Below are positions 1 through 40,365 of a DNA stretch of 40,365 nucleotides, piece by piece. Numbering within the stretch: the first letter of the stretch is position 1; each line of letters opens with the position of its first letter. The notes under the pieces were generated by a model. The model was given only the letters and a program-made list of their open reading frames with translations. It made no database searches and was not told the origin of the DNA. The position numbers and the translations under genes are program-made. Origin of the DNA: a virus; IMG/VR virus record IMGVR_UViG_3300042864_000135, positions 1 to 40,365 of that record. The stretch is one strand, 5' to 3'.

Positions 1-969
1 CCAACAGGTCGTTTAACTGGTTCTTATACTGGTATTACAGGTGTAGGTACGGTTGCTACAGGTGATTGGGCAGCTAACGCAATTGCTGTATCTTATGGCG
101 GTACTGGCGCGTCTAACACAACAGATGCACGTACTAACTTAGGCTTAACAATTGGTACAGATGTACAGGCATATAGTCTTCAGTTGGCTTCTGTGGCGGG
201 TTTATCTACAAATGGCTTGTTAAACCGTAGTGCAGCTAATACTGTAACTATTGCTTCAGCAGCTGACATTGTTGGCCAAATTGGATCAACAGCCGTTACT
301 AATGCTACAAACCAATCAGGCGGTACTGTAAATGCGACTACTGGAGCGTTTAGTGGGCAGGTAACAGGAAAGGCCTCTGGAACTGACACAGTAGCTTCTT
401 TTTATGCCACTACACTAGGCAGCTCTTACGCATCTATGTGGTCAAGAAGAGGCACGCCATTTACTTCTTATGTTAACCAGTCTGGAAGTTCTTATGGTCC
501 AGGAGCTTCGTTTATATACACGCACAATTCTACATACAATGGTGTTTATTCATTGGGTGTTTTAAATGACTCCGCTGCAAATGCGGGTTCATTTACTATT
601 CATCACATAGATTCTGCTGGGGCAAATTCTCAGGTATGGTACTTTTCAGGTACAAATGGTAGCTTCACTGCGCCAGGCAACGTAACAGCTTATTCAGATG
701 AGCGCTTAAAGAAAGATTGGTCTAGCGTAGGTTCTGATTTTGTTGAACGTTTAGCAGAAGTTAAGTCAGGTACGTATACCCGTATTGATTCTGGTTTAAG
801 ACAGGCTGGTGCCTCAGCTCAGGATATGCAAAAGCTTCTTCCTGAAGTTGTACAAGATGGAGAACATTTATCACTTGCATACGGTAACGCCGCGCTAGTA
901 GCTGCAATTGAATTGGCAAAACAAGTTGTTGAGCTTAAGAAAGAAATTGAACTGTTAAAGGCTAGATAA
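1..969 (+). CDS. Tail fibre protein with C-terminal S74 intramolecular chaperone (5' truncated)
   Basis: The frame is open from the first base of the window, so the gene begins upstream and only its last 322 codons are here. The N-terminal part shows fibre-type repeats rich in Gly, Thr and Asn, including a YGGTGA..AR.NLG segment common in phage tail fibres. The C-terminal ~95 residues match the peptidase_S74 endosialidase chaperone: a SDERLKKD motif near base 695 carrying the expected Ser and Lys of the self-cleavage dyad, a Q-D-M-Q-KLLPEVV segment, then a terminal Leu/Lys/Glu heptad helix. In this family the domain trimerises the fibre and cuts itself off. Its stop shares one base with the next start. 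The protein is probably a receptor-binding fibre on the virion surface. Confidence 0.88.
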   Translation, partial: PTGRLTGSYTGITGVGTVATGDWAANAIAVSYGGTGASNTTDARTNLGLTIGTDVQAYSLQLASVAGLSTNGLLNRSAANTVTIASAADIVGQIGSTAVTNATNQSGGTVNATTGAFSGQVTGKASGTDTVASFYATTLGSSYASMWSRRGTPFTSYVNQSGSSYGPGASFIYTHNSTYNGVYSLGVLNDSAANAGSFTIHHIDSAGANSQVWYFSGTNGSFTAPGNVTAYSDERLKKDWSSVGSDFVERLAEVKSGTYTRIDSGLRQAGASAQDMQKLLPEVVQDGEHLSLAYGNAALVAAIELAKQVVELKKEIELLKAR

Positions 970-1862
970 TGGCATTACCATCATCAGGCACACTTACCAT
1001 GGCTCAGATTAATGCTGAGTTTGGTAGAGGAAACAACTTAAACGCATACCGTGGGACTACTTACTACACATCTAGTGGTGGTCCTTTTACGTTCTCTTCA
1101 GGCACAATCAGCTTTAGCGACTTTTACGGCACCCAGGCTAATTCACCGGTATTTAATGCCACAATTGTTGGCAACTACGATCAATTAAACCTACGTTCTT
1201 GGGCGCTATCTAACGGTTGGAATGGTAGCGCTGCAGCTGTTATTACGTTTGCTGCTGGTTATTGGATTTACTCGTCAACCACAGGTGCAGCTGCGTTAAC
1301 AATTGATGGCTCATGGCCGAATGGTGTAACCTTTATTAACAACCAGTATGTTATTGGTATGGGTGGTAACGGTGGTATAGGTGGTGGCGGTACTGGTTTT
1401 GGCGGAGGAACTGCTTTAGCTGTAAGTACTCCTGTAACGATTTATAACTATAGTTACATAGCTGGCGGCGGTGGCGGTGGCGGTGGCGGTGGTGTTGGTG
1501 GTACTTCTACTACTTATGTATTTTCTGGCGGTGGCGGTGGCGGTGCTGGCGGTACTGGTTTAGGTACAGCTCTTGGCGGTGAGGGTCAAGCAGGTATTGG
1601 CGGCGGTGTTAACGGAGCCCCTGGCGGTAATAATTACGCTAATAGTGGTGGTGCTGGCGGTGGTGCGGGCGGTGCGGGCGGTGCAAACGGTACTGGAGGA
1701 AACGGGGGCTCTGGCGGAGGCTGGGGCGCGGTGGGCAACGCTGGTGCTGCTGGCGGTGCTGGTGCTGCTGGCGGTGCAGGTGGTGCCGCAGGCAATTGCA
1801 CAAGCGGTAATGGGTTTATTACATGGGCTGTTACTGGAAATAGATTAGGACCTTTAGGATGA
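969..1862 (+). CDS. Glycine-rich tail adhesin-like protein (copy 1)
   Basis: This 297-residue protein has an N-terminal ~60-residue segment (LPSSGTLTMAQINAEFG, then a GTISFSDFYG stretch) seen at the start of many phage tail-tip proteins. A central beta-rich domain follows, then a C-terminal half dominated by GG-X repeats, including ten consecutive Gly at 1464-1493. The composition resembles gp38-type adhesins of T-even-like phages, whose Gly-rich loops form polyglycine II bundles and bind the receptor; that analogy is inferred from composition, not from homology I can demonstrate. It lies directly after the S74 fibre (TAATGG overlap) and before a small unknown gene (ATGA overlap), so it is translated in a fibre operon. 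Two other Gly-rich proteins lie at 5107 and 6862. Confidence 0.75.
   Translation: MALPSSGTLTMAQINAEFGRGNNLNAYRGTTYYTSSGGPFTFSSGTISFSDFYGTQANSPVFNATIVGNYDQLNLRSWALSNGWNGSAAAVITFAAGYWIYSSTTGAAALTIDGSWPNGVTFINNQYVIGMGGNGGIGGGGTGFGGGTALAVSTPVTIYNYSYIAGGGGGGGGGGVGGTSTTYVFSGGGGGGAGGTGLGTALGGEGQAGIGGGVNGAPGGNNYANSGGAGGGAGGAGGANGTGGNGGSGGGWGAVGNAGAAGGAGAAGGAGGAAGNCTSGNGFITWAVTGNRLGPLG
1464..1493 (+). repeat. In-frame GGCGGT hexamer microsatellite in adhesin gene
   Basis: The stretch encodes ten Gly codons. Bases 1467-1490 are four exact tandem GGCGGT units, preceded by GGC and followed by GGT. Units are multiples of three, so slippage would change loop length rather than frame. Shorter runs of the same type occur downstream at about 1528-1545. 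Confidence 0.85.
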
Positions 1863-2116
1863 TTACAGAAAAACATTTAGTACTTAATGTCTTAACAGGG
1901 CAGTACACATATTTAGAAAATAAAGAAGACGTTGCACCGCTAGTGGTTCAATACGCTCTTGAATTGTATTACGCCCAAACAAGTAATTTGTATTACAGAG
2001 CTGCTTTTGTTGACGAGCATAACTATGAATATATGGATGAGTCTGGTAAAAACGGAACTGAAATACCAGATGAGCTATTAGCTGACGCAATTAGTAAAAT
2101 TAATGAGATTTTATAA
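1859..2116 (+). CDS. Hypothetical protein, 85 aa, fibre operon
   Basis: I do not recognise this 85-residue acidic protein, which is rich in Tyr and Glu. It contains no Cys and no predicted membrane segment. The N-terminus (EKHLVLNVLTGQYTYLE) looks like a small beta hairpin and the C-terminus (PDELLADAISKINEIL) an amphipathic helix. Its start overlaps the adhesin stop by four bases (ATGA), and its end overlaps the first cupin gene by 14 bases, so it is translationally coupled to both. A small adhesin-associated or assembly factor is one possibility, by position only. Confidence 0.65.
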   Translation: MITEKHLVLNVLTGQYTYLENKEDVAPLVVQYALELYYAQTSNLYYRAAFVDEHNYEYMDESGKNGTEIPDELLADAISKINEIL

Positions 2117-2648
2117 ATTACCCGAGCTAGACATCCCAGATTCTTGGGAGAATGTAGACTTGTTTTTAGACTGGTATATGGAAAAAAATATGCCTATACG
2201 GTTTGGTGAAAACCAAGAAGTTTTTGTGTCTGATGATGCTACTGCTGTTTGCCTGTTTAGGCATGGGCAATTTCAAGTTGAGTTATATAGTATACATCCA
2301 GGGCCATTAGTACAAACGCACGAGCATCCTGGGGTAGAAGTCGTAAAGGTAAGATTTAATGCGAATGAAGCTGGTGGCTTTCCAACACTACGCAAAGGTC
2401 AATCACATGGCGATGGCTTTAGATTAGAAGGAGAGAAGGTAGGATTTCCTTTATTAGCTGTTCAGCATTGGGTCAATGGAGAAAAACCAACCACAGTTGC
2501 TGCTCAGTGGAAAGGCAAAACAGTTGGTCCATTGCATGAAGATTTAATAAGACGCTTTCATCCAAACGCACTTGTTATAAACGGTTACGCCGATATTACA
2601 AGGACCATGGATTACTTAAAAGAGGTTAAAAATGTGGCAAACGGTTGA
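2103..2648 (+). CDS. Cupin-like protein (paralogue 1 of 2)
   Basis: This 181-residue protein has a cupin-type metal motif H73-x-H75-P-G-x-x-E79 in a predicted beta-strand context (VELYSIHPG before it). The C-terminal part, HWVNGEKPTTVAAQWKGKT followed by GPLHEDL, lines up with the same region of the next gene, showing that the two arose by duplication. The N-terminal half of both carries a W-Y-x(2-5)-N-M-P signature. Cupins bind Fe, Mn or Zn and serve as oxygenases, isomerases or sugar epimerases; no substrate can be read here. This copy has about 30 extra C-terminal residues compared with its paralogue. It lies with an oxygenase and a methyltransferase between fibre genes, which suggests modification of a virion or cell-surface molecule. 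Confidence 0.68.
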   Translation: MRFYKLPELDIPDSWENVDLFLDWYMEKNMPIRFGENQEVFVSDDATAVCLFRHGQFQVELYSIHPGPLVQTHEHPGVEVVKVRFNANEAGGFPTLRKGQSHGDGFRLEGEKVGFPLLAVQHWVNGEKPTTVAAQWKGKTVGPLHEDLIRRFHPNALVINGYADITRTMDYLKEVKNVANG

Positions 2649-3096
2649 AGAATTCGCCTCTTGGTACAAGGCTAATAATATGCCAATGCGACCACCCAAA
2701 GACGATCCTGTTTATGTTACAGAGATTAGTATGAGCTACGTTTTGTTTCGTGATGGACAATTTCAAGCAGAGTTGTATTTGGTTAAACCAAACACTGGTT
2801 CCCCACAACATAGTCATCCTGGTATTGAAAACATAATCATGCTCATGGGCGGTGACATAACTCTTGAAGATAAATCGGGCGCGCGGCTTTCTCCCCCACA
2901 AGGGATGGATATATTTGGTCTTTTAGGTAACCCAATCCGTAACGGTGAAACACATGCGTTGCTTTGCGGTGATAAAGGTGGTGCTTTTTTAAGTCTTGAA
3001 AAATGGGATGAAGGCATTAAACCAACCAGTGTGACTATTCGCTGGGAAGGCGAAACATGTGGTGATTCACATACGGCATTGGTAGATGTTTCATGA
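2632..3096 (+). CDS. Cupin-like protein (paralogue 2 of 2)
   Basis: This 154-residue protein is a paralogue of the preceding gene. It carries H60-S-H62-P-G-I-E66, the typical first cupin motif, followed by a LMGGDITLED strand pair. The C-terminal KWDEGIKPTSVTIRWEGE segment matches the corresponding part of paralogue 1. The start at 2632 overlaps the upstream stop by 17 bases, and its own TGA overlaps the oxygenase start (ATGA at 3093). Function beyond probable metal binding is unknown. Keeping two divergent copies side by side suggests a heteromer or two related substrates (inference). Confidence 0.7.
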   Translation: MWQTVEEFASWYKANNMPMRPPKDDPVYVTEISMSYVLFRDGQFQAELYLVKPNTGSPQHSHPGIENIIMLMGGDITLEDKSGARLSPPQGMDIFGLLGNPIRNGETHALLCGDKGGAFLSLEKWDEGIKPTSVTIRWEGETCGDSHTALVDVS

Positions 3097-3719
3097 TTAA
3101 AGAAATATTCCCGATCAAAATTTATACGGCCCAGTTTCCAGATTTTGAATTAATTCAATCAGACCTTGAAGCAGAAATCCGTGCGTATTTTGACGTGGAC
3201 AGAGAGGCCTTTAGTAAGCACCGTTTGTTTAATAACTCGTATAGCTTAGAGGGCACGCTGCCACACGAAGTGCGGGATTTACATAAACGGTTAAAAAATC
3301 AAAAAATTGTTGAGTTTATTGAACATCACATAAGTGAATATTGGAAAGAGCTTGGTTTTTATACTAACTCAAAGCCAGTTATAGACCACATGTGGGCTAA
3401 CTTGACGCCAAAAGGCGGCAACATTATCCAGCACAATCACAACCCGTTTGAAATAGCTGGTTCTTTTTACGTAAATGCAACCCCAGATACGGGGTGTGTT
3501 GTTATGGTGGACCCACTTGAAGTTATTAGGGGTAGATTACCTGTATATAGTTCTTCGGAATCAAAGCAAGGCCGTTACTTTTTTGACCACGTAGAACCTC
3601 CAGCGCCTGGTAAACTTGTATTATTTCCAGGCTGGTTGTACCATAAAACCCAACCAAACCCCAGCGATAAAGAACGCATCGTTATGGGTATAAACGTGCA
3701 TAATTCTTTAAGGGTGTAG
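3093..3719 (+). CDS. Putative 2OG-Fe(II) dioxygenase
   Basis: This 208-residue protein matches the 2OG-FeII_Oxy_5 type found in many marine phages. A proximal His cluster (H114-N-H116-N in a QHNHNPFEIAGSFYVN block) provides candidate iron ligands. The distal His is in LVLFPGWLYH (H184), and Arg195 in the ERIVMGINVH block would bind 2-oxoglutarate. These enzymes hydroxylate proteins, sugars or small molecules; the substrate here is unknown. Which residue supplies the acidic ligand is not clear by eye, so activity is inferred. It is coupled to the cupin pair by an ATGA overlap and is followed after one base by a methyltransferase. The position among adhesin genes suggests tail-protein or surface modification, but nothing in the sequence proves that. 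Confidence 0.78.
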   Translation: MIKEIFPIKIYTAQFPDFELIQSDLEAEIRAYFDVDREAFSKHRLFNNSYSLEGTLPHEVRDLHKRLKNQKIVEFIEHHISEYWKELGFYTNSKPVIDHMWANLTPKGGNIIQHNHNPFEIAGSFYVNATPDTGCVVMVDPLEVIRGRLPVYSSSESKQGRYFFDHVEPPAPGKLVLFPGWLYHKTQPNPSDKERIVMGINVHNSLRV

Positions 3720-3720
3720 T

Positions 3721-4392
3721 ATGCCAAGAATACCAGAAACAGAAGTGATGACTGATCCCGCAGCTGTACAGGCATACGCTGATATGACTAAAGCACCCCC
3801 AACTTTAGTGTACACAACATTATTACCAGTACTTCCAGTAAATGATAGTTTTTTAAAGATAGCCGATATTGGCTGCGGCCCTTGCGGCTACCATACTGGC
3901 CTGTATGAAAAGTACCCTAATTCAGTTATTGATGCGTATGACGCCTCTGCGCCAATGCTTGCTGCAGCGCAAAATTGTATAGACCCAAATAAAACAAGTT
4001 TGTACGAGGTATTTTTTCCCGATACGTCTTTAGCGCAAGCTCAGTATGATTTGGTTTGGGCATCCATATTTTTGCACCAACTACCAGACCCTTCTGTATG
4101 TTGGAATACTATTAAACAATTAGGTAAACCTGGCGGGTCTTTTATAGTGTATGACTTAGTTCGGGTAGAAGATGAAAGTGCTTGCTGGGACATAATAAAC
4201 GCTTTAACCCCACAAGCTCCAGACGTTTTTAAACAAGACTTTTTTAATACTTTGCGAGCTTCTTTTACTGTAGAAGAAATAACGGCGCAAATAACGGAAG
4301 CTGGTTTAACGGCTTTGGTGCGCCCTTTATGGGTACAGTTACCAAATGGCACTAACGTTTGCCAAGTAGCTTATATAGAAGGTACACTATAG
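3721..4392 (+). CDS. Class I SAM-dependent methyltransferase
   Basis: This 223-residue protein has a clear class I Rossmann SAM site: motif I (KIADIGCGPCGYHTG, residues 46-60), an acidic strand-2 end in VIDAYDASAPML (around residue 74), and motif IV-like FDLVWASIFLHQL. It lacks the DNA-methylase catalytic motifs DPPY, NPPY or PCQ, so it more likely acts on a protein, lipid or small molecule. The closest style is the methyltransferase type 11/12 superfamily. It is the fourth gene of the cupin-oxygenase cassette, starting one base after the oxygenase stop and ending one base before a fibre-repeat gene. The target is unknown. Confidence 0.82.
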   Translation: MPRIPETEVMTDPAAVQAYADMTKAPPTLVYTTLLPVLPVNDSFLKIADIGCGPCGYHTGLYEKYPNSVIDAYDASAPMLAAAQNCIDPNKTSLYEVFFPDTSLAQAQYDLVWASIFLHQLPDPSVCWNTIKQLGKPGGSFIVYDLVRVEDESACWDIINALTPQAPDVFKQDFFNTLRASFTVEEITAQITEAGLTALVRPLWVQLPNGTNVCQVAYIEGTL

Positions 4393-4393
4393 T

Positions 4394-5092
4394 ATGTTTG
4401 CGGCCTCATCATTCGCAGAAGCCCCATTTGCCAGCGGTACGGTAGCTGAAGGCACGGTTGCGTATCCTGAAGGCGTATTTGCTACTGGTCAAACAGGCAC
4501 CCCATTTGTAACAGGTACAGGTAATACATCAACCACGGGTGTTGAAGGCACGGTATTTGTAGGTACCGTAAGCGTTATAGGTCAAGTTGTTGCCCCCGTT
4601 ACTGGGCTATCTGCTACTGGTTTTATTGGTGACGTTACGATTGCTGGCGCCGCAATATTCTCAGTTACTGGTGTTCAAGGAACCACTGCTTTAGGTACGG
4701 CAACTGCTAATGCGGCGGCTGTTGTTACGCTTACTGGCTTACAGGCTATTGGTGAAATTGGTAACGTAAGCACAATATCTAAAGCGGTTGTTGATGTAAC
4801 AGGCATTGTAGGTACAACATTCTTAGGCACTGCTACTGTATCTGCTAACGTGGCCGCCCCTGTTACTGGTGTAGTAGGAACCACTGCTTTAGGTAATGTC
4901 AGCATTATTGGTAAAGCTATAGTCACAGTTACGGGCGTTTCTGCTACAGGAATTGTTGCTCAGGTCTTGGTGTGGGGTTTAATTGATGATGAGCAAGTGC
5001 CAAATTGGACACAAATAACTACCACAGAATCACCAACTTGGGCTAATATTACAACATCTGAAGACCCTACTTGGGTTAATATACCGTCATAA
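4394..5092 (+). CDS. Virion protein with 22-residue beta repeats and C-terminal Trp repeats
   Basis: In this 232-residue protein, residues 48-179 are six exact-length 22-residue repeats of the form TG-h-x-(G/A)-T/I-x-x-h-G-x-h-(T/S), with a partial seventh to about residue 193. Each unit starts with TGV, TGL or TGI and predicts short beta strands, suggesting a solenoid or fibrous shaft. The C-terminus has three spaced Trp motifs (W-T-Q-I, W-A-N-I, W-V-N-I, each following an S/D-P-x-W pattern). Proteins of this type occur in tailed phages of aquatic bacteria as structural components without assigned function. It sits between the methyltransferase and a fibre gene. Composition is almost free of Cys, Lys and Arg, as in surface fibres. 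Confidence 0.65.
   Translation: MFAASSFAEAPFASGTVAEGTVAYPEGVFATGQTGTPFVTGTGNTSTTGVEGTVFVGTVSVIGQVVAPVTGLSATGFIGDVTIAGAAIFSVTGVQGTTALGTATANAAAVVTLTGLQAIGEIGNVSTISKAVVDVTGIVGTTFLGTATVSANVAAPVTGVVGTTALGNVSIIGKAIVTVTGVSATGIVAQVLVWGLIDDEQVPNWTQITTTESPTWANITTSEDPTWVNIPS
4535..4930 (+). repeat. 66-bp coding repeat, six units
   Basis: Six consecutive 66-bp units encode the 22-residue repeats beginning TGV, TGL, TGV, TGL, TGI and TGV. The units are diverged at DNA level but of identical length, with a partial seventh following. Confidence 0.75.
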
Positions 5093-5106
5093 AATAAGGA
5101 ATTAAT

Positions 5107-6105
5107 ATGGCACTTCCAATTAGTATACCTAATACGTTCGCAACGGCGACAAATAATATTCCGCTAAATCAATTAGATACCAACTTTACAACCGTATCAA
5201 ACGCGATCAATGGTATTGGAAACGGTTCAGAAGCACTGGCTAACGTAGCTATTACTGGCGGCACTATGACGAACGTTACCGCTAACACAGTTTCTGTTAG
5301 TAACGTAACAATTACTGGTGGCACCATAACAGGTATTACAGACTTAGCGGTTCTTGATGGGGGTACTGGAGCCAGTAACGCAGCAGCCGCAAGAACAAAT
5401 TTAGGGGCAGCAGCCTCAGGTGCTAACTCAGACATTACATCTTTAACTGGGCTGACTACTGCGCTTTCAGTATCGCAAGGTGGCACTGGATTATCGTCTG
5501 TAGGGACAAGTGGGAACGTACTAACATCTAATGGAACAACGTGGGCTTCTTCCGCTTTACCCCTTGGCACAAGAGGTCAAGTATTTACATCTAGTGGTAC
5601 TTTTACAGTCCCAGCAGGGGTAACAGCGGTAAAAGCAACTGCTGTCGGTGGCGGTGGAAATGCTTCTTCTAGTAACTCAACTGGTGGTGGTGGCGGTGGG
5701 GTTTCTATTAGATACATTACTGGTTTAACCCCCGGAGGTACAGTAGCAGTTACAGTTGGGGGGGTAGGGGCAACATCTTCATTTGGAGCATTTTGTTCTG
5801 CAACAGGTGGTAGCAGTCCTGGAGCAGGGGGATCAGGGTCAGGCGGTGATATAAACCTTTCAGGTGGTACTGGCGGCGCTGGCGGCGATAACCGTGGTGG
5901 TGGTGGCGGAGCTGCTGGTGGCGGCCATGGTGGCAATTATGGTTATGGTGGCGCTGGTGGTTCAGGCGGCGGTGGAGCGTTTGGCTCAGGTGGGTTTGGT
6001 AATAACTTTGGTGGTGGTGTAACTGCTAATGCAACAGGATATGGTAGTGGCTCTGGCTCAGGTGGAAGTGGTGGCACTCAAGGTATCGTTATTGTTGAGT
6101 GGTAA
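5107..6105 (+). CDS. Tail fibre with glycine-rich C-terminal adhesin domain (copy 2)
   Basis: This 332-residue protein has an N-terminus (NTFATATNNIPLNQLDTNF) typical of phage fibre proteins that organise a trimeric stem. The stem follows with ITGGT-x-T motifs at about residues 50-75, then a GGTGASNAAAARTNLGAA fibre repeat and SQGGTGLSSVGTSGNVLTSN. From about residue 160, a GTFTVPAGVTAVKATAVGGGG segment opens the Gly-rich domain, which ends with a short IVIVEW strand. The same VP.G.....GGGG opening and hydrophobic last strand occur in the 6862 gene. The start follows AAGGAATTAAT. It is likely a virion fibre that contacts the receptor through its Gly-rich tip. Confidence 0.8.
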   Translation: MALPISIPNTFATATNNIPLNQLDTNFTTVSNAINGIGNGSEALANVAITGGTMTNVTANTVSVSNVTITGGTITGITDLAVLDGGTGASNAAAARTNLGAAASGANSDITSLTGLTTALSVSQGGTGLSSVGTSGNVLTSNGTTWASSALPLGTRGQVFTSSGTFTVPAGVTAVKATAVGGGGNASSSNSTGGGGGGVSIRYITGLTPGGTVAVTVGGVGATSSFGAFCSATGGSSPGAGGSGSGGDINLSGGTGGAGGDNRGGGGGAAGGGHGGNYGYGGAGGSGGGGAFGSGGFGNNFGGGVTANATGYGSGSGSGGSGGTQGIVIVEW

Positions 6106-6127
6106 TAATTAAGATTAAAGGACAATC

Positions 6128-6859
6128 ATGGCGTCAACATATTCAACCGACTTACGTTTAGAACTTATTGGCTCAGGCGAGCAATCAGGCGTATGGGGCA
6201 GCACAACCAATTTAAACCTAGGCAGCCTTGTTGAACAAGCCATATCTGGTGTTGATACCATTGCTATTACTTCAGCAAATCAGGCGCTCACCGCATTTTA
6301 TGGTGCAGTAGACCAATCAAGAAACGCCGTGTTGGTATTAACTTCTACCGCCGCAGCTAACGTTTATGTCCCTCCAGTGAGCAAAGTGTATGTTGTTAAA
6401 AACACTGGGGTTTTTGCAATTACCATGTACAACTCAACTGTGTTGGGAAATACCACCCCAGCAGGATCGGGTTTAACGGTTGCTTCTGGTGCTACTACGT
6501 TTATGTACACTGATGGCAATAGTTTTTATTCTGCAAGTGTTCCAGCGGGTTTAACTACAGGTACAGGCAATGTAGTCTTTTCCGCAAGCCCAGCTTTGAC
6601 TGGTACACCTACGGCACCAACAGCTAATGCTGGAACTAATACAACTCAGATTGCTACAACAGCTTTTGTGACAGCAGTGGCTGGCAATTTAGGAACTATG
6701 TCTACTCAAAATGCTAACGCCGTAGCAATTACCGGTGGCACTATTACGGGTACAACAGTCAACGGCAACACGGTTGGTTCAAACTCCGTAGGGGCTAGAA
6801 CAGTTTCAACAGGAGCGCCAGCAGGTGGTTCTAACGGTGATGTTTGGTATAGAGTTTAA
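6128..6859 (+). CDS. Tail fibre protein
   Basis: In this 243-residue protein the N-terminal ~110 residues (DLRLELIGSGEQSGVWGSTT, then a V-V-K-N-T-G strand block) form a domain often found at the virion-proximal end of marine phage fibres. Residues ~155-185 hold the PTAPTANAGTNTTQIATTAF repeat known from many tail fibres, and residues ~195-215 an ITGGTITGTTVNGNTVGSN stem. It ends GSNGDVWYRV, a short version of the fibre-tip strand. An AAAGGACAATC site precedes the ATG. Two bases separate its stop from the next adhesin gene, so the pair may assemble together as stem and tip (inference). Confidence 0.78.
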   Translation: MASTYSTDLRLELIGSGEQSGVWGSTTNLNLGSLVEQAISGVDTIAITSANQALTAFYGAVDQSRNAVLVLTSTAAANVYVPPVSKVYVVKNTGVFAITMYNSTVLGNTTPAGSGLTVASGATTFMYTDGNSFYSASVPAGLTTGTGNVVFSASPALTGTPTAPTANAGTNTTQIATTAFVTAVAGNLGTMSTQNANAVAITGGTITGTTVNGNTVGSNSVGARTVSTGAPAGGSNGDVWYRV

Positions 6860-6861
6860 TA

Positions 6862-7668
6862 ATGCCTAATCTTTACGTAACCAGCTCAGGAACAACGTAC
6901 GCTACTAAATTACTGTACGTAAACAATGGTGGTGTATGGCAAGTAGTTAAAGAAGTTTGGGTAAACAATGGTGGTACATGGCAAAAAGCTTTACCAGAAT
7001 CTACTGGAACAGTTTCGTATAGTTCAGGTTCTTATAGTTTTACTGTGCCTAACGGAATATCGTCTGTTACGTTATACGCAGCTGGTGGCGGTGGCGGTGG
7101 CGGCTCGGGTTCATTTTCTAACGCTGACACAGGTGTTTATGGTCCTGGCGGTGGTGGTGGTGGCGCTGCTTTTATAAATGGCCTCGTTGTTTCGGTATTA
7201 CCTGGTAGCGTTATTTCTGGTTCTATTGGTGCTGGTGGTGCTGGCGGTCCAATGAATGGTGTTTATCAGCCTGGTATTACGGGTAGTGCTGGTAGTGCAA
7301 CAACTATAGTTAGATCTGGAGTAGGGACTATTACTTTGGGTGGTGGTGGTGCTGGTGTAGGTGGTAGCCTTTTAGGTGCTGGTGGTACTGCTGGAGGTTC
7401 TGGTGGTACGGCTTCAGGGGCTGGTTCAAACGGTAGCGCTGGTTCAGGTGGTAATACAGGTGGTGCAGATGTCCCTGGATGGGCTGGTGGTAACTCATAC
7501 GGCGCTGGTGGTGCTGGTGGATCCAAAGTTGGTGGGGATAATCCTGGTTCTCCAGGTACTCAAGGCGGTGGTGGCGGTGGTGGTTCATCACACACTTACT
7601 TTGGTGATAACTTAGGTCAAGCTGGTGGTACGGGCGGTGGTGGTTTTGTAACAATTGTTTACGGATAA
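6862..7668 (+). CDS. Glycine-rich tail adhesin-like protein (copy 3)
   Basis: This 268-residue protein has two tandem ~18-residue units near its N-terminus (LYVNNGGVWQVVKEVWVNN, then NGGTWQKALPE), a motif frequent in phage adhesins. FTVPNGISSVTLYAAGGGGG then opens a Gly-rich domain that occupies about 190 residues and ends in GGGFVTIVYG. It shares this architecture with the C-terminal half of the 5107 product. The Gly-rich part contains few charged residues, as expected for a polyglycine-type receptor-binding bundle (analogy only). It starts two bases after the 6128 fibre gene. Confidence 0.75.
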   Translation: MPNLYVTSSGTTYATKLLYVNNGGVWQVVKEVWVNNGGTWQKALPESTGTVSYSSGSYSFTVPNGISSVTLYAAGGGGGGGSGSFSNADTGVYGPGGGGGGAAFINGLVVSVLPGSVISGSIGAGGAGGPMNGVYQPGITGSAGSATTIVRSGVGTITLGGGGAGVGGSLLGAGGTAGGSGGTASGAGSNGSAGSGGNTGGADVPGWAGGNSYGAGGAGGSKVGGDNPGSPGTQGGGGGGGSSHTYFGDNLGQAGGTGGGGFVTIVYG

Positions 7669-7671
7669 TAT

Positions 7672-7980
7672 ATGTCTTTATTTGCTAAAGTAGAAAACGG
7701 AATAGTTACAGGTACCTTAGAGGCAGCCTTAGAAAATTTGGCATCTGGCTTCTTAGGTGATCCTTCATTATTTGTTGATTACACAAACAGTAAACGCCCA
7801 GCAGTTTTTGGCGGTACTTATAGAGCAGACATCAATGAGTTTATTGACCCAAGTCCTTATCCGTCATGGGGTTTAGATTCAAATAACGACTGGCAAGCCC
7901 CAACCCCAAAGCCAACGCAAGGCAATTACTATTGGTCTGAGTCAGATTTAGCTTGGATTGAAATTATTTCACCTGTATAA
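7672..7980 (+). CDS. Small tail-associated protein, 102 aa
   Basis: I can give no firm family for this protein. The C-terminal part has a PSWGLDSNNDWQAPTPKP segment followed by GNYYWSESDLAWIEI, a Trp/Pro-rich pattern that recurs in small proteins encoded beside fibres of T4-like and aquatic phages. The N-terminus (SLFAKVENGIVTGTLEAA) resembles the beta start of tail-fibre assembly proteins. A chaperone or a small tail component is plausible by position, immediately after an adhesin gene. Confidence 0.6.
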   Translation: MSLFAKVENGIVTGTLEAALENLASGFLGDPSLFVDYTNSKRPAVFGGTYRADINEFIDPSPYPSWGLDSNNDWQAPTPKPTQGNYYWSESDLAWIEIISPV

Positions 7981-7988
7981 GGACCTAT

Positions 7989-8186
7989 ATGATTATTGAA
8001 AAACAAGCAGAAGCTGGTGACGTAGCACACAAGGTTGAAATTTACTGTCCTAGCTGCAGCCGTGATGTTGACGAAGCAGAATTAGCCGCACAAAAGTGCA
8101 ATGATTGTGGCCAAGATCTATCTACGCCAAAGCAGTCAGTGACTATTGCCGCAACTTCTATATCAACAATTGGTATTCTTTGGTAA
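7989..8186 (+). CDS. Small zinc-ribbon protein, 65 aa
   Basis: Two CxxC pairs (C20-PS-C23 and C37-ND-C40) form a probable zinc ribbon. The C-terminal ~20 residues are hydrophobic and Ser/Thr-rich (SVTIAATSISTIGILW), perhaps a beta tail rather than a membrane helix. Similar tiny ribbon proteins are common in phages without known role. It lies between the fibre block and the lysis block with an AAGGACCTAT site before the ATG. Confidence 0.6.
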   Translation: MIIEKQAEAGDVAHKVEIYCPSCSRDVDEAELAAQKCNDCGQDLSTPKQSVTIAATSISTIGILW

Positions 8187-8246
8187 AGGTGAACTAAATG
8201 ACAAACGAAACATATCCCGGCTGCGTAGTAGTAGGAGGTTAAGTAA

Positions 8247-8828
8247 ATGAAAGATTTACTGCCACAAATACTGGCTTATGTTAGTAGCCCCTTTAGGTTA
8301 TTTGCTATTGTCGTTATGGCGGTATTAACTTTTGCTGGTTACTTTGTTTGGCAGAACCAAGAAGTAATGATTGGAGCTTACAAAAAGTCCAAAGAACTAC
8401 CTACAATGAATTCAAGCAGGTATGAGGATTCAGCAAAACTGTTGTTCAAAGGTACTAACGCTGACCTTGTTGTTATATTTGCAGTCAATACAGTTTTAGG
8501 CAATAGGGTTGTAGAACGCGCTTATTTGCCTGATAGCAGACACAAAGATTTTGACGGTTACGATGTTGGTTTGTTCAGTAAAAACATATCAAACAACAAT
8601 GACATTATCAAACTAATGGCTGACGAAATACCTTGCTCAGAATACCCGAAAGCGCAATCTGAAATCGGTCTTTGGTACAAAGCTATTGGCATCAATTACA
8701 CTTGTCGTATAGCCGTACCGCCAAGCAACAATCAATTTATTGGGCAAATCACGGTTGGTTGGAAAGAAAAACCCGCTGACCCTGAAGCCATGTTAATAAT
8801 TGCATCATCAATGCTTATGAGGAAATAA
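8247..8828 (+). CDS. Membrane-anchored protein upstream of holin, 193 aa
   Basis: One hydrophobic segment at residues ~17-36 (FRLFAIVVMAVLTFAGYFVW) is followed by a soluble domain of about 150 residues. The charge pattern suggests the soluble part could face the periplasm. No catalytic motif is recognised. Two Cys (in DEIPCSEY and NYTCRI) could form a disulphide. A perfect AGGAGG ribosome binding site ends 8 bases before the ATG. Its stop overlaps the holin start (TAATGG), so it is coupled to lysis. An antiholin, lysis regulator or inner-membrane spanin analogue can be considered; no coiled coil typical of i-spanins is evident. Confidence 0.6.
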   Translation: MKDLLPQILAYVSSPFRLFAIVVMAVLTFAGYFVWQNQEVMIGAYKKSKELPTMNSSRYEDSAKLLFKGTNADLVVIFAVNTVLGNRVVERAYLPDSRHKDFDGYDVGLFSKNISNNNDIIKLMADEIPCSEYPKAQSEIGLWYKAIGINYTCRIAVPPSNNQFIGQITVGWKEKPADPEAMLIIASSMLMRK

Positions 8829-9295
8829 TGGAAGCACTTATCTCGATACTTAAATCAGCAGCCCCTGCTTTGGCTACGGCTGTTGCTGGTCCTTTGGGCG
8901 GTGCAGCGGTTACTATGATTGCTGATAAGCTAGGCTTGTCTGATAAAACAGTGGATGCTGTTACACAAGCATTAACCACAAATCCTGAGAGTATTCAGAA
9001 ACTTAAAGAGCTAGACCTTGAGTTTGCTAAAGTGGATGCCGCCGACCGTGATTCAGCACGCAAAATGCAGATGACAAACAGGTCAAGAATGCCTGCGGTT
9101 TTGTCTGTTGTTACGATTATCGGGTTCTTTAGCTTGTTGCTTGGCGCAGCTACTGGGTATTTATCATTGACAGGCTCTGATGTGATGATGTTATTACTGG
9201 GTGTACTAGCAAGAGAGACCGCTTCTGTTTATAACTTCTGGTTAGGTTCAAGCAATAGTAGTCAACAAAAAGATATGGTTAAAGGACTCAAATGA
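8828..9295 (+). CDS. Holin, GTA_holin_3TM type
   Basis: This 155-residue protein has a Gly/Ala-rich N-terminal hydrophobic region (residues ~11-35), a polar helical linker containing LDLEFAKVDAADRDSARKM, and two strong transmembrane segments (residues ~88-112 and ~117-139). The linker followed by RMPAVLSVVTIIGFF and a C-terminal Y-N-F-W-L-G-S-S motif are hallmarks of the 3TM holins of gene-transfer agents and many phages. It would form pores in the inner membrane to release the endolysin. The gene overlaps both neighbours (TAATGG upstream, ATGA downstream with the endolysin), the usual holin-endolysin arrangement. Confidence 0.85.
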   Translation: MEALISILKSAAPALATAVAGPLGGAAVTMIADKLGLSDKTVDAVTQALTTNPESIQKLKELDLEFAKVDAADRDSARKMQMTNRSRMPAVLSVVTIIGFFSLLLGAATGYLSLTGSDVMMLLLGVLARETASVYNFWLGSSNSSQQKDMVKGLK

Positions 9296-9729
9296 ACCTA
9301 AGCCCACACTTCACCCTTGAAGAACTAACCGCCAGCGAGACAGCTGCACGTAATGGCTTGGACAACACACCAGGCCCTATTGCTTATCAGAACTTGGTAC
9401 GTCTGGCTAACTTCTTAGAGCAGGTTAAAAAGATTCTTGGTGGTAAACCGATTATGATTAACTCAGCTTATCGTGGCCCAGAAGTCAATGCTCACGTGGG
9501 TGGGTCTAAAAACAGTCAACACATGGTTGGCTGTGCTGCCGACATTAAAGTTCCTGGTATGACCCCAAACGAAATTTGCAAGGCAATTATTGCTTCAGAA
9601 CTACAGTACGACCAACTAATCCGTGAGTTTGATTCTTGGACACATATCAGTATTCCTAACGAAGAGGGCTCGACACCGAGAGGCCAAACGCTTATCATAG
9701 ACCGTGCGGGAACGCGCCCATTCGTTTAA
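9292..9729 (+). CDS. Endolysin, peptidase M15 family
   Basis: This 145-residue protein begins with the HFTLEELTASETAARNGLDN segment typical of M15_3 enzymes and has the zinc site H77-x6-D84 and H118 in TWTHIS-like context (SWTHIS). Arg61 in SAYRGPEVN is the conserved substrate-side residue. These metallopeptidases cleave peptide bonds in peptidoglycan stem peptides (L-Ala-D-Glu or D-Ala-D-Ala type). No signal peptide is visible, so export depends on the holin encoded just upstream. The catalytic domain fills the protein; there is no separate cell-wall-binding domain, as usual for phages of Gram-negative hosts. Confidence 0.92.
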   Translation: MNLSPHFTLEELTASETAARNGLDNTPGPIAYQNLVRLANFLEQVKKILGGKPIMINSAYRGPEVNAHVGGSKNSQHMVGCAADIKVPGMTPNEICKAIIASELQYDQLIREFDSWTHISIPNEEGSTPRGQTLIIDRAGTRPFV

Positions 9730-9737
9730 GGTAAACC

Positions 9738-11930
9738 ATGCCATTACAAAAACTCGTATTTCGTCCAGGGGTCAACAGAGAGAACACAAACTACTCTAAC
9801 GAGGGTGGTTGGTATGACTGCGACAAAATTCGATTCCGTTCTGGCTTCCCAGAAAAGGTCGGTGGCTGGGTTAGGTACTCATCAGATACTTATGATGGGG
9901 TTGCCAGAACAATTAAAAATTGGGTTACATTAGCAGGTGAAAGCCTTCTTGGGGTCGGTACAAATAATAAAGCGTACGTGAATAAAGGCGGAGCGTACTT
10001 TGACATTACACCAGTAAGAGCTACGGTAACGTTACCAAACAACCCATTTTCTACAGTTGCGGGGCTTACTCTTGTTACGGTTAACGCTACAGGTCACGGC
10101 GCAACAGACGGTTCTTTTGTAACATTTACAGGCGCAACAGCTGTAGGTGGTTTAGATTTAAATGGTGAGTATGAGATCAATTACATAGATTCAAATACTT
10201 ATCGATTTAACGCGCTTTCTGTGGCTTCAAGTTCAGCTACTGGTGGTGGCGCGTCTGTATCAGCAGCTTATCAAGTAAATGCTGGCTTACCCGTGTATCA
10301 GATTGGCGTTGGCTGGGGTGCTGGTACATGGCCAACTTATAGTTTGGTTAGTCTTGCCAACGCAATGTCGTTTACGGCAAACTCAGCGGTGGTGACTGTA
10401 GCGGATACTGCGCACGGGCTAACAACGGGGGATTACATTTTTATTCAAGCTTTAACCGACCCTACTTGGATAAACAACTCATCTAACCCTATTTATTTTG
10501 TTAATAACCTTAACGTTGTTGTTCCAATGGTGCCAAACAACGTTGCAACTATGCCTGCCCCAGTTTTGTTAAAAGCCCAACAAATTACAACAGTTAACGC
10601 TAACGCTTATACGTTTACAACAACTGTCCCCGCCTCATCAACTGCAACATCTGTTGTTGATTTAGCTACTATGAGATACCCAGCACTTCCAGTAAGAGGA
10701 TGGGGTAGCCCTGCCACTACAGGTGTAGGACAACAACTTGGTTTATGGAATATGGCTAACTTTGGCCAAGAGCTTCTTTATGGGCAGCGTGGTGGTCCTA
10801 TCTATAAATGGACGCCTGTTCCATCATCTACAGCTTACACTACTCGTGGCACGTTAGTTACAGGTACAGAAGTGCCGTTATTCCAAAACGTATTGCTAAT
10901 ATCTGATTCTTCACGGTTTGTGTTTGCAATGGGTACTAATGAAGTTTATGACACGGCTTTAGACCCACTACTTCTTCGTTGGTCAGACCAAGAAGACTAC
11001 ACAAACTGGGCGCCCGCGGCAACCAATCAGGCGGGTGGTATTCGTTTATCTATCGGGTCATACATCGTTACAGCAAGTCAAACTCGTCAAGAGATTCTTG
11101 TTTGGACAGACGCCGCTATCTATTCATTGCAGTACTTAGGACCTCCTTATGTTTGGGGCGTAACATTGCTTCAAGACAACGTTTCCATTATGGGGCCAAA
11201 TACGGCTATTACCGTAAACAACGTGACCTACTGGATGGGCTTAGATAAGTTCTATATGTACTCAGGCCGTGTTGAAACATTACCGTGCTCAGTCAGACAA
11301 TTTATCTTCCAAGATATTAACAAAGATCAGGCATGGCAAGTTTGTTGCGGGTCTAATGAAGCCTTCTCCGAAGTATGGTGGTTCTACCCATCAGGCACCT
11401 CTACTACAAACGATAAGTATGTGATTTATAACTACTTAGACCGTGTATGGTATTACGGCACAATTAACCGTACAGCATGGCTTGATGCCTCTACAAACCA
11501 ATACCCAATTGCTGCGTGTGATGCACAAACTTTGGTGCTACATGAAAACGGTGTAGATGACGCTATTACTAACCCACCATCAGCTATTAACGCCTATATT
11601 CAGTCATCCGACTTTGATATTGGGGATGGGCATAACTTTGGTTTTGCGTGGCGTATATTGCCAGACATTACTTTTGCTGGGTCAAACATTACAAACCCAC
11701 AAGTAACTATGGTTGTAAAACCAAGAACGAACTCAGGTTCTGCTTATGGCACACCTAACGACCCAACGGTGACTAGAACCCAGCAGTACCCTATAGAGCT
11801 ATACACCGGTCAAGTTTACACACGTATTCGTGGCCGCCAAATGGCATTTAGGATTGAGTCAGCAGGTGTGGGTACGCAGTGGCAGTTAGGTAGCCCTCGT
11901 ATTGATATTCGCCCAGACGGACGTAGATAA
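9738..11930 (+). CDS. Tail hub / packaged-DNA stabilisation-like protein, 730 aa
   Basis: The N-terminus (FRPGVNRENTNYSNEGGWYD, then CDKIRFRSGFPEKVGGW) is characteristic of P22 gp10-like stabilisation proteins and the tail-tubular proteins of podoviruses. Two inserted beta modules of HG-x-x-(T/D)-G-(S/D)-(F/Y) type occur at about residues 110-175 (GHGATDGSFVTFTG) and 225-265 (HGLTTGDYIFI). The C-terminal ~400 residues contain WSDQEDYTNW, NVTYWMGLDKFYMY and PQVTMVVKPR segments conserved in these hub proteins. The position, ahead of ejection-protein genes, is that of T7 gene 12. It would close the portal and link to the tail tip. P22 gp10 is about 470 residues; the beta insertions explain much of the extra length. 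Confidence 0.72.
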   Translation: MPLQKLVFRPGVNRENTNYSNEGGWYDCDKIRFRSGFPEKVGGWVRYSSDTYDGVARTIKNWVTLAGESLLGVGTNNKAYVNKGGAYFDITPVRATVTLPNNPFSTVAGLTLVTVNATGHGATDGSFVTFTGATAVGGLDLNGEYEINYIDSNTYRFNALSVASSSATGGGASVSAAYQVNAGLPVYQIGVGWGAGTWPTYSLVSLANAMSFTANSAVVTVADTAHGLTTGDYIFIQALTDPTWINNSSNPIYFVNNLNVVVPMVPNNVATMPAPVLLKAQQITTVNANAYTFTTTVPASSTATSVVDLATMRYPALPVRGWGSPATTGVGQQLGLWNMANFGQELLYGQRGGPIYKWTPVPSSTAYTTRGTLVTGTEVPLFQNVLLISDSSRFVFAMGTNEVYDTALDPLLLRWSDQEDYTNWAPAATNQAGGIRLSIGSYIVTASQTRQEILVWTDAAIYSLQYLGPPYVWGVTLLQDNVSIMGPNTAITVNNVTYWMGLDKFYMYSGRVETLPCSVRQFIFQDINKDQAWQVCCGSNEAFSEVWWFYPSGTSTTNDKYVIYNYLDRVWYYGTINRTAWLDASTNQYPIAACDAQTLVLHENGVDDAITNPPSAINAYIQSSDFDIGDGHNFGFAWRILPDITFAGSNITNPQVTMVVKPRTNSGSAYGTPNDPTVTRTQQYPIELYTGQVYTRIRGRQMAFRIESAGVGTQWQLGSPRIDIRPDGRR

Positions 11931-12604
11931 TGACCCTAATTGCTACAAAATCACCCAACTTACCTATTCCAACCACGGATTATGAGCGGGCGTATTTTGA
12001 TGAATTTACTAAACAGCTGCGTTTGTACTTTAATACTTTAGACAATGGCCTTTCATCTTTGTATGGTCCTTTGGGTGGGGGCAATCTAAGCAACCCTTTT
12101 ATTGAGGCATCTGAAACAGTTACCCAATATGCGACAGGTAATAACATTCCAACAATTGTGCAATGGGATACAAGTAGCCTAGGTAACGGGTTTACTTTAA
12201 ACGCGGGTAACACCGCTACCGCACAAGTTTCTGGGGTTTATAAAATTACTTATAGTTTGCAGTTTGCTAATAACAATAACGATATTCATAATGCTATTGT
12301 TTGGCTACGTATTAATGGTTCTACCTCAGCTGCGGATGTACCTAATTCAACAACTATTTTTACCTTGCAAGCCCGTAAAAGCGCTGGTATACCTAATTTT
12401 GTTTGTGGGTATTCTGAAGTTGTATTTGCCTTAAATGCGGGGGATACAGTAGGTTTATGGTGGGGCACGGATTTAGCAGCAACATCTGGTGGAACTACAG
12501 GTGTTTATGTATACGGACAGACAGCGCAGACAACTCCGATGGCATACCCAGCAACCCCATCAGCAATTGGGTCAATAACATTTGTATCTAGCTTATCAAC
12601 ATGA
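11930..12604 (+). CDS. C1q/TNF-like jelly-roll virion protein, 224 aa
   Basis: Residues ~70-210 show the strand pattern of a C1q-like jelly roll: FTLNAGNTATAQVSGVYKIT, then YSLQFANNN, IVWLRINGS, and ALNAGDTVGLWWGTD. This fold is common in phage receptor-binding tips and head or tail decorations and forms trimers. The N-terminal ~50 residues (TTDYERAYFDEFTKQLRLYF) are helical and probably anchor it to the tail hub made by the gene just upstream, whose stop overlaps its ATG (TAATG). No catalytic residues are seen. Role as a tail spike, tip or decoration is inferred. Confidence 0.65.
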   Translation: MTLIATKSPNLPIPTTDYERAYFDEFTKQLRLYFNTLDNGLSSLYGPLGGGNLSNPFIEASETVTQYATGNNIPTIVQWDTSSLGNGFTLNAGNTATAQVSGVYKITYSLQFANNNNDIHNAIVWLRINGSTSAADVPNSTTIFTLQARKSAGIPNFVCGYSEVVFALNAGDTVGLWWGTDLAATSGGTTGVYVYGQTAQTTPMAYPATPSAIGSITFVSSLST

Positions 12605-12638
12605 TAATATTCAACATAATTAATTCAGCGAGGCAGCA

Positions 12639-14144
12639 ATGAGCCAACAACTAGCTAACCACCTTAAGTCTTACGGTAGAGGCGACGACACCGAACTCGT
12701 TCACATGACCAAAGGTGAGATTAAAGGTCTTCAAGAGCTAGCCATGGCGCATGGTGGCTCACTAAGTATTAACCCTGATACAGGTCTAGTAGAAGCTGGC
12801 TTCCTTAAAAACATCCTTCCTATGATTGCTGGTGCTGGCCTCATGATGATTCCAGGGGTTAACGCAGCTATTGCAGGTGGTTTAGTAGGTGGGTTTGAGA
12901 CACTACGTACAGGTGATGTAGGTAAAGGCCTTATGGCGGGTCTAGGCGCTTATGGCGGTGCTGGTCTAGGAAGTGCGGCGGGTATAGGTGCTTCAGCAGC
13001 TCCTGCGGCAACCACAACTGCGGCTCCTGGTTTATCTACAGCTGGCGGTGCGGGTTCTCAAGCAGCTGGCTTATCTTCAGGTAATTTAGGTGCAGCCTCA
13101 AGTAATTTTGGTCTTTCCGCGGGTTCTGCGGGTACAGGCGGCGCGGCTGGTTTAACTGCCCCTGCTAATTCTTTATACGCACCTAACTTAGCAGCCTCTG
13201 CTCCTGGTGTGACTGGCGGCCAATTAGCTAAGTACGGATTTGCGGCAGCTGCCCCAGCCTTTAACGATGCAATGACACCAAAAACTCCTGAAATGCCAGG
13301 TGAAGAAGATTTAGGACCTAACGCTGGTAAGTATATAAGCCCTAACTTTCAAGCATATGAACCAAGGCGCCCTAACCCATACTACAGACCTGCAGGTTTA
13401 GGTTACGCTGAAGGCGGCATGATTGACCCAATGCAACAGATGCCTAACGGCGGATTAGCTGCGCTTCAAGGCATGCGTGATGGTTATGATGCAACTCAAA
13501 CTGTGGATGGCAACATCCCACAAATGGCTGATGGTGGTTCTATTGGCGGTTACTCAGATGGTGGCCGCATGCTTAAAGGTCCTGGCGACGGTATGTCTGA
13601 TAGTATCCCTGGCGTTATTGGCGACAAGCAGCCCGCAAGGTTAGCGGATGGTGAATTTGTTGTCCCTGCCGATGTTGTATCTCATTTAGGTAATGGCTCT
13701 ACTGATGCTGGCGCTAAGCGCTTATACAGCATGATGGACAGTGTGCGTAAAGCTCGTACAGGTACAAAGAAACAAGGTAAACAAATTAAAGCGGAGAAGT
13801 ACCTACCTGTAAAAAAGATGGCTGACGGAGGTGTAACTGCCCCTGCTTCTTCGTCTAGCGTGGTATCTCCTGAGTCATTAATGGGGCTAGCAGATTTATC
13901 TGCATTGGGTAGCATGATTTCTAATACTCGTGGCCCAGCTGCAATGTATACCTCTGACCAAGCAGTAGATAAAGTTGCGGCAGCTAAGGCGAATAGACCC
14001 GTTGCTCAACCCGTTCCGTTAAAAGAAAAAGATACAGATTCAAAAATTCCAAAAAGTTTAGGTGATATATTTAGGATTCTTTACGCTAATACTAGCCAGG
14101 ACCCACCTGAGTATAACCCGTTTAGTGGTTTGGGTGGGTCTTAA
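12639..14144 (+). CDS. Gly/Ala-rich internal virion (ejection) protein, 501 aa
   Basis: The N-terminus (SLSINPDTGLVEAGFLKNI) leads into a hydrophobic Gly/Ala stretch (residues ~55-110) that could insert into a membrane during ejection. The middle holds [A/S]-[E/D]-GG motifs (YAEGGMI, MADGGSI, YSDGGRM, MADGGVT) and the phage motif GPGDGMSDSIPG followed by ARLADGEFVVPADVVSHLG. That block is widely seen in podovirus internal or tail proteins of unknown role. The C-terminus is disordered and Pro-rich. Position after the tail hub, and AxGG motifs shared with the 14570 product, point to an ejected or internal core protein. Confidence 0.62.
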   Translation: MSQQLANHLKSYGRGDDTELVHMTKGEIKGLQELAMAHGGSLSINPDTGLVEAGFLKNILPMIAGAGLMMIPGVNAAIAGGLVGGFETLRTGDVGKGLMAGLGAYGGAGLGSAAGIGASAAPAATTTAAPGLSTAGGAGSQAAGLSSGNLGAASSNFGLSAGSAGTGGAAGLTAPANSLYAPNLAASAPGVTGGQLAKYGFAAAAPAFNDAMTPKTPEMPGEEDLGPNAGKYISPNFQAYEPRRPNPYYRPAGLGYAEGGMIDPMQQMPNGGLAALQGMRDGYDATQTVDGNIPQMADGGSIGGYSDGGRMLKGPGDGMSDSIPGVIGDKQPARLADGEFVVPADVVSHLGNGSTDAGAKRLYSMMDSVRKARTGTKKQGKQIKAEKYLPVKKMADGGVTAPASSSSVVSPESLMGLADLSALGSMISNTRGPAAMYTSDQAVDKVAAAKANRPVAQPVPLKEKDTDSKIPKSLGDIFRILYANTSQDPPEYNPFSGLGGS

Positions 14145-14566
14145 TGGTTGAAGTTTCTTTGGTCCCCGCGCAGTATATAGATACCTGTTGGGCTAAGGTT
14201 GAGGGGTTCATAGAAAAAGCCGCTAAGTATACATATGGCAGGTATACGGTTGGTAACATTTATGATATGGTCATGGATGGCGATTACCAGCTTTGGGTTG
14301 CGTTTGATGATGGGGTCTTTAAAGGCGCTGTAGTTACGAATATAATGAATTACCCGCAGAAAAGAATTCTCTGCATGCAGTTTTGTGGTGGTGAGGAGTT
14401 AAAGCTTTGGAAAGACCCAATGCTTGCAATCCTAAAAAGATTTGCCCGTGACTCAGGGTGCGAAGGAATTGAGTCGACAGGTCGCCCAGGATGGGCTAAA
14501 GTATTTCAAAATGACGGCTATAAAGCCACTTGGGTGACTTACGAGTTGCCTATTGAACAGGAGTAA
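14144..14566 (+). CDS. GNAT-fold-like protein in T7 gp13 position, 140 aa
   Basis: The predicted pattern (N-terminal helices, DYQLWVAFDDGVFKGAVVTN strands, RILCMQF strand, then KRFARDSGCEGIESTGRPGW and FQNDGYKATWVTYEL) follows the GNAT acetyltransferase topology. The Arg/Gln-x-x-Gly-x-Gly/Ala acetyl-CoA loop is not evident, so it may be a non-catalytic relative. T7 gp13, a virion protein of similar size between the tail-tube gene and large ejection genes, is also GNAT-like; the shared size and location support an analogous role in virion assembly. It overlaps the upstream stop by one base and ends 3 bases before the next gene. Confidence 0.6.
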   Translation: MVEVSLVPAQYIDTCWAKVEGFIEKAAKYTYGRYTVGNIYDMVMDGDYQLWVAFDDGVFKGAVVTNIMNYPQKRILCMQFCGGEELKLWKDPMLAILKRFARDSGCEGIESTGRPGWAKVFQNDGYKATWVTYELPIEQE

Positions 14567-14569
14567 GAA

Positions 14570-16630
14570 ATGGGTAAAGGCGGCGGCGGTGGCGGTCCAA
14601 CACAAACAACGGCATATCAAACCAATATACCGGAGTACGCAAAACCGTTTGTAATGAATATGTTGAACTCTGCCCAAAAGCAGATTTACAGCGACGACAT
14701 GACGGGTTTTAGAGAGTACAAACCTTACAGCACTGACCCAACACAATATTTTGCGGGTCCTTCTGGTTTACAGCAATCTACCTACGGCGAAGCGGGTCAG
14801 ATGCAAACGCCTGGACAATTTAACTTAGCTACTGGGCTAGGTGGTATTGCGGGTATGGGGCAGTTAGGTGCTGGTCAACAGTTTGCTCGTCAAGCTACAG
14901 ACCCGTATGCTATTCAGTCTTATATGTCACCGTACATGCAAAACGTGGTAGATACTCAAAAAGCCGCTGCATTCCGTGATTTTCAAATTGCACAACCAAT
15001 GCGCCAAGCACAACAAACTCGTCAAGGTGCATTTGGTGGGTCACGCTCGGCTATTGAGAACGCAGAAGCACAACGTGCGTTAACAGGTCGTTTAGGTGAA
15101 ATCCAGGCTACTGGCACACAAAAAGCGTTTGAAGATGCCCAAAGACAGCAACAGTTTGGCGCTAACCTAGGTCTTCAAGGTTTGGCAGGTGCTTCACAAA
15201 CGGCTGGTATGTTAGGTCAAGTAGGCGGCGCTCAACAACAAGCTGACATCGCTCGCTTAGGTTTACAGAATCAATTAGGTGGACAGCAGCAGCAATATCA
15301 ACAAGGTATCATTAACCAAGCTATTCAAGATTACGCTACACAGCAGCAAAACCCAATGATTCAGTTAGCTAATATGTCTAACTTATTGCGTGGTCTTCCT
15401 ATGCAGTCTGGTACTACACAAATGTATCAAGCATCGCCTAACGCACTTTCTCAATTAGGTGGCCTTGGTGCTACAGCCCTAGGTGTATACGGTGCGTCAG
15501 GTGGTTTCCGTGCTGCTGAAGGCGGTGAAGTGAAATCGTACGCAGGTGGTGGTGTAGTAGGTGGCATCGAATCTCAACTCATGCAGATGGAGATTCCACA
15601 GTTACAGCAGGTTGCTAAGACTTCACCAAGCGCATCAATCCGTGAAAAGGCCGCTGAGATTATTGCTCAAAAACAAATGGCTATGCAGACTAAGCAGTCC
15701 ATGGGTATCGACTCATTACCTGCTGGCAACTTAGACGACATCGGTATGGCTGGTGGTGGCATTGTTGCTTTTCAAAATGGTGGTGAAACGTACACGGACC
15801 CATTAATGACGCTAAGCGGGCTTACTCCCGAGATGTTGGCTGAAGACGAAGAGCGTAGACGGGCGCCGAGAGCGCGTAACTTTTACCAAGAGTCATTAGG
15901 CTATTTACCCGAAAAATCAATTCCAGGTAAGGTTGCTACAGCTGTTGGTAATGCTGTTCCTCCCGTAGCAGACGTGGCCGGTAAAAAAGAAATTGCTGAA
16001 AAGACTGTTAGACCAACTGGTACTGGCGCCCCTGCTGAAGGTAAATACGAAGCCGACATTCAAGGATTAATGGCAGACCTTAGAAAAGGTTTGGGTGAAG
16101 GACGCGCACAAAAAGATTTGGACACACTTCGTGAAGAAATGCGGAATAGTAAAGACCAAAACCTATGGATGTCACTTATTCAAGGTGGTGCCAAAGCTAT
16201 GCAATCTACATCTCCACATGCAATGGTTGGTTTAGGCGCTGGTCTTGAAGCAGGTGCCAAAGAGTATGGTCGTGGTATGGAAGGTGAGCGTGCTGATAAG
16301 AAGTTACTACTTGCACAGCAATCCGCTCTTGAGCAAGCTGAATACGCCCGTAAAACTGGTAACCTCAATGCCCTTATTGCAGCGCAAACTAGATTGGATG
16401 GAGTTAAAGCCCAACGTGAAAACCTTGCGGCTAACAAAGAACTTGCTATCCTTAGTGCACGTGACAAGGCTTATGGTGATTTGGTTGGTAGATTGTATGT
16501 TCAGACTCAAGATATTGACCAAGCCAAAGCAATGGCTGATAAAATCTATTCAAGTACCAATTTGGGTGGTATGCCCGGTGGCTCAAAACTACCAGAAGGT
16601 GTTGTAGTACGACAGATTAAAAAAGGTTAA
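14570..16630 (+). CDS. Gln/Gly-rich internal virion (ejection) protein, 686 aa
   Basis: It begins with MGKGGGGGGP, then an NIPEYAKPFVMNMLNSAQ segment and a YMSPYMQNVVDTQKAAAFRD block found in podovirus internal proteins. Residues ~130-270 are helical and very Gln-rich (likely coiled coil). Short Gly motifs (AAEGGEV, YAGGGVV, MAGGGIVAFQNGGE) at about residues 320-410 echo those in the 501-residue protein. The C-terminal ~170 residues are a charged helical region. The place before the giant gp16-like gene corresponds to T7 gp14/gp15. It is probably part of the ejected core complex; no enzymatic motif is seen. Confidence 0.65.
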   Translation: MGKGGGGGGPTQTTAYQTNIPEYAKPFVMNMLNSAQKQIYSDDMTGFREYKPYSTDPTQYFAGPSGLQQSTYGEAGQMQTPGQFNLATGLGGIAGMGQLGAGQQFARQATDPYAIQSYMSPYMQNVVDTQKAAAFRDFQIAQPMRQAQQTRQGAFGGSRSAIENAEAQRALTGRLGEIQATGTQKAFEDAQRQQQFGANLGLQGLAGASQTAGMLGQVGGAQQQADIARLGLQNQLGGQQQQYQQGIINQAIQDYATQQQNPMIQLANMSNLLRGLPMQSGTTQMYQASPNALSQLGGLGATALGVYGASGGFRAAEGGEVKSYAGGGVVGGIESQLMQMEIPQLQQVAKTSPSASIREKAAEIIAQKQMAMQTKQSMGIDSLPAGNLDDIGMAGGGIVAFQNGGETYTDPLMTLSGLTPEMLAEDEERRRAPRARNFYQESLGYLPEKSIPGKVATAVGNAVPPVADVAGKKEIAEKTVRPTGTGAPAEGKYEADIQGLMADLRKGLGEGRAQKDLDTLREEMRNSKDQNLWMSLIQGGAKAMQSTSPHAMVGLGAGLEAGAKEYGRGMEGERADKKLLLAQQSALEQAEYARKTGNLNALIAAQTRLDGVKAQRENLAANKELAILSARDKAYGDLVGRLYVQTQDIDQAKAMADKIYSSTNLGGMPGGSKLPEGVVVRQIKKG

Positions 16631-16631
16631 C

Positions 16632-19600
16632 ATGCCAAAATACGAAATTGAAATACCTGGAAAAGGTGTTTTTGAGGTTGAGTCGCCAACAGCTTTAACG
16701 GATGCTCAAGCTTACCAATCAGTATTAGGGCAGTTAGGCTCAATACCTCAACCTAAAAAAGGTCTAGGAGCAGCTCTTGAAAGAGGCGGCCGTGGATTAT
16801 TGGGTTCATTACAAACAGGTATTGAGTCTTTGTTACCTCAAGAAAATGCTGCGGCTAACGCAGCTATTAAGGGTGTTCAACGTCAAGAACAAATAGCTCA
16901 AGAACTTGAAGCCCCTGCTAGCTTAGAAAAAGTTAAAGAGGCCTACCGCAAGAAAGGCGTGTTATCCGCCGCTGGTGAAGTCGCTAGCCAAATCCCTGGT
17001 GCTATTGTTGAGCAAGCTCCTCAAATAGGAGCAATGATTGCAGGTGCCAAACTTGGTGCCGTTGCTGGTCCATGGGGTGCTTTGATTGGCGCAGCTGCCG
17101 TTCCTTTGGCTCAATTCTATGGCTCTAACTTACAGCGTCAAGCCCAAGAACAAATTAGCGCAGGTACGCCTGTTGACGTAGATAGGGGCAAGGCTGCTAT
17201 GGCCGCCGCTCCTCAAGCTGCTCTAGATTTAGTTCAGCAAAGATTGTTGTTTGGTTCAAAGCTATTTAGTAAAGCATTAGGTATCCCTGAAGCAAGTTTA
17301 GCTAAACAAAGCGCTACTCAAGTAGAAAAGCTAGCTCAAGAGAAGTTATTGCCGACTTTGCTTAAAGGTACTGGCAAAGGTGTTGTAGCTGAGATACCGA
17401 CTGAAATCGGTCAGCAGATGATTGAGCGTGCGCAGGCTGGCTTATCTATTACGTCACCTGAAGCTCTTGCTGAATATGGTGAAACCGCCTATCAAGTTGG
17501 CTTATTAGGCCCATTAGGTGCGGTTGGTCGTATCAGTGATAAGGGAGCAGCTCGTGCCCAAATAGCTGGTAAAGAAGCCGCAGATGCAGCCATCCTTGCT
17601 GACCAACAACGTGAATTACAATTAACCCCTGTTACACCTGGCGCCCCTATAGCTACACCTCCGGCTACTGTACCTACATTATTTGAACCTAAAGAATTGC
17701 CTGGCCAACTTACACCAGAAGAAGTAACTGGTGAAACACTTGCAGGTGAGCCCGTAGTAGCCGAGGCTTTACCATTAGCGCAACAAAAAATTTCAGAACT
17801 AGAGCGTGGCATTGAAGCCCTGGTTCAACAAGGTACGCCTGAAGCCCTTGCACAAGCAGAAACATTAAAGCAGCAGTTACCTGAATCCCCACAAGCTAAG
17901 GTGACTCGCCTTGGCGAAGAGATGATGACGCTTGAGCGCAAGTACAAAGCCCTTGAAGCGCAGCGTGACGAAACAAAACCGCTAAAAGAAAAAGAGCCTT
18001 TGTCTTTACAGATGAATGCTATCCGTGCACGTCAGAATGAAATCCTTAACGAAGGTGAAGTTCTTAAGACCCAAGGTGTTGATTTTGAACCTGCCGAAGG
18101 TTTGTTCAAGCCTGAAGGTAAGCGTAAGATACGAGTTGGTGAGCAAGCAGATTTAAATCTAGAAAACGTAGTCACAGAAGATGCGTTTAAAGAAATGGGT
18201 ATTGGTAAGACAAACAAGAAGTTGCGTGAAGCAATCCTTGGTAAAAATCTTTCAGACCCAGCTGAGCACGCTTTTGTTGTTAAAGCCCTAGATGCGTTTG
18301 CTAGCAGCACAAATGTTGGTAAGGATATGTCTACACGAGTAGACCAGTATGCCCGTAAGTTAGAACAGGAGGCACCAAGTGAGCCAGGAACAGTATCTGA
18401 TGTTGGAGCCAGAGCAGGTCAACCAAGCGTTTCTATGCCTAGTGGAGAATTTAGACCCACCCCAGGACTTGCAGCATCTTCAGCTGCGGGATTGGCTAGC
18501 GCTCAGCCAGATGTTGGAGGACCTATTGCAGGAGCGGGACTTGCTGGAAAAATTGGGAAGGCTTCAGTAGCACGCCCTGAGTTGTTGGGTAAAACCACAA
18601 TTGACCTAGCAGACCGTATCACTCAAGGTGACCTTAAAGGTGCTTTGCAAGACATTGCTAACGGTAAGCAGTATTCACCGCTTGATAACTTAGTAGCTAA
18701 ACGCTTACTACAAGCCAAGACCCTACCTAAAGTAGAAGTTGTACCTGCTGGAAGTATTGACGGCTCAGCACAATATGACCCAAATACAGATACCGTGCAG
18801 ATTGCTGAAGGGCAAATTGATTCGCACACCGTATTGCATGAGACCGTGCATGGCTTCTTACATGTAATGATTCGTACCTCAGATACTCGTAAAGCTAAAG
18901 GTCTTGGTGGGTTACCTAAGTTAAAGAACCTAGAAGATATTTACAAGCACGTTCAGAAGACACGTCCTGATTTAGCTGAGAAGTACGGCATGAAAGACCT
19001 ATCTGAGTTTGCCTCAGAAGCCATGTCTAACCCTGACTTCCAAAATGATTTACGCAATACACCATATCGCCGTTCAAACGTATTTGCCGAGTTTGGTAGA
19101 GCCGTATTACGCTTGATGGGTATCAACTTAGACCAATCGGGTATTGCTGACATCGACTCTTTAACTGCTGCTTTGATGAGCGCAGAAGAAGCTATGGGCA
19201 CTGGTCGTAAGATGCAAGAAGATGTGCAGGGTGGAGTGCGTCAACAGATTGAGCCTGATATTGCTTCAGTAGTTCGTACCCCTCAAGGTTCACAAGCTGA
19301 AGCCGACATGCTTGCATTTGGTGGTAAGGCCGAGCCTAAAGAGCAGTCATTCATTGACAGACAAAAAGATAAGTTCAACACGTCTAAGAACAAATGGCAG
19401 GAAAGCTACGAGCTAAACAACGACTGGGTGTCAGCTACATTTGGCAAGATGCAGAACATCGCCTCATTTGACCAAGCGTTTAATAACCGCCTATACAACC
19501 ACTTCACTAACTTGAAGAAGCAAGGTGTTATGACCATGCAGCAGGTTGAAAGCGCGTTGATTCGTATCAGTGCATCCCAAGCTTTGCACCGTGGTAACTT

Positions 19601-22016
19601 AGCTAATCAGATTATTGACCGTGGTAACTACACATACGACGAAGTAACTAACCGTTGGAACTCTGTAGAAGACCCAGTCAACATGAAAGCTTTTGAAGGT
19701 TTAATCCTTTCTTTAGCCAAAAAATTAGGTGTTGAGCCTAACCGTGCACGTCAAGTTATGGGTGCGGCGTACGAAGCTAACCGTCTACAAAGCATGTACC
19801 AAGACTTAGCTACTGCTGAAAAAGAACTGGCTCAGGCTGAAATTGACCTAAAAACAATTAAAGAACCTAAGTTAAAAGAAACTAAGAAGAAGTTAATTAC
19901 TGCTCTTAAAAACGACGTCGAGTCTTTGACCGATAAAGTTCAGCATAAGACCCCTGCACAGATAGCAGCGGGTATGCGCCTATACAACAGCCACCCTGAA
20001 ATCCAAGAAGGTACTAGGGTGTGGAACACTATGCGTGAGCGTGTGGTGAAAATGCTTGTTGAGACTGGTGTAAAAACACCTGAGCAGGCTGAGGCTTGGT
20101 TAGACGAAGCAGCTTATGTACCGTTCTTCCGTGACATGGAGGAAGAAAAAGTTATCGGTCCACAGGTTATGTCCCGAGGTATGCGCGAGTCCATGAGAGA
20201 CTATGGTATGAAGGGTAGCATGCGTGATGTTAACGACCCAATCGAAAACATGTATCAGTGGATGCAGTGGTCAATTGCTCGTGCTATCAGCAACAAACAG
20301 TTACAAGTGATGTTGGACTCTTATAGAGACGCCCTACCAAGCGAGGTTCGTGACGGCAAAGGTGTTAATGGTAAGACGTTTGCTATCTACCGTGATGGCG
20401 TGCAGAAGTTCTACAACGTAGACGATGCGGCAGTTGCTCAGGCGTTTATGGGTTTAGAGCCTGTAATTTTCCCAGCAATTAAATACTTCGCCAACACATC
20501 TAACTTCTTGCGCCATGCGGTAACCCGTATGCCTTTGTTCCCTGTTGTGCAGATTTTCAACGACTCATACAACGCTATGTTTGTATCAGGTCTAAAGAAC
20601 CCGTTTGGTTTGTTGAAAGAAATCGCCAAGGAAGTTGTAGCTACAACTAAAGGCACAAGCGAAACCCGTAACAAGCTAATTCAAGCAGGTATTTTAGAGA
20701 CACACGACTACAATGCTTTGAACGAAGCTGAGGCTATTGGTCAGCGTTTGAACCTAAACGAACCAGGCGCATGGGCTAAATTGGCTCGTAACCTAGACCG
20801 TTTCTCATCTGCTTCAGACAACGTTATCCGCCAGGGCATCTATAACCAGTCACGTAAAGAAGGCTTGTCACACGAAGCAGCTATGGAAAAAGCCGCTGAA
20901 GTGGTTAACTTCCGCCGTGTGAGTGGTAACGAAACCATGCAGTTGCTAAGCCGTATCGTGCCGTTCTTTAATGCTTATACGCAGGTTGCCAGTGTTGCGG
21001 TGAAAACCCTTACAGGTCGTGGCATCTCCCCACAAGAGCGTGACGTAGCGGCTAAAACATTGATTGCTACAACTACTAAAGTTATGTTGTTAAGCATGAT
21101 GTACTCGATGGCTGTGGGCGATGATGAGGATTACCTCAAGAAGAACCGTGTATCACGTGACCGCATGTTTATGATTCCTGGTTCAGGTGGCTTTGGTATT
21201 CCAATCCGTATGGATGCTTTTGCTATCCCTAAATTAGCAGGTGAGTATGGCTATCAGTTGATGAGCGACAGCATGTTTACAGATGCTAAGATGTTCCGTG
21301 AGTCTATGGCTCGTGCAATCAAGGGTTCAATCATGCCTCCGTCAGAAGGTGTACCGCAGTTGATACGTCCAGCTCTAGGCGTTATGATGAACTACGACGC
21401 GTTCCAAGACCGTGAGATTATCAACGCAACTATGCGTCGTCTAGACCCTGAGCGTCAATACACCAAAACAACTTCTGAGATGGCTAAAGCCTTGGGTGCT
21501 ATGAGTGGCATGTCGCCTTTGAATATCGACTTCTTGTTGCGTGGGTACCTAGGTTCTGTAGCTACACTGACTTCATTAGCAACGAATGACGCAATTAACG
21601 CCGTACGTGGTGGCCCTCCTAGACCCGACCGAAGCATTGGTGACATCATTAGCGGTCTTCCAAACATGGGCGCCATGATGAGCAGGGAAGAAAATACTGC
21701 GGTATTGACTGACTTCTATGAAGTTGCCCGTGACGTGAACAAGGCGGTTGATACGCTAAGCAGTATGAAGTATGCGTCGCCTGAAGCTAAGCAGGCTTAC
21801 AGAGAAGAGCACAAGAAAGAACTTGCACTGAAAGGTCAGGTTCAAGCTATCAACAAACAGTTGACCGTGCTTAAGCGTAGAGAGCAGATGGTTCGTGAAG
21901 CCCCTGAAGAAAGAATGAGTGCGGAGCTAAAACAAGCCGAACTAAAACGGATTGACGAGTTGCGTGGGCGTATGACGCAGAACGTTATGAAGATTAGACA
22001 AAAGCTCTACGAATAA
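16632..22016 (+). CDS. Giant polyvalent ejection protein with zincin HExxH motif, 1794 aa
   Basis: Layout: residues 1-20 form a short beta start (PKYEIEIPGKGVFEVESPTA) common at the N-terminus of large phage proteins. Residues ~128-165 are a Gly/Ala-rich hydrophobic stretch. Residues ~375-470 are coiled coil. Residues ~690-830 are a zincin-like domain with H736-E-T-V-H740 and a downstream SEFASEA segment (E792 or E796 as third ligand). Long helical regions follow, and a C-terminal part (from ~1290) contains RHAVTRMPLFPVVQIFNDSY and a hydrophobic helix near 1476-1497, resembling the LPD38-type domain of phage polyvalent proteins. Size and place match T7 gp16. It is likely injected with the DNA; a peptidase could act on host envelope or defence proteins. 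It has no visible lytic transglycosylase motif. Confidence 0.75.
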   Translation: MPKYEIEIPGKGVFEVESPTALTDAQAYQSVLGQLGSIPQPKKGLGAALERGGRGLLGSLQTGIESLLPQENAAANAAIKGVQRQEQIAQELEAPASLEKVKEAYRKKGVLSAAGEVASQIPGAIVEQAPQIGAMIAGAKLGAVAGPWGALIGAAAVPLAQFYGSNLQRQAQEQISAGTPVDVDRGKAAMAAAPQAALDLVQQRLLFGSKLFSKALGIPEASLAKQSATQVEKLAQEKLLPTLLKGTGKGVVAEIPTEIGQQMIERAQAGLSITSPEALAEYGETAYQVGLLGPLGAVGRISDKGAARAQIAGKEAADAAILADQQRELQLTPVTPGAPIATPPATVPTLFEPKELPGQLTPEEVTGETLAGEPVVAEALPLAQQKISELERGIEALVQQGTPEALAQAETLKQQLPESPQAKVTRLGEEMMTLERKYKALEAQRDETKPLKEKEPLSLQMNAIRARQNEILNEGEVLKTQGVDFEPAEGLFKPEGKRKIRVGEQADLNLENVVTEDAFKEMGIGKTNKKLREAILGKNLSDPAEHAFVVKALDAFASSTNVGKDMSTRVDQYARKLEQEAPSEPGTVSDVGARAGQPSVSMPSGEFRPTPGLAASSAAGLASAQPDVGGPIAGAGLAGKIGKASVARPELLGKTTIDLADRITQGDLKGALQDIANGKQYSPLDNLVAKRLLQAKTLPKVEVVPAGSIDGSAQYDPNTDTVQIAEGQIDSHTVLHETVHGFLHVMIRTSDTRKAKGLGGLPKLKNLEDIYKHVQKTRPDLAEKYGMKDLSEFASEAMSNPDFQNDLRNTPYRRSNVFAEFGRAVLRLMGINLDQSGIADIDSLTAALMSAEEAMGTGRKMQEDVQGGVRQQIEPDIASVVRTPQGSQAEADMLAFGGKAEPKEQSFIDRQKDKFNTSKNKWQESYELNNDWVSATFGKMQNIASFDQAFNNRLYNHFTNLKKQGVMTMQQVESALIRISASQALHRGNLANQIIDRGNYTYDEVTNRWNSVEDPVNMKAFEGLILSLAKKLGVEPNRARQVMGAAYEANRLQSMYQDLATAEKELAQAEIDLKTIKEPKLKETKKKLITALKNDVESLTDKVQHKTPAQIAAGMRLYNSHPEIQEGTRVWNTMRERVVKMLVETGVKTPEQAEAWLDEAAYVPFFRDMEEEKVIGPQVMSRGMRESMRDYGMKGSMRDVNDPIENMYQWMQWSIARAISNKQLQVMLDSYRDALPSEVRDGKGVNGKTFAIYRDGVQKFYNVDDAAVAQAFMGLEPVIFPAIKYFANTSNFLRHAVTRMPLFPVVQIFNDSYNAMFVSGLKNPFGLLKEIAKEVVATTKGTSETRNKLIQAGILETHDYNALNEAEAIGQRLNLNEPGAWAKLARNLDRFSSASDNVIRQGIYNQSRKEGLSHEAAMEKAAEVVNFRRVSGNETMQLLSRIVPFFNAYTQVASVAVKTLTGRGISPQERDVAAKTLIATTTKVMLLSMMYSMAVGDDEDYLKKNRVSRDRMFMIPGSGGFGIPIRMDAFAIPKLAGEYGYQLMSDSMFTDAKMFRESMARAIKGSIMPPSEGVPQLIRPALGVMMNYDAFQDREIINATMRRLDPERQYTKTTSEMAKALGAMSGMSPLNIDFLLRGYLGSVATLTSLATNDAINAVRGGPPRPDRSIGDIISGLPNMGAMMSREENTAVLTDFYEVARDVNKAVDTLSSMKYASPEAKQAYREEHKKELALKGQVQAINKQLTVLKRREQMVREAPEERMSAELKQAELKRIDELRGRMTQNVMKIRQKLYE

Positions 22017-22039
22017 AAAAACCCCGCACTAGGCGGGGT
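22015..22039 (-). terminator. Rho-independent terminator of the minus-strand replication operon
   Basis: A 7-bp perfect stem (ACCCCGC at 22021-22027 with GCGGGGT at 22033-22039) encloses a 5-base loop. On the minus strand it is followed by seven T residues (the A-run 22015-22021), giving a classic intrinsic terminator for transcripts coming from 22102 and upstream. On the plus strand the downstream bases are not T-rich, so it would end the late transcript less well. Confidence 0.8.
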
Positions 22040-22062
22040 ATCAATCACATCTACAAAGGAGG

Positions 22063-22083
22063 TTGTAAACAAGGGGTTTACAA
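22063..22083. repeat. Inverted repeat between convergent modules
   Basis: TTGTAAAC (22063-22070) and GTTTACAA (22076-22083) are perfect 8-bp arms with loop AAGGG. There is no adjacent T-run on either strand, so it could be a protein-binding dyad, an RNA 3'-end-protecting hairpin or part of a factor-dependent terminator. Confidence 0.6.
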
Positions 22084-22101
22084 GCGAAGGATAACCTAAA
22101 A

Positions 22102-22302
22102 TTATTCTTTGCGCCAGAATCGGATACCGATTTTTCCATTTTCTACAACTTCTTTGTACACTAGCTTTATCCCACGTTGCTTACCTGCACTAACTACTTG
22201 CTTAATTAATGGTTCAGTATCCAACGCAGGGATAAAAAAAGAAGTTCCCAGCCTCATCTTGTGCCATTCAATTACTACTGGGATACCTTCGTTACTTATC
22301 AT
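22102..22302 (-). CDS. Hypothetical basic protein, 66 aa
   Basis: I do not recognise this small basic protein. It has an alternating pattern (IPVVIEWHKMRLGTSFFIPA, then a Lys/Arg-rich helix and IGIRFWRKE), suggesting a compact alpha-beta fold that could bind nucleic acid. It is the last gene of the replication operon. Its start overlaps the end of the primase-helicase gene by 11 bases with no strong ribosome site, implying translational coupling. Its stop lies about 60 bases before the terminator. Confidence 0.6.
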   Translation of the reverse strand: MISNEGIPVVIEWHKMRLGTSFFIPALDTEPLIKQVVSAGKQRGIKLVYKEVVENGKIGIRFWRKE

Positions 22303-25132
22303 CAGCTGGTGTTTCTTTTAACGCCTCCACATCCATAATGTTTAAGAGGTTGTCGTCAATTCTTATTGCAGGGATAGCGGGTGAACTTAGGGCGGTGCCC
22401 TTAGCCATAGCTTTCTTAGTGACTTCTGCATTAGCCCTATCTCTTAGCGCCCGCAAAGTGCCCTTGAATGAAATCTGCCTCTCCACACACCATGATTGCA
22501 AGTGGTCGTGGTCAATATACAAATGCCTTGTATCAGGCTCAAAACGGATTCGCAAGTCACCAAACGGCTCTCGTAACGGCGCCTTGGTCAAACCAGTGCG
22601 CTTGTCGCTAGTAGAATCCACAACTAATACGTTACGGTTATGGGTGTTCAAGTATTGACCCAGTGTAGCCAACGCATCACGGCTAGCAGGTTTCACACTT
22701 TCTCTTAGGTCGCTGAAGTGTCCGATAGCCCATTTCCAAACACGGTCTACGTCAATGTCATGCAAGCCTAATTTCTTAGCGATGATTGCACCTGTGAAAG
22801 CCATAGCCGCACCACCTGAATAGAAACGTTGCTTCTGAGACAAACTAGCGTCTTTGTCAAAAGCCTTTTGGGTTGCGAACAAAAGCTCTTTAACCTCAGG
22901 TAAATAAGATACGTAGTGTTGTAGCAATATGTCTGCCGCATGCCCGTAGTTTTCTTCTAACACACGGTCAAACAACTCATCGGATTCTTCCTTGGTCAAA
23001 GATGGGTCTTTACTAATCTCAACCTCAACGATACGTAGCTGTTCAGCTTCAGGTGTCGCCTTCAAAGCCGCAATAACTTCGTGCATGGAATCGTTACCCG
23101 ACATAAAGCAAGGCAAAGACCATGTGGTGTTATTAACACGCATCTCGTTAGAGGTGTTCTTCATACGGTTATTTGAGCGCCCTTGAGAAATTGCATAAGC
23201 AATCTCAGAAGTATCTTCAGGCTTCATAGCCGTGACCTCGTCAATACAGATAGGCAAGTTTTTAAACACACCCATTTGATGGTACTTAGACTTCATGGTG
23301 TCACGCTTAATCAACATGGTGTCCGTCGGGTGCCCATAAATACTGTTAATCACACGCTGAATAGACGTTTTACCGGTGCCTGATTCGTTTTCCGTAATAG
23401 AAAATATCAAGCCCTTTAGTTTGGTAAACGTAAATATAGGTGCACCTAACCCTGCAAAGAACAAGAACGCACGTGCTTCATTACCTGGGGTGTTATACAC
23501 CTTAATAACTCGTTGCCAATTGTCCATCGTGCCGTGTGGCTTTAATGAGCTAACTGTGGCTAGCGTTTGGTTAGAAGGTGGTGAGTAGTTGATACCATCC
23601 ACAGAAATCTCACGGTCAGCAATAATGAACTTAGTGTCGTCATCACACCAACCAAACTGATTACGCATCTTCTCCGCTTCTTCACGGTCTTGTAGCTCTT
23701 GTGCAAATTTTGTTATGTATTCCATTACTTCTGCCATCTGTTTTGCGTTGCCAATTACACCTTGCTTAGCAACAATCTTTTTAAACTCATCAGGTGCCAT
23801 GATGCTAGTCGCAGGTAGAGCAAACTCTCTAACACCATCTTTTGGAAGGTGTAAACGCAACCACACCATAGAGCCCAACTCAGTATCTTCCATACGTTTC
23901 ACCACATAGAAGTCGTACTTGTAGATGAGCCTGTCTTTTTCTTTGACTTCACCTGTTTCTTCATCAATGAAGCCTAGCTTGTACACACCACCGTTTTTGC
24001 CACGGAAGTATGGGTTTGGAAACTCAGGAATCGTATAAGTAATTTCCTTACCAATAGCCACGCTTGGCATGATTATGACGTTGTCTTCATCAGTAGCTTT
24101 AGCAATCTTTTTACACAACTGCACGGGCGAAGTAACCACACCTTTGTTTGGGCAACCGTCACACCCCCCTGGGTTCAGCGTCTCAATCGTAGCGCACTTA
24201 TAAGGTCCACCTGTTGAGTTAGCCTTTTCCTCAGTTTCTTTTGCTGAGTAGCTTGGGTGCTTGTCCGACATCTTATGGATAGCCGTGTCACGGTCTTCAC
24301 AAACCTGAGCAATGGCTAAACCCGCACGCCACAATGGTTCTTCAATCGTAGCTTGGTTCTTATACATGTGCATCAACTGAGCACAGCCACCTGACTTCAT
24401 GATGTCACTAAAGTTAGATACGTAGTTACCCAACAATGCACGTGTTGTGTCATCCATTGGGCGACGTGGCGCCTTGGTCAAATCGAGCCCAAGATTCTCC
24501 AAGCCTTCTGATACCAACTTCTTAAACTCGGCAGGGTCTACTGCTTCGGCTCTTTTAACCCACCTAACTTCTTTTGGTGGGTCGGTCTTAAAGTTCAACG
24601 TGTCAGGTATACGCAACACCATAGCAAGGTCAGTAACCTTAGATGGGTCAGTCAATAACTTACGTTGCACCGCTTGACGCTTCAATAGCTCAGCAGTAGC
24701 TTTCCAATCTGCATTTAGTAATGTACTGGTCAATGCCCAAGATACATGTATGCCGTTACCCGAACTAACAATGTTCGGTCTTGGTAACTTTAATTCATCA
24801 CAAAATCTTTTTAACTCAGCCAATGCTTCAGGCTGTGTTAAGTAACCCTTTCCTTCATCTGCATACTTCTGTCCACAATCTAAATCTAGAAAGAACGCTT
24901 TTACCCACCCAGCATTTATTGCTTTTCTATTTTCGTTGGTGATAAATTTTGATACGCCAAAGTAAACATCACGCTTTTCATCAAGCACACTTTGGATTAA
25001 CTTTTCAGCACCTTCAATCGTATCCGCAAAATCTTGGCGAGGGTTCGTTCCTTTTTTGTAACTCCCAATACAGTAGTACCCAGTACCTTCTTCGGGTAGC
25101 ACCGTGGAGAGAAAAGAACTCCATGAGGTCAT
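22292..25132 (-). CDS. AEP primase - superfamily 3-like helicase fusion, 946 aa
   Basis: The N-terminal domain has the archaeo-eukaryotic primase catalytic pattern: D83-x-D85 (FFLDLDCG), H129 in SSGNGIHVSW, and D168 in TDLAMVLRIPDTLNFK. A Cys cluster (C313, C324, C327, C340) follows, likely a zinc site of primase-helicase linkers. The C-terminal half carries an ATPase of the DUF927/D5-like kind with Walker A ENESGTGKTS (K588) and Walker B LPICIDE (D631-E632). It would unwind DNA and lay primers at the fork, working with the family A polymerase (30951) and SSB (25517). The ATG follows GAGGATATAGC. The gene belongs to the unit starting at the 27315 promoter. Confidence 0.85.
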   Translation of the reverse strand: MTSWSSFLSTVLPEEGTGYYCIGSYKKGTNPRQDFADTIEGAEKLIQSVLDEKRDVYFGVSKFITNENRKAINAGWVKAFFLDLDCGQKYADEGKGYLTQPEALAELKRFCDELKLPRPNIVSSGNGIHVSWALTSTLLNADWKATAELLKRQAVQRKLLTDPSKVTDLAMVLRIPDTLNFKTDPPKEVRWVKRAEAVDPAEFKKLVSEGLENLGLDLTKAPRRPMDDTTRALLGNYVSNFSDIMKSGGCAQLMHMYKNQATIEEPLWRAGLAIAQVCEDRDTAIHKMSDKHPSYSAKETEEKANSTGGPYKCATIETLNPGGCDGCPNKGVVTSPVQLCKKIAKATDEDNVIIMPSVAIGKEITYTIPEFPNPYFRGKNGGVYKLGFIDEETGEVKEKDRLIYKYDFYVVKRMEDTELGSMVWLRLHLPKDGVREFALPATSIMAPDEFKKIVAKQGVIGNAKQMAEVMEYITKFAQELQDREEAEKMRNQFGWCDDDTKFIIADREISVDGINYSPPSNQTLATVSSLKPHGTMDNWQRVIKVYNTPGNEARAFLFFAGLGAPIFTFTKLKGLIFSITENESGTGKTSIQRVINSIYGHPTDTMLIKRDTMKSKYHQMGVFKNLPICIDEVTAMKPEDTSEIAYAISQGRSNNRMKNTSNEMRVNNTTWSLPCFMSGNDSMHEVIAALKATPEAEQLRIVEVEISKDPSLTKEESDELFDRVLEENYGHAADILLQHYVSYLPEVKELLFATQKAFDKDASLSQKQRFYSGGAAMAFTGAIIAKKLGLHDIDVDRVWKWAIGHFSDLRESVKPASRDALATLGQYLNTHNRNVLVVDSTSDKRTGLTKAPLREPFGDLRIRFEPDTRHLYIDHDHLQSWCVERQISFKGTLRALRDRANAEVTKKAMAKGTALSSPAIPAIRIDDNLLNIMDVEALKETPADDK

Positions 25133-25199
25133 GCTATATCCTCTAATTCCGCCGACAATAATCCCCTCAAGCCAGTGGCACCTGGCTCAATGGTTGGCT

Positions 25200-25427
25200 T
25201 TACGCCGTCTTTATATAAAACTTACGTGCAATCGCAAAGTGAGCGTCTGACATCTCGCTCTCGCCTTTGAACCATGCGTATACAGCTGTCCTCGATACAC
25301 CGAATGATTTGGCTACATGAGCAACAGGTATGTCTTTCTTAATGCAGTGCTTTCCAAGTTGCACCCCAAGTAATTTTTGGTTTGCTGACTTGTTAGCTTT
25401 TACTAGTTGTTGTGAATAACCAATCAT
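25200..25427 (-). CDS. Small XRE-like helix-turn-helix protein, 75 aa
   Basis: The C-terminal half contains an HTH: IPVAHVAKSFGVSRTAVYAW is a clear two-helix DNA-binding pattern, followed by FKGESEMSDAHFAIARKFYI as in XRE/Cro-family regulators. The N-terminal 25 residues are basic and helical. It is encoded between the SSB and the primase with about 90 bases upstream and 67 downstream not assigned to genes; no clear SD precedes its ATG, so expression may be low. It is a candidate for binding the palindrome at 27328, making the operon self-regulated (inference). Confidence 0.72.
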   Translation of the reverse strand: MIGYSQQLVKANKSANQKLLGVQLGKHCIKKDIPVAHVAKSFGVSRTAVYAWFKGESEMSDAHFAIARKFYIKTA

Positions 25428-25516
25428 CTTTTTAAGAGGGGTGACTTAAAGGGCACATAAAGAGAGAACACGTCCCACAGCGGTATACAGCTTCCCAGTG
25501 CCACCCCAAACCTTTC

Positions 25517-26404
25517 TTAAGTCCAGTCGTCTAAAACAGTGTTGATGTCTTTTGGTGGCTCAGCATCCGCTTTCTTTGCAGGGCGCTTTACTGGCTCATC
25601 AACAGGCTCAGCTTCTACCTTTGGTGCAGGTGTTGGCTTTGCTTCTGCTTTAGGTGCAGGAAGTTTGTTATCTAATTCACCAACAGTAGAACCAATTGCT
25701 GTCTTAGTTTCAGGTGTCTTACCCTTAGCTTGCGCGTTAGCAAACTCATCAGCTTCCAAATAGCGTACTGCTTTGAAAGTAAGTTTTGGTGTGGCGCTGC
25801 TCGTGTCAAAACGCATCTCTGTAACTACACTGGTCACTGATACATTGTTTGTACCTAGTAAACGAACGTATGCTTCCAAAGGCATCTTGCCGTTATCGGC
25901 TTTACCAAAGATTGATTGTGCAGGGAGCGTTAACTGGAACACGTCACCTTGTTGGTCGTTCTCAAGAATCACTGCTAAGCGACGTGAGAATTTACATGCA
26001 CGTGCAGTTGCACTACCTTGCGCTGAGCCAGCGATGTTCTGTGGGCAATCTTTACAAGTGTCGCACTGCTTGCTTGTGCTACGTGGGCTAGGCTTGATGC
26101 CGTCATCTGAGAAACAGTCAGGTAATTTACCTGCTTGACCTTCTGTGAATGTGCCTTCGTAGTAGTGGCGTGAGTTGTATTGAGATGCACCAACGATGAT
26201 TACATTCATCGCACGGTCTTCATTCTTAGCAACTTCTTTACCCGCAACCATCATACGGAATACAGAACCTTTGATTGAGATACGTTTAACAGATGTGCCT
26301 TCGCCACCGCCAACGTTACCCATAAGGGCTTTAGTTGTTTCATCCAATTGACCACGCAAGTGTGCGGGCAGGTTACCGCTTAATAAACTTAATTCATTTG
26401 ACAT
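25517..26404 (-). CDS. Probable single-stranded DNA-binding protein, 295 aa
   Basis: I infer an SSB from architecture and context. The core is a beta-rich domain (residues ~35-225). A Cys cluster C114-x2-C117-x2-C120 with C137 could bind zinc, comparable in kind to the zinc module of T4 gp32. A Pro/Ala/Lys-rich disordered linker (~240-280) leads to an acidic, hydrophobic C-terminal tip (DINTVLDDWT) of the type by which phage SSBs recruit partners. It is encoded between the HTH proteins and the primase-helicase. An AAGGAGAAGTAAAC site precedes the ATG. A recombination mediator is the main alternative. Confidence 0.62.
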   Translation of the reverse strand: MSNELSLLSGNLPAHLRGQLDETTKALMGNVGGGEGTSVKRISIKGSVFRMMVAGKEVAKNEDRAMNVIIVGASQYNSRHYYEGTFTEGQAGKLPDCFSDDGIKPSPRSTSKQCDTCKDCPQNIAGSAQGSATARACKFSRRLAVILENDQQGDVFQLTLPAQSIFGKADNGKMPLEAYVRLLGTNNVSVTSVVTEMRFDTSSATPKLTFKAVRYLEADEFANAQAKGKTPETKTAIGSTVGELDNKLPAPKAEAKPTPAPKVEAEPVDEPVKRPAKKADAEPPKDINTVLDDWT

Positions 26405-26416
26405 GTTTACTTCTCC

Positions 26417-26596
26417 TTAGTTTGATGTGGCTGATGCCGTGTTACAAATCGCTTCTATATCTGATTTTTTGAAGCGTAATTTAGTGCCTACTTTGAAATG
26501 CGGTAGTTTGCCTTCTCTGCATAACACATAAATCGTTTGACGTGAGACACGAAGTATCTTCGCAACCTCATCGACTGTCAATGGGCTTGTTTCCAT
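26417..26596 (-). CDS. HTH_17/excisionase-like DNA-binding protein, 59 aa
   Basis: The 59-codon gene begins METSPLTVDEVAKILRVSRQ and continues TIYVLCREGKLPHFKVGTKL, the typical MerR-type winged HTH of the helix_turn_helix_17/excisionase family; RFKKSDIEAI is the expected wing-to-helix end. An AGGAGAAGTAAAT site precedes the ATG, which overlaps the stop of the upstream gene (TAATGG). The family includes phage excisionases and small regulators; no integrase is in the window, so a regulator or DNA-architecture role is more likely. Confidence 0.85.
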   Translation of the reverse strand: METSPLTVDEVAKILRVSRQTIYVLCREGKLPHFKVGTKLRFKKSDIEAICNTASATSN

Positions 26597-26991
26597 TATT
26601 TACTTCTCCTTACAGTAACTGTGTACTTGTTATCAATGTTCATGCCAATTGGCATTAAGTTTGGATTTTCATCCAAAAACTGTTTCATATTAGTTGTACT
26701 AATACGTCGTTGTAGAATCTGTGGCACGTTGTGTTCCATAATGAACTTATACATGTTGTCCCAGTCGTTAGGCTGATAACTAGTACGTACAGTACGGTAC
26801 ACCGTTCCATGCGGGGTTTTAATGCTATCCGCACCGAGTTCTTTACACATCCTAGTTAGCTCAGCTTCTACCATGTCCATTTGGATTTGGATTTCTGCGT
26901 CTGCCTTCTCGTACTCGGTAAGAAGTTCTTTTCGCTTGTCACGCATCTTTATATATGCTAGCGCAAGCTTGTCTGCTTTTGCGTCACTCAT
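26596..26991 (-). CDS. Coiled-coil hypothetical protein, 131 aa
   Basis: The ATG at 26991 is chosen over an upstream GTG because it overlaps the previous stop as ATGA. The N-terminal ~60 residues form a charged heptad helix (KADKLALAYIKMRDKRKELL onwards). A beta-rich C-terminal part follows with IKTPHGTVYRTVRTSYQP and NKYTVTVRRSK. This layout resembles small phage proteins such as Gam-like or Gp157-like nuclease-modulating factors, but I cannot establish homology. It is part of the promoter-27315 operon between a zinc ribbon and an HTH gene, which suggests a DNA-metabolism accessory. Confidence 0.65.
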   Translation of the reverse strand: MSDAKADKLALAYIKMRDKRKELLTEYEKADAEIQIQMDMVEAELTRMCKELGADSIKTPHGTVYRTVRTSYQPNDWDNMYKFIMEHNVPQILQRRISTTNMKQFLDENPNLMPIGMNIDNKYTVTVRRSK

Positions 26992-27284
26992 TTGACCCAC
27001 CCAACATAGGTAGTACCCTTGTGAAAGTAATACGCAAGTGTAGGTTCTTCAGGGCATCCTTCACACCAATGGCGGATTGTTAAACCTGTATTGCCGTTTG
27101 GCGTTACTTGTACGTTAGGTTTGCCGTGTGTATTTTCTACAGTAGCGTGGTCGCTAATTACAATGCGTTGGTCAACCCCTTGCACTTCCATACGAGATAT
27201 GTGTAGGTTATTGCTTCCGCAGTGTGGGCAGTGTAGTTCAGCACCGTATTCTTGGTTTAATGGTAACTTTAGTTCTTGTATCAT
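26988..27284 (-). CDS. Zinc-ribbon protein, 98 aa, first gene of the primase/SSB operon
   Basis: Two CxxC pairs (C19-PH-C22 and C74-EG-C77) flank a beta-rich middle, forming a probable zinc ribbon. A strong AAGGAGTTGTAA site precedes the ATG at 27284. It is the first gene behind the consensus promoter, about 24 bases after the predicted transcription start, so it should be highly expressed early. Function unknown; a nucleic-acid or RNA-polymerase-binding role is typical for such ribbons but unproven here. Confidence 0.68.
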   Translation of the reverse strand: MIQELKLPLNQEYGAELHCPHCGSNNLHISRMEVQGVDQRIVISDHATVENTHGKPNVQVTPNGNTGLTIRHWCEGCPEEPTLAYYFHKGTTYVGWVK

Positions 27285-27314
27285 TTACAACTCCTTTTTG
27301 TATCGTTTCTTTTC

Positions 27315-27342
27315 ATTATATACGTACAGTTGACAATGTCAA
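27315..27342 (-). promoter_or_regulatory. Consensus sigma70-type promoter (minus strand)
   Basis: On the minus strand a perfect -35 TTGACA (27342-27337) is followed after 16 bp by a perfect -10 TATAAT (27320-27315). The predicted start is about 27308, 24 bases before the zinc-ribbon ATG. Both hexamers match consensus exactly, so host RNA polymerase should recognise it strongly. It defines a transcription unit from 27284 down to the terminator at 22021. Confidence 0.85.
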
Positions 27343-27344
27343 CT
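27328..27344. promoter_or_regulatory. 17-bp palindrome overlapping the -35 box (putative operator)
   Basis: AGTTGACA-A-TGTCAACT is a perfect inverted repeat with 8-bp arms and a single central base. One arm contains the -35 hexamer and the other covers the upstream spacer, so a bound dimer would block polymerase. Candidate binders are the HTH proteins encoded downstream (25200 and 26417). It also spans the stop codon of the helicase gene. Confidence 0.7.
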
Positions 27345-28889
27345 AAGTAGTTCCCCGTATAGGTCAACTATTTTTGTATGCACATCTACTTTTTCCTGCA
27401 ACATCTTATACATACGTTTCTCTACGGGTGACCCTTGTAAGTGAATCACCGTGCTTGGGTTCTTTTGCCCTGCTCTATGTACACGAGCGTTTGCTTGTAA
27501 GTAAGTCTCTACTGACATCACTGGGCTCCAGTATATGATTGTGTTCGCCGCATGAAGTGTTACGCCGTGTGAAGCGGCTTGTGGTTGAATGACTAACACT
27601 CGCGGGTATGGGGTTTCCTGAAAGCGCTTAAAAATTTCAGTACGTCTATTGACTGGCACATCACCACTGATGATTTCCGTTGTGTAGCCTGACTTGATTA
27701 GTTCGTCTGAAACAATCTGTATGGCATGGCGATACGGTACAAACACGAGCACCTTATGGCTAGCCTCATCAATAACTTCTTTCAGTACCGAGATACGGTT
27801 GCTGGCGTCAAACTCAATGATTTCACCCGTGTCTGAATACACTGCACCTGAAGATAACTGTAGGAGCTTGTTCATAGCGGCGGCCGCATTAACGGTTGTA
27901 ATTTCTTCACCAGCGGCTCTGACTAACATATCCTGTCTGAGTCTTTCGTAATACTTGTTTTGCTGTGGTGTTAGAGGTACGTCACGCGTTGAGTATGTAA
28001 TCTCAGGTAGGTCTAAACATTCTTCTTTGGTGTAGCGAATCGCAGGTTGCAAAGCCTTGTGCACGATGGTGTCTGAATCATGCTTTGGCACCCACTTAAA
28101 CATTGTAATCTTTTGCATTACTTGGTCACGGAAGTGTGAGAAGAACTTAGGCACTCCGTTGGGGTTCACTAGCTTAGCGATACCATACGCATCAACAGGT
28201 GACTGTGAAGCAGGTGTACCAGTCAACATCCATAACCATGTGTGTGGTTTGATTAGTTTGTTGAGAATCTTCCAACGCTTAGTCGTTGGGTTCTTGTATG
28301 CGTTAGCTTCGTCAATAACAATTAGGTCAAAGTCAGCCGCTTCAATATCGTCAGCGACAATCTCAAGCCCGTCAAAGTTAATGATGGTGAACTCAGCGCC
28401 TTGGTTAATAATCTTTTTACGTTTTTCTCTAGTGCCATACGCAATATCAACTGTGCGGTGAATAGCAAATGTAAACAAGTCGGCACGCCATGCAGAGTCC
28501 ATGATTGATAGCGGGCAGATAACTAATACACGCTTGATTAACCCTAAGTTCATGAGGTAGTCAGCCGCCCATATAACGGATGCGGTCTTGCCTGTACCTT
28601 GCTCATTAAAACAAAACGCACGCCTGTGTAGCGTTAGGAACGATGCGGTATCTTTTTGATGGTCAAATGGTTTATATAAACCCGTCCATTGATACTTAGC
28701 TAAGATTGGGCTAGGCACATCACGCATCTTTAAATTCTTAAGAACCTGCGCTTCTTCTAGTCCCCAGTGCACTAGCACCTCTGAGTAGTCGCCCTTGTCA
28801 GCAATAACTTTGCTCTTAGGTATCACGCTTGTGATGCGGTCAGGGTCTCTCAGCTTGAGTAGCAAACCCCTGTTATCAACGATTTCCAT
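27339..28889 (-). CDS. SNF2-family DEAD/H-type helicase, 516 aa
   Basis: All core superfamily 2 motifs are visible: Walker A NEQGTGKTAS (K101), a DEAN box in DLIVIDEANAYKN (193-196), motif III MLTGTPASQSP (223-226), and motif VI QANARVHRAGQKNP (465-478), the RxHRxGQ form typical of SNF2-like translocases. Length is close to compact phage SNF2 helicases. It may remodel replication or recombination intermediates or displace bound proteins. The ATG follows GAGGGGCGTAAAA and overlaps the end of the upstream 82-residue gene by 14 bases. Its stop lies inside the palindrome of the next operon's promoter. Confidence 0.92.
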   Translation of the reverse strand: MEIVDNRGLLLKLRDPDRITSVIPKSKVIADKGDYSEVLVHWGLEEAQVLKNLKMRDVPSPILAKYQWTGLYKPFDHQKDTASFLTLHRRAFCFNEQGTGKTASVIWAADYLMNLGLIKRVLVICPLSIMDSAWRADLFTFAIHRTVDIAYGTREKRKKIINQGAEFTIINFDGLEIVADDIEAADFDLIVIDEANAYKNPTTKRWKILNKLIKPHTWLWMLTGTPASQSPVDAYGIAKLVNPNGVPKFFSHFRDQVMQKITMFKWVPKHDSDTIVHKALQPAIRYTKEECLDLPEITYSTRDVPLTPQQNKYYERLRQDMLVRAAGEEITTVNAAAAMNKLLQLSSGAVYSDTGEIIEFDASNRISVLKEVIDEASHKVLVFVPYRHAIQIVSDELIKSGYTTEIISGDVPVNRRTEIFKRFQETPYPRVLVIQPQAASHGVTLHAANTIIYWSPVMSVETYLQANARVHRAGQKNPSTVIHLQGSPVEKRMYKMLQEKVDVHTKIVDLYGELLS

Positions 28890-29124
28890 TTTTACGCCCC
28901 TCGTAGTGATACCAATCTTTTAGTTTTTTAATTGCGGATTTCTTTGTGTGCCCAACAAACTCAGCTTTAATATCATGTATTGGGTCAAACAAATCTTCTT
29001 CACGCTCTTGTATAAGAGCAGCTGTGTATTTTCTAACGGGATGCCCATCCACAGTAGTGTATTTCCATACGACTACATGTAGCTTCGATATAGCTAAAAC
29101 AGCTTTAAATTCATCAATAGTCAT
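28876..29124 (-). CDS. Hypothetical protein, 82 aa
   Basis: This small alpha-beta protein is not recognised. The N-terminus forms a helix (TIDEFKAVLAISKLHVVVW), then a strand pair KYTTVDGHPVRKYTAALIQE, and a basic C-terminal helix. The ATG follows TTGGAGAATGTAA. The gene sits just downstream of the dyad-rich non-coding gap and overlaps the helicase start, so it is translated with the helicase and may assist it. Confidence 0.65.
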   Translation of the reverse strand: MTIDEFKAVLAISKLHVVVWKYTTVDGHPVRKYTAALIQEREEDLFDPIHDIKAEFVGHTKKSAIKKLKDWYHYEGRKNGNR

Positions 29125-29347
29125 TTACATTCTCCAATGCACAAACGCTCCAGAGTGGTCTCTGAAGTCAATATAATTAGGGTCGGTCTTTCCCGACTGT
29201 CCATTAGCACCTAGGTGGAAAGGATTACATAGCACGTGAATACTAGTATCAAAAACCTACCGCTAACAGATGTGGTTTACGCATGAAGGATATATACCCC
29301 CGACTAACTAGGCACTCACACCTTATCCTGTAGCCGATACTATGTTT
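29125..29347. other. Dyad-rich non-coding gap
   Basis: No convincing gene lies in these 223 bases. Perfect dyads are packed in it: CAGAG/CTCTG (29151-29164), GTCGG/CCGAC with 6-base loop (29182-29197), palindrome CACCTAGGTG (29208-29217), CACGTG (29233-29238) and ATACTAGTAT (29240-29249). It is the longest gene-free stretch in an otherwise compact operon. A replication origin, a structured RNA or a regulatory island are the options; no promoter matching consensus was found. Confidence 0.6.
29244..29342 (-). ncRNA. Possible structured RNA with nested stems
   Basis: Three nested complementary segments are consistent with one fold: 29244-29250 with 29336-29342 (TAGTATC/GATACTA), 29257-29260 with 29330-29333 (CTAC/GTAG), and 29287-29292 with 29324-29329 (AGGATA/TATCCT). 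The two right-hand inner arms are contiguous. Strand is not determined by pairing; minus is assigned because the operon runs that way. It does not fit a tRNA cloverleaf. Hand-found pairing of this size can arise by chance. Confidence 0.25.
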
Positions 29348-29632
29348 TTACTTCTTTTTACGCTCTCGTTTACTTACTTCTGAAACAAGATTACGCTTTG
29401 AATCTCTTTTGAACGAACGATTTGAATTAGCGTCTTCAACCTTTAAACCAGTTTTATTAGAGCCACCCTTGTCGAACGCTTTAACGTGGGCTACATCCTT
29501 GCCGTCGCCCTTACTTACCTTACCTTCTTTCATCATCTTGGCACGAGCCGCGTTGCGTTGAGCACGATTCTTTTTCTGCTCATCTGTACCTTGGTACAAC
29601 TCATACTCACGTTTGTAATTTCTAGTCGCCAT
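29348..29632 (-). CDS. Small basic HNH-like protein, 94 aa
   Basis: The start MATRNYKREYELYQG at 29632 is preferred because GGAAGGACGTAAT precedes it and it begins just after the upstream stop. The protein is highly basic. YELYQGTDEQKKNRAQRNAA and KEGKVSKGDGKDVAHVKAFD followed by an N-R-S-F segment match a small phage family in which D-V-x-H, a central Asn and NRS form a minimal HNH-type core. Here the first His is kept, but the usual second His position is not obvious, so nuclease activity is uncertain. A nucleic-acid-binding role is likely given the charge. It is encoded next to the Cas4-like nuclease. Confidence 0.65.
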   Translation of the reverse strand: MATRNYKREYELYQGTDEQKKNRAQRNAARAKMMKEGKVSKGDGKDVAHVKAFDKGGSNKTGLKVEDANSNRSFKRDSKRNLVSEVSKRERKKK

Positions 29633-29633
29633 A

Positions 29634-30311
29634 TTACGTCCTTCCGTTATGCGCACAATCTAACACTGGACACCACGCTTTGCAACTAAAGTTACGTTTC
29701 GGGTTCCATACACCACTATTATGGCAGTCTTCTAACTGGGTCACAAGGGGTCTAAATTGTTCAAAATAGGCTAAACGGAAGTGGGTGTCGTATTCTTCTT
29801 TAATGAACTCTTTGGACACCACAAACAGCAATCCCGCCTTGATAATCTTGATTTCAGGGTAGTGGGTAAACACCGCCCCCGCAAGGAGTTTTAACTGCTT
29901 TGTATCAGCGTATTTGGCGCTTTTACCCGTCTTGTAGTCAATCACCCTAGCTTCTTGGTTCTCACGGTCTAGGATAATCAGGTCAGCAATACCACGCCAG
30001 TAAGTATCTTTGTCAAAGAAGTCACACGGGATCAGCCTTCCCTCACTAGATAATTTAACTGCAAGTTTGTTTTCACAAAGCTTTTCCCCAGGAATCCTCT
30101 TCAGCTTGTCTAACATGGGTTGAATAAACGCATACTTTTCAGGCAACGGTTTGCCATCTCTGATGTGTTCCTCAGCCGCTAAGTGCAAATCTTTGCCGTA
30201 GTTCATAGCTTCTGATTCAGGCTCTTTGATGTCTTTGACTACCCGAAGATGATAGTATTTCTTAGGGCACTGCTCAAACAAACTGATACTGCTATAAGAC
30301 CATGCGGGCAT
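29634..30311 (-). CDS. Cas4/RecB-like PD-(D/E)XK exonuclease with Fe-S cysteines, 225 aa
   Basis: The N-terminus WSYSSISLFEQCPKKYY is the typical start of PDDEXK_1 (RecB/Cas4) nucleases. The active site reads GIADLI (Asp), then ARVIDYKTGK (D-x-K), then QLKLLAGAVF (motif with Gln and Leu). Cys15 together with C210, C214 and C219 (in SCKAWCPVLDC) form the four-Cys set used for an iron-sulphur cluster in Cas4/AddB-type enzymes. It would resect DNA ends for recombination or degrade host DNA. An AAGGAATAAT site precedes the ATG. It is encoded after a glycosyltransferase and the DNA polymerase. Confidence 0.87.
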   Translation of the reverse strand: MPAWSYSSISLFEQCPKKYYHLRVVKDIKEPESEAMNYGKDLHLAAEEHIRDGKPLPEKYAFIQPMLDKLKRIPGEKLCENKLAVKLSSEGRLIPCDFFDKDTYWRGIADLIILDRENQEARVIDYKTGKSAKYADTKQLKLLAGAVFTHYPEIKIIKAGLLFVVSKEFIKEEYDTHFRLAYFEQFRPLVTQLEDCHNSGVWNPKRNFSCKAWCPVLDCAHNGRT

Positions 30312-30312
30312 A

Positions 30313-30951
30313 TTATTCCTTGATGTGTGAATCCATGTCGTCGTAGCCTATAGATGAACCCCATAGGTGGTCAGCAAAATGATGACCTTCAGCCTTGCTA
30401 ATAAAACCTGTATGGTGGTGCTGAATGAAGAAGTGTGACGGGTAAACAGTAAACGGTGCTACGTTAGCGAAGTAAACCTCAGTTATGAGTTTAGGTCCTG
30501 TAATTAACCATGCTAACTTATCTTCACTGCAATCTACTGTATGTAACCTGTCAATACATTCTTTCCAAAACGGGTGACGTTTTTCACCACCCATAAACGT
30601 AGTTGCAATTAGATTGTTCCTAATATGTTCCTGTTCCCATGACGAGAAGGCGGGCGCCTCAATTAACCAATCTTCTAGCGGGCGCTTGCAATAGCTGTCT
30701 GCATCCAAGGCAACACCACCAAAGCGATACAGAATCTCATAACGCATCAGGTCAGCAACCCCTGCGTAATCTTTCTTATCCATCATTTGGTCAATCTGCT
30801 TTTGGTTATGCCATGGGTAGTTAGTCAAATGGTCATTACCCCATACATGCAAATCATAATCAGGGTTCTTAGCACGCCAACTGTCAATACATTTGACTGG
30901 CATCTTTGAATCATCGCCAATCCATACGACGTGCAACATCTTAGGTGTCAT
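30313..30951 (-). CDS. GT32-like glycosyltransferase, 212 aa
   Basis: The ATG at 30951 is chosen (TAATG with the polymerase stop, GGAG 7 bases upstream) rather than an in-frame TTG at 30957. PKMLHVVWIGDDSKMP opens the domain; ADLMRYEILYRFGGVALDADS contains the DxD nucleotide-sugar site; PFWKECIDRL and LITGPKLITEVYF complete the OCH1/capsular-sugar transferase pattern (Gly_transf_sug). It should transfer a hexose from a nucleotide sugar. Target unknown: phage DNA bases, virion proteins or host surface sugars are possible. Location inside the replication block favours an early function. Confidence 0.83.
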   Translation of the reverse strand: MTPKMLHVVWIGDDSKMPVKCIDSWRAKNPDYDLHVWGNDHLTNYPWHNQKQIDQMMDKKDYAGVADLMRYEILYRFGGVALDADSYCKRPLEDWLIEAPAFSSWEQEHIRNNLIATTFMGGEKRHPFWKECIDRLHTVDCSEDKLAWLITGPKLITEVYFANVAPFTVYPSHFFIQHHHTGFISKAEGHHFADHLWGSSIGYDDMDSHIKE

Positions 30952-32771
30952 TAACAATCTCCGTAACTTCTTCCGTAGCCTGCCTCACAAGCCACAGGTA
31001 ATCCCCTTGCCCAATCGGGAGCCCAACTCATACACTCCATAACATACGCCATGGCTTCGTCAGCTTCCTCTTTAGGTGCTATGCACGCAATCGCATCATG
31101 TACCGTTAACACGGGTCTATATTTTTTAGCGATGCGTAGCATCTGCTCTACGATAATACATCTTGCTAGTGCTTGGCAAACGTTTTCTACTAACTTGCCA
31201 CCATAAAGTTTGGTTTGCCCCTTACGATTGTCATACACATACTGCCAACCTTCTTCAGTCTGCACCTTGCGTAGGTTTGGATAGCGTTGATACAAGCCGT
31301 TAGGCAACAAGATACCCTGCTCACCCATCACCTGTACCACACCGTTACCAAAGTCAGCGGTCTGATTCTTGACCATGGCATCAATCACCGCCTTACCCGC
31401 ACTCCATAGCTCAGGAATCTTAGCGTACGTATTTCGGTACGCACCAATCGCTAGTGAACATTCTTCGAGCTCGAGGTATGTGTTAAAGGTTTTAAGTTGG
31501 GCTTGGAATTTTGGTGCTCCCATGCCGTAACCTGCGCCAAGAATAGTTGTCTTACCCACAAATCTTTCATGTGCTTCAATGTCGGCGACAGGCTTGTTGT
31601 ATATAGCCGACGCCATCTTTTTATAGACATCTTCTTTCCTTGTAAATGCTTCGGTTAAGTCGTCTTGACCCGCCCACCATGCCAACATACGAGCCTCAAT
31701 CTGCGAGGAGTCAGCATCAATCATGACATAGCCATCAGGAGCCACAATCGCTTTCTTGAGCTTGCCACCATTCGCGCCACGGCTAGGTAAGTTCTGCAAA
31801 TTAATCTTGTCAGCCCCGCCCCATCTGCCTGTATGAGCCGCATAGTAGCTTAGCGGAATAGGTAAATCACCACGCTTAGAAATCTCAATAAACCGTTGTG
31901 TTCGGGTTTCTTCTAGGGTAGACTTACTCCCAAGACGTGCTGCGACTAAGGCCTGAACTCGCTCATCAGGATGCTCAGCAAGGGCTTTAAACGCCTCGTC
32001 TGATTTAGCCAAAGCTAAGGCTTCCTTACCTGTAACGGCGCTTATCTTCATCGGTGGTTCAACACCAAAGCCACGTAGTAACTCAGCAAACTTTAAGTTG
32101 CTCATCAACTCATCACGAGATTCAACTCCACAATCCTCAAGCAATTTCGCCTTACGGTACTGCACCTCAAGCAAGTGAGCTTCGAGCTGTTTCTTATCCA
32201 GCTGTAACGACGGTTCTGAAAACATCTTTACCGTTAAAGATATGATTTGTAGCTCGGTCAATTTAAAACTTGGTACTAACTTTTGGAATAGCTTGTAGGT
32301 CAGTTCCACGTCGTTAATACAATATCCGCCATACTTATTAATAGCGTCAGCGTCAAAATCACTGCGTCTCTTACCGAGGGCGTCGACGACTTCCGTACCC
32401 TTTTCCCCAAGCGCATAATATACAGATAGCTTTGCAAGAGAGTTACCCACCTCACTACCATGGAGCGCCCTAGCCATACTAAGTGTGTCGAGCACGGCAC
32501 GTGGCTTAATACCAAACCGCCAATTGAGAATAGCAGCATCAAACATAGCATTATGGGCAAGCAAAGCACTACTAGCCCAATCATACCCACCCAAAAACTC
32601 AGCAATCTCATCATGGCTACCGCTAAACCATCTTGTTTCATTTCCGTTCTCCTTAACAGCTACGCCTATAGTTTCAAACTCAGGACTGCGTATATATTCC
32701 TCAGTTGTCATTTTGGACAAACTAAATAACTTATCGTAATAAGTCTCAAAGTCCAGTGTGATTATGTTCAT
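30951..32771 (-). CDS. Family A DNA polymerase with 3'-5' exonuclease, 606 aa
   Basis: The start at 32771 (MNIITLDFETYYD) is preferred: it makes TAATG with the upstream stop and follows GGAGATTACTACTA. The exonuclease carboxylates are D7-x-E9, D78 (AHNAMFDAA) and D154 (YCIND). Polymerase motif A is DADSSQIEAR (D354). Motif B has R403, K407 and Y415-G416 in KTTILGAGYGMG. Motif C is TVHDAIACI (D559). The residue at the place of E. coli Pol I F762 is L411, and motif C reads HDA rather than the usual HDE. There is no 5' nuclease domain. It is the replicative polymerase and works with the primase-helicase and SSB of the next unit. Confidence 0.93.
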   Translation of the reverse strand: MNIITLDFETYYDKLFSLSKMTTEEYIRSPEFETIGVAVKENGNETRWFSGSHDEIAEFLGGYDWASSALLAHNAMFDAAILNWRFGIKPRAVLDTLSMARALHGSEVGNSLAKLSVYYALGEKGTEVVDALGKRRSDFDADAINKYGGYCINDVELTYKLFQKLVPSFKLTELQIISLTVKMFSEPSLQLDKKQLEAHLLEVQYRKAKLLEDCGVESRDELMSNLKFAELLRGFGVEPPMKISAVTGKEALALAKSDEAFKALAEHPDERVQALVAARLGSKSTLEETRTQRFIEISKRGDLPIPLSYYAAHTGRWGGADKINLQNLPSRGANGGKLKKAIVAPDGYVMIDADSSQIEARMLAWWAGQDDLTEAFTRKEDVYKKMASAIYNKPVADIEAHERFVGKTTILGAGYGMGAPKFQAQLKTFNTYLELEECSLAIGAYRNTYAKIPELWSAGKAVIDAMVKNQTADFGNGVVQVMGEQGILLPNGLYQRYPNLRKVQTEEGWQYVYDNRKGQTKLYGGKLVENVCQALARCIIVEQMLRIAKKYRPVLTVHDAIACIAPKEEADEAMAYVMECMSWAPDWARGLPVACEAGYGRSYGDC

Positions 32772-33199
32772 TAGTAGTAATCTCCATGCCCCAAAGGCCG
32801 ACTCGCAACTTCTTTGAATCGTTCCCAAAGGGTCTTTGGTTTAGGTTCTGCCATGCTTAAGGATTGTGTTGCGTATGGTGATTGGCTATATGGATAAGCT
32901 TGTTGCTGAGCAAGTGACTGTTGTCTTAACCGCACTTCGGCTTCCAACTGTTCTCTGTATCTGCGATTAGCTTCTTCCCACTCAACCTTACGTTCAATAG
33001 CTCGCACCGCCTGATACTGCTCAACTACTTCAGGGTGGTTCGCTTCAATAAACCATTTCATGAACTTATGAAACTCTTGGCTGTCCCAATTATTCATATC
33101 AAGTGATTCATTGTCGTGAGCTGGTCTAGAAGTTATCGCACCAAAGCCTGCTGTTGTGGGGTAAAAAGCCCCTGGGGTAGGGTTTCGTCCGACCATCAT
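32771..33199 (-). CDS. W-HP motif family protein D, 142 aa
   Basis: Residues ~45-72 read FMKWFIEANHPEVVEQYQAV then RAIERKVE, a motif also found in three small proteins at the right end of the window. The remainder is a charged helix (EEANRRYREQLEAEVRLRQQ) followed by a Gln/Tyr/Ser-rich linker and a basic C-terminus LWERFKEVASRPLGHGDYY. Not recognised otherwise. It overlaps the glycosyltransferase stop (ATGATG) and the polymerase start (TAATG), so its amount is coupled to the polymerase; a polymerase accessory or scaffolding role is possible. Confidence 0.7.
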   Translation of the reverse strand: MMVGRNPTPGAFYPTTAGFGAITSRPAHDNESLDMNNWDSQEFHKFMKWFIEANHPEVVEQYQAVRAIERKVEWEEANRRYREQLEAEVRLRQQSLAQQQAYPYSQSPYATQSLSMAEPKPKTLWERFKEVASRPLGHGDYY

Positions 33200-33954
33200 G
33201 ATACCCTCTGCAACGCACCACTAAAGATGTAAGTCCCAGTATGGGACAACTGCACCCATGGAGCCGCATGAACCTTGAAGCCATGCTTGCGTGCTAACTT
33301 ACAGAAATGGTAGTCCTCTGACAGCAAACGATTGTTTGATTCAGGGTCAATGCTTGTGGCAAAGAACTCTTTAATAATCTTTGGGGTTCTTACTGTATCA
33401 ACGGCTAAATACATATCACTGTTGTACTCAGGTACTTTGTCGGCTAAAGCTTCAAACACCTCGCGTTTAATCAGCATGAAGCCTGTGCCACCGTTCTGAA
33501 TCTCAAGTAGCTCATTCATCCTAACTTCAGTTCGTTCGTTACCAACAAGGTTCACCACGAATGTGCCTGTATGGTCTTTGAGTTGGTCAGCGGGTACACC
33601 GCTATTTACAGCATCAGCCACACGTTGCCAATGGATTTCTTTCTTGGGGTACAAACCACAACAAATATCCACGTCACGTTTCACCATCTCAACGATGTCG
33701 TTTGGGTTAAACCCAATGTCGGCATCAATAAACATCAGGTGCGTTGCATCTGAGGCTAAGAAGTCATGCGCCAAACTGTTACGGGCACGGGTAATCAAGC
33801 TCTCGTTCATCATGTAGGAGTAGTACATCTTCATACCCGCACGGCTAACAACTATTGGCATTTGCATCAAAGCTGAAGCGTAGCTACCAATACACATACC
33901 ACCGTACATGGGTGTGGCTACAAATAATGTTGGTGTTTTAATCTGTTGTTCCAT
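33196..33954 (-). CDS. GT-A fold glycosyltransferase, 252 aa
   Basis: TLFVATPMYGGMCIGSYASA opens the domain, SLITRARNSLAHDFLAS and THLMFIDADIGFNPNDI (DxD) form the nucleotide-sugar site, and DICCGLYPKKEIHW, NGGTGFMLIKREVFE and LLSEDYHFCKLARKHGF complete a pattern seen in a family of phage GT-A transferases. It should add a sugar from a nucleotide sugar to an unknown acceptor. AAGGAAAATACAG precedes the ATG. It is the second transferase in the replication block (the other at 30313) and the two are not obviously homologous. Confidence 0.85.
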   Translation of the reverse strand: MEQQIKTPTLFVATPMYGGMCIGSYASALMQMPIVVSRAGMKMYYSYMMNESLITRARNSLAHDFLASDATHLMFIDADIGFNPNDIVEMVKRDVDICCGLYPKKEIHWQRVADAVNSGVPADQLKDHTGTFVVNLVGNERTEVRMNELLEIQNGGTGFMLIKREVFEALADKVPEYNSDMYLAVDTVRTPKIIKEFFATSIDPESNNRLLSEDYHFCKLARKHGFKVHAAPWVQLSHTGTYIFSGALQRVS

Positions 33955-34099
33955 CTGTATTTTCCTTGTAAATGTCGCTGTTAACGTGTCTTTCTACGAG
34001 CCTTGCGAGGGCTTCAAATCTTGCTATTTCATTACGTGCATAGTTAGTTGGGAAGCCCGCCTCATACGCCCATAAAATTACCTGCTCACGACTTAACAT
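33938..34099 (-). CDS. Small phage protein, 53 aa
   Basis: The ORF starts MLSREQVILWAYEAGFPTNY and continues ARNEIARFEALARLVERHVN. The pattern R-E-x-(I/V)-x-x-(M/W)-A-x-E-A-G-F followed by E-x-L-x-R-F-x-A-L is a well-known small helical phage protein of unknown role. GAGGACATAT precedes the ATG. It overlaps the winged-helix gene by 14 bases and the glycosyltransferase start by 17, filling what would otherwise be an empty gap. Confidence 0.78.
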   Translation of the reverse strand: MLSREQVILWAYEAGFPTNYARNEIARFEALARLVERHVNSDIYKENTDGTTD

Positions 34100-34364
34100 A
34101 TATGTCCTCAATCTGTTGTAAATATTCCCGTGCTAAGTCAGTCAAGCTGTGCATACGCAATTTGCCATTGGGTCTACGCACCCTAATTAAACCTCGCTCC
34201 TCAAGGGTATTGAGTGTATCAACAATGTTGAAGCTTGAGCCAATTTCCCTCAGGTATTGCGTCTTGCACTCACCCTCAGCTTGCAGTATCGCTAGGACGT
34301 ACTCCGCCCGCCACGTCAGGTTCATCATCATTCGCAGTCGGTGGTGTCGTAGTAGGTTGCTCAT
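34086..34364 (-). CDS. Winged-helix DNA-binding protein, 92 aa
   Basis: The start MSNLLRHHRLRMMMNLTWRA at 34364 is chosen because GGAAAGAAAAAGA precedes it; a longer version reaching 34454 would lie almost wholly inside the neighbour. AEYVLAILQAEGECKTQYLR, FNIVDTLNTLEERGLIRVRR and a basic strand form a clear winged helix like MarR/ArsR-type DNA readers, with a C-terminal dimer-type helix. It could be a repressor or replication accessory. Its first 89 bases overlap the 34276 gene in another frame. Confidence 0.68.
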   Translation of the reverse strand: MSNLLRHHRLRMMMNLTWRAEYVLAILQAEGECKTQYLREIGSSFNIVDTLNTLEERGLIRVRRPNGKLRMHSLTDLAREYLQQIEDIYVKS

Positions 34365-34470
34365 TCTTTTTCTTTCCGAAGATGTTGTCCCAATTTGAAT
34401 CGAATTTTTCACGGTCAGGTATAGGTCTTGGGGAATCGCCCTTACCGCCGTCACCCTGTGGTCTAAACAT
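34276..34470 (-). CDS. Small Pro/Thr/Asp-rich phage protein, 64 aa
   Basis: The N-terminus MFRPQGDGGKGDSPRPI is a signature of a widespread small phage protein (KGDSPRP... followed by a Phe-rich F-D-S-N-W-D-N-I-F segment). The second half is low complexity (TTTPPTANDDEPDV). AAAGGAAAAAA precedes the ATG. It overlaps both the 34463 gene (8 bases) and the winged-helix gene (89 bases). Its function is not known in any phage I can name. Confidence 0.7.
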   Translation of the reverse strand: MFRPQGDGGKGDSPRPIPDREKFDSNWDNIFGKKKNEQPTTTPPTANDDEPDVAGGVRPSDTAS

Positions 34471-34711
34471 TTTTTTCCTTTATCTTTGCTTCTAGTTTGT
34501 CAATCAACGTACGGGTGTAGCTACCAATACCACCTTCACTACCATAACCACCAACGATTTCTTTAATCTCATCGTCTGTTAGGTAGTGCCATACGCGCTT
34601 TTCTTCGAGCTTTCTTATCAATACCTTTGCATGGTCAAAGATACGTACATGACATCTGCCCGTTTCTTCGTTGACTTCTTCAAGCAAGTCTGCAAGTTCG
34701 TTGTCTGTCAT
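34463..34711 (-). CDS. Hypothetical acidic protein, 82 aa
   Basis: A mostly helical, charged protein: DNELADLLEEVNEETGRCHV forms a first helix, RIFDHAKVLIRKLEEKRVWH a second, and a Gly-rich turn (GGYGSEGGIGSYTR) precedes the last helix. HYLTDDEIKEI is reminiscent of small phage helical proteins annotated only as hypothetical. GGTGAAGTAA precedes the ATG; it begins directly after the preceding stop. Confidence 0.62.
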   Translation of the reverse strand: MTDNELADLLEEVNEETGRCHVRIFDHAKVLIRKLEEKRVWHYLTDDEIKEIVGGYGSEGGIGSYTRTLIDKLEAKIKEKNV

Positions 34712-34894
34712 TTACTTCACCATGCACGTGTAAGCCAACTTACCAATACGAAACTGCTTCATGGTGTCGCAGTCCTGTTGTAGCTGATAAGTGAATGTAG
34801 CGTTGGATACCATGCTACCAAGAGCAAAGCCAACTAACAGCACAATAAAAAAGTTTCTTACTTTTGCAACCCACGCTTTATTTTCTTCGCTCAT
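34712..34894 (-). CDS. Small single-pass membrane protein, 60 aa
   Basis: Residues ~13-32 (RNFFIVLLVGFALGSMVSNA) make one transmembrane helix with a charged N-terminus (MSEENKAWVAKVR) inside and a C-terminal ~28 residues outside containing two Cys. The start overlaps the upstream stop (ATGA). Early membrane proteins of phages may alter host physiology or exclude other phages; nothing more specific can be said. Confidence 0.68.
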   Translation of the reverse strand: MSEENKAWVAKVRNFFIVLLVGFALGSMVSNATFTYQLQQDCDTMKQFRIGKLAYTCMVK

Positions 34895-35352
34895 TTGTTC
34901 CCCAATGCTTTAAGAATGTTGTCTAAGCTACCGTGCTTGTTCAAGCTATCCAAGGCTTGTAGTGCTGTCACCAAACGCTCGGCGTTACTAACCATAGTTT
35001 CTAACTGCTTGTCATTCATCGTTTTGTTTAGGTTAACGATTGCAGTAGCAAGCTGAGATTGGTAGTCTTTAATCTGAGCAGTCTTCTTTTTAAGATGCTC
35101 TTGTGTAGCGTCAGCGGCATTTTGAACCATCTCAACCGACTTACGTAGTTGCTCCATGGTAGCGTCTACTTCTTTGATGCACTCTTCTGTTCTTTTATTC
35201 ACTTTAGTTAACTCCCTATTAGTTACGGTTATACCGCCGTCTTCGGCGATAGTCATTTGGTTAGCATTAACTTCTATAACAGAGTTCTGATGCCAAACAG
35301 GTTCACCCTTCAAGTAAAAGTCGGGTTTGTCTATATTAATTTCAGTTCTCAT
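34891..35352 (-). CDS. Coiled-coil hypothetical protein, 153 aa
   Basis: The N-terminal ~45 residues are beta-rich (RTEINIDKPDFYLKGEPVW). Residues 50-135 are a long charged heptad helix (VNKRTEECIKEVDATMEQLR and on), and the C-terminus is a short helix. It is likely oligomeric. AAGGAAAACAAA precedes the ATG, which overlaps the previous stop (ATGA). Not recognised; a scaffold or partner of the small membrane protein encoded next is conceivable. Confidence 0.65.
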   Translation of the reverse strand: MRTEINIDKPDFYLKGEPVWHQNSVIEVNANQMTIAEDGGITVTNRELTKVNKRTEECIKEVDATMEQLRKSVEMVQNAADATQEHLKKKTAQIKDYQSQLATAIVNLNKTMNDKQLETMVSNAERLVTALQALDSLNKHGSLDNILKALGNK

Positions 35353-35537
35353 TTTGTTTTCCTTGTTCGTTTAACTGAGGCAATACCCGCCTCATCTTTT
35401 AGTTTGCGTACGTTTAACATCATGTCGGCAACCTCGTAAGCTTTTGCAGCGCACTCTTCCCCGCCGTAATGCCCGTTCATAATCCACCCTGTCAGTGCAA
35501 ACATAGCAAAGCAATCTCTCAAATCTTCTTCATTCAA
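35349..35537 (-). CDS. Small phage protein of DYFAAKAM-like family, 62 aa (TTG start)
   Basis: A TTG at 35537 is proposed as start: it overlaps the upstream TGA as TTGA and GGGGAG lies 8 bases before it, whereas the in-frame GTG at 35546 has the SD directly abutting it. LRDCFAMFALTGWIMNGHYG and AAKAYEVADMMLNVRK follow the pattern of a common small phage protein (L-R-D-x-F-A, then A-Y-x-x-A-D-x-M-L) of unknown role. The C-terminus is basic. Confidence 0.66.
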   Translation of the reverse strand: MNEEDLRDCFAMFALTGWIMNGHYGGEECAAKAYEVADMMLNVRKLKDEAGIASVKRTRKTK

Positions 35538-35713
35538 AATCTGCACTCCCCTACTAAAGTTAATGGGTCAACGGGCATACACCTGCGAGAAGGTGGTAGA
35601 ACAGTTAGCTTCATGCCGTCCTGTCCTTTCATAAACTCGCAGGCGTCTACCTTGGTGGCGAACCTTCTCAGCTCGCCATCCTCGTCACTTACTACGAACC
35701 TGTAATCAATCAT
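35534..35713 (-). CDS. Small hypothetical protein, 59 aa
   Basis: This ORF fills the gap between two genes: MIDYRFVVSDEDGELRRFAT is a beta-hairpin start, then KVDACEFMKGQDGMKLTVLP, ending VGECRF. Its ATG overlaps the winged-helix stop (ATGA at 35713) and its TGA overlaps the next start (TTGA), so it fits the coupled pattern of this operon exactly. Function unknown. Confidence 0.68.
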   Translation of the reverse strand: MIDYRFVVSDEDGELRRFATKVDACEFMKGQDGMKLTVLPPSRRCMPVDPLTLVGECRF

Positions 35714-36255
35714 TCAAAAACATCTTTCAACAACAGGTAAACTTCCTTAGCATCGCGCACGTTCAATCCTTCTACAAATTTATGTGGGTCAAATGCTTTT
35801 TCAATCTTAATCTCACCTGAAGCTACCTTTTCAAGAGCTTTGTATTTTAATAAGTCCATAGGACTTGGCTGAGGTGTTTCCAAGTTCTTCAACGCTTTAT
35901 GTATGTGTAGCTTCTTAGACTTCTTTGTCTTTACACGTGCCACACCTTTGTCTTTGTAGTTATTGACAGCCGTCCAGTATGCAAACACGTTGTCGCGTTT
36001 ACCATCAGGATTTGGGTTTGGGTATGGTCTACGGTCTAACTTACCTCTATGGTACAAAGCTAGTAAAGTAGCCGAGGCTCTACCTAAATCAACGCCCGTG
36101 CCTGCCACTACATCGTTAGATGTGCAACTTGGGTGTTTCCCAATAAAATTAAATATCTTTTCAGCTATGGTTTCATCCGCTGCGGGTGTTGGCACCGCTA
36201 CGTTATCCCAACTGTTTAATACCTTGCTTACGATTTCAGTTCTTAAGTCGCTCAT
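35710..36255 (-). CDS. Winged-helix-like DNA-binding protein, 181 aa
   Basis: Residues ~28-95 (ETIAEKIFNFIGKHPSCTSN, then DVVAGTGVDLGRASATLLAL, YHRGKLDRRPYP and VFAYWTA) match a winged helix with recognition helix and wing, as in phage-encoded transcription or replication regulators. A Lys-rich linker (VKTKKSKKLHIHKAL) follows and the C-terminus is helical. AAAGGAGAATAATT precedes the ATG. It could regulate early genes or organise replication; no catalytic motif is seen. Confidence 0.66.
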   Translation of the reverse strand: MSDLRTEIVSKVLNSWDNVAVPTPAADETIAEKIFNFIGKHPSCTSNDVVAGTGVDLGRASATLLALYHRGKLDRRPYPNPNPDGKRDNVFAYWTAVNNYKDKGVARVKTKKSKKLHIHKALKNLETPQPSPMDLLKYKALEKVASGEIKIEKAFDPHKFVEGLNVRDAKEVYLLLKDVFE

Positions 36256-36257
36256 AA

Positions 36258-36470
36258 TTATTCTCCTTTAAGTGCCTTGATTTGGCGGTTCATATACCAC
36301 TGTGCTTTCTCTAGGTCTTGCACGATGTCATCTTTTTTACCTGCACGTGAGGTGTATTTAATGACGTTACCTTTTAAGTAGCCAATAAATTCTTCAGGTG
36401 TTAGCTTTGCTTTGATGTAATCAATCGTTTCAATCCCACCTACTGTGTAGTGCGGTGGGTGATTAACCAT
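36258..36470 (-). CDS. DUF3310 protein, 70 aa (T7 gp1.7-related domain)
   Basis: MVNHPPHYTVGGIETIDYIK is the DUF3310 signature, followed by EEFIGYLKGNVIKYTSRAGK and DIVQDLEKAQWYMNRQI. In T7 the domain is part of gp1.7, a nucleotide kinase involved in nucleotide metabolism; here only the short domain is present. The ATG at 36470 is chosen because it overlaps the stop of the 31-residue gene upstream (ATGGTTAA) and AAGGCGG precedes it; extended starts at GTG 36500 or TTG 36509 would add a basic leader and overlap that gene entirely. Confidence 0.85.
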   Translation of the reverse strand: MVNHPPHYTVGGIETIDYIKAKLTPEEFIGYLKGNVIKYTSRAGKKDDIVQDLEKAQWYMNRQIKALKGE

Positions 36471-36558
36471 ATCCGCCTTTGGTTTGGTTTTCTTTCTCAC
36501 TAGCCTCAAGCCTTTCAGCAGGGGTTAGTTCTTCTTCTGTTACTTGTGTCCAACTCAT
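36463..36558 (-). CDS. Possible 31-aa leader-like small protein
   Basis: A 31-codon ORF begins MSWTQVTEEELTPAERLEAS and is acidic and helical. AAAGGAGAAGTAA precedes the ATG at the ideal spacing, and the ORF spans exactly from the VRR-NUC stop to the DUF3310 start. Coupling and spacing argue it is translated; the protein itself is not recognised. Confidence 0.5.
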   Translation of the reverse strand: MSWTQVTEEELTPAERLEASEKENQTKGGYG

Positions 36559-36891
36559 TTACTTCTCCTTTGTTAAGTCTAAAAACATACCCTGTTCGGG
36601 CAATTCGGCATCTAAAAACATCTTTAGGGTTTCTATGCCCCCTTCGTTCACCAACACGGCGATGCCACCCGTGTTCATGATAGTAATTAAGTTCTTCTCT
36701 TGTAGAGCGGTCGGCTTTCCCTTTCCAGCTTTCGTCTCAATGCCGATAAACTTACCTCTAATACAGGCGACAATATCAGGGACTCCCGACGTGCCAAACC
36801 CACCCGTGACGGGGCTAAAGTAATACGCTTCGTGTGCGTTAAGTATTTTTTTAACTGCATCTTTCACCTTCTTCTCGGGGGTGCTCGCCAT
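36559..36891 (-). CDS. VRR-NUC nuclease, 110 aa
   Basis: The VRR-NUC core is clear: GGFGTSGVPDIVACIRGKFI (D39), IETKAGKGKPTALQ (E52-x-K54, Q64) and a C-terminal strand GGIAVLV. Stand-alone VRR-NUC proteins of phages are structure-specific nucleases of the PD-(D/E)XK superfamily that cut branched or Holliday-type DNA. It would process replication or recombination intermediates before packaging. It overlaps the upstream gene by 41 bases in another frame, so it probably depends on translation of that gene. Confidence 0.9.
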   Translation of the reverse strand: MASTPEKKVKDAVKKILNAHEAYYFSPVTGGFGTSGVPDIVACIRGKFIGIETKAGKGKPTALQEKNLITIMNTGGIAVLVNEGGIETLKMFLDAELPEQGMFLDLTKEK

Positions 36892-37306
36892 CGTTTTGTT
36901 CCACTATGTAGTAGATGTCCCCGTCTATTCGCTTACCAACACCATCAACGGTAGTCCCATCAGGTGCAATCTGTAACACAGAAATGGCATCACGAACAAA
37001 CTTGGGTGCATCAGTTAGTTTGATTATTTTCTTTATCTTACTCGATGCACTTGGCATTGTAAAGTCATTTAATATAATTCTACCTGAGCCTTTCATCTCA
37101 ACCCGCCACACGTTTTCCAACGGTATCTCTTGTTGAACCATGCGCATTATGTTGTTGATTAGTGTAGGTATTTCTCCCGACTTTTTACCGTCACCACTCT
37201 CAATAATGTGCATAAGTCTGCTGTCATATATGGTGTCAGGGTTTACCACAGCATTGTAGGTGTCATTAAATATCTTACTCAAAGCATCTTTTGCTATCTT
37301 GTTCAT
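36851..37306 (-). CDS. Hypothetical protein, 151 aa
   Basis: The ATG at 37306 overlaps the upstream stop (ATGA) and is preferred over a TTG at 37318. The N-terminal half is helical (MNKIAKDALSKIFNDTYNAV), then a mixed region with VWRVEMKGSGRIILNDFTMP and a basic KIKKIIKL helix, ending in a strand pair GDIYYIVEQ. Unrecognised. Tight coupling to the VRR-NUC gene suggests shared DNA-processing work. Confidence 0.65.
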   Translation of the reverse strand: MNKIAKDALSKIFNDTYNAVVNPDTIYDSRLMHIIESGDGKKSGEIPTLINNIMRMVQQEIPLENVWRVEMKGSGRIILNDFTMPSASSKIKKIIKLTDAPKFVRDAISVLQIAPDGTTVDGVGKRIDGDIYYIVEQNDGEHPREEGERCS

Positions 37307-38145
37307 AGGATTACCCAAAACTTGTTATCGTCTGCTTTCATACCCACCTCGTCAATAAATCTTTCTTTGTCAGATACCATAAGCACAAACAACTTGCCAC
37401 GCACATCTTCAGGTAACGCATCTGTATTAGGCAAACTGATAGCATCGTCTTTACCACGCTTGTATACCACACCATCAGGTTTAATCCACACAAACCCACG
37501 CTCAGGGCTGTAACTTTGATTGCGTTCATAGGTATCTTTGGTCTCAACCACATACGTCATAGCACTAGCAATTGAAGCGTTCTTGGGCTTATACCCTTGC
37601 TCAACCATGTGAAATAACTCATTACGTAAGTCGTCAATAGTCCGAGCTAGTGTAGACCTCATACCTTGCCTTGCTTCATCACGAATATAACTGATGAATC
37701 GGTCAAACTTGTCCACACTTTCGGCAACCACTTCTTTAAGCTGAGTCGGCAATAAGTATTTGAGGGCTTCCTTTACGATGTTATTCATGTGTTTAGACTT
37801 CTTGGTATGGTAGTCGTAGCTACTCCAAGCTGAATACTTAGCGTTCTCAATCAGTCGGCTATTGACTGTATACACCTCACCATCATACCCAATACACCCA
37901 ACCACTTGCGTAGGCAAGTTAGCATAGGCAAGCTCAAGCTCACGATAGGTGTGCACTTGCACATTATTCTGTCCATAATGTGTCCGCTGTCTTGAACCAC
38001 CCACCACGATTAGCTCAGGCTTTTTCTTCTTGACTGCATTGAGCAAGTCAATTATTTCGGGTTTATACACAGGTATGTGTTCGTAAAAATGTTCGTGACC
38101 ATTCTGCACGGCTACATCATATTCATGTTGTTCTTGTGGGTTCAT
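37303..38145 (-). CDS. Hypothetical protein, 280 aa
   Basis: Start MNPQEQHEYDVAVQNG at 38145 is chosen: AAGGAGAAAAGT precedes it and it lies 10 bases after the upstream stop. Two beta-rich ends (ELIVVGGSRQRTHYGQNNVQ; FVWIKPDGVVYKRGKDDAIS) flank a basic helical middle (KFDRFISYIRDEARQGMRST). No known catalytic motif is seen. Length and neighbours (339 aa and 151 aa unknowns) recur together here as a block. May be a DNA- or protein-binding early factor. Confidence 0.65.
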   Translation of the reverse strand: MNPQEQHEYDVAVQNGHEHFYEHIPVYKPEIIDLLNAVKKKKPELIVVGGSRQRTHYGQNNVQVHTYRELELAYANLPTQVVGCIGYDGEVYTVNSRLIENAKYSAWSSYDYHTKKSKHMNNIVKEALKYLLPTQLKEVVAESVDKFDRFISYIRDEARQGMRSTLARTIDDLRNELFHMVEQGYKPKNASIASAMTYVVETKDTYERNQSYSPERGFVWIKPDGVVYKRGKDDAISLPNTDALPEDVRGKLFVLMVSDKERFIDEVGMKADDNKFWVIL

Positions 38146-38155
38146 ACTTTTCTCC

Positions 38156-39175
38156 TTACCAAGTTCTATATTTATCAAATGTTTTTACACCTAGTTCAAC
38201 AGGCTCTTCACAAAACGGCTTCTCATACCTGAAAACTTCGTTAGCTATGTAGGTAGCTATGGTTTGTGGTGTCACATCTAGTGCTTCGTAAGAACGAGTT
38301 TCAGCGTTCCATCTGTTGCGTTGGCATCTGTGCTTGTAATACTGAACTAGCTTGAACGACAACTCATTTGGCTCACCCGCAAACAAACCACGCCAACCTT
38401 TGCCCAAACACTCTTGAGCTATCTCGCCTGAGATATACATACCTTCTGCTGATTTTTGATTCGCCCAAAATGTAGGCGTGCTGTGCATACGCAATCTATC
38501 TGCTTCAACCAACGGCATCATGACACGCATATATTCAACGAACGATGATAGTTCCTGACGAATCGCTTTGGTCTTATTGCGGTCAAGCGAGCGGTGAAAC
38601 TCACGATGCACAACCAATGGCTTAAAGAACTTCTCAAACGCACCACGTGTTAGCACCACATCACCCTTATCGAGCGTGTAAAACTTCCAACAACTTTGGT
38701 CGTAGCCTTCCTCAGCCCTCACCATCAAATAGTTTTTGCTGTGATACTTAGTCATACCTAACTCATCAGGCAAGTTGCAATGGTAAAAGAAAAATGTAGA
38801 TGGCACACCTAACTGCCTAGGCATAAGTCGCTTCCTAGATTCCTCGTCACCCCAATACGCACGAGGTGTATGCACAATGATTGTTTCGTTGCCATCGTCA
38901 TCACGCTTGAATGTAATCGCACGATTGACTGAGTAGTCGTGCTTATCATGCCATCTATAAGCCATGTTAGTTAAGTAATACTCTTGGTCGCTGACCTTGA
39001 TGATGCGTTCCCAATCACGATTACGCTCACCATGTGGTCTAATGTTTTGCACCTTACGCTTGCCACGCAAAGGTACGGTAGTTTCATACCGCTCTGCTAT
39101 CTTTTTAAAGTCATAACGCTGTCCGTTATCTCGTTGCACCTGTTCAGGGCTTCTTCCATATCCACCGAAACTCAT
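38156..39175 (-). CDS. Hypothetical protein, 339 aa
   Basis: I do not recognise this large early protein. It is rich in Arg, Tyr, His and Trp, with conserved-looking blocks such as RPHGERNRDWERIIKVSDQE, YYLTNMAYRWHDKHDYS, AITFKRDDDGNETIIVHTP and LGVPSTFFFYHCNLPDELG. The aromatic and basic composition hints at a nucleic-acid-binding protein or inactive enzyme fold. GGAAAGGAATTATC precedes the ATG. Upstream lies a perfect inverted repeat at 39203. Confidence 0.65.
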   Translation of the reverse strand: MSFGGYGRSPEQVQRDNGQRYDFKKIAERYETTVPLRGKRKVQNIRPHGERNRDWERIIKVSDQEYYLTNMAYRWHDKHDYSVNRAITFKRDDDGNETIIVHTPRAYWGDEESRKRLMPRQLGVPSTFFFYHCNLPDELGMTKYHSKNYLMVRAEEGYDQSCWKFYTLDKGDVVLTRGAFEKFFKPLVVHREFHRSLDRNKTKAIRQELSSFVEYMRVMMPLVEADRLRMHSTPTFWANQKSAEGMYISGEIAQECLGKGWRGLFAGEPNELSFKLVQYYKHRCQRNRWNAETRSYEALDVTPQTIATYIANEVFRYEKPFCEEPVELGVKTFDKYRTW

Positions 39176-39202
39176 GATAATTCCTTTCCATTAAATTAAA
39201 CA

Positions 39203-39222
39203 AAGTAATACCAATATTACTT
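39203..39222. repeat. Inverted repeat before the 339-aa gene
   Basis: AAGTAATA (39203-39210) and TATTACTT (39215-39222) are perfect 8-bp arms with loop CCAA, directly after the stop of the 137-residue gene. On the minus strand it is followed by TGTTTAATTT, so it could act as a weak AT-rich terminator or as an operator for the next gene. Confidence 0.5.
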
Positions 39223-39634
39223 ACCAATTCACCTGCAAACTACGATTTAACTCAATCCAATCCCAATCGGGGTCACCACCGCATTGATGTTCAATGTCAT
39301 CTTCTTCTTCACCAATACGCCTAAACAAATAGCTAACCACAGGTTCTTTTATATTAGTTGCCCCACCATCTACAAAGTTCTTTTCCTGTCTTTCGTTGTA
39401 TTCATCACACAGCTCCATCAGCATATGGTGGCACTTAACATCAGGGTAGTCGGGATACCACTTCACACCATCAGCAACAAACCTAATCTCTTGTTTGTCA
39501 TGCACCACAGTTATATCCTCGTCTTCAAAGCACGCACGGGTTTCAGGTTTGGACTTAGCTTCAAGTAGAAACACATTCCATTGACCCTCATCTTCAAACT
39601 TAATTTTGTATGCTACATCGCTTCTATATCCCAT
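39221..39634 (-). CDS. Conserved phage protein starting MGYRSDVAY, 137 aa
   Basis: MGYRSDVAYKIKFEDEGQWN is a start found in many small phage proteins of unknown function. The body alternates strands and helices (DEDITVVHDKQEIRFVADGV, then VKCHHMLMELCDEYNERQEK) and ends with an acidic segment EEEDDIEHQCGGDPDWDWIE. The ATG at 39634 follows GAGGTGGCAA and overlaps the previous gene by 11 bases. No catalytic motif is evident. Confidence 0.72.
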   Translation of the reverse strand: MGYRSDVAYKIKFEDEGQWNVFLLEAKSKPETRACFEDEDITVVHDKQEIRFVADGVKWYPDYPDVKCHHMLMELCDEYNERQEKNFVDGGATNIKEPVVSYLFRRIGEEEDDIEHQCGGDPDWDWIELNRSLQVNW

Positions 39635-39854
39635 TTGCCACCTCCTCAATAACTTTCACACATTCGTAATCTTTAACAACAACAGGGTAAGCAAGCTCAA
39701 CCCACTCCTTAAATGCTTTCAGGTCGGTTAGTTGATTCGTCACATCTTCTAACTCCATCTCAACCTCATCAAGCTGTTCCTCAAGGTGTCTGCAATCTTG
39801 TCTTGCTTGCTCATACGATTCTTCCAAGTCTGCTACATCATCAGCGAGGCTCAT
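39624..39854 (-). CDS. W-HP motif family protein C, 76 aa
   Basis: The N-terminal ~45 residues are an acidic coiled coil (DLEESYEQARQDCRHLEEQL and on). The C-terminus reads FKEWVELAYPVVVKDYECVK then VIEEVAN, the motif shared with the genes at 39841, 40100 and 32771; here Tyr replaces the His before Pro. AAGGAGAAAGCAA precedes the ATG and the gene overlaps copy B by 14 bases. Not otherwise recognised; likely oligomeric. Confidence 0.72.
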   Translation of the reverse strand: MSLADDVADLEESYEQARQDCRHLEEQLDEVEMELEDVTNQLTDLKAFKEWVELAYPVVVKDYECVKVIEEVANGI

Positions 39855-40098
39855 TTGCTTTCTCCTTTATATCTTGAACTGCCTTGTATTCATTCACAAT
39901 GTCGGGGTGGCTAAACTTCAACCACAAGTGAAAGTCCTCATACAAAGCGAGTTCCTCTTGTAGTCGTGTCGTTAGCTTGTAATACCTACGCAGTTCTTCT
40001 CGGTCTGCGGGTGGTATATCCGACTGTAACTTACGTTCCATCTCTATCTTCTGCAACTCACGCACCATGTCGTCCATTTGTTTGTCTGTTATCGCCAT
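39841..40098 (-). CDS. W-HP motif family protein B, 85 aa
   Basis: The ATG at 40098 is selected (GAGGGTTGAT before it, two bases from the upstream stop) over an upstream codon at 40128. A charged helical N-terminal half (DKQMDDMVRELQKIEMERKL) is followed by EDFHLWLKFSHPDIVNEYKA and VQDIKEKANEP. The last part is the family motif, closest to copy A with which it also shares the NEP end. Tandem position with copies A and C indicates local duplication. Confidence 0.74.
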   Translation of the reverse strand: MAITDKQMDDMVRELQKIEMERKLQSDIPPADREELRRYYKLTTRLQEELALYEDFHLWLKFSHPDIVNEYKAVQDIKEKANEPR

Positions 40099-40099
40099 A

Positions 40100-40264
40100 T
40101 CAACCCTCGCTTTCCATCTCGTCCACAATCATTCCATCAGGCTCGTTCACCTTGTTCATTACATCTTGAATCGCAACCCATTCTTTAAATACTTCGGGGT
40201 GAACCTCTGATAACCAGTGCATCAGGTGGTATGCCTGTCCTAACCCAAAATGTTTCCTATTCAT
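40100..40264 (-). CDS. W-HP motif family protein A, 54 aa
   Basis: The 54-codon ORF begins MNRKHFGLGQAYHLMHWLSE and continues VHPEVFKEWVAIQDVMNKVN, so the motif occupies nearly the whole protein: W17, H22-P23, W29, A31-I32, V35 and N40-EP. It ends with an acidic tail (IVDEMESEG). AAGGGGGTTGT precedes the ATG. It is the shortest member of the family and shows the motif can stand alone as a domain. Confidence 0.74.
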   Translation of the reverse strand: MNRKHFGLGQAYHLMHWLSEVHPEVFKEWVAIQDVMNKVNEPDGMIVDEMESEG

Positions 40265-40273
40265 ACAACCCCC

Positions 40274-40365
40274 TTAATCAACATAAATAACTGAGCCTTT
40301 AGTCGGCACATCTCTACAACCACCCACGATTGCCCACAACACGGGGCTTGACCAGTCACCACCCC
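40274..40365 (-). CDS. 3' end of a gene running off the window
   Basis: Only the last 29 residues are present; they include GGDWSSPVLWAIVGGCRDVP and end GSVIYVD. The reading frame was chosen over a competing open frame because it stops 9 bases before the next ATG, as in the rest of the operon. Too little remains to name a family. Confidence 0.5.
   Translation of the reverse strand, partial: GGDWSSPVLWAIVGGCRDVPTKGSVIYVD

Follow-up and report, generated by a model that had tools for sequence, protein, structure and literature searches.

Tandem cupins of a putative new phage family in a probable late-operon gene set with an oxygenase and a methyltransferase

Introduction

Oxygenases of the TIGR02466 type are very common in aquatic phages, where they also cluster with other genes (PMC9599517), and the literature treats phage 2OG oxygenases located beside ferrochelatases as auxiliary genes (PMC9599517, PMC11561400). 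The contexts known for these genes in phages are lone genes, groups of oxygenases and, in pelagiphages, ferrochelatase neighbours (PMC9599517, PMC11561400); neither an oxygenase coupled to a pair of cupins nor the present gene set was found described in the freely accessible journal literature searched. A nucleotide-sugar/glycosyltransferase cluster of cyanophage P-SSM2 carries a TIGR02466-like oxygenase and a methyltransferase among its sugar genes, but no cupin is annotated there, and the cassette described here adjoins neither glycosyltransferases nor epimerases. Small metal cupins such as Sthe2323 (4e2g), TM1459, KdgF and Ni-quercetinase, and likewise B. subtilis cysteine dioxygenase and DddK, have the cupin fold and an HxH(x)3E...H type metal site in common with the cupins of this work, but the sequence relation is no closer than a weak motif, no functional family stands out, and the tandem overlapping pair is particular to the present family. 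Auxiliary metabolic gene or moron cassettes of phage late operons are modular, exchangeable and located between structural genes, as is this cassette, which differs from them by including a cupin family specific to phages; annotated phage records yielded no such gene set.

Organization of the locus

The window (the whole stretch of DNA analysed) was an IMG/VR virus record of 40,365 bases, whose ends have no common repeat longer than 10 bases. An earlier note, made from the sequence alone, had described four tightly coupled ORFs at positions 2103-4392, located between Gly-rich adhesin and fibre genes. The ORF calls (plus strand), the flanks (fibre-like genes from position 4394 onward) and the junctions all agreed with this description (Table 1): the four ORFs start with ATG, cup1 and cup2 overlap by 17 bases, cup2 and the oxygenase share an ATGA (4-base overlap), and 1-base gaps separate the oxygenase from the methyltransferase and the methyltransferase from the next fibre gene. 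The coupling was conserved in relatives. A small gene (g85), missing from the earlier list, lies between the adhesin and cup1, which it overlaps by 14 bases.

Table 1. Features of the locus (positions in the window)
Feature	Position	Strand	Remarks
Gly-rich tail adhesin, gp38-like Gly-rich C-terminal half, 297 aa	969..1862	+	upstream of the cassette
g85, small protein, 85 aa	1859..2116	+	between adhesin and cup1
cup1, metal-site cupin, subfamily 1, 181 aa	2103..2648	+	H73, H75, E79, H102
Overlap of cup1 end and cup2 start, 17 bases (ATGTGGCAAACGGTTGA)	2632..2648	+	
cup2, metal-site cupin, subfamily 2, 154 aa	2632..3096	+	H60, H62, E66, H108
TIGR02466 / PF13759 2OG-Fe(II) oxygenase, 208 aa	3093..3719	+	HNH 114-116, H184, R195
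cup2+oxygenase unit	2632..3720	+	present or absent between cup1 end and methyltransferase ATG in relatives
Class I SAM-dependent methyltransferase, 223 aa	3721..4392	+	motif DIGCGPCG
fib232, fibre-like repetitive protein	4394..5092	+	1 base past the methyltransferase stop

The order g85-cup1-cup2-oxygenase recurred in independent contigs and the genes were under purifying selection (dN/dS 0.03-0.34 wherever computable, some dS values being saturated), so the cassette is not a chance arrangement. Promoter and terminator scans gave no excess over shuffled sequences. Among the PADLOC models, only the generic CRISPR-associated "2OG" model was matched by the oxygenase (7.5e-4), and a role in defence or counter-defence was rejected for lack of a specific match.

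The cupin family

The cupin-like character of the first two proteins, proposed in the earlier note, was borne out by structure models and not by family models. AlphaFold2 models built from deep family alignments were confident cupin folds (pLDDT 91.7 for cup1 and 95.5 for cup2) with the double-stranded beta-helix of the superfamily (Foldseek probability ~1). The cup2 model matched many small metal cupins (Foldseek E ~1e-6, probability 1.00), no single function being dominant; the cup1 matches were weaker, and in view of their low TM-scores the cup1 model was not used to assign a function. Both proteins carried the motif HxH(x)3-4E plus the histidine of motif 2, and the metal-site residues were conserved across relatives: HxHP and the later histidine were retained in ~124 of 127 family sequences, with E, D or sometimes N as the acidic ligand, while H73, H75 and H102 of cup1 (47 sequences) and H60, H62 and H108 of cup2 (85 sequences) were invariant. 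The dN/dS of cup1 was 0.06-0.12 where computable. No Pfam, NCBIfam or PHROG family scored above cut-off for either cupin; the best Pfam matches for cup2 (E 0.02-0.09) were below cut-off, there were none for cup1, and the best PDB profile match of the cupins had an E of 0.5. The known cupin families considered (DMSP lyase, pirin, thiol dioxygenase) were rejected, their matches being below cut-off or at E ~0.5 or worse. On these profile comparisons, cup1 and cup2 are predicted members of a cupin family not described before and missed by current family libraries.

Four scans of viral contigs yielded 143 cupin loci, or 82 once near-identical ones were removed, and the family was almost wholly phage-borne (more than 140 IMG/VR loci); no relatives of the cupins were found in 50,697 annotated phage records. 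Only two relatives were found in bacterial and archaeal genomes, where the scans start from peptide patterns and more distant cellular relatives may therefore be missed. The first (L147) was a prophage-like locus of Quisquiliibacterium transsilvanicum (Burkholderiales; 54% identity) with the order adhesin, DUF4376 gene, cup1 and small cupin, the DUF4376 label being putative across relatives and based on a sequence family that occurs where phages encode tail-fibre assembly. The second (L148) was a distant cupin gene (24%) in a Cyanobium MAG, directly downstream of a Nif11-type peptide gene (PF07862, 26.8 bits, cut-off 23.8; TIGR03798, 28.5 bits, under the cut-off of 32.3). The small extra cupin found beside some cup1 genes (cupS) was not alignable to the cup1/cup2 family and was rejected as a member.

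The two cupins of the window are paralogous, as the earlier note had it (32% over 155 aa, E 7e-25). A tree of 126 proteins divided the cup1 group (44 rows) from the cup2 side (76 rows) with a support of 100/99, and a recent tandem duplication was therefore rejected: cup1 and cup2 represent two ancient subfamilies and not a local duplicate. In all 43 non-redundant pairs, and in the window, the two cupin genes were neighbours on the same strand; the commonest overlaps were 17 bases (13 of the 43 non-redundant pairs, the window not counted) and 11 bases (7 pairs), with short gaps in some loci. Several combinations were observed: cup1 followed by cup2, as in the window; a cup2-like protein first and a cup1-like protein second (L031, L095, L102); and two cup2-side proteins, as in most of the phages carrying the pair in a replication module. 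In two loci (L057, L058) the metal residues were lost in the first copy of the pair and kept in the second, as if one subunit had become non-catalytic, and this sequence pattern is the best hint that the pair may work as a heteromer.

The oxygenase and the methyltransferase

The oxygenase scored above the cut-offs of TIGR02466 (83.7 bits vs. 62.5) and PF13759 (7e-16; 58.9 bits vs. 27), keeping the HxH...H...R residues of the aquatic-phage oxygenases of these families (phrog_81): H114, H116 and H184 were present in 43 of 43 sequences and R195 in 40 of 43. It is a TIGR02466 / PF13759 2OG-Fe(II) family protein and a predicted hydroxylase. Its best-scoring relative in an annotated phage (28%) was the P-SSM2 oxygenase, located within the glycosyltransferase/epimerase/methyltransferase cluster. 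The oxygenases beside cupin pairs fell in at least three subfamilies, and the association thus seems to have arisen more than once. The clade of the window oxygenase was sister to oxygenases which, in the gene islands of large phages described below, are not neighbours of the cupin pair; those island oxygenases that do adjoin the pair belonged to other subfamilies. These relations indicate that oxygenases joined cupin pairs repeatedly, and that the window cassette has some of its kin among the genes of the islands.

The methyltransferase matched PF08241 (8e-11, 42.9 bits vs. a cut-off of 21.2) and PDB entry 3bkw (2.6e-6), and had the Methyltransf_11/25 profile and the GxGxG-type motif of class I SAM methyltransferases. 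Motif (DIGCGPCG) and fold family are shared with the Methyltransf_11/25 group, to which 3bkw belongs. Its NCBIfam matches, to BioC and the trans-aconitate methyltransferases, were weak (34.5 of 185 bits for BioC), and unlike those enzymes it lay far under every equivalog cut-off. No methyltransferase relatives were found in the 50,697 phage records at E 1e-5. As a single-sequence query of the viral contigs, searched by peptide patterns, it gave no match; relatives adjoin cupins in these contigs, so this null reflects the limit of the peptide patterns and not absence. The chemistry of oxidation plus methylation, suggested in the earlier note, fits the predicted enzyme families.

Co-occurrence, modularity and large-phage islands

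Among the 82 non-redundant loci, each counted once and with p-values that ignore shared ancestry and show association, not independent events, an oxygenase was located within 1.5 kb of 22 of 43 cupin pairs vs. 1 of 39 singles (Fisher p 3e-7), and a methyltransferase of the window family was present in 18 of 43 cup1-type loci vs. 1 of 39 others (Fisher p 1e-5). In several relatives (L154, L157, L096, L103, L088, L089) the end of cup1 (...AAAA) ran directly into the methyltransferase ATG. In the window, cup2 and the oxygenase stand at that junction, and it is the cup2 ATG that overlaps the end of cup1 in like fashion. The two genes are thus a discrete unit, present or absent precisely at the start codons, which was gained by, or lost from, a cup1-methyltransferase arrangement. 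Other genes occupied the same region in relatives: ThyX (L005; PF02511, 4e-21) or a 171-aa protein between cup2 and the next fibre gene, a 4Fe-4S protein (L006, L014, L105) which can stand between cup2 and the oxygenase, a weak GNAT-like protein after the cupin pair (L009) and a sulfotransferase after cup1-type genes (L115, L128). By sequence, these other occupants are mostly putative group-transfer or redox enzymes. Many cupin pairs were located in the replication modules of other phages without an oxygenase. The four-gene cassette of the earlier note therefore stands as a gene set with conserved coupling but not as one inseparable unit, since cup2 and the oxygenase may be present or absent and the later genes can be replaced.

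A second setting was provided by several large phages (L019, L020, L022, L023, L025, L028, L031, L095, L102), where an oxygenase followed the cupin pair within an island of putative biosynthetic genes: Tes-like radical SAM and B12-binding radical SAM proteins, a QueC-like protein, an SDR, Asp/Asn-hydroxylase-like proteins, more TIGR02466-type oxygenases and one further methyltransferase, to which L102 adds a P450; gene content varied and not every gene was present in every contig. The order in L095 and L102 was methyltransferase, SDR, cupin, cupin and oxygenase. The methyltransferase in this order belongs to the family of the window methyltransferase, which matched the L095 one over its residues 1-200 (32%, E 2e-19), and the 2.5 kb upstream of the cupins contained no recognised Gly-rich adhesin in either contig. 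A PF07068 (T4-like capsid) search of the large-phage contigs was uninformative, as even the controls gave no match, and rIIB was used instead; L095 has this gene (phrog_609, 7e-79).

Association with adhesins

The adhesin matched PHROG 10745 (1.9e-13), phrog_2056, a host-specificity tail fibre (0.003), and Pfam GP38 (0.015, below cut-off). The adjacency to an adhesin target that marks a protein-modifying system was not constant: 22 of 43 cup1-type loci, vs. 0 of 39 others, had a Gly-rich adhesin no more than 2.5 kb upstream (2e-8, again an association and not a count of independent events). Among the adhesin-linked cup1 loci, the oxygenase accompanied 8 of the 10 that had a second cupin and 0 of the 12 that lacked one (1e-4, read in the same way). 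The g85 gene nearly always accompanied the window adhesin type (dN/dS ~0.07). A g85-like gene was also kept beside an adhesin without cupins (L164), so g85 is probably related to the adhesin and not part of the cassette; for the same reason it was rejected as a modified peptide or precursor.

The earlier note had proposed that the cassette could modify the phage's own adhesins, or a host surface or signal molecule, late in infection. A host surface or signal molecule may be the target. For the other proposal, hydroxylation and methylation of the Gly-rich adhesin or fibres during late assembly, the cup1 counts speak in favour, and where the downstream sequence sufficed, most non-redundant relatives of this adhesin had g85-cup1 next; the association reaches the Burkholderiales prophage-like locus. 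It is nonetheless unlikely: cup2 and the oxygenase are also located well away from adhesins, both in replication modules and in biosynthetic islands; related adhesins exist without cupins (L162, L163-L165, L167); and all four families recur in L095/L102 with no such adhesin found in the 2.5 kb upstream of the cupins. Neither, then, depends on the other: the adhesin can occur without the cassette, and the families of the cassette without this adhesin. As judged from gene neighbourhoods, the adhesin link holds for cup1 and is no general feature of cup2 or the oxygenase. The conservation beside Gly-rich adhesins expected by the earlier note accordingly held for the cup1 subfamily and failed for the remaining cupins. 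The separation of families from fibre genes, which it had regarded as refuting, was found for cup2 and the oxygenase; this weakens an adhesin-specific modification by these proteins and leaves the cup1 link in place. Adhesin modification is possible, mainly for the cup1 side.

Proposed function

The best explanation, which we hold tentatively and which may well be correct, is that the genes form a co-directional late-operon cassette for chemical tailoring, probably translationally coupled. Judging from adjacency, overlap and the two ancient subfamilies, cup1 and cup2 would probably form a hetero-oligomeric metal-dependent cupin enzyme; the TIGR02466 oxygenase would then hydroxylate, and the SAM methyltransferase methylate, the same substrate or pathway. 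Since the cassette is mixed and matched and also occurs away from adhesins, it probably modifies some molecule during infection, and this substrate would more likely be a small molecule, a glycan/nucleotide-sugar or a peptide in the infected cell than the polypeptide chain of the adhesin. The most informative contexts (the islands, the P-SSM2 sugar cluster and the Nif11 neighbour) point to such a small molecule, glycan or peptide, and the group-transfer neighbours (sulfotransferases, the weak GNAT-like protein) beside cup1-type genes or pairs also speak for tailoring. We propose that the cassette is located behind an adhesin because cup1-type modules are inherited and exchanged there in these phages. 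Within the window, no substrate or biosynthetic partner gene was identified and no RiPP precursor peptide gene was recognised, the sole Nif11-type neighbour being that of the distant Cyanobium locus. Against tailoring stand the cup1-type genes behind Gly-rich adhesins in half of the loci and the many replication-module pairs without any oxygenase; moreover, aquatic-phage TIGR02466 oxygenases are so common and so variously clustered that some of the adjacency could be hitch-hiking.

It is doubtful that the genes are unrelated morons in a variable late-operon slot, with the cupin pair forming one enzyme and the oxygenase and the methyltransferase being independent. The ends of late operons gather morons, and the variable complement, with ThyX, the 4Fe-4S protein or the 171-aa protein in or beside the same slots, agrees with this; but co-occurrence was non-random by cupin type, the association of pair and oxygenase was repeated, with oxygenases of different subfamilies, in no fewer than three phage backgrounds, and all four families recurred in an unrelated island. 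That cup1, with g85 or DUF4376-type neighbours, is a tail-tip structural or assembly factor in which the metal is stabilising, the other three genes being additions, is very improbable, for while the order adhesin, small protein and cup1 is conserved across divergent phages and cup1 occurs alone, without cup2, oxygenase and methyltransferase, in several loci, the HxH(x)3E...H metal set is conserved and cup1-type genes are also located within the biosynthetic island (L031, L095, L102).

By their predicted products, the window genes make up an auxiliary cassette of a phage, and its cupins belong to a family not described before. A further reading, for now speculative and rather on the unlikely side, is that cassettes with a cupin pair, oxygenase and methyltransferase and the islands are pieces of an undescribed phage biosynthetic pathway, present almost exclusively in uncultured phages; as part of the same speculation, such a pathway would make a modified sugar, nucleotide or peptide during infection. 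The work defines a putative phage cupin family absent from family libraries, together with a recurring enzyme combination, and provides a gene set that can be cloned to ask on which substrates the numerous orphan oxygenases of aquatic phages act. If the island link is true, phages would carry sizeable biosynthetic clusters.

Genes accompanying the cupins

In two of the cupin pairs (loci L057 and L058) the first cupin, of 125 aa, had lost every metal residue and is likely to be a non-catalytic subunit; the second cupin retained them. The slot behind cup2 also varied: in L005 a ThyX-type gene stood where the oxygenase and methyltransferase would be, and the 4Fe-4S protein found in L006 and L008 was weakly similar to QueG and reductive dehalogenases. 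Single cup1-type genes were adjoined by another, unrelated small cupin (around 119 aa, Cupin_2) in L116, L118, L121, L122, L124, L126, L130 and L147, as if this protein took the place of cup2. In a Cyanobium MAG, a distant cupin relative lay immediately downstream of a Nif11-type peptide precursor gene.

Features of the window and of related loci.
Feature	Locus	Positions	Strand	Remark
ThyX-type thymidylate synthase	L005	8459-9148		behind cup2
4Fe-4S protein	L006	8459-9271		between cup2 and oxygenase
4Fe-4S protein	L008	8437-9258		between cup2 and oxygenase
Sulfotransferase (PF03567)	L115	8525-9217		immediately after cup1-type gene
Sulfotransferase (PF03567)	L128	8531-9220		immediately after cup1-type gene
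Distant cupin relative and Nif11-type gene	L148	683-1637		Cyanobium MAG
Glycosyltransferase-like gene	window	30313-30957	-	PF04488, 6.9e-12
Glycosyltransferase-like gene	window	33196-33954	-	Anp1-like, 2e-4, below cut-off
CsgG-like protein	L170 (contig of L102)	3051-4280		read by eye
Island	L095	1603-14212		~12 kb, large uncultured phage; rIIB adjoining
Island	L102	657-12687		~12 kb, large uncultured phage

Large-phage island

The large phage of L102/L170 carried, in a by-eye reading of its sequence, further lipoprotein/secretion-like genes besides the CsgG-like one, reminiscent of the secretion-system genes reported for pelagiphages. The island itself, whose corresponding region was present in L019, L020, L022, L023, L025, L028 and L031, encoded a cupin pair, multiple TIGR02466-type oxygenases, Asp/Asn-hydroxylase-like proteins and methyltransferases, together with Tes-like and B12-binding radical SAM, QueC-like and SDR proteins and, in L102, a P450. 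The Tes-like radical SAM protein had no matches among the annotated phages searched. The island looks like a phage biosynthetic cluster.
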